A stretch of 64,000 bases of DNA, from positions 186,001 to 250,000 of the forward strand of contig NZ_MUNV01000011.1 of NCBI RefSeq assembly GCF_002001125.1, in the 5' to 3' direction. This DNA comes from Rhodanobacter sp. B04. Lineage in GTDB: Bacteria; Pseudomonadota; Gammaproteobacteria; Xanthomonadales; Rhodanobacteraceae. Each line of letters starts with the position of its first letter. Position 1 is the first letter of the stretch. The notes beneath the pieces are model-generated. The model saw nothing but the letters and a program-made list of their open reading frames with translations, made no database searches and was not told where the DNA came from. Below are positions 1 to 64,000 of the stretch, piece after piece. Made by a program: the position numbers and the translations under genes.

Positions 1-93
1 CGCGGCGATCGGCGCGAACAGGATCACGCTGTAGCCGCGATACGCCGCGAACATCAGGAAACACAGCGCGGCCAGCACGATCAGGAAAGCCAT
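1..93 (-). CDS. GntP-family permease (partial, N-terminus only)
   Basis: The frame is open from an ATG at 93 to the left edge, giving 31 residues beginning MAFLIVLAALCFLMFAAYRG. This hydrophobic first membrane segment resembles the N-terminus of GntP-type permeases (gluconate / D-3-hydroxybutyrate transporters). An AAGG sequence lies just upstream of the ATG. It is divergent from the TonB receptor, and the rest of the first 10 kb deals with hydroxybutyrate polymers, so a 3-hydroxybutyrate importer is a reasonable inference. Only 93 nt are visible, so the family call rests on short similarity plus context. Confidence 0.6.
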   Translation of the reverse strand, partial: MAFLIVLAALCFLMFAAYRGYSVILFAPIAA

Positions 94-295
94 CCTTGCG
101 GATCCTCGGGAGACTAGGTCGGAATCGACGAGGGCCGAGTATCGGCGCGGGCCGGCCGCGCGGGCACTGTACGAAGGTACAAGTGTCGTGCCGGTGCCGG
201 CTGCCTACTCTTCGTCGCATCAGCATCCATCGTCGATGGCTGCGTCACTGCCTGCATCCTTCAGCGATGGATGCGCCAAGTCGAAAGGGGAAGTC

Positions 296-2527
296 ATGAA
301 GCGCACGTATCTGAGTCTGGCGATTGGTCTGGCGACGACGGGCCTGCTGTTTGCCGCACCGCTGTATGCCCAGCAAAGCAGCGACAGCAGCACCACGGCC
401 GAGCAGGGCAAGCCGGCCAATGCCAAGCAGCTCGGCCAGGTCACGGTGACCGCGCGCAAACGTGCGGAGACCCTGCAGGACGTGCCGATCGCGGTGAGCG
501 CGTTCACCGCCGACTCGCTGTACACGCAGAATGTGCAGAACCTCGCCGACCTGCAGGGCAAGGTGCCTTCGCTGCAGATCTATGCGGCACGCGGCTCCAA
601 CACCACGCTTACCGCCTATATCCGCGGCATCGGCCAGGCCGACCCGACCTGGGGCTTCGATCCGGCGGTCGGCATCTATCTCGACGATGTCTACATGGCC
701 CGCCCGCAGGGCGCCGTGCTCGACGTGTTCGATGTCAGCCGCATCGAGGTATTGCGCGGCCCGCAGGGCAGCCTGTACGGCAAGAACACCATCGGCGGCG
801 CGATCAAGTACGTGTCGGCGCCGTTGCCGACCAAGACCGAAGGCTCGGTGGAGGTGACCGGCGGCACCCACGGCGAGAAGGACATCAAGGCCAACGTGGG
901 CGGCGCCAGTGCCGACGGCGTGTGGCGCGGCCGCGTGGCCTATGCCAGCGAACACAACGACGGTTTCGGCACCGATCTGCTCAGCGGCAGCCGCAACGGC
1001 AACAAGAACACCAACTCCGCGCGCGCCACGCTCGGTTTCTTCCCGTCGAGCACTTTCAATGCCCAATTGTCGGTGGACGGCGTGCGCGACAACTCCAATC
1101 CGCGCGGCGCGAAGATGCTCGTCGCGAACATGTTCGACCCGGCGTATGCGCCGCTTTCCAGCGACTACGACACCCGCAGCGGCATGGCCCAGGTCAACCA
1201 CACCAAACTTTACGGCACTTCGCTCACGATGAACTGGATCGCCAGCCAGGACTGGACGTTGAAGTCGGTGACCGCCGTGCGTGGCTCGTCGACCGACACG
1301 AACATCGACTTCGATACCTTGCCGGAGAAGATCGCGGACGTCAGCGCGATCTACAAGGACCACCAGTTCAGCCAGGAGCTGCAGGCCAACTATGACTCAG
1401 GCAGCACCGTGCATGGCGTCGCCGGCCTGTACTACTTCAATGGTTCCGCCGACGGCGAGATCCACAATATCTTTCTGGGTTCGCCGCCTTACAGCACGCT
1501 GGGCTACTCGCAATACGGCAGCACCGGCGGCAGCATCAGCACGCGCAGCCTGGCAGCCTACGGCGACTTCACCTGGGACATCAGTCCGAGCCTGAGCCTC
1601 GACGTGGGTGCGCGCTTCACGCGCGAGACCAAGAGTGCGGTCATCCAGAACTACGGCTTTGCCAACGAGAGCTTCACCACGCCGATCGCGGTACTGGCCA
1701 ATTTCACCGGTTCGCACACCTCGAACAATGCCTCGCCCAAGGTCTCGCTGGACTGGAGCCTCAACGACAACGTCAAGCTCTACGGCAGCTACAGCACCGG
1801 CTTCCACTCCGGCGGCTACAACATCCGTGCGAACTGCGCAGCCATTCCTTCCTCGTGTCGGCCGATCGAGGACGAGAAGGTGCAGTCGTTCGAGCTGGGC
1901 AGCAAGATGACCTTCCTCGACGACGCGCTGATGATGAACACGGCGCTGTTCCACAACATCTATTCGAACATCCAGCTGTCGGTGTTCACCTCCTACACCT
2001 TGCCGAATGGCAGCCAGGGTTTCTTCGGCGACTTCACCAATGCCGGCAAGGGCCATATCGACGGGCTGGAAGAGGAGTTCGCCTGGAAGCCGGCGGAGAA
2101 CTGGACCCTCAGCGGCAACTTCGCCTGGATGCACACCAAGTACACCCAGTTCCTCAGCGGTGGCGTCAACGTCGCCGACCAGCAGAAATTCACCAACGCG
2201 CCGAAGTTCTCCGGTGCCCTGTCGCTGGAGAACACGCACCCGCTGGCCAATGGCGGCAGCCTCACAGCGCGCCTCAATTACACCTACCAGAGCATGGTGT
2301 ATCCGGAGACCACGCTGTCGCCGCTGATCGCGCAGCCGGCCTACGGCCTGTGGAACGCTGGCCTGATCTGGCAGATCAATGCACCGTGGACGTTGAGCCT
2401 GCAGGGCACCAACCTGGCCAACAAGTCGTATCGCACCACCGGCTACAACATCGCGGCGCTGGGCATCGTCACCGGCTACTACGGCGCTCCGCGCATGGTG
2501 ACCCTCAGCGCGCGGTACGCGTTCTGA
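296..2527 (+). CDS. TonB-dependent outer-membrane receptor
   Basis: This is a 743-residue ligand-gated outer-membrane beta-barrel that would take up a substrate using TonB/ExbBD energy. A signal peptide (MKRTYLSLAIGLATTG, cleavage near LYA-QQ) is followed by a TonB-box-like LGQVTVTA, a plug domain (RKRAETLQDVPIAVSAF; the VLRGPQGSLYGKNTIGG motif) and a long barrel ending in the typical C-terminal RYAF. No N-terminal STN signalling domain is present. The start at 296 was chosen because it is preceded by AAAGGGGAAG and begins the signal peptide; the frame extends 36 codons further upstream without one. The substrate is unknown. Its position between a GntP permease and PHB-degrading enzymes suggests hydroxybutyrate oligomers, which is inference. 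Confidence 0.93.
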   Translation: MKRTYLSLAIGLATTGLLFAAPLYAQQSSDSSTTAEQGKPANAKQLGQVTVTARKRAETLQDVPIAVSAFTADSLYTQNVQNLADLQGKVPSLQIYAARGSNTTLTAYIRGIGQADPTWGFDPAVGIYLDDVYMARPQGAVLDVFDVSRIEVLRGPQGSLYGKNTIGGAIKYVSAPLPTKTEGSVEVTGGTHGEKDIKANVGGASADGVWRGRVAYASEHNDGFGTDLLSGSRNGNKNTNSARATLGFFPSSTFNAQLSVDGVRDNSNPRGAKMLVANMFDPAYAPLSSDYDTRSGMAQVNHTKLYGTSLTMNWIASQDWTLKSVTAVRGSSTDTNIDFDTLPEKIADVSAIYKDHQFSQELQANYDSGSTVHGVAGLYYFNGSADGEIHNIFLGSPPYSTLGYSQYGSTGGSISTRSLAAYGDFTWDISPSLSLDVGARFTRETKSAVIQNYGFANESFTTPIAVLANFTGSHTSNNASPKVSLDWSLNDNVKLYGSYSTGFHSGGYNIRANCAAIPSSCRPIEDEKVQSFELGSKMTFLDDALMMNTALFHNIYSNIQLSVFTSYTLPNGSQGFFGDFTNAGKGHIDGLEEEFAWKPAENWTLSGNFAWMHTKYTQFLSGGVNVADQQKFTNAPKFSGALSLENTHPLANGGSLTARLNYTYQSMVYPETTLSPLIAQPAYGLWNAGLIWQINAPWTLSLQGTNLANKSYRTTGYNIAALGIVTGYYGAPRMVTLSARYAF

Positions 2528-2630
2528 GCGGTCAAGCCTGATGATGGCGCGCTCATGCCATGCCATGGAGGCATCGCATGGGCACGCTGCATACTCGGTA
2601 CGTGCTGTTGTCGAACCATGGAGATCGTCG

Positions 2631-3668
2631 ATGCCGTTGAAAACCTGGATCCGTCCGTTCGGCCTGTCGCTGCTGCTGGCCAGCGGCAGCGCCTGTGCGG
2701 CCCAACCGACAGGTTCCCTGCCGAAGCTGAAGCTCGATCCCGCGCGGGTCGCCGTGGTCGGGCTTTCGTCCGGCGCCTATATGGCGACGCAAGCGCAGCT
2801 GGCCTATCCGGAGCTGTTCCCGAACGCGGCGCTGGTTGCCGGTGGGCCTTACGGTTGCGCTGGCGGCAAGCTCGAAGTTGCGCTGGGCAGTTGCATGAAG
2901 GGCGTGCCGGCACCGGATGTGGGCGCACTGGTGGCGAGCGCCACCAAGCGTGCCGCCGCTGGTGAGATCGGTCCGTTGAAGGATCTCGCGCATGCGCACG
3001 TCTACCTGTTGCACGGCAGCGCCGATGCGCTGGTGGCGCCGGCAGTGGCGGAGGCGGGTGCGCATTTCTACGGGCAACTGCGTGACACCACGGCAGGCCT
3101 GAGCGGCATGCAGGTGCATGACGATGGCCGGCGCGCGTTCGCGCACAACCTGCCGGTGGCGGCGAACGGCGACGATTGCGACAAGTCGGTGTCGCCGTAT
3201 CTCGGCCATTGCGGCTTCGATGCGGCCGGTGAAATCTTCGCGCAGATGTTCGGCAAGCCGGCCCATGCGGCGGCGCAGGCACACGGCGAACTGCGCGCAT
3301 TCGACCAGGATGCCCTGCGCCCCGGGGGTGCCGACGCGTTACTGGCCAAGACCGGTTACGTCTATCTGCCACCGGACTGCCTCGCGGGCAAGCCGTGCGG
3401 TCTGGTGGTCGCGTTCCATGGCTGCAAGCAAAACGCCGACGCGGTGGGCGAGGCCTTCGTGAAAGACGCCGGCTTCAATCGCTGGGCCGATGTCTATGAT
3501 GTGGCCGTGCTATATCCTCAGACCCGCGCAAGTTTCGCGCCCTTGAATCCGCAAGCATGCTGGGACTGGTGGGGATATTCCGGAGCCGACTACGACAGCC
3601 GCCAGGGCGTGCAGTTGCGCTGGCTGGTGGACGCGGTGCGTGCGCTTGGATTGCCAACTGGGCACTGA
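2631..3668 (+). CDS. Secreted PHB depolymerase, type II catalytic domain
   Basis: This 345-residue alpha/beta hydrolase has a signal peptide (cleavage near ACAA-QP) and should act outside the cytoplasm on poly(3-hydroxybutyrate) or short-chain esters. The lipase box GLSSG (Ser46) lies close to the N-terminus, followed by LLHGSADALV (candidate Asp) and GHCGFDAAGE (candidate His). The oxyanion motif FHGCKQNADAVGE comes last. This Ser-Asp-His-oxyanion order is the permuted arrangement known for type II extracellular PHB depolymerases. No separate polymer-binding or linker domain follows the catalytic domain. The start is set by GGAG seven bases before the ATG. It lies 100 nt after the TonB receptor on the same strand. 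Confidence 0.85.
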   Translation: MPLKTWIRPFGLSLLLASGSACAAQPTGSLPKLKLDPARVAVVGLSSGAYMATQAQLAYPELFPNAALVAGGPYGCAGGKLEVALGSCMKGVPAPDVGALVASATKRAAAGEIGPLKDLAHAHVYLLHGSADALVAPAVAEAGAHFYGQLRDTTAGLSGMQVHDDGRRAFAHNLPVAANGDDCDKSVSPYLGHCGFDAAGEIFAQMFGKPAHAAAQAHGELRAFDQDALRPGGADALLAKTGYVYLPPDCLAGKPCGLVVAFHGCKQNADAVGEAFVKDAGFNRWADVYDVAVLYPQTRASFAPLNPQACWDWWGYSGADYDSRQGVQLRWLVDAVRALGLPTGH

Positions 3669-3756
3669 TGCCAGTTTCTGCTCCTCCCCCTGCGACTGAA
3701 GGGAGTCCCTTCTTCGGGGCATGCAAGGGGAAGGAGCGTGACCTAGGAAACCTCCC

Positions 3757-6700
3757 ATGCTGAGCGCAGGGCTGATCGCCGTCGCCGCGCTGTGCTGGCT
3801 GGGCCTGCTGTTCGGCGTGGCGCTGCTGGGCGAACGTCGCCCACACCTTTTCGAGAAGCGCTGGGCGATGGTCTACGCGCTGTCGCTGGCGATCCACTGC
3901 ACCTCGTGGACGTTCTACGGCACGGTGACCCAGGCCAGCCGCTCCGGCTGGTGGCTGCCGCCGACGTTTGTCGGGGCGATTCTGGTGTACCTGTTCGCGC
4001 TGAAATTCCTACGCCGTCTGGTGCAGCTGGTGCGCGAGTACAACGCCGGTTCGCTGGCCGACTTGATCGCGGTACGGCTGGGGCGGCATTCGGGGCTGGC
4101 CGCGCTGGTCACCGTGGTGGTGCTGATCGGCATCGTGCCGTATATCGCGCTGCAGCTGAAGGCGGTGGCGATGAGCTACGGCATCCTCAGCCACGGACAA
4201 CTGTCCGAATCGGAGCCGTGGCAGGACAGTGCGCTGTATGTGGCGCTGCTGATGGCGCTGTTCGCGATGCTGTTCGGCACGCGGCGCGCCTCGACCATGG
4301 CGCACAACCGCGGGCTGGTGCTGGCGATGGCGTTTGAGTCGCTGTTCAAGCTCGGCGCGATGCTGGCGCTGGGCACGCTGCTGTTCGCCGCGTTGCCGGC
4401 GGGCTTGCCGGTCAACGTGCCGCCACCGCCGGACAGCAGCGGTTTCCCCGCGCTGATCCTGCTCGGGGCGCTGGCGATGTTCACCATGCCACACCAGTTC
4501 TATGCGGGCATCGTGGAGTGCCGCAACGACGGGCACCTGCGCAGCGCGCGCTGGCTGTTTCCGTTGTACCTGCTGCTGATCTCGCTGCCGATCCTGCCGC
4601 TGGCGCGGATGGGCGACGCATTGCTGGGGCCGAGCGGTGTGTCGTCGGACATGTACGTGCTGGCGCTGCCGATGGCGCGCGGCGAGCACGGCCTGGCGCT
4701 GATCGCCTTCCTCGGCGGCCTCAGTGCCGCCACCAGCATGGTGGTGATCGCCACGCTGACCTTGAGCCTGATGGTGGTCAATCACCTCATTGCACCGCTG
4801 CGGGTGAAGGCCGGCTGGGGTCGCGACGAACATGGCGATCTGCGCGGCGAGCTGCTGAACCACCGGCGCGTGGCGATCCTGGTGGTGATCCTGCTGGCGT
4901 GGGCGTACAGCCGCGTGCTGGCACGCAACGAGGCCCTGGCCGATATCGGTGCGATCTCGTTCTCCGCGCTGGCCGGGCTGACGCCCGCGCTGCTGGCCGC
5001 GGTGTACCGCCCGCAACTGGGTTCGCGCGCGGTGATGGCCGGGCTGGCGGCCGGCACGCTGGTGTGGACGTATGCGGTGCTGCCGTCGCTGTTGCCGGCG
5101 GCCTTGCCGTGGCTGCACGTGGGCCCGTTCGGCCTGCGCTGGCTGGCGCCGGACGACCTGCTCGGACTCGGCGACTGGAACCGGCTGGGGCGCGCGGTGG
5201 TGGTGAGTCTGGCGGCGAATGGCGCGGTGATGCTGGCGGTGGCCGGCTCGCGCTATGGCCGGGTCGCCCATGCGGTCAGCGTGGGCCATGTCGGTGTCAC
5301 TGAGTTGCATGCGCTGGCGACGCGTTTCCTGCCGCCCGAACGGGTCGAGCATTTGTTCGCCAATGCGCCCCCGACCGGGTCCGCCGGCAGTGCGCGCGTG
5401 GCCGAGGTCGAGCACGAACTGGCCGCGGTGATCGGTGCCGCCTCGGCGCGGCTGCTGCTGGAGGTGGTGCACCGGCAGGGCCGCGACGATCTGGATACCG
5501 TCGTGGCCATCGTCGGCGAGGCGGCGCAGGACCTGCGCTTCAACCAGCGCGTGCTGGAGGCTGCACTGGAGAACATGAGCCAGGGCATCTGCGTGGTCGA
5601 TGCCGAGCTGCAGCTGGTCGCCTGGAACAGTCCGTATGCGCGCCTGTTCAACTACCCGCCCGAACTGCTGCAGGTCGGCCGCTCGGTCGCCGAGCTGACC
5701 CGCTACAACATCAGCGCCGGCATGCTCGGTCCCGGCGAAGTCGAACAGCGCGTGCAGCAGCGGCTCACCCACATGCGTGCCGGCACCCGGCACCTGTCCG
5801 AACGGCGCTTCCCCGACGGCACCATCGTCGAGATCCGCGGCAACCCGATGCCCGGCGGCGGCTTCGTCGCCACCTTCACCGACGTCACCGCCTTCCGCCA
5901 GGCCGAAGGCTCGCTCAAGCGCGTCAATGAAACGCTCGAACTGCGGGTGGAGGAGCGCACCCGTGCGCTGGCCGCGGCCTCGGCGGAGGCGCAGGGCGCG
6001 AACGAGGCGAAGAGCCGCTTCCTCACCGCGGTAACCCACGACCTGATGCAGCCGCTGCATGCGGCACAGCTGTTCGCCCACTCGCTCACCGAGCGTGGCG
6101 CCGATGCCACCACCGCGCATCACCTCAATGGCGCACTGGCCGCCACCGAAGGCCTGCTCGCCGGCCTGCTCGACATCGCACGGCTGGAAGGCGGCCGCCT
6201 GCATCCGCAGCCGCGCGCGTTTCCGCTGGCCGAGGTGCTCGATCCGCTGGCTGCGGAATTCCGCGCCATCGCGCACGACCGTGGCGTGCGCTTCGACGTG
6301 GTCGGCACGCGCGCATGGGTGCGCTCCGATCCGCAACTGCTGCGCCGCGTGCTGCAGAACTTCCTGTCGAATGCGTTGCGGTATGCGGAGCACGGTCGCG
6401 TGCTGCTGGGTGTGCGTCGCTCCGGCCAGCAATTGCGTGTGGAAGTCTGGGATACCGGGCCGGGCATCGCGCCGGGCGAGCAGCAACTGATCTTCCAGGA
6501 ATTCCGTCGCGGCAGCGCCGCCGGCGGGCAGGGACTTGGGCTGGGCCTGTCGATTGCGCAACGCATGGCTGGACTACTCGGTCATCCGCTCGGGCTGCGC
6601 TCGTGGCCGGGTCGCGGCAGCGTGTTCGACCTCAGCATGCCGATGGCACGTACCGCGATACGACTGCCGCCTGCTACCGATGCGCAGCAGTCATTGCCAG

Positions 6701-7065
6701 CCGGTCGTGCACTGGTGCTGGATAACGAACCGGCCGCACTCGCTGCGCTCAGCAGTCTGTTGACCAGCTGGGGTTGGCATGTGCACGCCGCACGCAATGC
6801 CGGGCAGGCGCTGGCGGCGCCGTGGCGGCCTGATCTGCATATTCTCGATTTCCACCTCGACGGCGGTACCACCGGTTTCGATGTTTGGCATCAGCTACGC
6901 GAACTGCATGCCGATGTGCCGACCGTGATGCTTACGGCGGATCGCGATGGAGAGTTGCGCCAGCGACTGCTCGATGCGGGTGTGGGGGTGTTGTACAAGC
7001 CGTTGAAGCCGCTGGCGCTGCGGCAGGTGTTGCAGCGAGTGGCTACGGGAACGATACGGGCGTGA
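3757..7065 (+). CDS. crbS: CrbS/MxtR-like hybrid histidine kinase with SLC5 transporter domain
   Basis: This 1102-residue inner-membrane sensor has four parts. The first ~500 residues are a multi-pass sodium:solute-symporter-type module (MPHQFYAGIVECR motif), followed by a soluble linker resembling the STAC domain. A PAS domain follows (about 605-720). The kinase core has the H-box THDLMQP (about 760), an N-box (FLSNALRY) and G-boxes (DTGPGIAP, GLGLGLSIA). A C-terminal receiver has its phospho-Asp in ILDFHLDGG (about 1031). The architecture matches CrbS/MxtR, which in Vibrio and Pseudomonas controls acetyl-CoA synthetase and acetate use. The convergent LuxR-type regulator at 7212 is the expected partner. 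CbrA also has the symporter domain but lacks a receiver and pairs with an NtrC-type regulator, so it fits less well. Confidence 0.85.
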   Translation: MLSAGLIAVAALCWLGLLFGVALLGERRPHLFEKRWAMVYALSLAIHCTSWTFYGTVTQASRSGWWLPPTFVGAILVYLFALKFLRRLVQLVREYNAGSLADLIAVRLGRHSGLAALVTVVVLIGIVPYIALQLKAVAMSYGILSHGQLSESEPWQDSALYVALLMALFAMLFGTRRASTMAHNRGLVLAMAFESLFKLGAMLALGTLLFAALPAGLPVNVPPPPDSSGFPALILLGALAMFTMPHQFYAGIVECRNDGHLRSARWLFPLYLLLISLPILPLARMGDALLGPSGVSSDMYVLALPMARGEHGLALIAFLGGLSAATSMVVIATLTLSLMVVNHLIAPLRVKAGWGRDEHGDLRGELLNHRRVAILVVILLAWAYSRVLARNEALADIGAISFSALAGLTPALLAAVYRPQLGSRAVMAGLAAGTLVWTYAVLPSLLPAALPWLHVGPFGLRWLAPDDLLGLGDWNRLGRAVVVSLAANGAVMLAVAGSRYGRVAHAVSVGHVGVTELHALATRFLPPERVEHLFANAPPTGSAGSARVAEVEHELAAVIGAASARLLLEVVHRQGRDDLDTVVAIVGEAAQDLRFNQRVLEAALENMSQGICVVDAELQLVAWNSPYARLFNYPPELLQVGRSVAELTRYNISAGMLGPGEVEQRVQQRLTHMRAGTRHLSERRFPDGTIVEIRGNPMPGGGFVATFTDVTAFRQAEGSLKRVNETLELRVEERTRALAAASAEAQGANEAKSRFLTAVTHDLMQPLHAAQLFAHSLTERGADATTAHHLNGALAATEGLLAGLLDIARLEGGRLHPQPRAFPLAEVLDPLAAEFRAIAHDRGVRFDVVGTRAWVRSDPQLLRRVLQNFLSNALRYAEHGRVLLGVRRSGQQLRVEVWDTGPGIAPGEQQLIFQEFRRGSAAGGQGLGLGLSIAQRMAGLLGHPLGLRSWPGRGSVFDLSMPMARTAIRLPPATDAQQSLPAGRALVLDNEPAALAALSSLLTSWGWHVHAARNAGQALAAPWRPDLHILDFHLDGGTTGFDVWHQLRELHADVPTVMLTADRDGELRQRLLDAGVGVLYKPLKPLALRQVLQRVATGTIRA

Positions 7066-7211
7066 CGTGGTTTGCCCAAGTTGTTGCATCGACCGGTCGA
7101 GTCCGCCATCGAAAGCGGCCACAAGCCAATTACAGCCGATACCCATCATCGGGCATGACTAGAAGGTAGTAGCGCCTGGATCCTGGATATCGACATAACC
7201 TTGCGATCCTC

Positions 7212-7871
7212 TCAACCAACTCGCGCGGGCTCCCCAAGATCCAGCGACCGCAACAACATCCCCGCTTGCGTCCGATTCCTTACCCTGAGCTTCTCGAAGA
7301 TCGCCGTCACATGCGCCTTCACCGTGCGCTCCTGGATCGCCAGGCGATCGGCGATCTGCTTGTTGAGCAGGCCTTCGGCGAGCAGCGTGAGGACGCGGGA
7401 TTGCTGTTCGGTGAGGCGGGCGAGGCGACTGGCGAGGTCGGTATCGGCGGGATCGGCGTGCAAGGCCGCGACGGCGGCGGCAAGACAGGGCGGCAACCAG
7501 CTGCCGCAGTCGAGCACGCTGCGGATCGCTTCGCCGATCTCGGCGGGGCTGGCGCTCTTGGGAATGAAGCCGGCGGCGCCGTGATCGAGCACGCGGCGCA
7601 CGATGCGCGGTTCGTCGTGGGCGGAGACCACCAGCACGGCCACGCCGGGATGCTGGCCGCGCAGCGTGGCCAGACCGGACAGGCCCTGGCTGCCGGGCAT
7701 GTGCAGGTCGAGCAGCACCAGGTCGGTGTCCGGTTCGGCGGCCAGCGCGGCGAGTACGCCGGACAGGTCGGCGGCTTCGCGCACACGGCAGTCATGCAGG
7801 CTTTCGCTCGCGGCCAGGCGCAGCGCGGCGCGGAACAGCGGGTGGTCGTCGGCGATCAGCAGGCTCGTCAT
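7212..7871 (-). CDS. crbR: LuxR/NarL-type response regulator, CrbR/ErdR-like
   Basis: This is a 219-residue two-component regulator. The N-terminal receiver begins MTSLLIADDHPLFRAAL with the acidic pair DDHP and the phospho-acceptor in VLLDLHMPGS (about 53). The C-terminal NarL/FixJ helix-turn-helix is near residues 150-210 (SRVLTLLAEGLLNKQIAD). It converges on the hybrid kinase at 3757, which supports a kinase-regulator pair like CrbS/CrbR (MxtR/ErdR). The start at 7871 places the receiver at the N-terminus; an in-frame ATG nine codons upstream would add nothing recognisable. Confidence 0.87.
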   Translation of the reverse strand: MTSLLIADDHPLFRAALRLAASESLHDCRVREAADLSGVLAALAAEPDTDLVLLDLHMPGSQGLSGLATLRGQHPGVAVLVVSAHDEPRIVRRVLDHGAAGFIPKSASPAEIGEAIRSVLDCGSWLPPCLAAAVAALHADPADTDLASRLARLTEQQSRVLTLLAEGLLNKQIADRLAIQERTVKAHVTAIFEKLRVRNRTQAGMLLRSLDLGEPARVG

Positions 7872-7981
7872 GCCGTGGACGTTAGCGGGCTGGAGCACCG
7901 CCGTCGAGGTCCACAGGTCACTGCTGTCATGCTGGACTTTCGTACGATGGCGGGTGCGTGCATGCTTGTTATGGTGGTGGG

Positions 7982-9817
7982 ATGAAAAAATCCGCCGGCG
8001 TCTTCCCTCTGTTGGTCCTGCTCATGCTGTCGGCTTGCGCCGCTGGCCCTGTGTCCAAGGAACCCGTGATGCGTGATGTGGAGTACGGCGAAGTGCGGAT
8101 GACCGATCATCGCGGCGGCGATGACTTGCTGAGTGCCGGCTTGGGGCTGGCCGGTCTGGCCAGCGTGCCGCTGCCGTTTGCCGATCCGCTGAATCCCACG
8201 GCGGAAGAGTTGCGCCGACGGGCGATCCAGACCAGCTGGAAGGGCATTGCCGATCTCGGCCCGCTGGGCGGTTACGGCACTGTGTATGGCGGCGTGCCGG
8301 ACGTGCCTGGTCGCGAATACCAGGCGTTCGCACGCATCCCCGGTGCGCGCGCTCCGCATCGCGTGCTGCTGCAGGTGCCCGACCATTTCGACCGGCAGAA
8401 GCGCTGCCTGGTGGTGACCGCCTCGTCCGGTTCGCGCGGCATCTATGGCGCGATCGCGCTGGCCGGCGCCTGGGGCCTGCCGCATGGTTGCGCGGTGGCC
8501 TATACGGACAAGGGCACGGGCGCCGGCTATTTCGATTATGCCGACAACAGCGGCGTCGGGCTGGATGGCCGTCGCGCCAAGCGCGGTGAGGTGGAGCTGG
8601 AATTCCAGCCCACGCCAGCGCCACCGACGGCGGGCATCGCGGTGAAGCAGATGAACTCCGGCGACAACCCGGAGGCCGACTGGGGCCGGCATGTGATCCA
8701 GGCGGCGCAGTTCGGGCTGGCCATGCTCGATCGCGCGTTTCCCGCCGATGCGCCGTTCACCCCGCAGAACACCAAGATCATCGCCACCGGCCTGTCCAAT
8801 GGCGGCGGTGCGGTGCTGCAGGCGGCCGGTCTCGACAAGGAACACTTTTTCGCCGGCGTGGTGGCGCTGGAGCCGAATGTGCATGTGCAGGGCCATGGCC
8901 GTGCGATGTACGACTACGCCACCGAGGCGGCGATCTGGCTGCCGTGTGCGTTGAGCGCCGAGCATTTCGCCAGCGTGCCGTTGGCGCGCGGGCCGCGGGG
9001 CGTGCCGCTGCCGGCCTGGCCGGTGCGCTGTGCCAGCCTGCGCGCGCAGGGCAAGCTGAGTGGCAACACGGTGGCCGAGCAGGCCGAACAGGCGCGGCAG
9101 TATCTGCATGCCCGCGGCTGGACGGACGAGGCGATGAGCACGGCCGCGAGTACCACCGCGTTCGACCTGTGGCGGGTGATCGCAGCCGGCTATGCCTCGT
9201 CGTATCTGCGCCGGGATGCCACCGACATGCCATGCGGTTTTCATTACGCCGCAGTCGATGCCAAGGGAGTCCCCAGCCCGATCGACCCTGCGGTGCGTGC
9301 GGCATGGTGGGCGGACGGTTCCGGTATTCCGCCGGGCAACGGTATCGGCTTGCTCGGCGGCACCAGTGTCTCGACCGATCCCACCCTGATCGGCAGCGAA
9401 TGCCTGCGCGCGCTGTGGACCGGGGACGATCACGAGTCGCAGGCCTTGCACGCTTCCATTGCCGCCACCGTGGTCAAGTTGCCGCGCAGCGATCTGCCGC
9501 TATGGGTCGTGCACGGTGCCGGCGACGGCTTGCTGCCCACCGCCTTCAGCTCCGAACCCTATGTGGCGTGGTTGCGCGATGAGGGGCGCCAGCCGATCTA
9601 CTGGAAGGTGCCGCATGCGCAGCACTTCGATGCCTTCCTGGCATTGCCCGGTTTCGGTGACCGACACGTGCCGCTGCTGCCTTATGGCTATACGGCGCTG
9701 GATCGTCTGTGGGCGCATCTTTACGACGGAGCGGTCTGGCCGGCCGAGGTACCTGTTCCGGCAGCCCAGCCGCGTGGTGCGGGTACGCTGGAGCGCCAGG
9801 TGCTGGGCCTGCCGTAG
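7982..9817 (+). CDS. D-3-hydroxybutyrate oligomer hydrolase, lipoprotein
   Basis: This 611-residue member of the 3HB-oligomer hydrolase family cleaves 3-hydroxybutyrate dimers and oligomers released by PHB depolymerase into monomers. The N-terminus is a lipoprotein signal with lipobox LSAC (Cys19), so it is probably membrane-anchored in the periplasm. The nucleophile motif is GLSNGGG at about residue 275, and the family-typical TDKGTGAGYFDY and WVVHGAGDGLLPTAF segments are present. The start was taken at the ATG that begins the lipoprotein signal (MKKSAG); upstream purines (GGTGGTGGG) are a weak ribosome site. It shares the region with a PHB depolymerase and a candidate 3HB permease, forming a degradation chain. 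Confidence 0.88.
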   Translation: MKKSAGVFPLLVLLMLSACAAGPVSKEPVMRDVEYGEVRMTDHRGGDDLLSAGLGLAGLASVPLPFADPLNPTAEELRRRAIQTSWKGIADLGPLGGYGTVYGGVPDVPGREYQAFARIPGARAPHRVLLQVPDHFDRQKRCLVVTASSGSRGIYGAIALAGAWGLPHGCAVAYTDKGTGAGYFDYADNSGVGLDGRRAKRGEVELEFQPTPAPPTAGIAVKQMNSGDNPEADWGRHVIQAAQFGLAMLDRAFPADAPFTPQNTKIIATGLSNGGGAVLQAAGLDKEHFFAGVVALEPNVHVQGHGRAMYDYATEAAIWLPCALSAEHFASVPLARGPRGVPLPAWPVRCASLRAQGKLSGNTVAEQAEQARQYLHARGWTDEAMSTAASTTAFDLWRVIAAGYASSYLRRDATDMPCGFHYAAVDAKGVPSPIDPAVRAAWWADGSGIPPGNGIGLLGGTSVSTDPTLIGSECLRALWTGDDHESQALHASIAATVVKLPRSDLPLWVVHGAGDGLLPTAFSSEPYVAWLRDEGRQPIYWKVPHAQHFDAFLALPGFGDRHVPLLPYGYTALDRLWAHLYDGAVWPAEVPVPAAQPRGAGTLERQVLGLP

Positions 9818-10029
9818 CGGCTCCGCTGCCGTTCGCCTCCGGCGTAGGCAGCCGGGGCGGCGCCGAAGGTTTGTCTTTCGACGGCATTGCGCTGTGTTGC
9901 AGGCGCGCGATGAGGCGGTGCCGGTCGTGAAAGTCATGGCCGCTGATTCACATGCCCCGCTGGAGTATTCTTGGCAACCCTCGTGCCCGTGCCGGCGCAC
10001 GATGCCGCTATCGAACTCAAGGATTTGCG

Positions 10030-10539
10030 ATGACCATCAACGTCACCTTCACCACCAACCGTGGCCCGATCCACCTGCGTCTGCATGAGGACAAGGCACC
10101 GGTCACCGTGGCCAGTTTCGTCAACCTGGCCAAGCGCGGCTATTACGACGGTTTGTCGTTCCATCGCGTGATCGCCGACTTCATGATCCAGGGCGGTTGC
10201 CCCGAGGGCAGCGGTCGCGGCGGCCCGGGCTACAAGTTCGAGGACGAATTCAACGCGTCGCTGCGTCACGACAAGCCGGGCGTGCTGTCGATGGCCAACG
10301 CCGGTCCGCGCACCAACGGCAGCCAGTTCTTCATCACCCATGGCGCCACGCCGTGGCTGGACGGCAAGCACAGCGTGTTCGGCGAAGTCGTCGATGCCGC
10401 TGACATGGCCGTGGTCAACGCGATCCAGCAGGGCGACGTGATCGAGAAGGTCACCGTGGAGGGCGACGTCGATGCGCTGCTCGCCGCGCAGTCCGATCGC
10501 GTGAAGGATTGGAACGCGGTGCTCGACCAGCGCGGTTGA
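10030..10539 (+). CDS. ppiB: Cyclophilin-type peptidylprolyl isomerase
   Basis: This 169-residue cytoplasmic cis-trans prolyl isomerase lacks a signal peptide, so it is the PpiB rather than the PpiA type. Family motifs are [13 protein letters not shown] with the catalytic Arg, and GSQFFITHG in the substrate groove. AAGGAT ten bases before the ATG fixes the start. It is monocistronic and followed by a strong terminator at 10563. Confidence 0.95.
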
Positions 10540-10562
10540 GGCTCCGTCAGCCGATTCGCAGG

Positions 10563-10594
10563 AAACCGCCGGCCCTCAGCCGGCGGTTTCTTTT
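10563..10594 (+). terminator. Rho-independent terminator after ppiB
   Basis: An 11-bp perfect stem pairs 10563-10573 with 10579-10589 around the loop CCTCA, followed by a T-rich tail (TTTCTTTTG). Confidence 0.9.
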
Positions 10595-10679
10595 GTGGGG
10601 CGATGTCATGACAAATGCCGATTTGCGCGCCTATGATCGGCTGGCTTCATGCCCATTCATTCAACGAAGGAGAACGACC

Positions 10680-11105
10680 ATGTCATTCCTCGATGGTTTG
10701 CTCGGAGGACAGGGGCAACAGGCCGGTGCGGGTTCGCTGATTGGCGTGGCTGGCCAACTGATCCAGCAGGCCGGCGGCGTGCAGGGGTTGACCAACATGC
10801 TGCAACAGCATGGGTTGGGCGATGCAGTGCAGTCGTGGGTCGGCAGCGGCGCGAATCAGGCGGTGTCGGGCGACCAGCTGGGCCAGGCATTGCAGAACGG
10901 CGGCCTCGGCGCGGTGGTGCAGGAAGCGGCCGGGAAGCTGGGCGTGGACCCGGGCCAGTTGCTCGGCCAGCTCTCGCAGGTGCTGCCGCATGCGGTCGAT
11001 CACCTGACGCCGGACGGCCAGGTGCCGGAAGCCGGGCAGGGGGGCGGTTTCAATCTGGGCATGCTCGAAGGTCTTGCCGGCAAGCTGCTCGGCAGCCAGG
11101 CCTGA
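10680..11105 (+). CDS. YidB family (DUF937) protein
   Basis: This 141-residue small soluble protein is rich in Gly, Gln and Leu. It starts MSFLDGLLGGQGQQAG and repeats short helical segments (LGQALQNGGLGAVVQEAAG), typical of the YidB/DUF937 family, whose function is unknown. The start is supported by AAGGAGA seven bases before the ATG. It is a single gene with its own terminator downstream. Confidence 0.87.
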   Translation: MSFLDGLLGGQGQQAGAGSLIGVAGQLIQQAGGVQGLTNMLQQHGLGDAVQSWVGSGANQAVSGDQLGQALQNGGLGAVVQEAAGKLGVDPGQLLGQLSQVLPHAVDHLTPDGQVPEAGQGGGFNLGMLEGLAGKLLGSQA

Positions 11106-11124
11106 GGTCGGACTCCTGAAAACG

Positions 11125-11154
11125 AATCGGCGGGGCATGGCCCCGCCGATTTTC
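11125..11154. terminator. Terminator between convergent yidB-like and glsB-like genes
   Basis: A 12-bp stem pairs 11125-11136 with 11140-11151 around a three-base ATG loop. A T-run follows on the plus strand and T-rich sequence on the minus strand, so it may serve both genes. Confidence 0.8.
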
Positions 11155-11203
11155 GTGCATGTTGCCGCGAGGCCGGCGGTGCTGTGCCGGTCGGCGGCGA
11201 CAG

Positions 11204-11461
11204 TTACATGTGGAATACGTAACGCAACACCAGCAGCAGGATGATGGCGCCGATGATGGACATCAGAAAGCCTGCAGGATGGAATTTGGCGCCGGGATCC
11301 GGCCGCTTGATCATGTTGCCGATCAAACCGCCTATCAGCGAACCCACGATACCGACACCAGCTGTCATCCAGAAGCCCATGTGATCCGCACCGGGAAGAA
11401 TTGCCCGGGCGATCAGGCCCACGAAGAAACCGACGATGATGGACCAAATCAGGTGGAACAT
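11204..11461 (-). CDS. GlsB/YeaQ/YmgE-type small membrane protein
   Basis: This 85-residue inner-membrane protein has three hydrophobic segments. The Gly-rich core (TAGVGIVGSLIGGLIGNMI) is typical of the transglycosylase-associated / GlsB-YeaQ family, which is linked to envelope stress. AAGGAGG ten bases upstream of the ATG is an excellent ribosome site. It converges with the YidB-like gene across a shared terminator. Confidence 0.9.
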   Translation of the reverse strand: MFHLIWSIIVGFFVGLIARAILPGADHMGFWMTAGVGIVGSLIGGLIGNMIKRPDPGAKFHPAGFLMSIIGAIILLLVLRYVFHM

Positions 11462-11626
11462 GGGTACCTACCTCCTTGGGTTGTTTTTTGGAATGAATCA
11501 CTGCCACCGGTGATCGGCTACACGTAACGAGGCGGCGCCCGCATCATGCAACGGCTGCGTCGGGAAGCACCATAGGCATTTGATCGCGCAAGCTTTTACG
11601 ACCCTGCCGAATGCCGCATCGCCGCA

Positions 11627-11635
11627 TGCTAAAAT
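11627..11635 (+). promoter_or_regulatory. Extended -10 promoter element of the aminotransferase
   Basis: TGCTAAAAT is an extended -10 (TGn plus TAAAAT) 42 nt before the ATG at 11678. No clear -35 is seen. Confidence 0.5.
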
Positions 11636-11677
11636 TCACGGGTTTGCTGACCTCATCCCCCTGACGTCGAGGAACCC

Positions 11678-12877
11678 ATGCCCCAGCTTGCCCAGCGTGT
11701 CGGCCGCGCCAAACCCAGCGCGATCATGGTGATTGCCGAGAAGGCGAAGCAGCTCAAGGCTGCCGGCCGCGACATCATCAGCTTCTCGATCGGCGTGCCG
11801 AACTTCCTGCCCGGCGAGCATGTGTACGCCGCGGCGCGCGAGGCGCTGTCGCACGACTCCGGCCAGTACGGCAGCAACCGCGGTGCGGAGCCGCTGCTGG
11901 ATGCGTTCCTGCAGCACATCGAGGCGTTGGGCTTCAGCGGTTACGGCCGCATGAACCTCTCGATCGGCATCGGCGCCAAGCAAGTGCTGTACAACCTGGC
12001 CGAGGCGTTGCTCAACGAAGGCGACGAGATCTGTTTCGCGGCGCCGTACTGGACCACTTATCACGACATCGCCGATATCGTCGGCGCGAAGGTCAACGTG
12101 CTGCATTGCGGCGCGGCGCAGAACTACAAGCTGACGCCGGCCCAGCTCGACGCGGCGCTGGCGCGCAAGCCGAAAGTGTTCCTGTTCAACAATCCGTCCA
12201 ATCCCACCGGCATGGTCTACACGCACGACGAGATCGCTGCGCTGGCCGAGGTGCTGGTGAAGCATCCGGATACCTGGATCGTCACCGACGACATCTACAA
12301 CTCGATGGTGTTCGACGGCATCGGCTATCACAACTTCGTGTTCGCTCGGCCCGAGCTTCGCGAGCGGCTGGTCTTCGTCGATTCGGTCTCCAAGACCTAC
12401 GGCATGCCCGGCTGGCGCGTCGGCCTGATCGCGGGTCCGGAGTCGGTGGCCAAGGCGGTCACCACGCTCAATTCCAATCACATCACCAGCATTCCGGAAG
12501 TGATCACGGCGGCGGCGGTGGCTGCGTTCTCCGGTCCGCAGGACATCCCGCAGGCGAAGTGCGCCGAATTCGCCGGCAAGCGCGACATCGTGGTCGCCGC
12601 GCTCAGCGCGATACCGGGCGTGGTCTGCCCGCGACCGCAGGGCGCGTTCTACGCGTTCCCGGATATCTCCGTCGCGTTCGGCAAGAGCCACAACGGCGTG
12701 AAGATCGACAGCGATGTGGAGTTCTGCGCCGCGTTGCTTGAAGCGAAGGGCGTAGCCTGCGTGCCGGGCTCGGCGTTCGGCGAGCCGCGCGCCATGCGCA
12801 TTTCCTATACCTGTCCCACGGCACAGTTGGCGCCAGGCCTAGCGCGTATCGCCGAGTTCTTCGCCGAACTGAGCTGA
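11678..12877 (+). CDS. Class I PLP-dependent aminotransferase (aspartate aminotransferase-like)
   Basis: This is a 399-residue fold-type I PLP enzyme. Visible signatures are [18 protein letters not shown] (cofactor-binding Asp and Tyr) and the Schiff-base lysine in [14 protein letters not shown]. The overall form fits the AspC/AatA Ib group, which transfers the amino group of aspartate to 2-oxoglutarate. Exact substrate specificity cannot be read from sequence. GAGGAACCC precedes the ATG. Adjacent mdh uses the oxaloacetate product, but a terminator at 12889 separates the two genes. Confidence 0.88.
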
Positions 12878-12888
12878 GTGATTGTTCC

Positions 12889-12916
12889 GGCCCGCATCGC
12901 AGGATGCGGGCCTTTC
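12889..12916 (+). terminator. Terminator after the aminotransferase
   Basis: A 10-bp perfect stem pairs 12889-12898 with 12903-12912 around the loop GCAG, followed by a short T-run. Confidence 0.8.
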
Positions 12917-12945
12917 AAGTTTTGCACCCCCAAGGAGTTGCCATA

Positions 12946-13932
12946 ATGAAAGCCCCCGTTCGAGTTGCCGTTACCGGCGCCGCCGGCCAGATCGGTTATG
13001 CCTTGCTGTTCCGCATCGCCGCTGGCGACATGCTGGGCAAGGACCAGCCGGTGATCCTGCATCTGCTGGAAATCACCCCGGCGCTGCCCGCGCTGCAGGG
13101 CGTGGTGATGGAACTCAATGACTGCGCATTCCCGACCTTGGCCGGCATCGTCGCCACCGACGACCTCAATGTCGCGTTCAAGGACGTCGACTATGCGCTG
13201 CTGGTCGGCGCGCGCCCGCGCGGCCCGGGCATGGAGCGCAAGGATCTGCTGGAAGCCAACGGCGCCATCTTCGGCCCGCAGGGCAAGGCGCTGAACGACC
13301 ACGCCAAGCGTGACGTGCGCGTGCTGGTGGTCGGTAACCCGGCCAACACGAACTCGCTGATCGCCCAGCAGAATGCACCGGACCTGGATCCGAAGTGCTT
13401 CACCGCGATGGTCCGCCTCGACCACAACCGCGCGCTGAGCCAGCTCGCCGAAAAGACCGGCAAGCATAACACCGACATCAAGAAGATGACGATCTGGGGC
13501 AACCACAGCTCCACCCAGTACCCGGACCTGCACCACGCCACGGTGGACGGCAAGGCGGCGCTGTCGCTGGTCGACCAGGCCTGGTACGAGAGCGATTTCA
13601 TCCCCACCGTGCAGCAGCGCGGCGCGGCGATCATCAAGGCGCGCGGCGCTTCCTCGGCGGCTTCCGCTGCCTCGGCCGCGGTCGACCACATGCGCTCGTG
13701 GGCGCTGGGTACGGCCGAGGGCGACTGGGTCTCGATGGGCATCCCGTCCGATGGTTCCTACGGCATCGCGCCGGGTGTGATCTACGGCTACCCGGTGACG
13801 GTGAAGAACGGCAAGTACGAGATCGTGCAGGGCCTGGCGATCAACGACTTCTCGCGCGCCCGCATGGACGCTACCGACAAGGAACTGCGCGAAGAGCGCG
13901 CCGGCGTCGAGCATCTGTTCGCGAAGAAGTAA
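12946..13932 (+). CDS. mdh: Malate dehydrogenase
   Basis: This 328-residue NAD-dependent TCA-cycle enzyme interconverts malate and oxaloacetate. It has the nucleotide-binding motif [17 protein letters not shown] at the N-terminus, VVGNPANTN, the substrate-binding [14 protein letters not shown] loop, MVRLDHNRA and the catalytic His in [11 protein letters not shown]. Length and motifs match the MDH type 2 group common in beta- and gammaproteobacteria. CAAGGAG precedes the ATG. Confidence 0.96.
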
Positions 13933-13954
13933 GCGTCACCATTTCATCGTGGAT

Positions 13955-13990
13955 CGAAGAGGGCGGCTACTGTGCCGCCTTCTTCGTTTG
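13955..13990. terminator. Bidirectional terminator between mdh and ahpF
   Basis: A 13-bp stem (one G-T pair) joins 13955-13967 and 13974-13986 around a six-base loop in the gap between these convergent genes. Confidence 0.75.
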
Positions 13991-14022
13991 ACGATCCATC
14001 CGGCTCATTCCGATCAAGCCGA

Positions 14023-15615
14023 TCAAGCGGCGATCGCTTCCTTTTCGGCGTTCGTTGCCATTGGGCTGCGAATCAGATGGTCGAACGCGCTCAGTGCAGC
14101 AGTGGAACCGGCACCCATTGCGATGACGATCTGCTTGTAGGGCACCGTGGTGGCGTCGCCAGCGGCGAATACGCCCGGCAACGAAGTCTGGCCGCGTTCG
14201 TCGATGACGATTTCGCCGCGTGGAGACAGCTCCAGCGTACCTTTCAGCCACTCGGTGTTGGGCAGCAGGCCGATCTGCACGAAGATGCCTTCCAGCTCTA
14301 TCGTGTGCATGTCACCGTTGACGCGATCCTTGTAGACCAGCCCGCTGACCTTCTGGCCATCGCCCAGCACTTCGGTGCTTTGCGCGCTGACGAGGATGTC
14401 GACGTTCGGCAGGCTGCGCAGCTTGCGCTGCAGGACTTCGTCCGCACGCAGCTTGCTGTCGAACTCGACCATGGTGACATGACTGGTGATACCAGCGAGG
14501 TCGATCGCCGCCTCGACGCCGGAGTTGCCGCCGCCGATCACCGCCACGCGCTTGCCCTTGAACAGCGGGCCGTCGCAATGCGGGCAGTAGGCCACCCCCT
14601 TGTTGCGGTACTCGTCTTCGCCGGGCACGTTCATCTGCCGCCAGCGGGCGCCGGTGGACAGGATCACCGTCTTCGATTTCAGCGTGGCGCCGTTGGCCAG
14701 GCGCACTTCGATCAGGCCACCGGTTTCCGTCGCCGGCAGCAGTTTTTCCGCACGCTGCAGGTTCATGACGTCGACGTCGTAATCCTTGACGTGCTGTTCC
14801 AGCGCGGTGGCCAGCTTCGGGCCTTCGGTATGCGAGACGGAAACGAAGTTCTCGATCGCCATGGTGTCCAGCACCTGGCCGCCGAAACGTTCGGCCGCCA
14901 CGCCGGTGCGGATGCCCTTGCGTGCGGCATAGATCGCTGCCGCCGAGCCGGCCGGGCCGCCGCCGACCACGAGTACATCGAACGCGTCCTTGGTCTTGAG
15001 TTTTTCGGCTTCGCGCTTTGCGGCGCCTGTGTCGAGCCTGGCTAGGATCTGTTCCAGGCTCATGCGGCCCTGGTCGAACACTTCGCCGTTGAGATAGACG
15101 GTCGGCACTGACATCACCTGGCGTGCATCGACCTCGTCCTGGTACAGCGCGCCGTCGATGGCGACGTGCTGGATCTTCGGATTCAGCACGCTCATCAGGT
15201 TCAGCGCCTGCACCACGTCGGGGCAGTTCTGGCAGGACAGCGAAAAATAGGTTTCGAAACGATAGTCGCCATCGAGGTTCTGCACCTGCTCGATCACGTC
15301 CGTAGCAGTCTTGGACGGATGTCCGCCGACCTGCAGCAGGGCGAGCACGAGCGAGGTGAATTCGTGGCCCATCGGGATGCCGGCGAAACGCACGCCGATA
15401 TCACTGCCGACGCGGTTGATCGCGAACGACGGCTTGCGCTCGTTGTCATCGCGGCGCACCAGGTTGATCCGGTCAGACAGCGCGGCGATCTCCCCGAGCA
15501 GCTCGTTCAGCTCAAGCGACTTGGCACTGTCGTCCAGCGACGCAACGATCTCGATCGGCTGCGTGACCTTTTCCAGATAGGCCTTCAACTGGGCTGTGAG
15601 ATTGGCATCCAACAT
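14023..15615 (-). CDS. ahpF: Alkyl hydroperoxide reductase subunit F
   Basis: This 530-residue FAD/NADH disulfide reductase regenerates AhpC. The N-terminal tandem thioredoxin-like domain carries the CxxC of [10 protein letters not shown]. The FAD domain begins [15 protein letters not shown], the redox pair is in [10 protein letters not shown], and the NAD-binding motif is [14 protein letters not shown]. The start at 15615 ([11 protein letters not shown]) is the usual AhpF N-terminus with GGAGAG upstream. It lies downstream of ahpC on the same strand, with an intercistronic hairpin between them. Confidence 0.95.
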
Positions 15616-15708
15616 GGGCGAGCTCTCCGTCAATGGGTTTCTTCAGGGTGTACGTGACGAGCACCCGGGCGGACCCGGGCGTCGTCATTGCACTGTGTTC
15701 CGGTAATC

Positions 15709-15733
15709 CGGACCCGGAAGAACTCCGGGTCCG
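15709..15733 (-). other. Intercistronic hairpin between ahpC and ahpF
   Basis: A 10-bp perfect inverted repeat pairs 15709-15718 with 15724-15733 around a five-base loop, in the 141-nt gap after ahpC. It lacks a T-run on the minus strand, so it looks more like an RNA-stabilising or attenuating element than a full terminator. Confidence 0.6.
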
Positions 15734-15756
15734 TGGCGCATGGCGCGCGGTGTCGC

Positions 15757-16320
15757 TTAGATCTTGCCGACCAGGTCGAGCGACGGCGCGAGGGTCTTCT
15801 CGCCTTCCTTCCACTTGGCCGGGCAGACTTCGCCCGGATGAGCGGCGACGTACTGGGCAGCCTTGACCTTGCGCAGCAGCTCCTTGGCGTCACGGCCGAT
15901 GCCGCCGGCAGTGATCTCGACGATCTGGATCTTGCCCGCTGGATCGATCACGAAGGTGCCGCGATCGGCCAGGCCCGCTTCCTCGATCATCACGCCGAAG
16001 TTGCGGCTGATCGTGCCGGTCGGATCGCCGACCATCGTGTAGTTGATCTTCTTCACCGCATCGGAGGTGTCGTGCCAGGCCTTGTGCGCGAAATGGGTGT
16101 CGGTGGAGACCGAGTAGATCTCGACGCCCAGCTTCTGGAACTCGGCGTAGTTGTCAGCCAGGTCTTCCAGCTCGGTCGGGCAGACGAAGGTGAAGTCTGC
16201 CGGGTAGAAAAACACGACGGACCACTTGCCCTTCAGGTCGGCATCGGAAACTTCAATGAACTGGCCGCTCTTGAGCGCCTGCGCCTTGAACGGTTTGATT
16301 TCGGTGTTGATCAGCGACAT
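15757..16320 (-). CDS. ahpC: Alkyl hydroperoxide reductase subunit C (2-Cys peroxiredoxin)
   Basis: This 187-residue peroxiredoxin reduces hydrogen peroxide, organic peroxides and peroxynitrite. The peroxidatic Cys47 lies in FTFVCPTEL and the resolving Cys166 in GEVCPAKW. Length and both cysteines match AhpC of enteric bacteria. It is divergent from prpB and lies downstream of an OxyR-like site; AhpF, its reductase, follows. Confidence 0.97.
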
Positions 16321-16385
16321 CGTGGGTTTTCCCGTGGTGGTTGAAAGTGAAGCGTGAGGATAGGGGGCTCAGGACGATTAATCTA

Positions 16386-16422
16386 ATTGATTATAAGCAT
16401 TGCTTCGATTGTTTTTGGCTAT
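16386..16422 (-). promoter_or_regulatory. Candidate OxyR-binding site upstream of ahpC
   Basis: On the plus strand four tetranucleotides ATTG, GCAT, ATTG and CTAT are separated by exactly seven bases each. The OxyR consensus ATAG-N7-CTAT-N7-ATAG-N7-CTAT is matched at 12 of 16 positions with perfect spacing. The site lies 66-102 bp before the ahpC start, in an AT-rich patch. Confidence 0.6.
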
Positions 16423-16550
16423 CGTCGTGGGCCGGGTCGGTGGCATCGGGCCGGTTGTTCGTGCCCCGCGTGGCGTGCATGTGCAAACCGTCGTCAGGAT
16501 GATCGACTCATGGCGGCACACCGCGCGTGGGGCGGCGCGTCGCAGTGCGC

Positions 16551-16556
16551 TAAAAT
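16551..16556 (+). promoter_or_regulatory. -10 element of prpB
   Basis: TAAAAT lies 22 nt before the prpB ATG, with GGAGG in between. No convincing -35 is visible, which would suit an activator-dependent promoter. Confidence 0.45.
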
Positions 16557-16577
16557 GCCCGTTTTGACGGAGGCGAT

Positions 16578-17468
16578 ATGACACAGTCCGCATCCCCCGG
16601 CGCGCGCTTTCGTGCCGCCGTTGCCGAGGAACAGCCGCTGCAGGTCGTTGGCGCCATCACGGCTTACGCCGCACGGATGGCGCAGCGTACCGGCTTCAAG
16701 GCGATCTACCTGTCTGGCGGTGGCGTGGCCGCGAATTCGCTGGGCATGCCCGACCTGGGCATCAGCACGATGGAAGACGTGCTCACCGACATCCGCCGCA
16801 TCACCGACGTCTGCGACCTGCCGCTGCTGGTCGACGTGGATACCGGCTGGGGCGGTGCGTTCAACATCGCGCGCACCGTGCGTTCGCTGATCAAGGCGGG
16901 TGCCGGCGCCTTGCATATCGAGGACCAGGTCGCGGCGAAGCGTTGTGGCCATCGTCCAGGCAAGGCGATCGTGTCGAAGGACGAGATGGTCGACCGGGTA
17001 AAGGCGGCGGTGGACGCGCGCAGCGACGGGCAGTTCGTGATCATGGCGCGTACCGATTCCATCGCGGTGGAGGGTCTGGAGTCGGCGATCGAGCGTGCGC
17101 AGGCCTGCGTCGAAGCCGGTGCCGACATGATCTTCCCCGAGGCGATCTACACCCTGGAGCAGTACCGCCAGTTCAAGGCGGCAGTGAAGGTGCCGATCCT
17201 CGCCAACATCACCGAATTCGGCCAGACCCCGTTGTTCACCCGCGAGGAGCTGGCCAGTGCGAACGTCGACATCATCCTGTACTGCTGCGGCGCGTACCGG
17301 GCGATGAACAAGGCGGCGCTGAACTTCTACGAGACAGTGCGCCGTGACGGCACGCAGAAGGCCGCCGTGCCGACCATGCAGACGCGCGAAGAGCTTTACG
17401 ACTACCTCGGTTACCACGGCTACGAGAAAAAGCTCGACGAGCTGTTCGCCGGTGGCAAGGAAAGCTGA
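16578..17468 (+). CDS. prpB: 2-Methylisocitrate lyase
   Basis: This 296-residue enzyme of the isocitrate lyase superfamily splits 2-methylisocitrate into pyruvate and succinate, the last step of the methylcitrate cycle for propionyl-CoA. Visible motifs are [11 protein letters not shown] (Mg-binding Asp), [12 protein letters not shown] (catalytic KRCGH) and the conserved [15 protein letters not shown] precedes the ATG. prpC follows 129 nt downstream. Confidence 0.95.
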
Positions 17469-17597
17469 GTGCGGCGGTTGCCGAGGGTGTTGCCGTATTC
17501 CATGGCTGCCTTTCGTCCGATCGGCAGCCTCTGATTTCGAACTGGCGGCCATGTGCGATGCGCATGTGCCGTCTCGCTGGGTTGATGGAGAAATCGC

Positions 17598-18743
17598 ATG
17601 ACTGAACAAGTTCTTCCCAAGGCCAAGAAATCCGTCGCGCTGTCAGGCGTGGCGGCAGGCAATACCGCGCTGTGCACGGTCGGCCGTAGCGGCAATGATC
17701 TGCATTACCGCGGCTACGACATCCACGACCTGGCCGCCAAGGGCTGCTTCGAGGAAGTGGCCTACCTGCTGGTGCACGGCGTGCTGCCGAACTGGACCGA
17801 GCTGAACAACTACCGCGCGCGCCTGAAGCGCCTGCGTGGCCTGCCGGCGCCGGTGAAGAGCGCGCTGGAGCTGCTGCCTGCCGCGACGCATCCGATGGAC
17901 GTGCTGCGCACCGGCTGCTCCGTGCTCGGCACCGTGCTGCCGGAGAAGGACGACCACAACGTCACCGGCGCGCGCGAGATCGCCGACCGCCTGATGGCCA
18001 GCTTCGGCTCGATGCTGCTGTACTGGTATCACTTCAGCCACAACGGCAAGCGCATCGAGACGCAGACCGACGACGAATCGATCGCGGCGCACTTCCTGCA
18101 TCTCCTGCACGGCAAGAAACCGAGCGAGCTGCACGCGCATGCGCTGGACAAGTCGCTGGTGCTGTACGCGGAGCACGAGTTCAACGCCTCGACCTTCACT
18201 GCACGCGTCATCGCCGGCACCGGCTCGGACATGTACTCGGCGCTCACCGGCGCGATCGGTGCGCTGCGCGGCCCGAAGCATGGCGGCGCCAACGAGGTGG
18301 CGATGGAGATCATCGCGCGCTACCGCAATGCCGCCGATGCGGAGGCGGATATCCGCGCCCGCGTCGAGCGCAAGGAAATCATCATCGGTTTCGGCCATCC
18401 GGTGTACACCGTGTCCGATCCGCGCAACGAGATCATCAAGGAAGTCTCGCGCAAGCTGTGCACCGAGGGCGGCAACCCGACCTTGTTCGATGTTTCCGAG
18501 CGCATCGAGAAATTGATGTGGGACCAGAAGAAAATGTTCCCGAACCTCGACTGGTTCTCGGCCAGTGCGTATCACATGATGGGCGTGCCGACCGCGATGT
18601 TCACGCCGCTGTTCGTGATCGCGCGCACCTCCGGCTGGAGCGCGCACGTGATCGAGCAGCGCGAGGACGGCAAGATCATCCGTCCGAGCGCGAACTACAC
18701 CGGTCCGGAGGATCTGGCCTACGCGCCGATCGACAAGCGCTGA
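17598..18743 (+). CDS. prpC: 2-Methylcitrate synthase
   Basis: This 381-residue citrate synthase-type enzyme condenses propionyl-CoA with oxaloacetate. Motifs include [14 protein letters not shown] (catalytic His), [13 protein letters not shown] and [12 protein letters not shown] (catalytic Asp). The short form and the partner prpB indicate PrpC rather than the longer TCA citrate synthase. The third gene, prpD, is displaced to 20493 behind two opposite-strand genes. Confidence 0.93.
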
Positions 18744-18761
18744 ACCATCAGTTTCGCTGTG

Positions 18762-18801
18762 AACCGAAAGAGGTGGCCTTCGGCTCCCTCTTTCGGTTTT
18801 G
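18762..18801. terminator. Terminator between prpC and the GST gene
   Basis: A 12-bp perfect stem pairs 18762-18773 with 18787-18798, enclosing a small inner stem with a TTCG loop. TTTT follows on the plus strand and the mirrored T-run on the minus strand, so it likely serves both convergent genes. Confidence 0.8.
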
Positions 18802-18827
18802 CGATGGGCCTGTGTCGTTCAGTGCGC

Positions 18828-19439
18828 TCAGATGCCTTCGGCATGCATGGCGGCCTTGACTCCGGGATCGGCATGCATGCGATGGACAAAGCGTTCGAGG
18901 TGGTCGAGTCCGTTCAGATCGACGGCCTTGGCTCTGGCCCAGCGCTGCACCACGAACAGGTAAGGATCGGCGATCGAGCGCGTGCCGGCGAGCCAGTCCC
19001 GGTTTGCCAGCTGCGTGTCCAGGCGTTCAAAGTAGCTGTGCAGCTTGGCTCGCGCGGTCGTCTGCAATGCGGCATGCTGCGCCGGATCGGCAATGAAGCG
19101 CTCGGGCCGGAACAACGGCTTGAACGCGGGATGCACGTCGGAGTTTAGGAAGCCCAGCCAGCGGTTGATCTCGGCGCGACGGCGAGGAGTGCCGTCGCCG
19201 CCCAGCCCGGACTTCGCGAAGCAGTCGGCAAGGTAGTTGAGGATCGCGACGTTTTCGGTCAGTACCCAGCCGTCGTCATCGACCAGCGCGGGTACCACGC
19301 CATCGGGATTGATCTTCAGGTATTCCGGGGAGCGCAGCGCGGCGCGCGGGACTTCCTCGATCTGGTAAGGCTGTCCGATCCACTCCAGCACGATATGGGC
19401 AGCCAACGAACAGACGCCGGGCATGTAGTAAAGCTTCAT
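18828..19439 (-). CDS. Glutathione S-transferase, beta-class-like
   Basis: This 203-residue cytosolic protein has an N-terminal thioredoxin-like half (MKLYYMPGVCSLAAH, with the Cys10 typical of bacterial beta-class GST) and the cis-Pro glutathione-site segment (VVPALVDDDGWVLTENVAIL). An all-helical C-terminal half follows. The start at 19439 is the standard GST N-terminus; longer in-frame extensions add nothing recognisable. It lies between prpC and the TerC-like gene on the opposite strand to the prp genes. The substrate is unknown. Confidence 0.88.
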   Translation of the reverse strand: MKLYYMPGVCSLAAHIVLEWIGQPYQIEEVPRAALRSPEYLKINPDGVVPALVDDDGWVLTENVAILNYLADCFAKSGLGGDGTPRRRAEINRWLGFLNSDVHPAFKPLFRPERFIADPAQHAALQTTARAKLHSYFERLDTQLANRDWLAGTRSIADPYLFVVQRWARAKAVDLNGLDHLERFVHRMHADPGVKAAMHAEGI

Positions 19440-19494
19440 GGGTGATTCCGCGCAGGGGAGGGCATGGCAGTGTGGCGTGTCGACACGTGACCAC

Positions 19495-20205
19495 TCAAGC
19501 AGAACCATCGCGTGAGGCATGCAGCGCCGATCTGGCCCGGCTGGCGCGTAGTGCGACCCACCAGCCGCCGCCGCAGATGCCGATCACCAGCGCACCGTCC
19601 ACGACGTATTTCAGCCAGCCATGGCCATCGAACCAGCCAGCCACCCAGCGGTCATGCGTGATCATCCGGCTGGCGGTAAAGGCGATGGCGCCAGCCCCGA
19701 CGTACATGATGACCGGAAAGCGGCCGATCAGTTTCAGAATCAGCGTGGAACCCCAGACCACCAGCGGCACGCTGATCAGCAGGCCTAGGATGACCAGCCC
19801 AAGATGCCCGCTCGACGCGCCGGCGATGGCCAGCACATTGTCCAACCCCATCAGGGCATCGGCGACGATGATCGTGCGCAGTGCACTCCAGAACGTGGCG
19901 GCGGCACTGATCGCGGGATCGTGGCTGTCGTCATGACGCAGCAGTTTCCACGCGATCGGCAGCAGCAACAGGCCACCGGCCAGCATGAGCCCGGGCAGCC
20001 TGAGCAGGTAGACCACCACCGCGGTCAACGCAAAACGGACAGAGACGGCACCGAACGTGCCCCAGAACACCGCCTTTTTCTGCATTGCCTTGGGCAGGCG
20101 GCTGGCCGCCATGGCGATGACGATGGCGTTGTCGCCGGCCAGCACCAGGTCGAGCAGGATGATGGTCAGCAGGTCGGAGACGAAATCGGCGTCGAGGAGG
20201 TTCAT
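19495..20205 (-). CDS. TerC/YjbE-family membrane protein, probable Mn2+ exporter
   Basis: This 236-residue multi-pass inner-membrane protein has the two acidic signatures of the TerC family, DLVLAGDNAIVIAMAA near the N-terminus and ADALMGLDNVLAIAG in the middle. The family includes Alx/YkoY-type manganese exporters. The upstream leader carries a yybP-ykoY manganese riboswitch, which strongly supports Mn export. The start at 20205 (MNLLDADF) was chosen over an ATG four codons earlier. Both have weak ribosome sites, as expected if translation is riboswitch-controlled. Confidence 0.88.
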   Translation of the reverse strand: MNLLDADFVSDLLTIILLDLVLAGDNAIVIAMAASRLPKAMQKKAVFWGTFGAVSVRFALTAVVVYLLRLPGLMLAGGLLLLPIAWKLLRHDDSHDPAISAAATFWSALRTIIVADALMGLDNVLAIAGASSGHLGLVILGLLISVPLVVWGSTLILKLIGRFPVIMYVGAGAIAFTASRMITHDRWVAGWFDGHGWLKYVVDGALVIGICGGGWWVALRASRARSALHASRDGSA

Positions 20206-20238
20206 GCGTAAGTCCATGCGCGTCAGACAATGCGGTGT

Positions 20239-20267
20239 GCACGGGCGCGCGTAGCCCGTGTCCACCG
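20239..20267 (-). promoter_or_regulatory. Expression-platform hairpin of the Mn riboswitch
   Basis: Just after the aptamer on the minus strand, TGCGGTG, a CACGGGC/GCCCGTG stem and CACCGCA can form a two-part hairpin (arms extend from about 20231 to 20267). Its 5' edge abuts and slightly overlaps the aptamer P1 3' strand. The start codons lie just downstream and no T-run follows, so translational control is more likely than termination. Confidence 0.5.
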
Positions 20268-20379
20268 CAAAAGTCTCGTTCGCAGCATGACTGCCGAGGT
20301 GACCGGAGCGAAGCGTCGCTCGTGTTGACGATCACCACACCGATACAGGCGAGCCTGCGTCGGGAACTACTCCCTTCTG
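20268..20379 (-). promoter_or_regulatory. yybP-ykoY manganese riboswitch aptamer
   Basis: The minus-strand leader of the TerC-like gene shows the hallmarks of the family. P1 is CAGAAG (20374-20379) paired with CTTTTG (20268-20273). GGGAGTAG follows the 5' strand, an internal ATCGTCAACACGAG segment lies near 20318-20331, a GCGACGCTTCGC hairpin follows, and GCGAACGAGACTTTTG closes at the 3' end. The known ligand is Mn2+, and TerC/MntP exporters are its usual targets. Confidence 0.83.
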
Positions 20380-20392
20380 GGGTAATCGCCGG

Positions 20393-20421
20393 ATTGTCTG
20401 CTGCGTCGTGGTCGCGGTCAA
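20393..20421 (-). promoter_or_regulatory. Promoter of the riboswitch-TerC transcript
   Basis: TTGACC (20416-20421) and GACAAT (20393-20398) are separated by 17 bp on the minus strand. They would start RNA a few bases before the aptamer P1. Confidence 0.6.
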
Positions 20422-20492
20422 GCTGGACAGCGCTGCGGCAGAGGGTGCAAGTCGACTAAAATAGTCATTATCCGCATGTTGCGAGATACGTC

Positions 20493-21944
20493 ATGAGCGC
20501 GCGCGACATCCGATCCGCTGTCCGCCCCGATCCCGATCAGCCGCTGGTCGACATTGCCGACTACGTCGCCGATTACAAGATCGACTCGACCGAGGCGTAT
20601 GACACTGCGCGTTACATGCTGCTGGATTCGCTGGGCACCGCGATGCTGGCGATGAAGTTTCCGGAGTGCGTGAAACATCTCGGGCCGCTGGTGCCGGGCG
20701 CCATCTTGCCGGGCGGTGCGCGCGTGCCGGGCACCAGTCACGAACTGGATCCCGCGCAGGCCGCGTTCGCGATCGGCACGCAGATCCGCTGGCTGGACTT
20801 CAACGACACCTGGCTGGCGGCGGAATGGGGCCATCCCTCGGACAACCTCGGCGCGATTCTCGCCGTGGCGGACTACCTGAGCCGCAAGGCCGAACGCGAA
20901 GGCGGCCGGCGGTTTAGCGTGCGCGATGTGCTGACCTATGCGATCAAGGCTCACGAGATCCAGGGCTGCTATGCCTTGCTCAACAGCTTCAACCGGGTCG
21001 GCCAGGATCACGTGATCCTGGTGCGCCTGGCCTCCACGGCGGTCGCCACGGCGATGCTTGGCGGCGACAGGGAGCAGATCATCGCGGCCGTGTCGCACAG
21101 CTGGATCGACAACGGTCCCCTGCGCACTTATCGCCATGCGCCGAATACCGGCCCGCGCAAGAGCTGGGCGGCCGGCGACGCCTGCCGCCGCGCGGTCACG
21201 CATGCGATCAACGCCGTCTATCGAGGCGTGGTCGGTTGCCCATCTGCGCTGAGCGCGAAGACCTGGGGCTTCTACGACGTCGCGTTCAAGGGCAAGACGT
21301 TCGAATTCGAGCGCCCGTTCGGCAGTTACGTGATGGAGAACGTGCTGTTCAAGATCAGCTTTCCGGCCGAGTTCCACGCGCAGACCGCGGTGGAGTGCGC
21401 GATGCAGCTTCATGCCGAAGTGGTCGGCAAGCTCGACCAGATCGAGAGGATCGTCATCGAGACCCAGGAGGCTGGCTGCCGCATCATCGACAAGACCGGT
21501 CCGCTGGACCACTACGCCGACCGCGATCATTGCATCCAGTACATGGTGGCCGTGCCGCTGATCTTCGGTCGCCTCGTGGCCAGCGACTACAACGACGAGG
21601 TGGCTGCCGATCCGCGCATCGATGCGCTGCGCGACAAGATGACGGTGGTGGAGAATCCGCAGTTCACCAGGGACTATTTCGACCCGGGCAAGCGCTATAT
21701 CGGCAATTCGGTGCAGGTGTATTTCAAGGATGGCACGAGCACGCAAAAAATTTCGATTGATTATCCGCTCGGCCACCGCAAGCGTCGTGCCGAAGGTATT
21801 CCTGTATTGCTGAAGAAGTTTGAAGCTGCGATGCAAGATCATTTGCCGGCACACAAAGTGAAGGCGATCGTGGCGGCTACGCAGGATCCGTCCAGGCTGG
21901 ATGCGATGCCGGTACAGCAATTCCTGGCACTCTTCACGTTGTAA
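20493..21944 (+). CDS. prpD: 2-Methylcitrate dehydratase
   Basis: This 483-residue MmgE/PrpD-family enzyme dehydrates 2-methylcitrate to 2-methyl-cis-aconitate, linking the PrpC and PrpB steps. The start MSARDIRSAVRPDPDQPLVD, the NDTWLAAEWGHPSDNLGAIL active-site region and the length match PrpD of the E. coli/Salmonella type. It is separated from prpBC by gst and the TerC-like gene on the opposite strand, so it must have its own promoter in 20420-20490. No PrpR-type regulator, acnD or prpF is seen in the window. Confidence 0.92.
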   Translation: MSARDIRSAVRPDPDQPLVDIADYVADYKIDSTEAYDTARYMLLDSLGTAMLAMKFPECVKHLGPLVPGAILPGGARVPGTSHELDPAQAAFAIGTQIRWLDFNDTWLAAEWGHPSDNLGAILAVADYLSRKAEREGGRRFSVRDVLTYAIKAHEIQGCYALLNSFNRVGQDHVILVRLASTAVATAMLGGDREQIIAAVSHSWIDNGPLRTYRHAPNTGPRKSWAAGDACRRAVTHAINAVYRGVVGCPSALSAKTWGFYDVAFKGKTFEFERPFGSYVMENVLFKISFPAEFHAQTAVECAMQLHAEVVGKLDQIERIVIETQEAGCRIIDKTGPLDHYADRDHCIQYMVAVPLIFGRLVASDYNDEVAADPRIDALRDKMTVVENPQFTRDYFDPGKRYIGNSVQVYFKDGTSTQKISIDYPLGHRKRRAEGIPVLLKKFEAAMQDHLPAHKVKAIVAATQDPSRLDAMPVQQFLALFTL

Positions 21945-22324
21945 AGACGGTGTGAGTGGAATATTAAGGGGAGGCAGGGAAGGCAATCGGTATTTTTGCT
22001 TGTTATGGGCGGTATCGCCTTTCCTTTAAATCTTATGGACGTTGAGATGACCCGGCGAGGACTCCAACCATAAGCCTCCGTTAAAGTCAAAACCGCAGCA
22101 TTGATTCGATTAATGAACTTTCCTGAACGAAGGCTCACCAAGATTTGGTTGTCAATGCGTTAAGATGCCAACGGCTTAACGATTTTGCTACACTCTCCCC
22201 CGCTTGTCGCATGAACGCCAAGCAGGGGCTGTAAAAGCTCTGAATGACGTAGTTCAGTTCTGACGCGCGGTTTCCGGTTGGGATTGAACGGACGCGAAAA
22301 ATCTAATAAATGAGGAGACACCTG
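21945..22324. other. 380-nt gene-poor, AT-richer gap with the ompA promoter and leader
   Basis: No credible gene is seen. A -10 element TACACT at 22189-22194 would give ompA an untranslated leader of roughly 125 nt. The leader contains a short hairpin (CTGAA/TTCAG) near 22239-22256. A 7-bp inverted repeat (CTTATGG/CCATAAG) with a 29-nt interval lies at 22032-22075. The rest shows no recognised structure. Confidence 0.5.
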
Positions 22325-23467
22325 ATGAAACGTAAGGGCTTGTACTTTCTGATCGCGCTGGCCCTGGGCGGCGTAGGTGCCGTTCATGCGCAAGACACCA
22401 CGGCTCCGGCTGCTTCTGCACCTACCCAGTCGGCCACGTCGAGCTATGACGACCGCTGGTACATCGCGCCGACCGTTGGCGGTTACTACAACGATACCAA
22501 GCGCGATACCAACAGCCGTCAGTTCTATTACGGCTTGGGCTTTGGTCGTTTCTTCACCCCGAACATGTCGATTGATGCGTTCGTTGACCGCACCAAGCGT
22601 GAAATGGATAACGGTGCCAGCAATGGCGGCGGCCACAGCGCCAATTCGTGGGCCAGCACCAATGTTGGCGTCGCCGCACGCTTCTACGCAGGCGACTGGA
22701 ACGCATGGCGTCCGTACCTGCTGGCTGGTGTGATGGGCAGCCATCACCAGAGCATGGATGCAAGCGGTTGGTCGCCGGCTGCAGAGTTGGGCGGTGGTGT
22801 TTCGAAGACGGTCTCTGACAGCACGGACCTCCGTCTGGAAGCCGGTTACCGCTACGACTGGGACAACAAGACCAACCCGGCCAAGAGCGGCTACGGTGAC
22901 TGGTTCCTGGGCCTGAGCATCGCCTCGCGCTTTGGTTCCCCGGCTGCTGCCCCGGCCCCGGCCCCGGCTCCGGCTCCGGCAGCTCCTGACTGCTCGAAGA
23001 CGATCGTCAACGGCGTGAACCTCTGCGACAACAAGTGCCCGAACCTGCCGGAAGGCACGGTCGTGGGTCCGGATGGTTGCCCGCAGAAGGTCGTGATCGA
23101 CCTGCGTGGTGTGAACTTCAAGTTCGATCGCCCGAAGAAGGGTGAGACCAACATCACCAAGTCGCTGGCCGAACCGACCAAGGACTCGCTGTCGATCCTG
23201 GATCAGGCCGTCGATACCCTGCAGCGCTACCCGCAGGTGCATGTGACGGTGGCGGGTTACACCGACTCGAAGGGTACGGATGAGTACAACCAGGGTCTGT
23301 CCGAGCGTCGTGCGAAGATCGTGTATGACTACCTGACCGCTCACGGCATTGCCGCGGACCGTCTGGAAGGCCCGATCGGCCATGGCAAGAACGATCCGAT
23401 CGGCGACAACGCCACGGATGCCGGTCGTGCCCAGAACCGTCGCACGGAGCTGCAGGTTCAGCAGTAA
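22325..23467 (+). CDS. ompA: OmpA-family outer-membrane protein
   Basis: This 380-residue protein has a signal peptide (cleavage near VHA-QD), an N-terminal eight-stranded beta-barrel (about 45-205, aromatic-rich), and an Ala-Pro hinge (about 208-222). A Cys/Asp-rich thrombospondin-3-like calcium repeat follows (NGVNLCDNKCPNLPEG, DGCP). The C-terminal OmpA peptidoglycan-binding domain contains AGYTDSKGTDEYNQGLSERR. It anchors the outer membrane to the wall. GAGGAG lies before the ATG at 22325; an in-frame ATG five codons earlier overlaps that ribosome site. Confidence 0.93.
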   Translation: MKRKGLYFLIALALGGVGAVHAQDTTAPAASAPTQSATSSYDDRWYIAPTVGGYYNDTKRDTNSRQFYYGLGFGRFFTPNMSIDAFVDRTKREMDNGASNGGGHSANSWASTNVGVAARFYAGDWNAWRPYLLAGVMGSHHQSMDASGWSPAAELGGGVSKTVSDSTDLRLEAGYRYDWDNKTNPAKSGYGDWFLGLSIASRFGSPAAAPAPAPAPAPAAPDCSKTIVNGVNLCDNKCPNLPEGTVVGPDGCPQKVVIDLRGVNFKFDRPKKGETNITKSLAEPTKDSLSILDQAVDTLQRYPQVHVTVAGYTDSKGTDEYNQGLSERRAKIVYDYLTAHGIAADRLEGPIGHGKNDPIGDNATDAGRAQNRRTELQVQQ

Positions 23468-23490
23468 TCGAACCTCGGTCATGTAATGAA

Positions 23491-23521
23491 AAAAAACCCG
23501 GCTTCGGCCGGGTTTTTTTTT
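23491..23521 (+). terminator. Strong terminator after ompA
   Basis: CCCGGC-TTCG-GCCGGG (23497-23512) is flanked by six A before and nine T after, a textbook rho-independent terminator with a UUCG tetraloop. Confidence 0.95.
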
Positions 23522-23620
23522 GGTGTCCGTTCTGGACGTCAGCAGCGTCGCTTCATGCTGCATATCGTCTGCGATCAAACAATCCTTTCGTCCCGCGTGA
23601 GCGAGCTATACGCTAACCGG

Positions 23621-24400
23621 ATGGCACGCCTACTTTCCCGCCCCGTCGTTACCAAGGCATCGCCAGGCCATGCGCCGCGGCATGGCCTGGCGAGAGTCCT
23701 GTCCAAGCTCGGCGCATGCTCACGCAGTCAGGCCGAACAATGGATACGCGACGGCCGCGTAAGCCTGGATGGTCGCGTTGTACGCGATCCGTACCATCCG
23801 ACGCTGCTGGATCGCCAGCAAGTGGCCGTCGATGGCAAGCCAGTGAAATCCGCCGAACTCATCCACGTGATGTTCAACAAACCACGCGGCCTGATTGTCA
23901 GTGCTGCCGATGAGCAGGGGCGCGCCACGGTCTATACCGCGCTGGCTGCCGCCGGATTGCCATGGCTCGGACCGGTCGGGCGACTGGACAAGGCCAGCGA
24001 AGGCTTGCTGCTACTCAGCAACGACACGACGTGGGCGGCCGGTATCACCGATCCTGTCACGCACCTGGACAAGACTTATCACGTGCAAGTGGCTGGCCAG
24101 CCGGATGCGCCGGTGTTGGCCGCGATGCACGCCGGTGTCCGCGAGGGTGGCGACCTGTTGAAGGCACACCGGGTCAGCTTGCTGCGTGTCGGCGGGAAGA
24201 ACGCGTGGCTGGAAGTCGTGCTGGACGAAGGCCGCAACCGGCACATTCGCCGCTTGCTCGCAGCGCTGGGTTTCGATGTGTTGCGCCTGATCCGCGTGGC
24301 GATTGGACCGCTGGCGCTGGGCGAATTGGCGAAGGGGCAGTGGCGCCAGTTGAGTGCCGACGAGGTCAGGGCACTCGATACGCGCCTAAAGCATGGGTAG
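23621..24400 (+). CDS. RsuA/RluB/E/F-family rRNA pseudouridine synthase
   Basis: This roughly 259-residue protein has an N-terminal S4 RNA-binding domain (LARVLSKLGACSRSQAEQWI) and a catalytic domain with the nucleophile Asp in GRLDKASEGLLLLSND. RNRHIRRLLAALG occurs near the C-terminus. Family members convert specific uridines in 16S or 23S rRNA to pseudouridine; which site cannot be told here. The start at 23621 is preceded by only a weak purine tract. The frame runs back into the ompA terminator, so an earlier start is unlikely. Confidence 0.87.
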   Translation: MARLLSRPVVTKASPGHAPRHGLARVLSKLGACSRSQAEQWIRDGRVSLDGRVVRDPYHPTLLDRQQVAVDGKPVKSAELIHVMFNKPRGLIVSAADEQGRATVYTALAAAGLPWLGPVGRLDKASEGLLLLSNDTTWAAGITDPVTHLDKTYHVQVAGQPDAPVLAAMHAGVREGGDLLKAHRVSLLRVGGKNAWLEVVLDEGRNRHIRRLLAALGFDVLRLIRVAIGPLALGELAKGQWRQLSADEVRALDTRLKHG

Positions 24401-24436
24401 GAGCAGCCTCAGCCACTCCTACCGAATTCGGCAGGA

Positions 24437-25633
24437 TCAGCCGATCACGCCAAGCTGCCGTCCCACCTTGGTGAACGCGGCGATCGCGTGATCCAGATGC
24501 TCGCGGGTATGTGCCGCACTCATCTGCGTACGGATGCGCGCCTGTCCCTGCGGCACCACCGGGTAGAAGAATCCGGTGACATAGATGCCTTCGTCAAGCA
24601 GTGCGGAGGCCATTGCCTGCGCCTTCTTCGCGTCGTAGATCATCACCGGCACGATCGGATGCACGCCTGGCTTGATGTCGAATCCGGCCGCCGTCATCTG
24701 CTCGCGGAAATAGCGGGTGTTCTGCTTGACCCTGTCACGCAGGTCGCCGGCGGAAGCCAGCATCTCGAACACCTTGATCGCCGCGGCGACCACGTGCGGC
24801 GGCAATGAGTTGGAAAACAGGTACGGGCGCGAGCGCTGGCGCAACATCTCGACCACTTCCTTGCGGCCGGTGGTGAAGCCGCCCAGTGCGCCGCCGAGCG
24901 CCTTGCCCAGCGTGCCGGTGAAGATGTCGATCTTGTCCATCACGCCGTTGACCTCGGCCGAGCCGCGGCCGGTATCGCCGAGGAAGCCGGTGCAGTGGCA
25001 CTCGTCGATATGTACCAGCGCGTTGTACTTCGCGGCCAGCGCAGTGATCTGGTCGAGCTTCGCGATGAAGCCATCCATCGAGAACGCGCCATCGGTGCTG
25101 ATCAGCTTGGTGCGTGCTCCGGCCGCGTCGGCGGCCTGCAGCTGCTTTTCGAGATCGGCCATGTCGCTGTTGGCGTAGCGGAAGCGTTTGGCCTTGCACA
25201 GGCGGATGCCGTCGATGATCGAGGCATGGTTCAGCGCGTCGGAGATCACCGCATCCTCTTCGCCCAGCAACGGCTCGAACAGGCCGCCATTGGCGTCGAA
25301 GCAGGCGGCGTAGAGGATGGTGTCTTCGGTACCGAAGAAGTGGGCGATCTGCGCCTCCAGCTGCTTGTGCAGGTCCTGGGTACCGCAGATGAAGCGCACG
25401 CTGGCCATGCCGAAGCCGTGCGTGTCGAGCGCATCCTTGGCTGCCTGGATCACTTCGGGATGATCGGCCAGGCCGAGGTAGTTGTTCGCGCAGAAGTTCA
25501 GCACCTTGCGGCCGCCTTCCAGCTCGATCTCGGCGGACTGCGGCGAGGTGATGATGCGCTCGGCCTTGAACAGGCCCTGTTCGCGGATGGATTCGAGTTC
25601 GCTGGCGTAGCGTGACTGGCCGGGGTAGCTCAT
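24437..25633 (-). CDS. kbl: 2-Amino-3-ketobutyrate CoA ligase (glycine C-acetyltransferase)
   Basis: This 398-residue PLP enzyme cleaves 2-amino-3-ketobutyrate with CoA to glycine and acetyl-CoA, the second step of threonine catabolism after Tdh. Motifs are [14 protein letters not shown], the Asp/His pair in [12 protein letters not shown], and the Schiff-base lysine in [13 protein letters not shown] (about 245). The start [20 protein letters not shown] matches the family N-terminus. tdh lies on the same strand 3.9 kb upstream, with a DUF748 gene between. Confidence 0.95.
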
Positions 25634-25733
25634 GGTGGGTTCCACAGACGGGGAAAGCGCCCATTGTGAGCCTTTCACCGACGGCGGAAAACCATTGACA
25701 GCGGCGGAGTCATCGCGGCTGTCGATGCGATCA

Positions 25734-28700
25734 TCAATGCAGGCCGAAATCGGCGCGCGTGGTCTTGCCCTTGTCGTCGATGCCCTTGGCGTCCAGCTTG
25801 GGCGCCGAGACGAACACGCGCTTGTCGTCGACCTTGCCATGCAGCCATTGGCGAACCGCGTCGGCGCGCCGTTCGGCCAGATGACGCAAGGCATCCTGGT
25901 CGACCGTCATATTGGTCTGCAGCAGTTTTTCCATCACGTCCGGCGGCTGCGACTTGGTCAGGCCGATCAGGTCGCGCGGCTTGGAAAACTTGGCATGCCT
26001 GTAGGCCTTGGTGAGGTATTTGTCGTAGTCGTCCGGGCTCAGTTTCGAAAGAGCCGAGACATCGTTCCCGTCACCACCTTGGGCCTTGGCCACCTCGTGC
26101 ATGATCGATTCCTGCATCATGACTTTGCGCAGGCCGCTCTCATCGAACTGCGGATCGATCCGGCCAATGATGTCGAGGCTGAGCGAAGGCTTTTCGGTGA
26201 GGATCTTGGCGATCTGGGTCAGCCGCTCCTGCGCTTGCGCATCGAGCACGTTCGAACCGGGCGCGAATTCCACATAGCCCAGATCCTGGTGGTTGCCACC
26301 CATGGCCGAGGCGATCAGCCGGAACGGTGAGCTGACCGCGCGTCCGATCAGATTCACGAAGGCATGCCAGATCAGGCCGCCGAAGCTGAAGTGCGGGTCG
26401 CTGAGCGAACCGGTCACCGGGACATCGACGTCGATATTGCCCTGCGAGTCCTTGAGCAGGGCCACCGCAAGCTTCACCGGCAGATGGCCGATGCCCGTGC
26501 CCTCGACGCGATCGCCGAAGGTCAGCTGGCTCAGGAAAATATGGTTGTCCGCATTCAACTTGCCCTGATCGAGCGCGTAATGCACATCCATGGTGAGCCG
26601 GCCCTTGATGATCGGATAACCGGTGTACTTGCTCGAATAAGGCGTCAGGTGCGTCAGTTCGACTCCGTCGGCTTTCCCTTTCACATCCAGGAACGTCACC
26701 GGCGTCAGCGGGTTGATCGTGCCGTCGATGTTGACCGGGGCGTTGTCGTCCAGTTGGCCTTCCAGTGTGAGGGGTGCCGGTGGTGCGCCGCTGGCCGTGC
26801 CGAAGGCGCCGATCTTGCCCGCGAGCTGGGTGATGTTCGCGGTGTAGTTGGGCTTGATGAAGTTGTCGGTGTAGTTGAGGTTGCCGCGCGCAAGGATGAC
26901 CTGGCCGATATGGATCACTGCCGGCGGTGCCGCATTGCTGGCTGCCGGACTCGGTGCGGGAGTGCCGGTCGCCACCGGATTGGCCGCGGCAACGCTGGGC
27001 GCGCCGGGTGAAGCCGGTGCATTGTTCGCCTGCGTCACCGAAACCGGCGCCGTCTGCGGACTGGCCACCACATCCTGCAGGTTCAGGCGGCCATTGCTGT
27101 TGACGATCACGCGGGCGTAGAAGTTATCCAGCGCCAATCCAGCTACCGATACCTGCGGGGCGCCTTCGCCAGTGCGCACGTCGAGACCGGTGGCCGCCAG
27201 CGAATTCCAGCGCAGGAAATCATTGTTGGTGAGGTTGTCCAGCACATTCACGCGGCCCAGCGTGAGTTGCCCTCGATAGCTCAGCAGAGGTTCCGGCCGG
27301 TGATCGCGATAGCGCACATGCCCTTTCAGGCTCAGTAGCGCGCTGTCGACGTGCACGTTGAGCGGCGCCTTGACCATGGACTGAAACGGCGCCACGTTCA
27401 GCCGGGTTGCCGTGACCTGGAGATCGGCATTGAGTGGTTGTGGCCGGACGGATCCGGTGATGCGGTACTTGCCCTGGTCGATGCCACCGGCCAGATCCAG
27501 TTTCAGCGGCTGATGCATGTCGTCGGACAGGCCGTCGATGCTGAACTTGTCGGCATTTACCGCGAGATGCCCAGCCTTGCCCGGAACAGCCGCGTCACGA
27601 TAGGCCAAGGCACTGCCATCGATACCGACATGCGCAATGCTCCAATGCCATGCCGGTGCTGCCGGCCGCTTGCCTGCGGCACGATGCGGCGACGGCTTCA
27701 TGAGCTCGGCGAGATCGATGCGGCCGTTGCGATAGCGCTGGGCATCGATCTTCAAGCCTTGCAGGTTGAGGCTGCCCAGGCTTGCCTGGCTGCTGGCCAG
27801 ATCCAGATGCGTGATATCTGCATCGAGAGCCTTCCACGCCACCGGCGTACGGCTCTTCTGTTGCAACGAAAAATCGCTCACCGCGAGCTTGCCTGCATCG
27901 AGCTGCAGGTTGAATGTCTGGCTCCAGTCGGCGGCAAGCTGTGCGCTCGCATCCAGAGTGCCATGGCTGACTTGTGCATTCAGCATGGTGGGCGTCATGG
28001 CAACGAGCGGCGGCAACCCCGCGCCGTGCAGCTCCACTTGACCGGTGAAGCGGCTGCCGCTCAGGCGCAGTGCGCCGTTGACATGCAGCGTGCCACCGGC
28101 AAGCCCTGCATTCAGGTCGATACTGGCCGGCGGAGCGGGGCGGGTCGCGAACCCGCGGATGCTGCCTTGCAGATTGTCGAGCGATAGCCGCGCCGGAGTC
28201 GGGCCACTCAGGTCGGCGTAGGCGATCTGGCTGCCCTGCAAGGTCAGCGTGGTGATCCGCATATCGGCGGGCGGCGATGCCGGCTTGCTCGGTGCTCCAG
28301 CAGTGCCGGTCAACGCGTCCAGGTTGCTGCGGCCACCGGCAAGTGCCGTGTAATGCACGATGATTCGATCGAGTGCGATGGCGTCGAAGTCATACCGTGG
28401 CACCAACGGTTCCACATCCGCCAATCTGGCACTGACATGGCCCAGCTCGACGATCGGCATGCCGTCGTGACTGTTGACCGCGAAGTTGTCCAGCTGCAGG
28501 TTGCCGCTCAGCTTCATCTGCTGGGTGGCATTGCGGTCGATGAAATCCAGCTTGAGTTGGCCGGACAACTGGCCGCTGGCAATCGCCACCGGCAACGGGG
28601 TCGGTACATAACTCAGGTAGCGCGGCAGATCCAGGTGATCGATATTGAAGTCGATGGACGATTCATGGCTGTCGGCAAAAGGCTTGGTCTGGCCGCCGAT

Positions 28701-29375
28701 CCGCAGCGGGCTGCCGTCAATCTGCATCGCCAGCAGCGGCTGCACGAACACGTCGGTATCGTGTGGCAGGTTGGCGATGAACGGAATGCCGAGTTCGAGC
28801 TGGCCGATCCGGTGGCTGCTGTTCAGTACCTTGTCGTCGAACACGATGTCGCCGCTGTGCACGCTGATGTTGGACAACGCGAAGCGTGCCGGTGACGCAT
28901 TCGGCCGCGCGGGTTTTCCGGCAAGGCGCTCGATCAGGTCGGAAAAGTTGAACTGCTGCGGCGCCGTGCGCGTGATGTGCAATTGCGGGTGTTGCAAACG
29001 CAGCTCATCGAGCACCGGCGCCATGCGGAACAGCGACGTCCACGAGGCGTTGACGACCACCTGGTCGATGTCGACAAACGGCGACTTGCCGTCGCGTTCG
29101 CCGACATGCAGCTGGTCGAGTTCCAGTTTCAGCGTGAACGGGTTGAGGTGCACCGCCGCCACGCTGACCGGGCGCTGCAGCATCTCGCCGAGGCGTGTCT
29201 GCAGCTGGCTGCGGATCAGCGGCGGCGCCGCGAAGAAACCGAGCAGGCCGAAGATCAGCAGCACGATGCCGAGGATCAGCGCGCTCTTGCGCAGCCGGTG
29301 GGAGCGATACAGTGCGCGAGCGTGTTCGCGTGCTGCGTTGAGCAGTTCATCACGCGAAGGACTGCGGTTTGCCAT
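25734..29375 (-). CDS. DUF748 / AsmA-like giant envelope protein
   Basis: This 1213-residue protein has one N-terminal membrane segment (about 30-50, [20 protein letters not shown]) after a basic start. The rest is a long beta-rich body typical of DUF748/AsmA-like proteins, which are related to bridge-like lipid-transfer proteins of the envelope. A Pro/Ala/Ser-rich linker occurs near residues 775-815. The C-terminus resembles an OmpA-like fold ([20 protein letters not shown]). AGGGAG precedes the ATG. It lies between tdh and kbl on the same strand. Lipid-transfer function is family inference, not shown here. Confidence 0.85.
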
Positions 29376-29510
29376 ACCGTCTCTGCTCCCTTGGCATCAC
29401 CAACTGTCGGTACCTGGCTTGATGACCAGACGCTTCCAAATCGGCAGGCATTGTCGGCCTGCCGGTACCTCAGTCTAGCGTGGCGGTCACCAGAACCCGT
29501 GGCGTATGAC

Positions 29511-30545
29511 TCAGTTCCAGGAGCAGACGACCTTGCCGCAGGTGCCGGCATCCATCAGGTCGAAACCCTTCTGGAAATCGTCGATGTGGATCTGGTGGGT
29601 CAGCACCTTCTGCAGCGGGAAGCCGGTCAGCACCATCTGGGTCATCTTGTACCAGGTCTCGTACATGCGACGGCCGTAGATGCCCTGCAGGGTGAGGCCC
29701 TTGAAGATCACCTTGTCCCAATCGATGCCGGCGCCGCGCGGCATGATGCCGAGCATCGCGATCTTGCCGCCGTGGTACATGCACTCGAGCATGTCGGCGA
29801 ACGCACGCGGGTTGCCGCTCATTTCCAGGCCGACGTCGAAGCCTTCGATGTGCAGGTCCTTCACCGTGTCTTTCAGTGACTGCTTGGACACGTTCACCAC
29901 CCGCGTCGCGCCCATGTCGGCGGCGAGCTTCAGGCGGTAGTCGTTGATGTCGGTGACCACCACGTTGCGCGCGCCGATGTGCTTGCAGATGCCGGCGGCG
30001 ATGATGCCGATCGGGCCGGCGCCGGTGATCAGCACGTCCTCGCCGATCAGGTCGAATTCAAGCGCGCAATGCGCGGCATTGCCGTACGGATCGAAGAACG
30101 CAGCCAGTTCGGACGGGATCTGGTCCGGGATCGGCCACAGGTTCGAGGCCGGCATCGTCATGTATTCGGCGAACGCGCCATTGCGGTTCACGCCGATGCC
30201 GATCGTGTTCGGGCACAGGTGCTGGCGGCCGGCGCGGCAATTGCGGCAGTGACCGCAGACGATGTGGCCCTCGGCGGAGACGCGGTCGCCGATCTTGTAG
30301 CCGGTCACGCCCGGGCCGATCTCGACGATGCGGCCGACGAACTCGTGGCCGATGGTGAGGCCCGGCTTGATCGTGCGCTGGCTCCACTCGTCCCACTTGT
30401 AGATGTGCAGGTCGGTGCCGCAGATCGCGGTCTTCTCCATCTTGATCAGCACTTCGTTCGGGCCGACCACCGGCAGCGGTACCTCTTCCATCCAGATGCC
30501 CTGCTCGGGCTTGCGCTTGACCAGGGCTTTCATCGTCTGCGACAT
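29511..30545 (-). CDS. tdh: L-threonine 3-dehydrogenase
   Basis: This 344-residue zinc-dependent medium-chain dehydrogenase oxidises threonine to 2-amino-3-ketobutyrate with NAD. Catalytic zinc ligands are in [10 protein letters not shown] and TIGHEFVG, the structural zinc cysteines in [16 protein letters not shown], and the NAD site in [15 protein letters not shown]. The start at 30545 begins [16 protein letters not shown]; upstream in-frame codons are not family-like. It is the first gene of a minus-strand run toward the DUF748 gene and kbl. Confidence 0.96.
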
Positions 30546-30766
30546 GGGGAGTCCATCAGTTGGCCCGCGCAGCGGGCAGGGAGGGCGCAATTATAGAGGG
30601 ATCGAACCGGGCACCGAAGGGGCACTGACGGCTGGGCGACGTGGCTGCCAGCAGCCGGACCATGCCTAAAGTCACTATCTACGTGACGCCCGTTTGCGGC
30701 ATAAAGGCCAGTTCCTGCCGCAAGAACATGCGACAGAAGCCGATATCAGACCCTCAAGGAGCTACC

Positions 30767-32929
<2,163 letters not shown>

Positions 32930-32947
32930 ATCTACCCTCGCGTAACG

Positions 32948-32985
32948 GCAAAGGCCCGCGTCATCGACGCGGGCCTTTGCTTTTC
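32948..32985. terminator. Terminator between the S46 peptidase and the convergent gene
   Basis: A 15-bp perfect stem pairs 32948-32962 with 32966-32980 around an ATC loop, with TTTT after it on the plus strand. Confidence 0.88.
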
Positions 32986-33010
32986 ATGGATCCCGATGCA
33001 GCCGCCCCAC

Positions 33011-33736
33011 TCAGATATCCAGCCGGTCATAGCTGCGCTTGAACACGATCGGCTGTTGCACGGCCGGGGTAGTCCACGTTTCGGTGACGATCAGATGATG
33101 GCCGTCGGGCGACTGCGCCCAGTCTTGCTGGAGGCGGACGTCGCCATCGAACTGCATGGTGATCTGCATGCCTGCAGCGGTCATCTGGCTGCTCACCATC
33201 GCACCGCCGTTGAGCGATTGCCGGGCGAAGCCATCGAGCCTGCTGTCCAGCTGGTCCTTGTCGCCGAGTACGACGCGGATGCCCTTGGCATCCTGCTGCA
33301 CGTTCAGCAGCGAATCGTTTTCGAGCAACGGTGGCGGCGCATCCGGCGGCGCAGCGCCATTGTCCGAAGTGGGCGCCTTGGCGTGACCGCGACCGCCACC
33401 GTGGCCATGCCCGCCGCTCATGCCACCACCTCCTGTGCCACCGCCCATGCCGTGCCCGCCGACGTGCCCGCCGTGTTGACCGGAGGTCTGGCTGGTTGAT
33501 GGCGCGCCGGTCGAGGCAGCGCTGGCCGGCAGCTGCACGGGTTGTTCGCGTTTTCTTTCCGCTCGGAGACGCGCGGCGATATCCGACGGGCTATCGCTCT
33601 GCTGATCGTTCAGCCGCCATATCCCGCTGAAGTCCGACGTGTTGGGATTGGCTGCGCGGATCAGGCCAGTCATCGCAAATGAAGACATGGCCAGCAACAG
33701 CATCAGCGGCAGGCGAGGCGATTTGGGAAATGTCAT
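33011..33736 (-). CDS. Secreted protein with His/Gly-rich segment, unknown function
   Basis: This 241-residue protein is not recognised. It has a signal peptide (MTFPKSPRLPLMLLLAMSSF, cleavage near IRA-AN) and an FSGIWRLNDQQSD segment common in periplasmic proteins of unknown role. A low-complexity stretch rich in Gly and His follows (about 88-118, with GGHGMGGG, SGGHGHGGG). The folded C-terminal half is beta-rich (DGDVRLQQDWAQSPDG). The His-rich stretch could bind Ni, Cu or Zn, but this is inference. The start is at the signal peptide with GAGG upstream. Confidence 0.7.
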   Translation of the reverse strand: MTFPKSPRLPLMLLLAMSSFAMTGLIRAANPNTSDFSGIWRLNDQQSDSPSDIAARLRAERKREQPVQLPASAASTGAPSTSQTSGQHGGHVGGHGMGGGTGGGGMSGGHGHGGGRGHAKAPTSDNGAAPPDAPPPLLENDSLLNVQQDAKGIRVVLGDKDQLDSRLDGFARQSLNGGAMVSSQMTAAGMQITMQFDGDVRLQQDWAQSPDGHHLIVTETWTTPAVQQPIVFKRSYDRLDI

Positions 33737-33873
33737 GGGATGGGCCTCTGATGATCGTTGACAGTGAGCGTGCACGGTGGACCAAAGTCCGGCGCGCGAA
33801 GAGCCGCGTGATCGTGCAAACGCATCGTTCGCGATGACGGTTGACGCCTGGCTTCGCAGGATCGCGTGCCCGC

Positions 33874-33879
33874 TACAAT
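33874..33879 (+). promoter_or_regulatory. -10 element of miaA (possible leaderless transcript)
   Basis: TACAAT lies exactly six bases before the miaA ATG at 33886, so transcription would begin at or next to the A of the start codon. No ribosome site is seen between them. Confidence 0.5.
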
Positions 33880-33885
33880 GGGCGG

Positions 33886-34866
33886 ATGCCCGTCGACCAG
33901 CGCCCTCTCGCCATTTTCCTGATGGGCCCGACTGCCTCGGGCAAGACCGCATTGGCGTGTGACCTGAGCGAACGCTTTGCGCTGGACCTGGTCAGCGTGG
34001 ATTCGGCGCTGGTCTACCGCGGCATGGATATCGGCACCGCCAAGCCGGATGCGGCGACGCTGGCGCGCTACCCGCATGCCCTGGTCGACATCCGCGATCC
34101 GGCGCAACCGTATTCGGCGGCGGACTTCCGTGCGGACGCGCTGCCGGTGATGCGGCGGATCGGCGCGCAGGGCAGGGTGCCGCTGCTGGTCGGCGGCACC
34201 GGGCTGTATTTCCGCGCGCTGCAGCAAGGGCTTTCCGATTTGCCGGAAGCCGATCCGGCGATCCGGGAGCGGCTCGCCGAGCAGGCGCAGCAACTCGGCT
34301 GGCCGGCCATGCACGCGCGGCTCGCACAACTCGACCCGGCAGCCGCCCGCCGGATCGGTTGCAACGACGCGCAACGCCTGCAGCGTGCACTTGAAGTGAT
34401 CGAGCTGACCGGCCAGCCCTTGTCCGAATTGCAGCGTGGCGGCAGCAGCGGACACTTTCCGTGGCGCGTCCTCAAGCTGGCCCTGCTGCCGGCGGATCGT
34501 GGCGTGCTGCACGAACGCATCGCGCAGCGCTTCGACTCGATGCTGGCAGCGGGATTTCTCGACGAAGTGCGTGCCCTGCGCGTTCGTGGCGACCTGCATC
34601 CCGAGCTGCCGGCGATCCGCGCTGTAGGCTACCGCCAGGCATGGGAGCATCTGGCTGGCGGTTCGACTCCGGGCGAGTTCCGCGACCGCGGCATCTTCGC
34701 CACCCGCCAGCTGGCCAAGCGGCAGATCACCTGGCTGCGCAGCGACGTCGGTGCGCGCCTGTTCGATCCGGATCGCCCCGGTCTGCCGACTCGTGCGGCC
34801 GATGCCGTGCAGCTGTTTCTGGACGAATCCGGCAGGCACGGGCATGCCGCCACGCCGCTGGCCTGA
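33886..34866 (+). CDS. miaA: tRNA dimethylallyltransferase
   Basis: This 326-residue enzyme isopentenylates A37 of UNN-decoding tRNAs. The P-loop [10 protein letters not shown] lies near the N-terminus, with [28 protein letters not shown] and the tRNA-binding [12 protein letters not shown]. The order miaA-hfq-hflX-hflK-hflC-yjeT-purA is the classic gammaproteobacterial one. The start codon directly follows a -10 box, suggesting leaderless translation. Confidence 0.96.
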
Positions 34867-35000
34867 TCCGATGCGCGCATGGCCCGCAAAAATCCACTTT
34901 CATCAAGCATTTGAAAACAGCTAACATCCAAGCCATGTTGGGCCGGGGCGCCATGGGCGTTTTTTCTCCGGCTGAGTCCGTGGCAAGGGGAGAACAAGAA

Positions 35001-35288
35001 ATGTCCAAGGGACAATCGTTGCAGGATCCGTTTTTGAATGCGCTTCGGCGCGAACGCGTGCCGGTCGCCATCTATCTGGTCAATGGCATCAAGCTGCAGG
35101 GGACGGTCGAGTCGTTCGACCAGTTTGTGGTGCTGCTGCGCAACCAGGTCAGCCAGATGGTCTACAAGCACGCCATCTCCACCGTGGTGCCCAGCCGCAA
35201 TGTGCGCATCGGCAATGGCCATGACGGGCATGAAGGCCACGATGCCCATGTTGACCCGGCATCCGCCTCGAATGACGCGGACGCTTGA
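35001..35288 (+). CDS. hfq: RNA chaperone Hfq
   Basis: This 95-residue Sm-like hexamer mediates sRNA-mRNA pairing. The Sm1 motif ([20 protein letters not shown]) and Sm2 (YKHAIST) are intact. The C-terminal tail (about 70-95) is unusually His/Asp-rich, with [15 protein letters not shown], a potential metal-binding stretch. AAGGGGAG precedes the ATG. It lies between miaA and hflX. Confidence 0.97.
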
Positions 35289-35345
35289 TTGATGGGGCAA
35301 CTGCCCGCATGACGTGGGTCTGCTCCTGAAGGATCGCACCCATCC

Positions 35346-36647
35346 GTGTTTGACAGACAAAAGAAAGGCGACCGCGCCGTACTCGTCCTGCCGCATTCCC
35401 GCGGCGAAGGCGATACGGCGCGCCGTGCGGCGGAATTTGCCGAATTGGTGAAGTCCGCCGGTGCCGAGGTGTTGGGCGTGATCAGCGCCCGCGTCGAGGA
35501 TCCCAACCCGCGTTATTACATCGGCAGCGGCAAGGCCGACGAGGTCGCCGAGGCGGCGCGTGCACTGGAGGCCGACCTGGTGCTGGTCGACCATGTGCTC
35601 ACCCCGGTGCAGGAGCGCAACCTCGAGAAGCATCTGGGCATCCGCGTGGTCGATCGCGCCGGCTTGATCCTGGACATCTTCGCCCAGCGTGCGCGTTCGC
35701 ACGAGGGCAAGCTGGAGGTGGAACTGGCCCAGCTCAAGCATCTGGCCACCCGGCTGGTACGTGGCTGGACCCATCTGGACGCCCAGCGCGGCGGCGCCAT
35801 CGGCAACCGCGGCCCCGGCGAAACCCAGCTCGAAACCGACCGCCGCCTGCTCGCCGAGCGGGTCAAGATGCTGACCAAGCGGCTGGAAAAGGTGCAGACC
35901 CAGCGCGGCCAGCAGCGGCGTGCGCGGTTGCGCAACACGGTGCCGCGCGTCGCCCTGGTCGGCTACACCAACGCCGGCAAATCGACCCTGTTCAATGCGC
36001 TGACGACCGGCGAGGTGTTTGCCGCCGACCTGTTGTTCGCCACGCTCGATCCCACCGTGCGCAAGCTGGAGAACCTCAGCTGCGGCCCGGCCGTGCTGGC
36101 CGATACCGTCGGCTTCATCCGCGAGCTGCCGCATGACCTGGTCGCCGCGTTCCGCGCCACCCTGGCCGAGGCGCGCGACGCCGACCTGCTGCTGCACGTC
36201 AGCGACGCGGCGGACGAGGAGCGCGAGCGGCTGCATCGCGTGGTCGACAAGGTGCTGGAAGAAATCGACGCCGGCGACGTGCCGCAGTTGCACGTGATGA
36301 ACAAGATCGATCTCGCCGGTGCCGAACCGCGCATCGACCGCGATGCCGCCGGAAAACCCGTGCGTGTCTGGCTGTCCGCCGCGACGGGTGTCGGGCTCGA
36401 TCTCTTGCGTCAGGCGCTGGGCGAATTGCTCGGCGGCGACCGCGTGCAGTCGTCACTGCAGCTGCCGCTGTCGGCCGGCCGGCTGCATGCGCGGCTGAAG
36501 GCGGCAGGTGCGATCACCGGCGAGACGGTGGACGAACACGGCTGGCAGCTGCGCATCGATGCGCCGCGCAGCGTGATCGCGCCGCTGAGTGGCGGCAATG
36601 CGGCCGAAACCCGGCTGCTGCGCGAGCTGCTGGCTCCGGCGGAATGA
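35346..36647 (+). CDS. hflX: GTPase HflX
   Basis: This 433-residue ribosome-associated GTPase splits stalled ribosomes. The N-terminal HflX domain (ARVEDPNPRYYIGSGKADEV) and GGAIGNRGPGETQLETDRR lie before the G domain, with P-loop GYTNAGKST, G3 DTVGFI and G4 NKID. The start is GTG at 35346, giving MFDRQKKGDRAVL; an AAGGA sequence lies about 14 bases upstream. It belongs to the hfq-hfl block. Confidence 0.95.
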   Translation: MFDRQKKGDRAVLVLPHSRGEGDTARRAAEFAELVKSAGAEVLGVISARVEDPNPRYYIGSGKADEVAEAARALEADLVLVDHVLTPVQERNLEKHLGIRVVDRAGLILDIFAQRARSHEGKLEVELAQLKHLATRLVRGWTHLDAQRGGAIGNRGPGETQLETDRRLLAERVKMLTKRLEKVQTQRGQQRRARLRNTVPRVALVGYTNAGKSTLFNALTTGEVFAADLLFATLDPTVRKLENLSCGPAVLADTVGFIRELPHDLVAAFRATLAEARDADLLLHVSDAADEERERLHRVVDKVLEEIDAGDVPQLHVMNKIDLAGAEPRIDRDAAGKPVRVWLSAATGVGLDLLRQALGELLGGDRVQSSLQLPLSAGRLHARLKAAGAITGETVDEHGWQLRIDAPRSVIAPLSGGNAAETRLLRELLAPAE

Positions 36648-36680
36648 CGCCACTGTTCAGCGGACGACGCCATCCGGCTC

Positions 36681-36689
36681 TGCTAGAAT
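36681..36689 (+). promoter_or_regulatory. Extended -10 promoter element upstream of hflK
   Basis: TGCTAGAAT (TGn plus TAGAAT) occurs in the 178-nt hflX-hflK gap, 137 nt before the hflK start. It suggests that hflKC can be transcribed separately from hflX. Confidence 0.5.
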
Positions 36690-36825
36690 GTCCGGTGTTT
36701 GTGCGGCTCTCACCTGCGGGTCGCGTATCACCTCAACAGCTCAGGCTGAATCTCATGTGTAACCCGGTGCAACGCGTGTTCCGGCCGTGGTTGCCGGCCT
36801 CCCGACGGCTTCAAGGAGACTGACA

Positions 36826-37899
36826 GTGGCATGGAATGAACCCGGCAATAATGGGCAACGTGATCCGTGGAACAGGAAGCGTCCGTCCGGCAAGTCGCCG
36901 CTGGACGACTTGCTCGGCAACCTGAAATCCCTGCTCGGCAAGCTTGGGCATGGTCCCGGCAGCATCCTCACCGGCGTGCTGGTACTGCTCGCGGTCGGCC
37001 TGCTGCTGAGTTGCTACACCATCATCGGTGCGCGCCAGACCGGCGTGGTGCTGCGTTTCGGTGAGTACTCGCGCACGCTGGCGCCAGGCTTCCACCTGAA
37101 GCTGCCGCAGCCGATCGAATCGGTCACCAAGGTCGAAGCCACGCGGATCCGCTCGGTCACCGACAAGGTGGCCATGCTGACCAAGGACGAGAACATCATC
37201 ACGATCGACTTCACCGTGCAGTACCAGGTGGACGATTCGCGCAAATACCTGTTCTCGCTGAACGACCCCGACGGTACCATCGGCGCCGCGGCCGAGGCCG
37301 CCGTGCGCTCGGTGATCGGCAGCAGCGACATGGACCAGATCCTGTCCGCCGCCGGCGCCAGCCTGGTCAGCGAGGCCCAGGTGGCGTTGCAGAAAACGCT
37401 GGACGGCTACGATTCCGGCCTGCGTGTCACCGAGGTCAGCTTCCAGAACGTGGCCCCGCCGAACGAGGTGAAGGACGCCTTCGACGACGTCAACAACGCC
37501 CGCGAAGACAAGCAGAGCATCGAGAACGGCGCCCTGGCCTATGCCAGCAAGGTGGTGCCGGTGGCACGTGGCGACGCTGCGCGCATTGCGGCCGAGGCGG
37601 CCGGCTACAAGGCCGAGCGCATCGCCCGTGCGCAGGGCGATACCGCACGCTTCAACCTGCTGCTGACCCAGTACAAGGCTGCGCCTGACGTGACGCGCAA
37701 GCGCCTGTGGCTGGAAACCATGGAACAGGTGATGGCCAACAATGCCAAGGTGATCGACGGCTCCGACGGCCGCAACATCATCAACCTGCCGACGCCACAA
37801 GGCGGTGCTGCCGCGCCTGAAACCGGCACGGTCACCGCGGGCGCGATCACGCCGGCACCTGTCAGCAACAATGCGGCTGACAAGGGGACGCAGCCATGA
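36826..37899 (+). CDS. hflK: FtsH modulator HflK
   Basis: This 357-residue SPFH/band-7 inner-membrane protein, with HflC, forms the large cage around the FtsH protease. A cytoplasmic Gly/Arg-rich N-terminus is followed by one membrane segment (about 48-70, ILTGVLVLLAVGLLLSCY). The periplasmic SPFH domain and a coiled, Ala-rich region follow. The start is GTG at 36826, seven bases after AAGGAG; a longer frame lacks a ribosome site. The stop overlaps the hflC start by four bases. Confidence 0.95.
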   Translation: MAWNEPGNNGQRDPWNRKRPSGKSPLDDLLGNLKSLLGKLGHGPGSILTGVLVLLAVGLLLSCYTIIGARQTGVVLRFGEYSRTLAPGFHLKLPQPIESVTKVEATRIRSVTDKVAMLTKDENIITIDFTVQYQVDDSRKYLFSLNDPDGTIGAAAEAAVRSVIGSSDMDQILSAAGASLVSEAQVALQKTLDGYDSGLRVTEVSFQNVAPPNEVKDAFDDVNNAREDKQSIENGALAYASKVVPVARGDAARIAAEAAGYKAERIARAQGDTARFNLLLTQYKAAPDVTRKRLWLETMEQVMANNAKVIDGSDGRNIINLPTPQGGAAAPETGTVTAGAITPAPVSNNAADKGTQP

Positions 37900-38768
37900 T
37901 GAAACTTACCTCCGCCATCATCGCGGCGATCATCGTCCTGCTCGGTCTCAACAGCATGTTCGTGGTCAGCGAAGGACACAGCGCGCTGCTGCTGCAGTTC
38001 GGCCGCATCGTGCACACCGACTACCAGCCGGGCTTGCACTTCAAGCTGCCGGTGATCCAGCAGGTGATGGATTTCGACAAGCGCATCCTGTCGCTGGATG
38101 CGCCGCCGGAGCGTTATTTCACCTCCGAGAAGAAGAGCGTCAACGTCGACTTCTACGTGAAGTGGCGCGTGGTCGACAACGCGGCCTATTACCGCGCCAC
38201 CGGCGGCGACCAGCTGATGGCGGCGCAGCGGCTGACCCCGATCGTGAAGGACGCGCTGCGCTTCGAGTTCAACGCGCGCACCCTGCCGGACCTGATCTCC
38301 GGTGGCCGCAAGGACATCACCGAGCGGGTCCGTGCGCAGACCGATGCCGCCGCGCGCAGGAACCTCGGCATCGCCGTGGTCGACGTGCGCATCAAGCGCA
38401 TCGACCTGCCCAACGAGGTCAGCGAATCGGTCTACAAGCGCATGCGCGCCGAACGCCTGCAACTGGCCAACGAGCTGCGCTATACCGGCCAGGAATCGGC
38501 TGAGACGATCCAGGCGGACGCCAATCGCCAGGCCCAGGTGCTGAAAGCCGACGCCAACCGTGACGCCGCGAAGGTGCAGGGTGACGGCGACGCGCAGGCA
38601 GCCGCGATCTACGCTCAGGCCTATAGCCAGGATCCGGAGTTCTTCGCGTTCTACCGCAGCCTGCAGGCGTACGAGACCTCGTTCAAGGACGGCAAGGGCG
38701 TGCTGATACTGAAACCCGATTCGGAGTTCATGCGCTACTTCAACCAGCCGGCGGCGTCCAAGCGCTAA
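37896..38768 (+). CDS. hflC: FtsH modulator HflC
   Basis: This 290-residue SPFH partner of HflK has one N-terminal membrane segment (about 4-24) and a periplasmic band-7 domain (SEGHSALLLQFGRIVHTDYQ). A helical region with ANRQAQVLKADANRDAAKVQ follows. The ATGA overlap with hflK indicates translational coupling. Confidence 0.96.
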   Translation: MMKLTSAIIAAIIVLLGLNSMFVVSEGHSALLLQFGRIVHTDYQPGLHFKLPVIQQVMDFDKRILSLDAPPERYFTSEKKSVNVDFYVKWRVVDNAAYYRATGGDQLMAAQRLTPIVKDALRFEFNARTLPDLISGGRKDITERVRAQTDAAARRNLGIAVVDVRIKRIDLPNEVSESVYKRMRAERLQLANELRYTGQESAETIQADANRQAQVLKADANRDAAKVQGDGDAQAAAIYAQAYSQDPEFFAFYRSLQAYETSFKDGKGVLILKPDSEFMRYFNQPAASKR

Positions 38769-38776
38769 GCGCACCG

Positions 38777-38959
38777 ATGCACCAGCTGACTGCCGCGCTG
38801 TGCCTGATGATGGTGATCGAAGGCCTGCTGCTGTTCGTGGCACCGCAAGGCTGGCAGACGATGGTGCGCGAGGCGCTGAAACTGCCCCCGCGCACCCTGC
38901 GCCTGTACGGCGCCGGCGTGATCGTGGTTGGACTGCTGTTGTTGCAACTGTTTCATTGA
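38777..38959 (+). CDS. yjeT: DUF2065 (YjeT-like) small membrane protein
   Basis: This 60-residue protein has two hydrophobic helices (about 3-22 and 42-58) and the DUF2065 pattern MVIEGLLLFVAPQGWQTMV. Its place between hflC and purA is the same as yjeT in enteric bacteria. Function is unknown. Confidence 0.88.
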   Translation: MHQLTAALCLMMVIEGLLLFVAPQGWQTMVREALKLPPRTLRLYGAGVIVVGLLLLQLFH

Positions 38960-40333
<1,374 letters not shown>

Positions 40334-40362
40334 TCGCCTCCGCCTTGGGGTTGGATTCAAAG

Positions 40363-40386
40363 AGCCCCGCATCGCGGGGCTTTTTG
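40363..40386 (+). terminator. Terminator after purA
   Basis: An 8-bp stem pairs 40363-40370 with 40374-40381 around an ATC loop, followed by five T. Confidence 0.88.
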
Positions 40387-40446
40387 TTGGCGGACACCGA
40401 CGGCAGCTGTAAAGCTGAACGAATTCATCGTGACAAATAAACAAAA

Positions 40447-40494
40447 TGTCTCGAATAATGGACATTTAAGTAAATATGTCCGATATTCGAGACA
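40447..40494. promoter_or_regulatory. Paired inverted operators of hipBA
   Basis: Two 18-bp sites share TGTC-N10-GACA. O1 is TGTCTCGAATAATGGACA at 40447-40464; O2 is TGTCCGATATTCGAGACA at 40477-40494. O2 matches the reverse complement of O1 at 16 of 18 positions, and the centres are 30 bp apart. Together they form a near-perfect long palindrome. O2 covers the first possible hipB start (40476), typical of autoregulated antitoxin operons. Confidence 0.75.
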
Positions 40495-40748
40495 TGGACA
40501 CCCAAGCCCTCATGAGCGATATCGGCCAGCAGATTCGGCTGTTGCGCAAGCGTCGTGGCCTCACTCAAGCCGCGCTGGCCGAGCGCGCCGGTATGGCGCG
40601 TTCGAAACTGGTGCTGCTGGAACAAGGCAGCGGTTCGGTGGCATTCGAGAGCTATGCCCGTATCGCTGCAGCGCTTGATGCGGCGTTCCGGCTGGAGCCT
40701 GCGCAGCGTCCGGCCTTCGAGGAACTCGCGGAGCATTACCGTGAGTAG
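40494..40748 (+). CDS. hipB: HipB-like XRE-family antitoxin/repressor
   Basis: This 84-residue protein is counted from the ATG at 40494; an ATG at 40476 lies inside operator O2 and one at 40512 is also possible. The helix-turn-helix spans IGQQIRLLRKRRGLTQAALA to ARSKLVLLEQGSG, as in HipB. It should bind the two upstream operators and neutralise HipA. Its last eight bases overlap the GTG start of hipA, so the pair is translationally coupled. Confidence 0.85.
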   Translation: MDTQALMSDIGQQIRLLRKRRGLTQAALAERAGMARSKLVLLEQGSGSVAFESYARIAAALDAAFRLEPAQRPAFEELAEHYRE

Positions 40749-41976
40749 GGGAACGGCCGCCGTCGTACAGGCGCAGGTGTTGACGCCGCAGGGCGTGAGC
40801 GGCGACCTGCACCACGAAGCCGGCCAGTACGAATTTCGTTATTCGGGCACCACACCAGATGTGGCGATCAGCCTGACCATGCCAGTGCGACGCGATCAAT
40901 ATCGCGCCACGCAACTGCTGCCGATCTTCCAGCAAAGCCTGCCGGAAGGCTTTGTGCTGGAACAACTGCGTCTGCGCCTGGCCAAGCTCACCCAGCTCGA
41001 TCCCATGCTGCTGCTCGCGCTCACCGGGCACGATGGCGCGATCGGCCGTCTATGCGTGCAATCGCCCGAGGTCGAACGCCTGCTCGGCAACGCGCAGACA
41101 GCGGCGAAGGGTGAACGACTGTCCGAGATCCTCGCCTGGGACGGCACCGAAAACCTGTTCACCGAACTGGTGGAACGCTACCTGTTGCGCACCGGCGTTT
41201 CTGGCGTGCAGCCCAAGGTGCTGGTGCCCGAACGCGCTGAAGTGGGTGGATCAAAAGCCACGCTCGTTGCCGGCGATCTGATCGTGAAAAGCGGGCAGGC
41301 CCAATACCCGGGATTGGCCATCAACGAATTCGTTTGCATGTCGATCGCGCGTGCCGCGAACATCCCCGTGCCCGAGTTCTTTCTATCCGACAAGCACGAT
41401 CTGTTCGTGATGCGACGCTTCGATCGCGATGCGCAAGGCATGCCACTGGGCTTTGAGGACATGGCCACGCTGATGGGCCTGGGCACGTCGCAGAAGTACG
41501 AAGGCAGCTACGAGCGCCTGGCCAAGGTCATCCGCAATAACTGCCCGGCTGCAAACGTACGGGCCGCACTGACCCAGTTGTTCGACATCGTGGCGCTGTC
41601 GGTGATCGTGGGCAACGGCGATGCCCACCTGAAGAACTTCGGCCTGCTCTACACCCATCCCGCCACGGCCGACTGCCGCATGGCACCGGCCTACGACATC
41701 GTCAACACCACCGCGTACCTTCCCGACGATGCACTGGCGCTCACCCTCGGCGGCAGCAAGAGTTTTCAGTCTGCGCGCCTGCATCTGCTGGAGTTAGCCG
41801 AGCGCTGCGACATCGAGCAACCCCGCGAACGTGTCGGACACCTGCTGGTAGCCTGCGCGCAACAGCTGCAGACCCATGCCGACCTGCTCGATGAAGTGCC
41901 TGCCGTGAAGCAGGCATTGCACCACTGCATGGAGCGAATGGAAGCGGGATTCAGTCGCCCGCTGGCAGCGCGTTGA
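40741..41976 (+). CDS. hipA: HipA-like serine/threonine kinase toxin
   Basis: This 411-residue protein starts at a GTG inside the end of hipB. The N-terminal HipA domain (about 10-100) is followed by the kinase fold: a P-loop-like TGVSGVQPKVLV (151-162), FVMRRFDRD (222-230), the catalytic loop GNGDAHLKNFG (Asp294, Lys298, Asn299) and the metal-binding APAYDIVNT. In E. coli, HipA phosphorylates GltX and induces dormancy. The serine aligning with the regulatory Ser150 appears to be Gly152, with a Ser two residues later. Confidence 0.87.
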   Translation: MSRGTAAVVQAQVLTPQGVSGDLHHEAGQYEFRYSGTTPDVAISLTMPVRRDQYRATQLLPIFQQSLPEGFVLEQLRLRLAKLTQLDPMLLLALTGHDGAIGRLCVQSPEVERLLGNAQTAAKGERLSEILAWDGTENLFTELVERYLLRTGVSGVQPKVLVPERAEVGGSKATLVAGDLIVKSGQAQYPGLAINEFVCMSIARAANIPVPEFFLSDKHDLFVMRRFDRDAQGMPLGFEDMATLMGLGTSQKYEGSYERLAKVIRNNCPAANVRAALTQLFDIVALSVIVGNGDAHLKNFGLLYTHPATADCRMAPAYDIVNTTAYLPDDALALTLGGSKSFQSARLHLLELAERCDIEQPRERVGHLLVACAQQLQTHADLLDEVPAVKQALHHCMERMEAGFSRPLAAR

Positions 41977-42106
41977 CTGCCGCAGATCGTGATGAATGAT
42001 CCGTTTGCCTGACAGGTCGGAGGAGGAGAACAGCACACTCTCGCTACGAGAAAATTCCATTTCCGGCGTCGGCTAATCTGAGGGGGATTCCTTATTCAGG
42101 CCATCC

Positions 42107-43147
42107 CTAGTGCGGCGCCGAGATTTTTTCGGCCAGCTGGATACTGCGGGGCGCAGCCAAACCGCCGTAACGGATGTCGATCTTGTCGAGCAAGCTGCGT
42201 GCTTTGTCGGGTTTGCCGTTGGCCAGCAGGCTTTCCGTTTGCTGCAGTTGCTCGGTGAGATGCTTGTCGATACGTGCACGGCAATCGGCGAGCTTGCCCG
42301 GATCGGGCTGCGCGGGCTTGTCCAGCAAGTCCAGCGCGTGGCTCAACGGTCCGGGTGCGACCACCTCGTGGCCCGACCACGGCGCCGACACCGTATCCAG
42401 GTGGAAGACGCACCATTCGTGCAGCGACTGCTGGCTGCGGGTATCCATGTCGAGGTGGTCTTGGTCATTCTGGCCGGTGAGATAGATCAGTCGCATGCTG
42501 TCCTGGAATTGCCGGAACAGCCTCGCTGGAGGCAGCGACAGCTGTGCCGTGCCGATCGGGTCGCTGCCGGCCAGCAGCAGCGCGCCATGGAACAGATCCG
42601 GATAGCCCAGCGCGATGCGTTCGGCCACTCGCGAACCGCCAGAGAATCCGCCGATATAGATGCGCTGCGGATCCACCGGATACTTCTGCATGATGTTGTA
42701 TGCCGCCAACAGGGCCAGCGGTACACGACGGTCGAGCACATCGGCGGCGTTGCCGGAATTCGCCGCGCTGACGTAGATCATGCCGTGGCGATCCAGCGGC
42801 GAGGTCCATGATGACGGCACGGCAGCCTCCGGCCATGGCGGCACGAACACCAGCAGGGCGTAGCCGCGTGGCGGTGCGTGGGAGGGCACGTAGACGGCGA
42901 ATTTCTCCTGCGCGAGGTCGAGCGGCTGCTCGCGTATGGCATGGCCTTGGCGTCTCGATTCCTGGCCGACGCGCAGCGCGTTCAACGGGCTCAGCAGACG
43001 TCGCACCAGCTCGCTGCTGCGGGACAGCGGCGAGTAGCCGGTGAATACCTCATCGTGCAGCAAGCCGGTGGCGGCAGGCACATCGCTGGCGGTTGCCGGC
43101 AGCGGCATAAACAGCACGGCAAGCAGGGGCAGGAGGCGAATCGGCAT
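42107..43147 (-). CDS. Secreted alpha/beta hydrolase, PHB depolymerase/esterase-like
   Basis: This 346-residue protein has a signal peptide (MPIRLLPLLAVLFMPLPATA). The fold is that of polyhydroxybutyrate depolymerase/feruloyl esterase-type hydrolases, with nucleophile motif IGGFSGGSRVAERIA (about 170), an upstream YALLVFVPPW strand and GHEVVAPGPLSHAL as the candidate His region. The C-terminal 70 residues are helical and outside the usual fold. The substrate is uncertain: esterase or PHB-related. No linked genes clarify its role. Confidence 0.7.
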   Translation of the reverse strand: MPIRLLPLLAVLFMPLPATASDVPAATGLLHDEVFTGYSPLSRSSELVRRLLSPLNALRVGQESRRQGHAIREQPLDLAQEKFAVYVPSHAPPRGYALLVFVPPWPEAAVPSSWTSPLDRHGMIYVSAANSGNAADVLDRRVPLALLAAYNIMQKYPVDPQRIYIGGFSGGSRVAERIALGYPDLFHGALLLAGSDPIGTAQLSLPPARLFRQFQDSMRLIYLTGQNDQDHLDMDTRSQQSLHEWCVFHLDTVSAPWSGHEVVAPGPLSHALDLLDKPAQPDPGKLADCRARIDKHLTEQLQQTESLLANGKPDKARSLLDKIDIRYGGLAAPRSIQLAEKISAPH

Positions 43148-43401
43148 GCGCGGACGTTAGCACCGGCGGAGCGATCGTGTTTTCAGCATGTACCGCTTCT
43201 GAACGCAGGAACCTGCACTGGTTAACGGAAAACGCAGCGTCACATGGTCACGCTCCAATCCCGCACGGCTGTGACGCTTGCGCGTCTGCTGCAGGGGAGC
43301 ACTGGATCGGTTGGACAGCCGCAAGCCGCTCAGGGAGGGCGGTGACTACGTATCGCATGGACTCGCGCCTCAACTGTCATCCAAATCAAAAGGACTTAAA
43401 C

Positions 43402-44439
43402 ATGAAAGATCGTTGCGGGTTGTCCGTTGCCGTCAAGGCGGCACTTTTCGCCTCGGTATTCTGTGCCGGCTGTGCCGGCGTTTCTGCACAAACTCTCGCC
43501 GATGAAGGCAGTCAAGCCACAACCGCCGTCACCCAGACGCTGGTCGTCGAACCGGACCAGGGCCTCACGCCCATCTACAACCTGATCCAGTCGGCCAAGT
43601 CCAGCATCGACATGACGATGTACGAGCTGGTCGATACGCAGGCTTCGGGCCTGCTCTGCACCGCCGCCGAGAACGGCATCAACGTGCGCGTGATCCTCGA
43701 CCAGAACCTCGAGAAAAGTAACAACCAGGCGGCCTACACCCAGCTGAAGGGCTGCGGTGTGAACGTGGTCTGGGCATGGACCAAATACGCAGCCACCCAT
43801 CAGAAGACCATCACCATCGACGACACCACCAGTGCGGTGATGACGCTCAACCTGACCAGCCGCTACTACAGCACCACCCGCGACTTTGCGGTGATCGAGA
43901 ACGATCCAGGCGATGTCGCCGCGATCGAAAGCACGTTCAACGCCGACTTCAAGGCCCAGACGATCACGCCGCCGGTGGGTGACGATCTGGTCTGGAGCCC
44001 GACGGTATCCAAGACCGACCTGGTCAACCTGATCAATGGGGCGAAGGACAGCCTGCTGATCGAGAACGAGGAAATGAGCTACAGCACCATCGTCACCGCG
44101 CTGGAGAATGCGGCCAAGCGCGGGGTCAAGGTGACCGTGTGCATGACCAACGACGACAACGACTACCAGAGCGAATTCGAAGCTCTCACCAAAGCCGGCG
44201 TGAAGATCAGCACCTATCCGGATACGGCCACGGGGCTGTACATACACGCCAAGGTGATCGTGGCCGACTACGGCACCTCGACCGCGAAGGCCTTTGTGGG
44301 ATCGGAGAACTTCTCCTCGGCCTCGCTGACGGAGAACCGGGAACTTGGGCTGATCACCACCACGGCAGCCATCCTGACCCAGCTCAATACCACCCTCAGC
44401 AGTGACTATGCAGGTGGCACGCCCTGGACCAAGTCGTAA
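43402..44439 (+). CDS. Secreted phospholipase D-family protein
   Basis: This 345-residue protein has a signal peptide (cleavage near VSA-QT) and two phospholipase D half-domains. The first HKD motif is THQKTITIDD with NLTSRYYSTTRDF downstream. The second is HAKVIVADYGTSTAKAFVGS with NFSSASLTENRELG. Two complete HxK motifs suggest an active phosphodiesterase, acting on lipid or nucleic acid outside the cytoplasm. AAAAGGAC precedes the ATG at 43402; the upstream in-frame extension has no signal sequence. A 14-bp inverted repeat follows. Confidence 0.85.
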   Translation: MKDRCGLSVAVKAALFASVFCAGCAGVSAQTLADEGSQATTAVTQTLVVEPDQGLTPIYNLIQSAKSSIDMTMYELVDTQASGLLCTAAENGINVRVILDQNLEKSNNQAAYTQLKGCGVNVVWAWTKYAATHQKTITIDDTTSAVMTLNLTSRYYSTTRDFAVIENDPGDVAAIESTFNADFKAQTITPPVGDDLVWSPTVSKTDLVNLINGAKDSLLIENEEMSYSTIVTALENAAKRGVKVTVCMTNDDNDYQSEFEALTKAGVKISTYPDTATGLYIHAKVIVADYGTSTAKAFVGSENFSSASLTENRELGLITTTAAILTQLNTTLSSDYAGGTPWTKS

Positions 44440-44445
44440 ACCCGT

Positions 44446-44485
44446 CGTCGAAGCGCATGGTGTGCAAACATCATGCGCTTCGACG
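44446..44485. repeat. 14-bp inverted repeat after the phospholipase D gene
   Basis: Positions 44446-44459 pair perfectly with 44472-44485 around a 12-base loop. Without a T-run it is not a standard terminator, though it may protect the mRNA 3' end. Confidence 0.7.
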
Positions 44486-44616
44486 TATCCACCGGTGGAT
44501 GCCGATACGCCGTAGCCGGCCCGTGTATCCGTACTGGCTGTCATCCTCGCAGGCGAGTCGGCGTTACTATGGAGGCTGGATGAACTTATCCATCGAATCC
44601 TTCAAGGGAAATACAC

Positions 44617-45393
44617 ATGCACGGCTTGTTCTGGAAATCTGTGCGGTCGCTGCTGTTGCCTGCACTGCTGGCCGGAATGTTCGGAGCGCCTTCGATGGGG
44701 GCTGCGGCAACCGATGGAGTCTCTGCGCCCAAGAGTGCGGATACGGCGCCTAGCGATGCCGACCTAGCGTCGACCAAGTGTGCGATCGGCGAGGAACGCT
44801 TTCTTCCCGGCGATTATTTCTATTGCCTGGCGACGCTGAGTTATGGCGAACAGCACTACGGCTACGCACAGAAATTCTTCCAGGAGGCGGCTGGCTGGGG
44901 CAGCAAGCCGGCGCAATACGTGCTCGGCATCATGGCGCTGAATGGCGACCACCAGCCGGTGAACCGCCCGCTGGCGCTGGCCTGGCTGACGCTGGCGGCG
45001 GAACGGCCGCGATCCAGTTTCGGGCAGGCTTATCAATCGGCCTATGCCCATGCCACGGTGGCCGAGCGCCAGGCCGCCGAATCGCTGCTGGCGAAACTTC
45101 GCCCGGTCTATGCCGATGCCACCGCAGCGGTACGTGCCGAGAAACGCTACACGCAAGGCATGGCCCAGCTCGCGCATGCGAATGCCGGCGAGGGCAATTA
45201 CTGCTTGGAGGGCCTGACGACACCGGCGGACCCGGCGCCCGATCCCCAGCAATGCCTGCCGATGCAGACGATGGTCGATGCGATCGATAAGCAAGCCGCG
45301 ATCGTGTTCGACGGCTGGTCCGGGCACGTGAGCGTCGGTGCGTTGCAACAGGTGGCCGCACCCGCAACGAATGCGCCGCGTCCGGTGAAGTGA
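44617..45393 (+). CDS. Periplasmic Sel1-like repeat protein
   Basis: This 258-residue protein has a signal peptide (LLLPALLAGMFGAPSMGAAA) and helical repeats resembling Sel1/TPR units. These include YAQKFFQEAAGWGSKPAQYV and LGIMALNGDHQPVNRPLALA, the latter with the typical G..V..D...A pattern. Such repeats mediate protein-protein contacts; no specific role can be assigned. Four cysteines may form disulfides. AAGGGA lies before the ATG. Confidence 0.7.
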   Translation: MHGLFWKSVRSLLLPALLAGMFGAPSMGAAATDGVSAPKSADTAPSDADLASTKCAIGEERFLPGDYFYCLATLSYGEQHYGYAQKFFQEAAGWGSKPAQYVLGIMALNGDHQPVNRPLALAWLTLAAERPRSSFGQAYQSAYAHATVAERQAAESLLAKLRPVYADATAAVRAEKRYTQGMAQLAHANAGEGNYCLEGLTTPADPAPDPQQCLPMQTMVDAIDKQAAIVFDGWSGHVSVGALQQVAAPATNAPRPVK

Positions 45394-45572
45394 TGCGTTG
45401 ACCGTTCGCGCAGATATCTGGTCTGCCGCATCCGGCTCGAAGCTCGCATGGCGTCGTTTGCGGCCGAGCGAGTGACCGGAATCGATGCAAGCATGGCGTG
45501 TGCCTGTACGATCCGGAGGAAGGGCGCGGCTTCACGCTTTCTGCGGGCTCCGCATGGAACGAAAATGCAGCG

Positions 45573-46583
45573 ATGGACAGTAGCCTTGGAGGCCCTGGCC
45601 AGCAGCATGACCGCGTTCCCGGGATGAGTGGATTGGAAGCGATGGCTGATATCGAACAGAGAATGGAAACGGACGGCGACGTCTACAAGACCCTGCTGGA
45701 GTCGACCAGGGCCATACCGTGGAAAATCGATTGGACCACGATGGGGTTCGCCTATATCGGGCCGCAGATCGAGGGTCTGCTGGGCTGGGAGCCGTCCAGT
45801 TGGGCAAGCGTGCAGGACTGGGCCGATCGCATGCATCCTGAAGACCGGGCCTGGGCCGTCGATTTTTGCGTCGCGCAATCGAAGGCCGGCGTCGATCATG
45901 AGGCCGACTATCGCGCACTGTGCAAGAACGGCGATTACGTCTGGATCCGCGATGTGGTGCACGTGGTGCGCAATGCGGATGGTTCGGTCGATTCGCTGAT
46001 CGGATTCATGTTCGACATCAGCGAGCGCAAGCGGACCGAGCAGAAGCTGATCGACATGCAGAAGGAACTGGAGGAACTGTCGTACAAGGACGGGCTTACG
46101 GGCGTGGCCAACCGGCGCCGGTTCGATGCCATCATGGATACCGAATGGAACAATGCGCGGCGCAACCGGCAGCCGCTGTCGCTGGTCATGCTCGATATCG
46201 ATTATTTCAAGCAGTACAACGACCACTACGGACACCTGGAGGGGGACTTGTGCCTGAAGCGGGTGGCCCATGTTCTCGGTGCCGCAGCAACGCGGGCGCG
46301 CGATTTCGTAGCCCGTTTCGGCGGCGAGGAGTTCGTGCTGGTGCTGCCCGAAACGGACGAGCGTGCCGCGCTGAAAGTGGCCGAGCGCTGTCGCGAGCTG
46401 ATGGCGCTGGAACAGATTCCCCATGCCCGCTCCGGGATTGGCCCGGTGTTGACCGTCAGCCTGGGCGTGGGCACCACGATTCCGTCCGATGGCGATGAAC
46501 CGCTGCCGTTTATCGAGGCGGTGGACAGGCGCCTGTACCAGGCCAAGCAGCAGGGACGGAACCGTATGGTTGCGGAGAACTAG
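45573..46583 (+). CDS. PAS-GGDEF diguanylate cyclase
   Basis: This roughly 336-residue protein makes c-di-GMP from two GTP. A PAS_3-type sensor (about 35-150, from DVYKTLLEST to GFMFDISERKRTEQ) is followed by a GGDEF domain with active-site GGEEF (RFGGEEFVLVLPET). The inhibitory RxxD site (RARD) lies five residues before it, so product inhibition is likely. No membrane segment is seen, so it is cytosolic. The start is uncertain: a GTG at 45498 and ATGs at 45624 and 45642 (the last with GGAAG upstream) are also in frame. Confidence 0.85.
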   Translation: MDSSLGGPGQQHDRVPGMSGLEAMADIEQRMETDGDVYKTLLESTRAIPWKIDWTTMGFAYIGPQIEGLLGWEPSSWASVQDWADRMHPEDRAWAVDFCVAQSKAGVDHEADYRALCKNGDYVWIRDVVHVVRNADGSVDSLIGFMFDISERKRTEQKLIDMQKELEELSYKDGLTGVANRRRFDAIMDTEWNNARRNRQPLSLVMLDIDYFKQYNDHYGHLEGDLCLKRVAHVLGAAATRARDFVARFGGEEFVLVLPETDERAALKVAERCRELMALEQIPHARSGIGPVLTVSLGVGTTIPSDGDEPLPFIEAVDRRLYQAKQQGRNRMVAEN

Positions 46584-46755
46584 GGGTCGGCTATTTCGTT
46601 CAATGGTGCGATAGCCAGGTTCTTTTGGCGCAGCTCGGACGATGGTAGGGGCGTTAAGTTTCTTGAATCCCAGCTGAAAACAGCAGTACGACAGAAAGAT
46701 TTTCGAACGACTGCGCAGCTAGCCTGCGCGTGTTCGCCCACATCCCTGTCCGGCC

Positions 46756-47880
46756 ATGCACGTCGTTTACGCTTTCTGGTCCGGGGTGGTGAGCTGGCTG
46801 GCCAATCGCGCGATCGTGCCTGGCCTCGCCGCGCTGCATCTCACCGCCTACGTCGATCGGCCGCGCGAGATCGCGCAATACTTCCTGTTGACCGCCGTAC
46901 AGGTGGCGATCATCGCGTTCGTGTTCAGACCGATGGAAAGCCTGTGGCCGGTGGAGCATTGGGCCGATCGCCGGTTCACCGTGATCGACCGCAGCTACAC
47001 GTTGATCAAGCTGTTCGGCGTGCTGCCGCTGTTCACCTATCTGGTGCTGTCGCCACTGAGTCAGTGGCTTGGCGGGAGCAGCAGCGACGATGCCGCCGGC
47101 CTGATCAGCGTGCAGGGCATGCTGCCCTGGCTGGGCCATCACCCGGTGCTGCTGTTCCTGGTCTATTACGCGATCTACGATCTCGTCTACTACCTGATCC
47201 ATCGCCTGCAGCACGGCATCCCGTGGTGGTGGGCGCTGCACAGCCTGCATCACAGCCAGCGCCAGCTCAGCTGCTGGTCGAACGATCGAGACCATTATCT
47301 GGACGATCTGCTGGAGGCGTTGATCGTGGCTGCGGTCGCCTTGCTGATCGGCGTCTCGCCGACCGACTTCGCGCTGCTGGTGCTGTCCGGCGAGCTGCTG
47401 CAGAACCTCGGGCACACCAACGTGCGGCTGCGCTTCGGGCCCGTGCTGGAGAAAGTGCTGGTCGATCCGCACTATCACCGGTTGCACCACATGCGGGTGG
47501 ATCCGGATCGTCCGCAATTGCACGCCTGCAACTACGCCTTCATCTTCCCGCTATGGGACATCGTTTTCGGCACCGCGCTGTTCGGCGAACCCGCGCATCC
47601 CACCGGTGTGGGTGACCCGATGGTCGATGCCGACAACCGGCGCGGCATCGTTGCCCAACAGCTGGCCACGCTGCGCCGTTTCTGGGGTGCATTTCGCCGC
47701 CGTGCCGGCTGGCGTTACGGCGAGGTGGCGTTCAACGTGAATTACGAACCGATCTCCGTGAAGGATTTCGACCTGCACGAGCTGGAGTCGAGCCACATTC
47801 CGATGGCGGCTTCGGCGCCGTCGCCAGCCCGGGTAACCGAGCCGGTGGCCGACACCGACGACCAGGGAATCTCCGTCTGA
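46756..47880 (+). CDS. Sterol desaturase/fatty acid hydroxylase-family membrane protein
   Basis: This 374-residue inner-membrane protein has four or more hydrophobic segments and the complete di-iron histidine set HRLQH, HSLHHS, HTN and HYHRLHH. Family members insert hydroxyls or double bonds in sterols, carotenoids or fatty acids; the substrate here cannot be read. The tail (about 330-374) is polar and unconserved. It lies between two diguanylate cyclases on the same strand, without operon-tight spacing. Confidence 0.85.
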   Translation: MHVVYAFWSGVVSWLANRAIVPGLAALHLTAYVDRPREIAQYFLLTAVQVAIIAFVFRPMESLWPVEHWADRRFTVIDRSYTLIKLFGVLPLFTYLVLSPLSQWLGGSSSDDAAGLISVQGMLPWLGHHPVLLFLVYYAIYDLVYYLIHRLQHGIPWWWALHSLHHSQRQLSCWSNDRDHYLDDLLEALIVAAVALLIGVSPTDFALLVLSGELLQNLGHTNVRLRFGPVLEKVLVDPHYHRLHHMRVDPDRPQLHACNYAFIFPLWDIVFGTALFGEPAHPTGVGDPMVDADNRRGIVAQQLATLRRFWGAFRRRAGWRYGEVAFNVNYEPISVKDFDLHELESSHIPMAASAPSPARVTEPVADTDDQGISV

Positions 47881-47967
47881 TCGCTGGCTATTGCACTAAA
47901 GCCAGGTTCGGAGTGAGCTACACCCAAGGCATGGGGTGACAACACCTCGACCGTCAGGGGCAGGGTG

Positions 47968-48981
47968 ATGAGCGAGCCGCATATCGGTTGGAGTGGGGAC
48001 CGACTGCTGGAGGTGATCAGGACACAGACCGAGATTGCCAAGCTGGGTCTGGACCTGGGCGCCGTGATGACGCTGGTTGCCGAGCGTACGCAGCGGCTTA
48101 CTTCGGCGACCGGTGCGGTGGTGGAGTTGGCCGAGGATGGCGAGCTGGTTTACCGGGCAGCTTCGGGTGTAGCCAGCCCACACCTGGGCCTGCGCCTGCA
48201 GCTTGCCATGAGCCTGTCGGGGCAATGCATCGAGGAGGCGCGTGCGCTGTCCTGCACCGATTCGGATACCGACGACAGGGTCAATCGCGAAGCCTGCCGC
48301 CTGATTGGTTTACGCTCGATGGTCGTGATGCCCTTGCGCCATCACGAAACCGTGGTCGGCGTGCTGAAAGTGCTGTCCGATAAGCCCGGTGCTTTCGACG
48401 ACGGCGATGTGAAGATCCTGGAACTGATGTCCGAGGTGATTGCTGCGGCGATGTTCCATGCGGCCAAGTACGAGGAGAGCGAGCTGTTGTTCCAGGCAAC
48501 CCATGACGCGCTCACCGGCTTGCCGAATCGTTCCCTGTTCTACGAACGTCTGCGTCATCGGCTGGCCGAGGCCCAGCGCGGGTCCGCGCCATTCGGTTTG
48601 CTCAATGTCGACATGGATGGCCTGAAGCCGATCAACGATCAGCTGGGTCATCGAGTCGGGGATGCTGCGATCAGGGAACTGGCAAGGCGCATCAAGGATG
48701 CCTGCCGCGCAGCCGATACGGTAGCTCGCGTGGGCGGCGACGAGTTTGGCGTGATCCTGTCCAGCATCGACGGCCGCGATGGTGCCAGGCACCATGTCGA
48801 ACGCCTCGCGGAACAGATCGGCCAACCCTTCGAGTTCGAATGGAAGTCCATTCCATTGGGCGCGAGTATCGGTCTGGCGATCTACCCGGATGATGGCGAG
48901 GAGCTCAATCACCTGCTCGACAAGGCGGATCAATCGATGTACGTCGCCAAACGGGCGAAGCTGAAGCCGTTGCTGCGCTGA
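47968..48981 (+). CDS. GAF-GGDEF diguanylate cyclase
   Basis: This 337-residue cytosolic c-di-GMP synthase has a GAF sensor domain (about 25-165) and a GGDEF domain with an intact RVGGDEFGVIL site. A putative inhibitory RxxD (RAAD) lies five residues before it. The GAF domain may sense a small ligand or redox state, unknown here. AGGGGCAGGG precedes the start; a GTG one codon upstream is an alternative. It converges with gcvP across a terminator. Confidence 0.88.
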   Translation: MSEPHIGWSGDRLLEVIRTQTEIAKLGLDLGAVMTLVAERTQRLTSATGAVVELAEDGELVYRAASGVASPHLGLRLQLAMSLSGQCIEEARALSCTDSDTDDRVNREACRLIGLRSMVVMPLRHHETVVGVLKVLSDKPGAFDDGDVKILELMSEVIAAAMFHAAKYEESELLFQATHDALTGLPNRSLFYERLRHRLAEAQRGSAPFGLLNVDMDGLKPINDQLGHRVGDAAIRELARRIKDACRAADTVARVGGDEFGVILSSIDGRDGARHHVERLAEQIGQPFEFEWKSIPLGASIGLAIYPDDGEELNHLLDKADQSMYVAKRAKLKPLLR

Positions 48982-49032
48982 CTCGCCCGATCTTGCGCGC
49001 TGTCGTCATCTGCGAAGCCTTTCACCATCAGC

Positions 49033-49060
49033 AAGAGGCCCCGCATCCGCGAGGCCTCTT
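49033..49060. terminator. Terminator between the GAF-GGDEF gene and gcvP
   Basis: AAGAGGCC (49033-49040) pairs with GGCCTCTT (49053-49060), with a further 3-bp inner stem after one mismatch. It lies between convergent genes and is nearly symmetric, so probably bidirectional. Confidence 0.7.
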
Positions 49061-49090
49061 CGTATCGATCCTGCCGTCTGCTGTGGCGTA

Positions 49091-51961
<2,871 letters not shown>

Positions 51962-52029
51962 AGGGGCAGGGTTCATGACGGGCGTCCGGAAATGGCCGAT
52001 AAGGGCCGGGCGTGCGTGCCGCACGTGGG

Positions 52030-52212
52030 GCGCCCCTCTGTCCTTTTGCCTGAGAGTTTGGAGACGCGGATACGTCTCGTGCACCTTCGGCGGCGGATTC
52101 AACCGCTCTCTCCAGAGTGTTTACGCGTGATGGTGTGGGGCCTGAGCGATTACGGGCGTTGCGTCTTCGGCAGCGGCTGCGCCCGGTCAAGGGCCATCCG
52201 CTTCTCCCACCA
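52030..52212 (-). promoter_or_regulatory. Tandem glycine riboswitch upstream of gcvP
   Basis: On the minus strand aptamer 1 (about 52212-52135) has GGGAGAAGCGG, GCTGCCGAAGACGCAACGC and TCGCTCAGGCCCC. Aptamer 2 (about 52115-52035) has CTGGAGAGAGCGG, CCGCCGAAGGTGCA and AACTCTCAGGCAAAAGGACA. These GGAGAG / GCCGAAG / CUCAGGC triads are the glycine aptamer hallmarks, and the two units are joined by a short linker. gcvP starts about 70 nt downstream. A GGGGCGCCCC palindrome at 52027-52036 may belong to the expression platform. Confidence 0.88.
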
Positions 52213-52228
52213 AGCGTTTACCGCGACA

Positions 52229-52257
52229 ATTATACAGGCCTTGTGACGTCGTGTCGG
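52229..52257 (-). promoter_or_regulatory. Promoter of the glycine riboswitch-gcvP transcript
   Basis: A perfect TATAAT (52229-52234) with CCGACA (52252-52257) 17 bp upstream on the minus strand. Transcription would start near 52222, just before aptamer 1. Nothing else is seen in the gap from here to the hydrolase gene at 52417. Confidence 0.7.
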
Positions 52258-52416
52258 CGTTTTGCTGGCGAGCCGGAAGGAGTATCGGCGGGGCCATGCC
52301 CAGTTGCAGCTGGTTGGCAGCTGGCACGTTGAAAACAAGCATGTGAAAGGCGTCAGAAAACCCAGTCTCATGTGACATCATCGTGCGGACAAGGCCAATG
52401 CACCGAGGCTGCCTGG

Positions 52417-53271
52417 ATGGCTGTGCGTAGAAAATGCCTGTTCCTTGCGTTGGCCTTGCTGGTGCTGTATTTCCTGCTGCCGGCGCTGTTGCTTCGTTTC
52501 GCGATCGATCAGCTGGCGTTTGCCGCCCAGACAAGTGCTGCTACCCATGAAGACCAACGTTACGAGGTGAAAGTTGGCAGCGGCAGATCGGTCGTCGTCA
52601 GACGCTACGGGTCGGCGAATGCAGCATGCGTCATCTTCTTTCCGGGTCAGCACGGCGGCATCGGAACGTACGAACGTACGTTGTTCCCGCAGATCGAGGG
52701 TGCGGGTGCTGTGGTCTACGCCGTGTCCTATCCAGGACAGGATGGTGCCGCCGGTTCAAGTCGTCTGCGCTGGTTGAGCGGGGACGTGGCGGTTGCGATG
52801 GATTTCATTGGGCGCAAGACATCTTGCATTCCGGCGCAATCGGTCTTCGTCGGCCGTTCGCTGGGAGCTACGGTCGCCTTGGTAGAAGCCGAGCGTTTTT
52901 CTCCCCGTGGCGTTCTGCTTGATGGTGTTTCACCCGATCTTGCCGGAGTTGTCCATGCGTGGTTCGAGCGGCACCCGCTGGCCATCGGTTGGAGGCTGCT
53001 TCCGGTTCGCCTGTTGCTGGCGGACGACTTCGCACTGGTTGATATCGTGGCAAAGCTTCCAGCAACGCCGGTCGTCATTTTTCAGGGAATGGCCGACCGG
53101 GTGACGCCGTTTGAGTCGATGCGGATCTGGGTCTCTGCAAACCCTGCCATCCGATTTGTCCCGATTCCAGGCGCCAGCCATGAAAACGCGTACAGGCTCG
53201 GTCGCGCCAGTTACCTCGAGTCGCTTAAAGATTTACTGAGCGCCAAGGTCGCAAGCCATTGTCCGGATTGA
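52417..53271 (+). CDS. Membrane-anchored alpha/beta hydrolase
   Basis: This roughly 284-residue protein has one N-terminal membrane helix (CLFLALALLVLYFLLPALLL) and an alpha/beta hydrolase domain. The nucleophile motif is FVGRSLGATVAL, with AFAL and IFQGMADRVTPFES carrying the candidate Asp and GASHENAYR the candidate His. The fold probably faces the periplasm; the substrate is unknown. The start at 52417 has GAGG eight bases upstream; in-frame codons earlier are possible. Confidence 0.75.
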   Translation: MAVRRKCLFLALALLVLYFLLPALLLRFAIDQLAFAAQTSAATHEDQRYEVKVGSGRSVVVRRYGSANAACVIFFPGQHGGIGTYERTLFPQIEGAGAVVYAVSYPGQDGAAGSSRLRWLSGDVAVAMDFIGRKTSCIPAQSVFVGRSLGATVALVEAERFSPRGVLLDGVSPDLAGVVHAWFERHPLAIGWRLLPVRLLLADDFALVDIVAKLPATPVVIFQGMADRVTPFESMRIWVSANPAIRFVPIPGASHENAYRLGRASYLESLKDLLSAKVASHCPD

Positions 53272-53347
53272 ATCCTGCGGACAAGCTTCAGCCGGGACCG
53301 TCGCGTTATGCTTGCAGCCAGCGTGCCACTGTCGGGTAAGAACCACC

Positions 53348-53755
53348 ATGATCCGCATCGGCGAAATCGACCATGTGGTACTGCGCGCCATCGACATCGT
53401 GGCGATGCAACGCTTCTACTGCGACGTTCTGGGCTGCCGCGAGGAGCGCCGGCAGGATGAGATCGGCCTGGTGCAGCTGCGTGCCGGTGCATCCTTGATC
53501 GATCTGGTCAGCATCGGTGGCCAGATCGGCCGGCACGGTGGCGCCGCGCCAGGTGGCGAAGGCCACAACATGGATCATCTGTGCCTGCGCGTGGAGGGTT
53601 ACGATGAGCCGGCCATCCTTGCGCATCTGAAGGCGCATGACGTGCGTATCGGCGAACTGGGTTCACGCTACGGCGCTCAGGGTGAAGGTCCGTCGATCTA
53701 CCTGTATGACCCGCAGGGCAACATGATCGAACTTAAGGGACCGCCTGCGTCGTGA
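53348..53755 (+). CDS. VOC-superfamily (glyoxalase-like) protein
   Basis: This 135-residue protein contains a vicinal oxygen chelate fold, beginning IGEIDHVVLRAIDIVAMQRF with the metal-site His. It also has NMDHLCLRVEGYD and the C-terminal IYLYDPQGNMIELKG carrying the Glu ligand. Family roles include glyoxalase, dioxygenase and antibiotic-binding proteins; the specific one is unknown. It is a stand-alone gene. Confidence 0.85.
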   Translation: MIRIGEIDHVVLRAIDIVAMQRFYCDVLGCREERRQDEIGLVQLRAGASLIDLVSIGGQIGRHGGAAPGGEGHNMDHLCLRVEGYDEPAILAHLKAHDVRIGELGSRYGAQGEGPSIYLYDPQGNMIELKGPPAS

Positions 53756-53810
53756 TGCTTTCAGGGTCGTGAGCGCTACGCTTCCCGACTTTGCTGAACC
53801 CTGAAAGGAC

Positions 53811-53836
53811 GAAAGCCGCCTTGAGGGCGGCCTTCC
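53811..53836 (+). terminator. Terminator-like hairpin after the VOC gene
   Basis: GAAAGCCGCC (53811-53820) pairs with GGCGGCCTTC (one G-T pair) around a short loop. It closely repeats the hairpin at 53863-53888, forming a tandem pair. Confidence 0.65.
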
Positions 53837-53854
53837 TGACTTCAATCGAAGCCG

Positions 53855-53890
53855 TAAAAAACGAAAGCCGCCTTGAAAGGCGGCCTTCGT
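53855..53890 (-). terminator. Terminator of tRNA-Leu
   Basis: On the minus strand ACGAAGGCCGCCTT pairs with AAGGCGGCTTTCGT (one G-T pair), followed by six T. It lies immediately after the tRNA 3' end. Confidence 0.85.
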
Positions 53891-53897
53891 CTACAAT

Positions 53898-53984
53898 TGG
53901 TGCCCAGGAGAGGACTCGAACCTCCACGGAGTTGCCCCCGCTAGCACCTGAAGCTAGTGCGTCTACCAATTCCGCCACCTGGGC
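53898..53984 (-). tRNA. tRNA-Leu (CAG)
   Basis: An 87-nt tRNA with genomically encoded CCA. The acceptor stem GCCCAGG/CCTGGGC is perfect, the D arm is GCGGAATTGGTAGACGC, and the anticodon stem CTAGC/GCTAG holds the loop TTCAGGT (anticodon CAG). A long variable arm marks it as a class II Leu tRNA, and GAGGTTCGAGTCCTC is the T arm. Confidence 0.97.
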
Positions 53985-54131
53985 AGGTGTCACACCGCTC
54001 TGCGAGCTGCGTGAGCCGCGTAATTTAGGCATCTGTCGGCGGCTTGTCAACACTTTTTCACATTTCGTTCTTTCACACCCAATCATCGTGTCGTGTCATT
54101 CTCCGCGCCGCGCATACCACAAGGATATTTA

Positions 54132-56831
54132 GTGACCAGAAAAACTCCCCCGCAGTCCGGCAAAGGGTCGGACTCATCCGCACGCAAAGGCCCGGTGAAA
54201 ACCGCCGGCAAGAAACAGCGCCCCGACGCGCCTACCGCACCACGACGCAACAAGGCTGCCGCAGGCGCCGTGCGCGACCCCCATGCCGATCGCGAGGCGC
54301 AGCGTTATGCGCGCCCGATCCCCAGCCGCGAGGCGATTCTTGCCTTGCTTGAAGAACGTGGCGAATTGCTTACCGAGGCACGCATCGCCGAGGCGCTGGA
54401 AATTCACCAGGAAGACGACCTCGACGCATTGCGCAAGCGACTCGGTGCGATGGTGCGCGACGGCCAGCTCCTGCTGGGCCGGCGCGGTGGCTATGCGCCG
54501 ACGCAGAAACTCGACCTGATTGCCGGCCGCGTGCTGGCCAACGCCGAGGGTTACGGCTTCCTGCGCCCGGACGAAGGTGGCGACGATCTGTATCTGTCAC
54601 CGCAGCAGATGCGCGCGGTGATGCACGGCGATCGCGTGCTGGCCAGCGTGGTCGGCATCGACCGCCGAGGCCGCAAGCAGGGTGCGATTGCCGAAGTGCT
54701 GGAGCGGCGTTCGTCGCGGCTGGTCGGCAGGGTGGTGATCGAAAACGGCGTGACCCTGGTGGCGCCGGACGATCGCCGCCTGAACCAGGACGTGATGATC
54801 AAGCCGGGGCAGGAGCAGGGCGCGCGCTCCGGCCAGATCGTGGTGGTCGAGATCACCGATCCGCCGACACCGCATCGTGGCCCGATGGGTGAGATCCGCG
54901 CGGTGCTGGGCGAGCGCCTGCAGCCGTCGCTGGTGGTGGAGATGGCGATTGCCAGCTACGACCTGCCGCACGAATGGCCGGCAGAAGTGCTGCGCGATGC
55001 CGCGCTGGTCGAGCCGGTGGTGACTGCCGCCGAGCGCGAGGGCCGCACCGATATCCGCAAGCTGCCGCTGGTGACGATCGACGGCGCCGATGCGCGCGAC
55101 TTCGATGATGCGGTGTATGCCGAACCGAAGCGTGGTGGTGGTTGGCGCTTGATCGTGGCGATTGCCGACGTGTCGCACTACGTGCAGGTTGGCAACGCAT
55201 TGGACAAGGAAGCCTATGAGCGCAGCACCTCGACCTATTTCCCGGGTTTCGTGGTGCCGATGCTGCCGGAGACGCTGTCCAACGGCATCTGCTCGCTCAA
55301 CCCGCAGGTCGAGCGGCTGTGCATGGTCTGCGACATGCTGGTCGACGCCGAAGGCAACGTGACCAAGTCGAAGTTCTACGACGCGGTGATGCTGTCCCAT
55401 GCGCGGCTTACTTACGACAAGGTGTGGCAGGCGGTGGGGCTGAGGGAGGCCGATGCGCGCCACGAAGTGGCCGACGTGCTGCCGCAACTGGAAAACCTGC
55501 ATGCGCTGTACAAGGCGATGGCGCAGCAGCGCAAGCGCCGCGGCGCGATCGATTTCGAGACGCCGGAAGTGAAGTTCCGCCTCGACCAGACCGGCAGCGT
55601 GGAGTCGATGGGCGCCACCGAGCGCAACGACGCGCACAAGCTGATCGAGGAATGCATGATCGCCGCGAACGTGCAGGCGGCACTGTTCCTTGAGAAGAAG
55701 AAGATCCCCGCGCTGTTCCGCGCGCATGAGCCGCCGCCGGCGGAGAAGTACGAAGACCTGCAGCAGTTCCTGCGCGAGTTCAAGCTGCGCATGCCGCCGG
55801 TGGAAGATGTCACGCCGGCCGATTTCTCCGAAATCCTGCGCATGGTGCATGACCGCCCCGAGCGCGAGCTGATCCAGAACGTGTTGCTGCGCTCGCAGAG
55901 CATGGCGGCCTACCAGCCGGACAATCGTGGCCACTTCGGCCTGGCGCTGCAGGCGTATGCGCACTTCACCTCGCCGATCCGCCGTTACCCGGATCTGCTG
56001 GTGCATCGCGCGATCCGCTACGCGCTGACCAACGGCAAGCCGGCCGACTACACCTACAGCCCGGCCGAGATGTCGGCGATGGCGATCCATTGTTCGCAGC
56101 GCGAGCGCCGCGCCGAAGAGGCCGAGCGCGATGTGGACGAGCGCTTCAAGTGCGCGTGGATGGAGAAGCACATCGGCAGCGAGTTCGAGGGCGTGGTGAC
56201 TGGCGTCACCTCGTTCGGCCTGTTCGTGGAGCTGGACGAATCGAAGGTGTCCGGCCTGGTGCACATCAGCCAGCTCGCCAACGATTACTACCACTTCGAC
56301 GCGACCCGCAAGCTGCTGAAGGGCGAGCGCACCGGCGCGCAGTTCCGCCTGGGCGACCACGTGCGTATCCAGGTGCTGCGCGCCAGCCTGGAGGATCGCA
56401 AGATCGACTTCCGACTGGTCTCGCCGCGCACGCCGGTTGCGCCGCCGACAGGCAGCGGCAAAGCCTATGACTATGCGGCCAGTGGTGAGCGTTACTCGTT
56501 GCCGAAGAAAGCTGCCGCACCGGTCAAGGCTCAAGGCATGTTCGGCCGGGCGGCCAAGGCGATCGGTCGCGCATTCGGCCGGCGCGATGCCGTGGTGCCG
56601 GAAGCGCCCGTACTGAGCGATAATCCGCCACCGCGTCCGCGCGCCCCCGCACGGCATGACGATGGCGGCAATCGTCCTCGTCACGCACCTGCACCGGCCA
56701 GGTCGGCGCAGGGCCAGCCGAGCCGTGGCAAACGACAGGGGCCGGCGGCAAAGGCGGCACCGACATCGACCCCCGCGAGCGGCGGCAAGAAGCGCAGCGG
56801 ACGCAAACCGAAACCGAAAGGCAAGTCATGA
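54132..56831 (+). CDS. rnr: Ribonuclease R
   Basis: This 899-residue processive 3'-5' exoribonuclease degrades structured RNA. An N-terminal winged-helix region (REAILALLEERGELLTEARI), cold-shock domains, the RNB catalytic domain (Asp cluster in DGADARDFDDAVYAE) and an S1 domain (FEGVVTGVTSFGLFVELDES) are all present. The last ~110 residues are a Lys/Arg/Pro-rich disordered tail. The start is GTG at 54132 (MTRKTPPQSG), with AAGGAT upstream; an earlier in-frame GTG at 54093 lacks a ribosome site. Its stop overlaps rlmB. Confidence 0.95.
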   Translation: MTRKTPPQSGKGSDSSARKGPVKTAGKKQRPDAPTAPRRNKAAAGAVRDPHADREAQRYARPIPSREAILALLEERGELLTEARIAEALEIHQEDDLDALRKRLGAMVRDGQLLLGRRGGYAPTQKLDLIAGRVLANAEGYGFLRPDEGGDDLYLSPQQMRAVMHGDRVLASVVGIDRRGRKQGAIAEVLERRSSRLVGRVVIENGVTLVAPDDRRLNQDVMIKPGQEQGARSGQIVVVEITDPPTPHRGPMGEIRAVLGERLQPSLVVEMAIASYDLPHEWPAEVLRDAALVEPVVTAAEREGRTDIRKLPLVTIDGADARDFDDAVYAEPKRGGGWRLIVAIADVSHYVQVGNALDKEAYERSTSTYFPGFVVPMLPETLSNGICSLNPQVERLCMVCDMLVDAEGNVTKSKFYDAVMLSHARLTYDKVWQAVGLREADARHEVADVLPQLENLHALYKAMAQQRKRRGAIDFETPEVKFRLDQTGSVESMGATERNDAHKLIEECMIAANVQAALFLEKKKIPALFRAHEPPPAEKYEDLQQFLREFKLRMPPVEDVTPADFSEILRMVHDRPERELIQNVLLRSQSMAAYQPDNRGHFGLALQAYAHFTSPIRRYPDLLVHRAIRYALTNGKPADYTYSPAEMSAMAIHCSQRERRAEEAERDVDERFKCAWMEKHIGSEFEGVVTGVTSFGLFVELDESKVSGLVHISQLANDYYHFDATRKLLKGERTGAQFRLGDHVRIQVLRASLEDRKIDFRLVSPRTPVAPPTGSGKAYDYAASGERYSLPKKAAAPVKAQGMFGRAAKAIGRAFGRRDAVVPEAPVLSDNPPPRPRAPARHDDGGNRPRHAPAPARSAQGQPSRGKRQGPAAKAAPTSTPASGGKKRSGRKPKPKGKS

Positions 56832-57574
56832 GTGAGAGCTGGATCGTCGGCATCAATCCCGTCGAAGGTGCGCTGAGCAACGACGCCGAGCGCGTGCGCG
56901 AGCTGGTGGTCGAACACGGCCAGCGCAATGCGCGGGTGCTGGAACTGGCCGAGCACGCCAAGGCGCTGAAGATCACGGTGAACCATCGTCCACGCGAGCA
57001 GCTGGACAAGCTCGCCGGCGAGGCGCGCCACCAGGGCGTGGCAGCGCTGTACGAAGCGCCGCCGATGGCGCATGAAAACGACCTGGCGGCGTTGATGGAG
57101 CGCGACGGCGGCGACACGCTGGTGCTGGTGCTCGATGGCGTCACCGATCCGCACAATCTCGGTGCCTGCCTGCGCAGCGCGGCGGCGTCGAAAGTCACCG
57201 CGGTGATCGTGCCGAAGGATCGCGCCGTGGGCCTGACGCCGGTCGTGCGCCGCGCCTCGGCTGGCGGCGCCGATCGGGTGCCGCTGATCGCGGTGACCAA
57301 TCTGGCGCGCACGCTGCGCGGGTTGAAGGACGCAGGCGTGTGGATCACCGGCCTGGCCGGCGACACCGATACCTCGATCTATGGCGTGGACTTCAAGGGC
57401 CCGGTGGCACTGGTGCTGGGCGGCGAAGGCGAGGGCATCCGCCGGCTGACCCGCGAGCTATGCGATTTCGTGGCGAAGATCCCGATGCCGGGCACGATGG
57501 AGAGCCTCAACGTCTCGGTCGCCACCGGCGTGGTGCTGTTCGAGGCCTTGCGCCAGCGGAGTGCGAAGCGATGA
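56828..57574 (+). CDS. rlmB: 23S rRNA (guanosine-2'-O)-methyltransferase
   Basis: This 248-residue SPOUT-fold enzyme methylates Gm2251 in the 23S rRNA peptidyl-transferase loop. SPOUT motifs are [33 protein letters not shown] and [20 protein letters not shown]. It overlaps rnr by four bases and the next gene by four, so rnr-rlmB-membrane protein form a tight operon. Confidence 0.95.
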
Positions 57575-57843
57575 ACCTGTTCTGGTACGACTGGGCCGGC
57601 TATATCGGCGTGGCGCTGGTGCTGCTGGCGTTTTTCCTGCTGCAGGAACGCAAGCTGCAAGGCAATGGCCTGGTCTATCAGCTGATGAATATCCTGGGCG
57701 CGATCGGGGTGATGCTGTCGCTCTGCTTCGGCAATTTCAACCTGGCGGCTTTCATCATGCAGGTGGCCTGGTTGCTGATCGGCAGCTACGGCATCGTGCG
57801 CGATGTGAAGCGGCGTCGCCAGGCAGGCGGTCTGTCGTCGTAG
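57571..57843 (+). CDS. CBU_0592-type small membrane protein
   Basis: This 90-residue inner-membrane protein has three hydrophobic segments ([45 protein letters not shown]), as in the family named after CBU_0592. Function is unknown. The ATG overlaps the rlmB stop (ATGA). Confidence 0.8.
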
Positions 57844-57855
57844 CGGTATGCGCTG

Positions 57856-57903
57856 CGCGGGGACGACCCGGCGTACTTTTCCATCGCGGGGACGGCCCTG
57901 CCA
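57856..57903 (+). promoter_or_regulatory. Guanidine-II (mini-ykkC) riboswitch
   Basis: Two small hairpins with GGG/CCC stems carry the diagnostic ACGR tetraloop. The first is GGGACGACCC (57860-57869, loop ACGA), the second GGGACGGCCC (57889-57898, loop ACGG, with flanking G-T and C-G pairs). They are 19 nt apart and end just before the AGAGGAG ribosome site of the SugE/Gdx gene. This two-hairpin design next to a ribosome site is the known form, which exposes the site when guanidinium binds. Confidence 0.83.
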
Positions 57904-57920
57904 CACAGAGGAGCGCCGAC

Positions 57921-58241
57921 ATGGCGTGGATCTATCTGCTGCTGGCCGGCCTGTTCGAAGTGGCCTGGGCGATCGGCCTGAAGTACACCGAAGGCTTTGC
58001 CCGGCTGTGGCCGACGGTCGGCACGGTGACGGCGATGGTGATCAGCATCGTGCTGCTGGCGATGGCGGTGAAGACGCTGCCGATCGGCACCGCCTATGCG
58101 ATCTGGACCGGCATCGGCGCGGTTGGCGCGGTGGCCTTCGGCATCGTGCTGTTCGGCGATCCGGCGACCATCGCGCGGCTGCTGTGCGTCGCGTTGATCG
58201 TGATCGGCATCGTCGGGCTCAAGCTTGCCGCCGGTCCGTAG
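57921..58241 (+). CDS. gdx: Guanidinium exporter Gdx (SugE-type SMR transporter)
   Basis: This 106-residue small multidrug resistance-family exporter has four membrane helices. The essential Glu13 lies in [18 protein letters not shown], and [14 protein letters not shown] is typical of the SugE/Gdx branch rather than EmrE/QacE. Gdx exchanges guanidinium for protons. The guanidine-II riboswitch in its leader supports this. GAGGAG precedes the ATG. Confidence 0.92.
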
Positions 58242-58291
58242 CAGCGCACCGTGTTGTGGACAGGGTGGATTCCCGCGGAGCGGGTATGGCG

Positions 58292-59017
58292 CTAGTCGCC
58301 CAGCTTGGTCATTTCCGGATTCGAGGTGAGGTCGCCCTTGCTGCGCTGCTTGGTCAGCGGCTCGCCGGTGACCTGGAACCACACGTTCTCGGCGATGTTG
58401 GTGGCGTGGTCGCCGATGCGCTCGATGTTCTTGGCCATGAACAGCAGGTGCGTGCACGGGGTGATGTTGCGCGGGTCTTCCATCATGTAGGTGAGCAGCT
58501 GGCGGAAGTAGCCGGTATAGGCCTCGTCCAGCACCACGTCGTCCTTCCACACCTGGTATGCGCGCTCGGCATCGCGGTCGCGATAGGCCTGCAGCACCTC
58601 GCGGACTTCGGCGGCGGCCAGCTCGGCCAGGTAACCCAGGCCACCGACCGGGCCTACCGGAGCAACCATCGACAACGGAATCGAGCGCTTGGCCACGTTG
58701 GCGGCGTAGTCACCGATGCGTTCGATGTCGGCAGCGATGCGCAGGGCGGCGAACACGTTGCGCAGGTCGCCGGCCATCGGCGCGCGCAGTGCCAGCAGGC
58801 GCACCACGTCGTGGCTGATGTCCTGTTCGAGCTGGTCGATCGCGTCGTCGTTGTGAACGACATGCTGGGCGGCACGCTCGTCGCGACGTTCGACCACGTC
58901 GATCGCCGCCTCCAGCTGGCTTACCGACAATTCGCCCATGCGCACGATCTCGCCGGTGAGCCGGGTCAGTTCGTCGTCGTAGCTCTTGATGATGTGTTCT
59001 TTGCTGCTGCCGCTCAT
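58292..59017 (-). CDS. phoU: Phosphate regulator PhoU
   Basis: This 241-residue all-helical protein links the Pst transporter to PhoR signalling and represses the Pho regulon at high phosphate. Two PhoU repeats carry the metal-binding patterns ADIERIGDYAANVA and KNIERIGDHATNIAE. The start at 59017 (MSGSSKEHIIKSYDDEL) has GAGG upstream. It is the last gene of pstSCAB-phoU. Confidence 0.96.
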   Translation of the reverse strand: MSGSSKEHIIKSYDDELTRLTGEIVRMGELSVSQLEAAIDVVERRDERAAQHVVHNDDAIDQLEQDISHDVVRLLALRAPMAGDLRNVFAALRIAADIERIGDYAANVAKRSIPLSMVAPVGPVGGLGYLAELAAAEVREVLQAYRDRDAERAYQVWKDDVVLDEAYTGYFRQLLTYMMEDPRNITPCTHLLFMAKNIERIGDHATNIAENVWFQVTGEPLTKQRSKGDLTSNPEMTKLGD

Positions 59018-59105
59018 GGTGTGCCTCGTAGGGTTGGAGCAGGAACGGGGAGCGGTGAACATGCAGCTTGTCGCGAGCTTGCCGTTCCCTGTTCCCCGCT
59101 TTCAT

Positions 59106-59915
59106 TCAGCCAAATCGACCGGTGATGTAGTCCTCGGTCTGCTTCTTGCCTGGTTTGGTGAAGATCTTCTCGGTGCCGTCGAACTCGATCAGCTCGCCCA
59201 TGTACATGAACGCGGTAAGGTCGGAGACACGGGCCGCCTGCTGCATGTTGTGGGTGACGATGACGATGGTGAACTGGCTTTTCAGTTCTTCCACCAACTG
59301 CTCGATGCGGCTGGTGGCGATCGGGTCGAGTGCCGAGGTGGGTTCATCCAGCAACAGCACTTCGGGTTTGAGCGCGATCGCGCGGGCGATGCACAGGCGC
59401 TGCTGCTGGCCGCCGGAGAGGCCGAGCGCGTTCTGCTTGAGCTTGTCCTTCACTTCGTCCCACAGCGCGGCACTGCGTAGCGCCTGTTCAACGCGGATCG
59501 TCATGTCCGCCTTGGACAATTTCTCGTGGTGGCGGATGCCGTAGGCGACATTCTCGAAGATCGTCATCGGGAACGGCACCGGCTTCTGGAACACCATGCC
59601 GACCTTGCCGCGCAGGCGGTTCATCGAATAGCCCGGATCGAGGATGTTCTCGCCGTCCAGGGTGATCTCGCCCTTGGCCTCCAGCTTCGGGTAGATCGCG
59701 TAGATGCGGTTGAAGATGCGCAGCAGGGTGGATTTGCCGCAGCCGGAGGGTCCGATGATCGAGGTGACCTTCTTCTCCGGGATGTCCATGTTGATGCCTT
59801 TCAGCGCATGGAAACCGTTGTAGTAGAAATGCACGTCGCGCACGGTGAGCTTGGGCGCGACAGCCGCGGCGGCCGCCACCGGCGCCGGATTCGTGGCGAG
59901 GGCGGAATCAGTCAT
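59106..59915 (-). CDS. pstB: Phosphate ABC transporter ATP-binding protein PstB
   Basis: This 269-residue ABC ATPase energises high-affinity phosphate import. Walker [10 protein letters not shown], signature [14 protein letters not shown] and Walker [12 protein letters not shown] are intact. An Ala/Pro-rich N-terminal extension of about 20 residues precedes the domain. The start overlaps the end of pstA by eight bases. Confidence 0.96.
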
Positions 59916-60774
59916 GGGACACCTTGGTGCGGGAAAGGACCATACGGGAGGCGAGGCTGAGCAGCAGCACGAACATGGTGACCACGAACGCGCCGGCCCA
60001 GGCCAGCGCGTGCATGTCGTCGCCCGGGTCGTTGGCGTACTGATAGATGATCTGCGGCAGGCTGGACATCTTGTCGATCGGATTGACCGCCATGTAGTTG
60101 TTGCCGAACGCGGTAAACAGCAGCGGTGCGGTTTCGCCGCTGATCCGCGCCAGCGCCAGCAGCACGCCGGTGATGATGCCCGAGCGCGCCGCGCGGATCA
60201 GGATCTGCAGGGTCAGTTTCCACTGCGGCACGCCCAGCGACAGCGCCGCCTCGCGCAGCGTGGATGGCACCAGCCGCAGCATCTCGTCGGTGGTTCGCAC
60301 GATCACCGGCAGGGCGATCAGCGCCAGCGCGACGCCGCCGGCAAAGCCCGAGAAGGTGGTCGAGCCGTGGGTCAGGGCGGTCGTCGGCAACACGATGATG
60401 GTGTAGACGAACAGGCCCATCACGATGGACGGTGCCGACAGCAGGATGTCGTTGAGGAAGCGGATCGACTCGCCCAGCTTGGTGCGATCGGCGTATTCGG
60501 CCAGCCAGGTGCCGGCGAGTACGCCGATCGGGGTGGCGATGGCGATGCCGATGAAATTGATGATCAGGCTGCCGACCATCGCGTTGGCGAGGCCGCCATC
60601 GGCGCCGTTGGCGGTGATTTTGGTGAACAGCTTCAGATTCAGCGCGCCGATGCCTTGGCGCAGGGTTTCCCACAGGATCCAGGCCAGGAAGGCCAGCCCG
60701 ATCAGGGTGGCCAGCATGCTCAGCCCCATCGCCACCCAGTTGGTGACACGCCGACGCAGATAGATCGCGCTCAT
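59908..60774 (-). CDS. pstA: Phosphate ABC transporter permease PstA
   Basis: This 288-residue inner-membrane permease has six membrane helices and the permease loop [15 protein letters not shown]. With PstC it forms the phosphate channel. Its ATG overlaps the pstC stop (TGATG) and its end overlaps pstB, so translation is coupled. Confidence 0.95.
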
Positions 60775-61793
60775 CAGCTACCTTCCTTTTTGGCCAGCTG
60801 GCGCAGCATCAGTCGTGCGATCAACAACACGAAGAAGGTGACCACGAACAACAGGAAGGCCAGCGCCATCAGCGAGGACTTCTGCAGGCCGGAGGCTTCG
60901 CTGAACTGGTTCGCGATGGTCGAGGCAATCGAGGTGCCCGGATCGAGCAGCGAGGCGGACAACGTCATCGCATTGCCGAGCACGAAGGTGACAGCCATGG
61001 TCTCGCCCAGCGCGCGGCCAAGGCCGAGGAAGATGCCGCCGATCACCGCCGAGCGGGTATACGGCAGCACGATGTCCCATGACACTTCCCAGGTGCTGGA
61101 GCCCAGCGCATAAGCCGACTCCTTCAGCCGGGTCGGCACGGTCTGGAATACTTCGCGCATCACCGAGGAGATGAACGGGATGATCATGATCGCCAGCACG
61201 ATGCCGGCAACCAGGATGCTGGCGCCGAACGGATAGCTGCTGCCGAACAGTTTGCCGACGAAGGGCACGTGCTGGGCCACCCACGACAATTTGCCGTCAT
61301 CGGGCTGGTTGCCGAGGTTGCTGGTCAGCCATGGCTTGATGTGGTTGGCAAAGAACGGGGCGAAGATGAACAGGCCCCACATGCCGTAGATGATCGAGGG
61401 GATGCCGGCCAGCAGTTCGATGGCCGAGGCCACCGGCGTGCGCAGCCAGGCGGGCGCCACTTCGGAAAGGTACAAGGCGATGCCGAAACTCACCGGTACC
61501 GCGATCAGCAAGGCGATCAGCGAGGTGGCGATGGTGCCGTAGACCGGTACCAGGGCGCCGTAGACATCGTTGCCGGGATCCCATGCGGTGCTGACCAGGA
61601 AGTGCCAGCCGAAGGTGGAGAAGGCACTGCGGCCGCCCCACAAGGTGGCACCGGCGGCACCGAGTAGGGCTGCCAGCACCAGCAGGGCGCAGCCTTTGAG
61701 CAGCCAGCGGAACAGCCGTTCGTCGCGGGCATCGCGGCGACTGCGCCGCTCCAGGAGGTCGATGGACGATGCGACGGTATCGGTTGCCGGCAT
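60774..61793 (-). CDS. pstC: Phosphate ABC transporter permease PstC
   Basis: This 339-residue permease has about six membrane helices and the cytoplasmic loop KESAYALGSSTWEVSWDIVL that contacts PstB. A roughly 30-residue polar N-terminus precedes the first helix. It follows pstS after an 87-nt gap containing a hairpin. Confidence 0.95.
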   Translation of the reverse strand: MPATDTVASSIDLLERRSRRDARDERLFRWLLKGCALLVLAALLGAAGATLWGGRSAFSTFGWHFLVSTAWDPGNDVYGALVPVYGTIATSLIALLIAVPVSFGIALYLSEVAPAWLRTPVASAIELLAGIPSIIYGMWGLFIFAPFFANHIKPWLTSNLGNQPDDGKLSWVAQHVPFVGKLFGSSYPFGASILVAGIVLAIMIIPFISSVMREVFQTVPTRLKESAYALGSSTWEVSWDIVLPYTRSAVIGGIFLGLGRALGETMAVTFVLGNAMTLSASLLDPGTSIASTIANQFSEASGLQKSSLMALAFLLFVVTFFVLLIARLMLRQLAKKEGS

Positions 61794-61816
61794 GAATATC
61801 CCATGTTCCGTTGAAC

Positions 61817-61850
61817 TGAAAACCTTCTCCTCCGCGTGCGGAGGAGAAGG
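61817..61850 (-). terminator. Attenuator-type hairpin between pstS and pstC
   Basis: Positions 61823-61834 pair with 61839-61850 in a 12-bp stem with a CGTG loop. On the minus strand a TTTTC run follows. It can end part of the transcripts after pstS. Confidence 0.75.
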
Positions 61851-61880
61851 CCTGGTGCCACGTGTGACGGACGATCAGGT

Positions 61881-62915
61881 TCAGTGCTTGAACTCGGAAG
61901 CCCAGTAGGCCTCGATCTTGCTCACCAGGGCATTCGGCAGCGGCACGTAGTCGAGCGCCGCGGCGTCCTGCTGGCCGTGTTCGAGCGAGAACTTGAAGAA
62001 GTCGAACGCGACCTTGGTGTTCACCGGGTTCTTCGGCGTCTTGTACATGATCATCCAGGTGGTGGCGGTGATCGGCCATGCCTGGGCGCCCGGTGCATTG
62101 GTCATGATCAGGTTGAAGTCCTTGGCGCTGGCCCAGTCCGCGGTGGCGGCGGCGGCGGCGAAGGCATCGGCGCTCGGCTTGATGAAGTTGCCGGCGGCGT
62201 TCTTCATGTCGACCCAGGCGATCTTGTTCTTCACGGCGTAGGCGTATTCCACGTAGCCGATCGCACCCGGGATCTGGTTCACGTACTGCGACACGCCCTC
62301 ATTGCCCTTGCCACCCACGCCGGCCGGCCATTCCACGGCGGTGCCGAATTTCACCTTGCTCGCCCATTCCGGGCTGACCTTGGACAGGTAGTTGGTGAAG
62401 TTGAACGAGGTGCCCGAACCGTCCGAACGATGCACGACGGTGATCTTGCCGGCAGGCAGCTTCAGCCCGGCATTCAGCGCGGCGATCTTGGGATCGTTCC
62501 AGTTGTTGATCTTGCCCAGGAAGATGTCGGCGAGGGTGGCGCCATCGAGCTTGATCTGGTCGGCCTGCACGCCGGCGATGTGGACCACCGGCACGATGCC
62601 GCCGACCACGATCGGGAACTGGCCGAGGCCGAACTGCTGCAGATCCTCGGCCTTCATCGGGGCATCGGACGCACCGAAGTCGATCGTGCCTTCCTTGATC
62701 TGCGCAATGCCAGCGCCGGAACCGACCGACTGGTAGTTGAGATGGTTGCCGGTCTTTTCGGCATACGCGGCCGACCACTTGGACATGACCGGATAGACGA
62801 AGCTGGAACCGGCGCCGGTGATGTCGGTGGCCTGCGCGGCCATGCCGAAGCTCGATGCCGCGGCAAGCGCTGCGACGGCGGCGAATCGAATCGGGAATTT
62901 GCGGGAGGTCAACAC
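61881..62915 (-). CDS. pstS: Phosphate-binding periplasmic protein PstS
   Basis: This 344-residue receptor delivers phosphate to PstCAB. A signal peptide (cleavage near AQA-TD) is followed by ITGAGSSFVYPVM and the phosphate ligands in HRSDGSGTSFNFTNYL. The start is GTG at 62915, five bases after AAGGAG. An 11-bp-periodic Pho box lies 66-94 bp upstream. It is the first gene of pstSCAB-phoU. Confidence 0.96.
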   Translation of the reverse strand: MLTSRKFPIRFAAVAALAAASSFGMAAQATDITGAGSSFVYPVMSKWSAAYAEKTGNHLNYQSVGSGAGIAQIKEGTIDFGASDAPMKAEDLQQFGLGQFPIVVGGIVPVVHIAGVQADQIKLDGATLADIFLGKINNWNDPKIAALNAGLKLPAGKITVVHRSDGSGTSFNFTNYLSKVSPEWASKVKFGTAVEWPAGVGGKGNEGVSQYVNQIPGAIGYVEYAYAVKNKIAWVDMKNAAGNFIKPSADAFAAAAATADWASAKDFNLIMTNAPGAQAWPITATTWMIMYKTPKNPVNTKVAFDFFKFSLEHGQQDAAALDYVPLPNALVSKIEAYWASEFKH

Positions 62916-62980
62916 GGTAGCTCCTTGGAGGGACGAGAGGATGCGACCCCGCCATTTCAGGCTTTTCGTATTGCCATTGG

Positions 62981-63009
62981 ATGAAATGAATGTTTCAGAC
63001 AGATGACAA
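62981..63009 (-). promoter_or_regulatory. Pho box of pstS
   Basis: Three PhoB half-sites read TTGTCAT (63003-63009), CTGAAAC (62992-62998) and ATTTCAT (62981-62987) on the minus strand. Their starts are exactly 11 bp apart, as in the CTGTCAT direct-repeat consensus. They lie just upstream of pstS. Confidence 0.72.
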
Positions 63010-63082
63010 CGATGGGTCGGCTGTCACGTCGATCGCATGAAATCGCTCCGCGACCGCTGGCAAATCCCGTCCTGTGGCGGTT

Positions 63083-63742
63083 TCAGGCCGCATCCAATCC
63101 ACGCTGCGCCTGTTCGAGCGATTCAAGCCGGCGCCAGCGGTTGACCACGCTGCAGAACAATTCGGCGGTTCGCTCGGCGTCATATACCGCCGAATGTGCC
63201 TCGCGGCTGTCGAACGGCAGGCCTGCCGCCAGTACCGCCTTGCTCAATACCGTCTGGCCAAACGCGAGGCCGCCGAAGCTGACGGTGTCGAAGCAGCTGA
63301 ACGGGTGGAACGGATTGCGCTTGTGGCCGGTGCGGCGCACCGCCTGGTTGAGGAAGCCCAGGTCGAATGCGGCGTTGTGTCCCACCAGGATGGCCCGCTG
63401 GCAACCTGCCTCGCGCACCGCCTCGCGCACCACATGAAAGACATGGTCCAGTGCCGACCGTTCGGCCAGTGCGCCGCGCAGCGGATTGTAGGGATCGATG
63501 CCGGTGATCTCCAGCGAGCGCGGGTCCAGGTTCGCGCCCGGAAACGGCTCCACGTGCGTCGACACCGCGGGTTGCAGGCGCAGCCAGCCGTCGGCATCCA
63601 TCGACAGCGGAACGGCTGCAATTTCCAGCAGGGCGTCATGTTCGGCATCGAAACCGCCCGTTTCGACATCGACCACCACGGGAAGAAAGCCGCGGAAGCG
63701 CTCGGCCATGCGCATGGTTACAGAGGAAGAGAGATCAGGCAT
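63083..63742 (-). CDS. rnt: Ribonuclease T
   Basis: This 219-residue DEDDh exoribonuclease trims tRNA 3' ends and other stable RNAs. The catalytic acids lie in [34 protein letters not shown] and [14 protein letters not shown]. The start [20 protein letters not shown] is chosen at 63742, six bases after a TATGCT box; no ribosome site is seen. ATGs ten and twelve codons in are alternatives. Confidence 0.93.
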
Positions 63743-63748
63743 CGAACA

Positions 63749-63754
63749 AGCATA
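63749..63754 (-). promoter_or_regulatory. -10 element of rnt (possible leaderless transcript)
   Basis: TATGCT ends exactly six bases before the ATG, the same spacing as at miaA. Transcription would begin at the start codon. Confidence 0.45.
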
Positions 63755-63957
63755 GCAGCAGCGTCCCGGCGCCCATCCTCAGCCTGCACAAAGACGCGGC
63801 GGGGCCAGGGACACGGCAATACGCATCGACCACTTGACTACATATTGTCTGTACGAGGCTGCATGTATTCAAAGCCAGGGGCGCTGTCATTGCGCGGTAC
63901 GCGCTTGGTGGCGCAAGAGTTTTCGTCGGCGACACGCACTGTTGCACCGTAATCTGA

Positions 63958-63986
63958 TTGTCATTTGCGATTTACGCGAGTGTCAC
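63958..63986 (+). promoter_or_regulatory. Pho-box-like array at the right edge
   Basis: TTGTCAT (63958), GATTTAC (63969) and GTGTCAC (63980) start 11 bp apart on the plus strand, like PhoB half-sites. The outer two match well and the middle one poorly. The target gene would lie beyond the window. Confidence 0.5.
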
Positions 63987-64000
63987 ATTCATCACACAAA

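Follow-up and report, generated by a model that had tools for sequence, protein, structure and literature searches.

The gdx (sugE) gene analysed here very probably stands under a guanidine-II riboswitch that turns on its translation upon guanidinium, whereupon the encoded exporter would pump guanidinium out. On sequence grounds, the gdx leader carries a true guanidine-II riboswitch ahead of a Gdx-type exporter, an ordinary instance of its class. It lies in the window, by which we mean the whole 64-kb stretch of Rhodanobacter DNA that was analysed. What was observed directly is an element of two hairpins that is conserved, covaries in P1 and keeps a fixed place before gdx genes.

A two-hairpin element in the gdx leader

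The locus is read on the plus strand. The upstream neighbour rlmB (56828..57574; TIGR00186), encoding a 23S rRNA methyltransferase, is followed by a gene for a CBU_0592-family small membrane protein (57571..57843; NF047864 and open reading frames) that shares its first 4 nt with the end of rlmB. The intercistronic leader of gdx (57844..57920) fills the space between the stop of this gene (57843) and the gdx ATG (57921), a gap of exactly 77 nt, as originally predicted. It holds two hairpins with GGG/CCC closing pairs and the loops ACGA and ACGG. P1 (57855..57874, loop ACGA at 57863-57866) is delimited by the RF01068 match, our own covariance model, the pair table and hairpin energies, and is joined by the linker ACUUUUCCAUC (57875..57885; sequence and pair table) to P2 (57886..57901, loop ACGG at 57892-57895), a hairpin of 6 bp, one of them G-U, delimited by RF01068, our own model and the pair table. 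A Shine-Dalgarno-like GAGGAG (57908..57913; sequence and folding) is located 7 nt 5' of the ATG. Because hairpin 2 ends at 57901 and GAGGAG starts at 57908, 6 nt lie between them; the prediction that the hairpins end at the ribosome site therefore holds in that P2 comes near the site, but the two do not abut. The proposed GGG-ACGR-CCC architecture is likewise right for the loops and their GGG/CCC pairs but not for the remainder of P1, which is imperfect: GGG/CCC is followed by a G.G mismatch (pair 4 from the loop) and then by CGC/GCG and a G-U pair.

The identification of the element as mini-ykkC RNA is borne out by the Rfam model RF01068 (Guanidine-II, mini-ykkC), which matches 57855-57899 with 34.0 bits against a gathering threshold of 32 (E 5.1e-5 for a search space of 701 bases). 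Across the whole 3.8-Mb genome, the gdx leader is the sole reported match (E 6.5e-5). Furthermore, we derived a covariance model from 19 leaders that did not include the window's own (15 from the genus and four from Dyella, a subset of the 49-leader set described below). It locates 57855-57923 with 79.7 bits, and the next-best site in the window scores 11.1. The 64 kb contain two copies of the motif GGGGACGRCCC, both of them in the gdx leader, compared to a mean of 0.11 and never two occurrences in 100 dinucleotide shuffles; the spaced loop pair occurs once in the window versus 0.01 expected. The element resembles the guanidine-II class in its two G+C-rich ACGR-loop hairpins, its short linker, its score over gathering and a distance of 21 nt between the RF01068 match and the gdx start. 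It differs in the G.G mismatch of P1, in a score close to threshold (2 bits over gathering, the second lowest of 17 genus RF01068 scores, which range from 33.7 to 44 bits) and in an anti-Shine-Dalgarno partner that did not stand out. In the open-licence PMC literature, we found no paper pairing mini-ykkC with Xanthomon-, nor one combining Rhodanobacter, guanidine and riboswitch.

The window also contains a glycine riboswitch aptamer (RF00504, 52028-52125 on the minus strand, 63.9 bits), located where a long open reading frame of the same strand begins (49091-52102 by the first TTG). This frame presumably encodes the glycine dehydrogenase gcvP, and the pairing is an ordinary one.

Conservation and covariation of the element

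Within the genus, RF01068 is present in 17 of 45 genomes, each time directly upstream of a gdx orthologue of at least 72% identity. An 18th orthologue (genome G027, 68% identity) has twin hairpins by pattern and no Rfam match. Both ACGR loops are present in all 18 genus leaders, that is before every genus gdx orthologue of at least 68% identity, in line with the loop conservation expected of a true riboswitch; one of the 18 (L012, with a P1 mismatch) was missed by the pattern and added by hand. Seven more divergent SMR hits in the genus (32-51% identity) have no RF01068 match. These counts, like those for the family, come from scans of more than 40 genomes (45 for the genus, 233 for the family) run with stricter filters, by which weak RNA matches are lost.

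The gene order rlmB, CBU_0592, riboswitch and gdx, followed by a facing phoU, is found at 16 of 16 genus loci (L005-L020) and again at five Dyella and Luteibacter loci (L035, L037, L038, L055 and L082). No phoU match was found within the stretch examined at L041, and at L021 none of the neighbour genes was seen. Both upstream genes are seen at L023, where the downstream side is interrupted by an insertion. In this genome (G011, contig C19, 84583-97114), gdx is in two pieces (L023 and L028) about 12 kb apart, downstream of the riboswitch, and the pieces adjoin a Tn3-type transposase domain (PF01526) and a KfrA_N protein (PF11740). For the window, no sigma-70 promoter-like site was found near the leader. 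A search for an intrinsic terminator gave one terminator-like match, inside the upstream gene and no more than in shuffles; both scans are weak in G+C-rich DNA. Because the gap is only 77 nt and no promoter-like site was found, the leader may sit within an rlmB, CBU_0592 and gdx transcript, and the layout suggests that gdx may be co-transcribed with these two genes.

In the 233 genomes of the family, RF01068 is found at most 250 nt upstream and on the same strand for 80 of the 92 NF008512 genes over cut-off, at a distance of 16-78 nt (median 22, 80 genes). The RNA is over gathering for 78 of the 92 genes, and below gathering for two of the 80 (G078 and G089). Among the 12 SugE/Gdx genes over cut-off for which there was no RF01068 hit are the G027 orthologue, for which the pattern scan shows twin hairpins, and the second gene copy of both G096 and G105. 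Among the matches listed, 6 of 58 NF008512 hits below cut-off have RF01068 upstream. Seen from the RNA, 86 of 88 family RF01068 hits precede an SMR hit among the matches listed, the remaining two being one hit at a contig end and one below gathering.

Beyond the family, we considered the best 80 of at least 533 Gdx relatives in GTDB. Guanidine-II is over gathering in 31 of these 80, four (L085, L094, L095 and L100, from the Bacillus-type genomes Bacillus, Mesobacillus (two) and Peribacillus) have guanidine-I in its place, and 45 have neither over gathering. The Bacillus-type relatives thus place the same exporter under different guanidine sensors. Scanned by pattern, 35 of the 80 wider leaders show twin ACGR hairpins, versus 0 of 1800 control stretches. 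Four duplicates of genus genomes (L031, L032, L043 and L096) were kept in the counts of 80 and left out of the 49-leader table and the anti-Shine-Dalgarno test. Some twin hairpins have unusual layouts, with the second loop some 100 nt ahead of the ATG (L033 and L071) or a loop spacing of 57-65 nt (L060, L049 and L070). A plasmid search with an 801-base query matched 91 of 72,556 records, none over more than 80% of the query, and the annotated plasmid matches among those listed are SMR/SugE genes.

The pairing of the two hairpins was assessed in the 19-leader alignment, where 97.0% of P1/P2 cells are paired versus 94.4% in shuffles. Changes on both sides of a pair occur in 10 cells and three pairs, all in P1 (shuffle mean 3.7, with 0 of 500 shuffles as high), and P2 varies on one side only. 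Two of five measures did not exceed shuffles: the number of double-change pairs was reached by 109 and that of further pair types by 422 of 500 shuffles. P1 and P2 both exceed shuffles in the wider set of 49 leaders (one leader per locus), whose rows, all but L012, were picked by pairing near the loop, so that the inner pairs are biased.

Free single-sequence folding of the window leader favours a merged hairpin, in which the P1 5' arm pairs with the P2 3' arm, and RNAalifold on the 19 relatives also picks this form. We rejected it as the conserved structure: 97.2% of its cells are paired, but with one double-change cell it falls short of the 10 in P1/P2, and it does not exceed shuffles. The double-change counts favour the two hairpins over the merged form, which may nonetheless occur as the ligand-free form.

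Chance origin of the motif was rejected on the basis of the Rfam score, the 0 of 1800 control stretches, the score of our own model and the motif shuffles. The broader reading, that the two hairpins serve another purpose such as attenuation or mRNA stability and resemble guanidine-II by chance in a G+C-rich genome, draws on the single-sequence folding of the leader, which is no stabler than shuffles (z -0.25). The control stretches, the family-wide placement and the own-model score already strongly disfavour it, and the Rfam score, the family-wide conservation of the loops, the P1 covariation and a leader lacking a terminator-like site further argue against it. We consider it extremely improbable, and retain the assignment to guanidine-II.

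The exporter and its probable substrate

The gdx gene (57921..58241) encodes an SMR-family exporter of 106 amino acids, a predicted guanidinium/proton antiporter as judged from NF008512, PF00893, Gdx-Clo and its residues. The protein passes NF008512 (SugE) with 141.7 bits against a cut-off of 126, and also PF00893. In the PDB, it matches Gdx-Clo best (115 bits), a near-identical chain ranks second, and EmrE scores about 55 bits. Gdx-Clo (PDB 6wk5) is a guanidinium/proton antiporter with which the window protein shares 59 of 103 aligned residues and the binding-site residues Gly10, Glu13, Trp16, Ser42, Tyr59, Ala60 and Trp62; it comes from another species, and transport by the window protein is predicted from sequence. 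EmrE, of the Qac type, belongs to the same SMR family, but its match is much weaker and it has another residue class at position 16. Trp16 is also present in 78 of the 80 wider relatives (the best 80 of at least 533), with Phe in L081 and an unreadable column in L108. Residue columns were likewise unreadable in L024, L025, L026, L028 and L030, which like L108 are late or fragmentary matches, and in L023 past the break. Passages of PMC7695847 describe the roles of Glu13, Ser42, Trp62 and the Gdx-type Trp16; according to them, Gdx proteins conserve Trp16, and Qac proteins have Gly or Ala at this position.

The original prediction named guanidinium as the substrate, and both its Gdx-type residues and its nearest relatives of solved structure speak for it. 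Since the leader matches a guanidine sensor, export of accumulating guanidine is the most likely task of the pump. The prediction also stated that genes of this type are often mislabelled as quaternary ammonium pumps. This mislabelling is real, NCBIfam NF008512 still being named quaternary ammonium compound efflux SMR transporter SugE, and parts of PMC12186494 and PMC7695847 already have it in print. If the family name were taken at its word, the pump would mainly export quaternary ammonium compounds, and some Gdx proteins do confer resistance to them, as noted in a passage of PMC12186494. We regard this as highly unlikely for the window protein, given a Trp16 that is conserved in Gdx and replaced by Gly or Ala in Qac proteins (a passage of PMC7695847), a lead of Gdx-Clo over EmrE of about 60 bits as PDB match, and the guanidine riboswitch upstream.

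The gdx gene is the sole full SMR gene found in the genome, two further PF00893 hits being an EamA-like one over cut-off (L003) and a weak one below cut-off (L004). The profile PF09347, which we take to be a partner in the guanidine carboxylase pathway, has no match in the genome; guanidine may thus be kept in check here mainly by export.

Proposed switching mechanism

Guanidinium binding, loop kissing and translational control are drawn from publications on the guanidine-II class. The window copy most likely binds guanidinium, binding most likely releases its ribosome site and Gdx most likely exports guanidinium. More specifically, guanidinium would build up and each ACGR loop would take one guanidinium; the P1 and P2 loops would then kiss via their central C-G pairs, the ribosome site 6 nt past P2 would be freed in a translational ON switch, and Gdx would be made and export guanidinium in exchange for protons. 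In passages of PMC12186494, guanidine-II is summed up as a switch acting on translation, whose initiation guanidine promotes. The loop-loop contact is described in crystals in part of PMC5486947, and a passage of PMC7544219 notes that kissing of P1 and P2 still lacked proof for the intact RNA. The Pseudomonas aeruginosa riboswitch, as described in passages of PMC9561414, is also a translational ON switch before an SMR gene with the ribosome site just downstream; there, a P0 helix is proposed to mask the ribosome site, with consistent mutations, whereas neither folding nor the search for an anti-Shine-Dalgarno partner revealed such a helix in the window leader.

Forcing P1 and P2 leaves the Shine-Dalgarno-like site of the window almost unchanged (unpaired 0.17 to 0.20), compared to a rise from 0.05-0.18 to 0.41-0.46 at the ribosome site of four Dyella leaders. 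Except for these four, the changes between free and forced folding of 24 leaders have no common direction, the automatic choice of ribosome site looking misplaced in L010, L011, L013-L015, L017 and L055. Because nearest-neighbour folding omits the ligand and loop-loop contacts, the unchanged site is weak counter-evidence. The four Dyella leaders (L035, L037, L038 and L041) have a P2 end and next bases (GCUCUU) partly complementary to the ribosome site AGAGGAGC; predicted access to that site rises on P2 formation, a cleaner switch than in the window.

A search for an anti-Shine-Dalgarno partner at p < 0.05 in the 18 genus leaders gave none in the 5' flank, one in the linker, one in the P2 3' arm and none in the coding start. 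The corresponding counts for 31 wider leaders are three, one, three and none, the P2 3' arm being slightly favoured (mean z -0.55). Because the shuffles preserve base composition, this test is blind to a plain pyrimidine tract like the window linker.

The window leader could also be a true guanidine-II leader that has decayed, the G.G mismatch weakening P1 so that switching is lost and gdx expression is constant. The mismatch is unique, as pair 4 of P1 is paired in the other 48 of 49 leaders, and the predicted energy of the window P1 is -11.3 kcal/mol compared to -14.8 (L007) and -17.0 (L018); the low Rfam score and the nearly unchanged ribosome site point the same way. However, both loops, the adjoining GGG/CCC stems and the outer CGC/GCG pairs are intact, as is gdx, and L008 and L012 (genomes G016 and G028; -11.2 and -10.2 kcal/mol) are also mismatched and weak in P1 yet pass Rfam. 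We therefore judge decay very unlikely and a working switch the better reading. As to its form, a more specific version is doubtful: that the Rhodanobacter switch acts inside an rlmB, CBU_0592 and gdx transcript on the last gene only, and that its ligand-free state is the merged hairpin with the loops facing, not a Pseudomonas-type P0.

Pairing of a guanidine sensor with an exporter is already well established, so the window case adds an instance and not a principle. The guanidinium assignment of SugE-type pumps is already in print, and the window leader is a further example of known control. For a gene auto-annotated as a quaternary ammonium pump, the analysis gives a firm prediction of both substrate and control. 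Furthermore, the window case makes testable how the ribosome site is masked in leaders without an obvious anti-Shine-Dalgarno partner.
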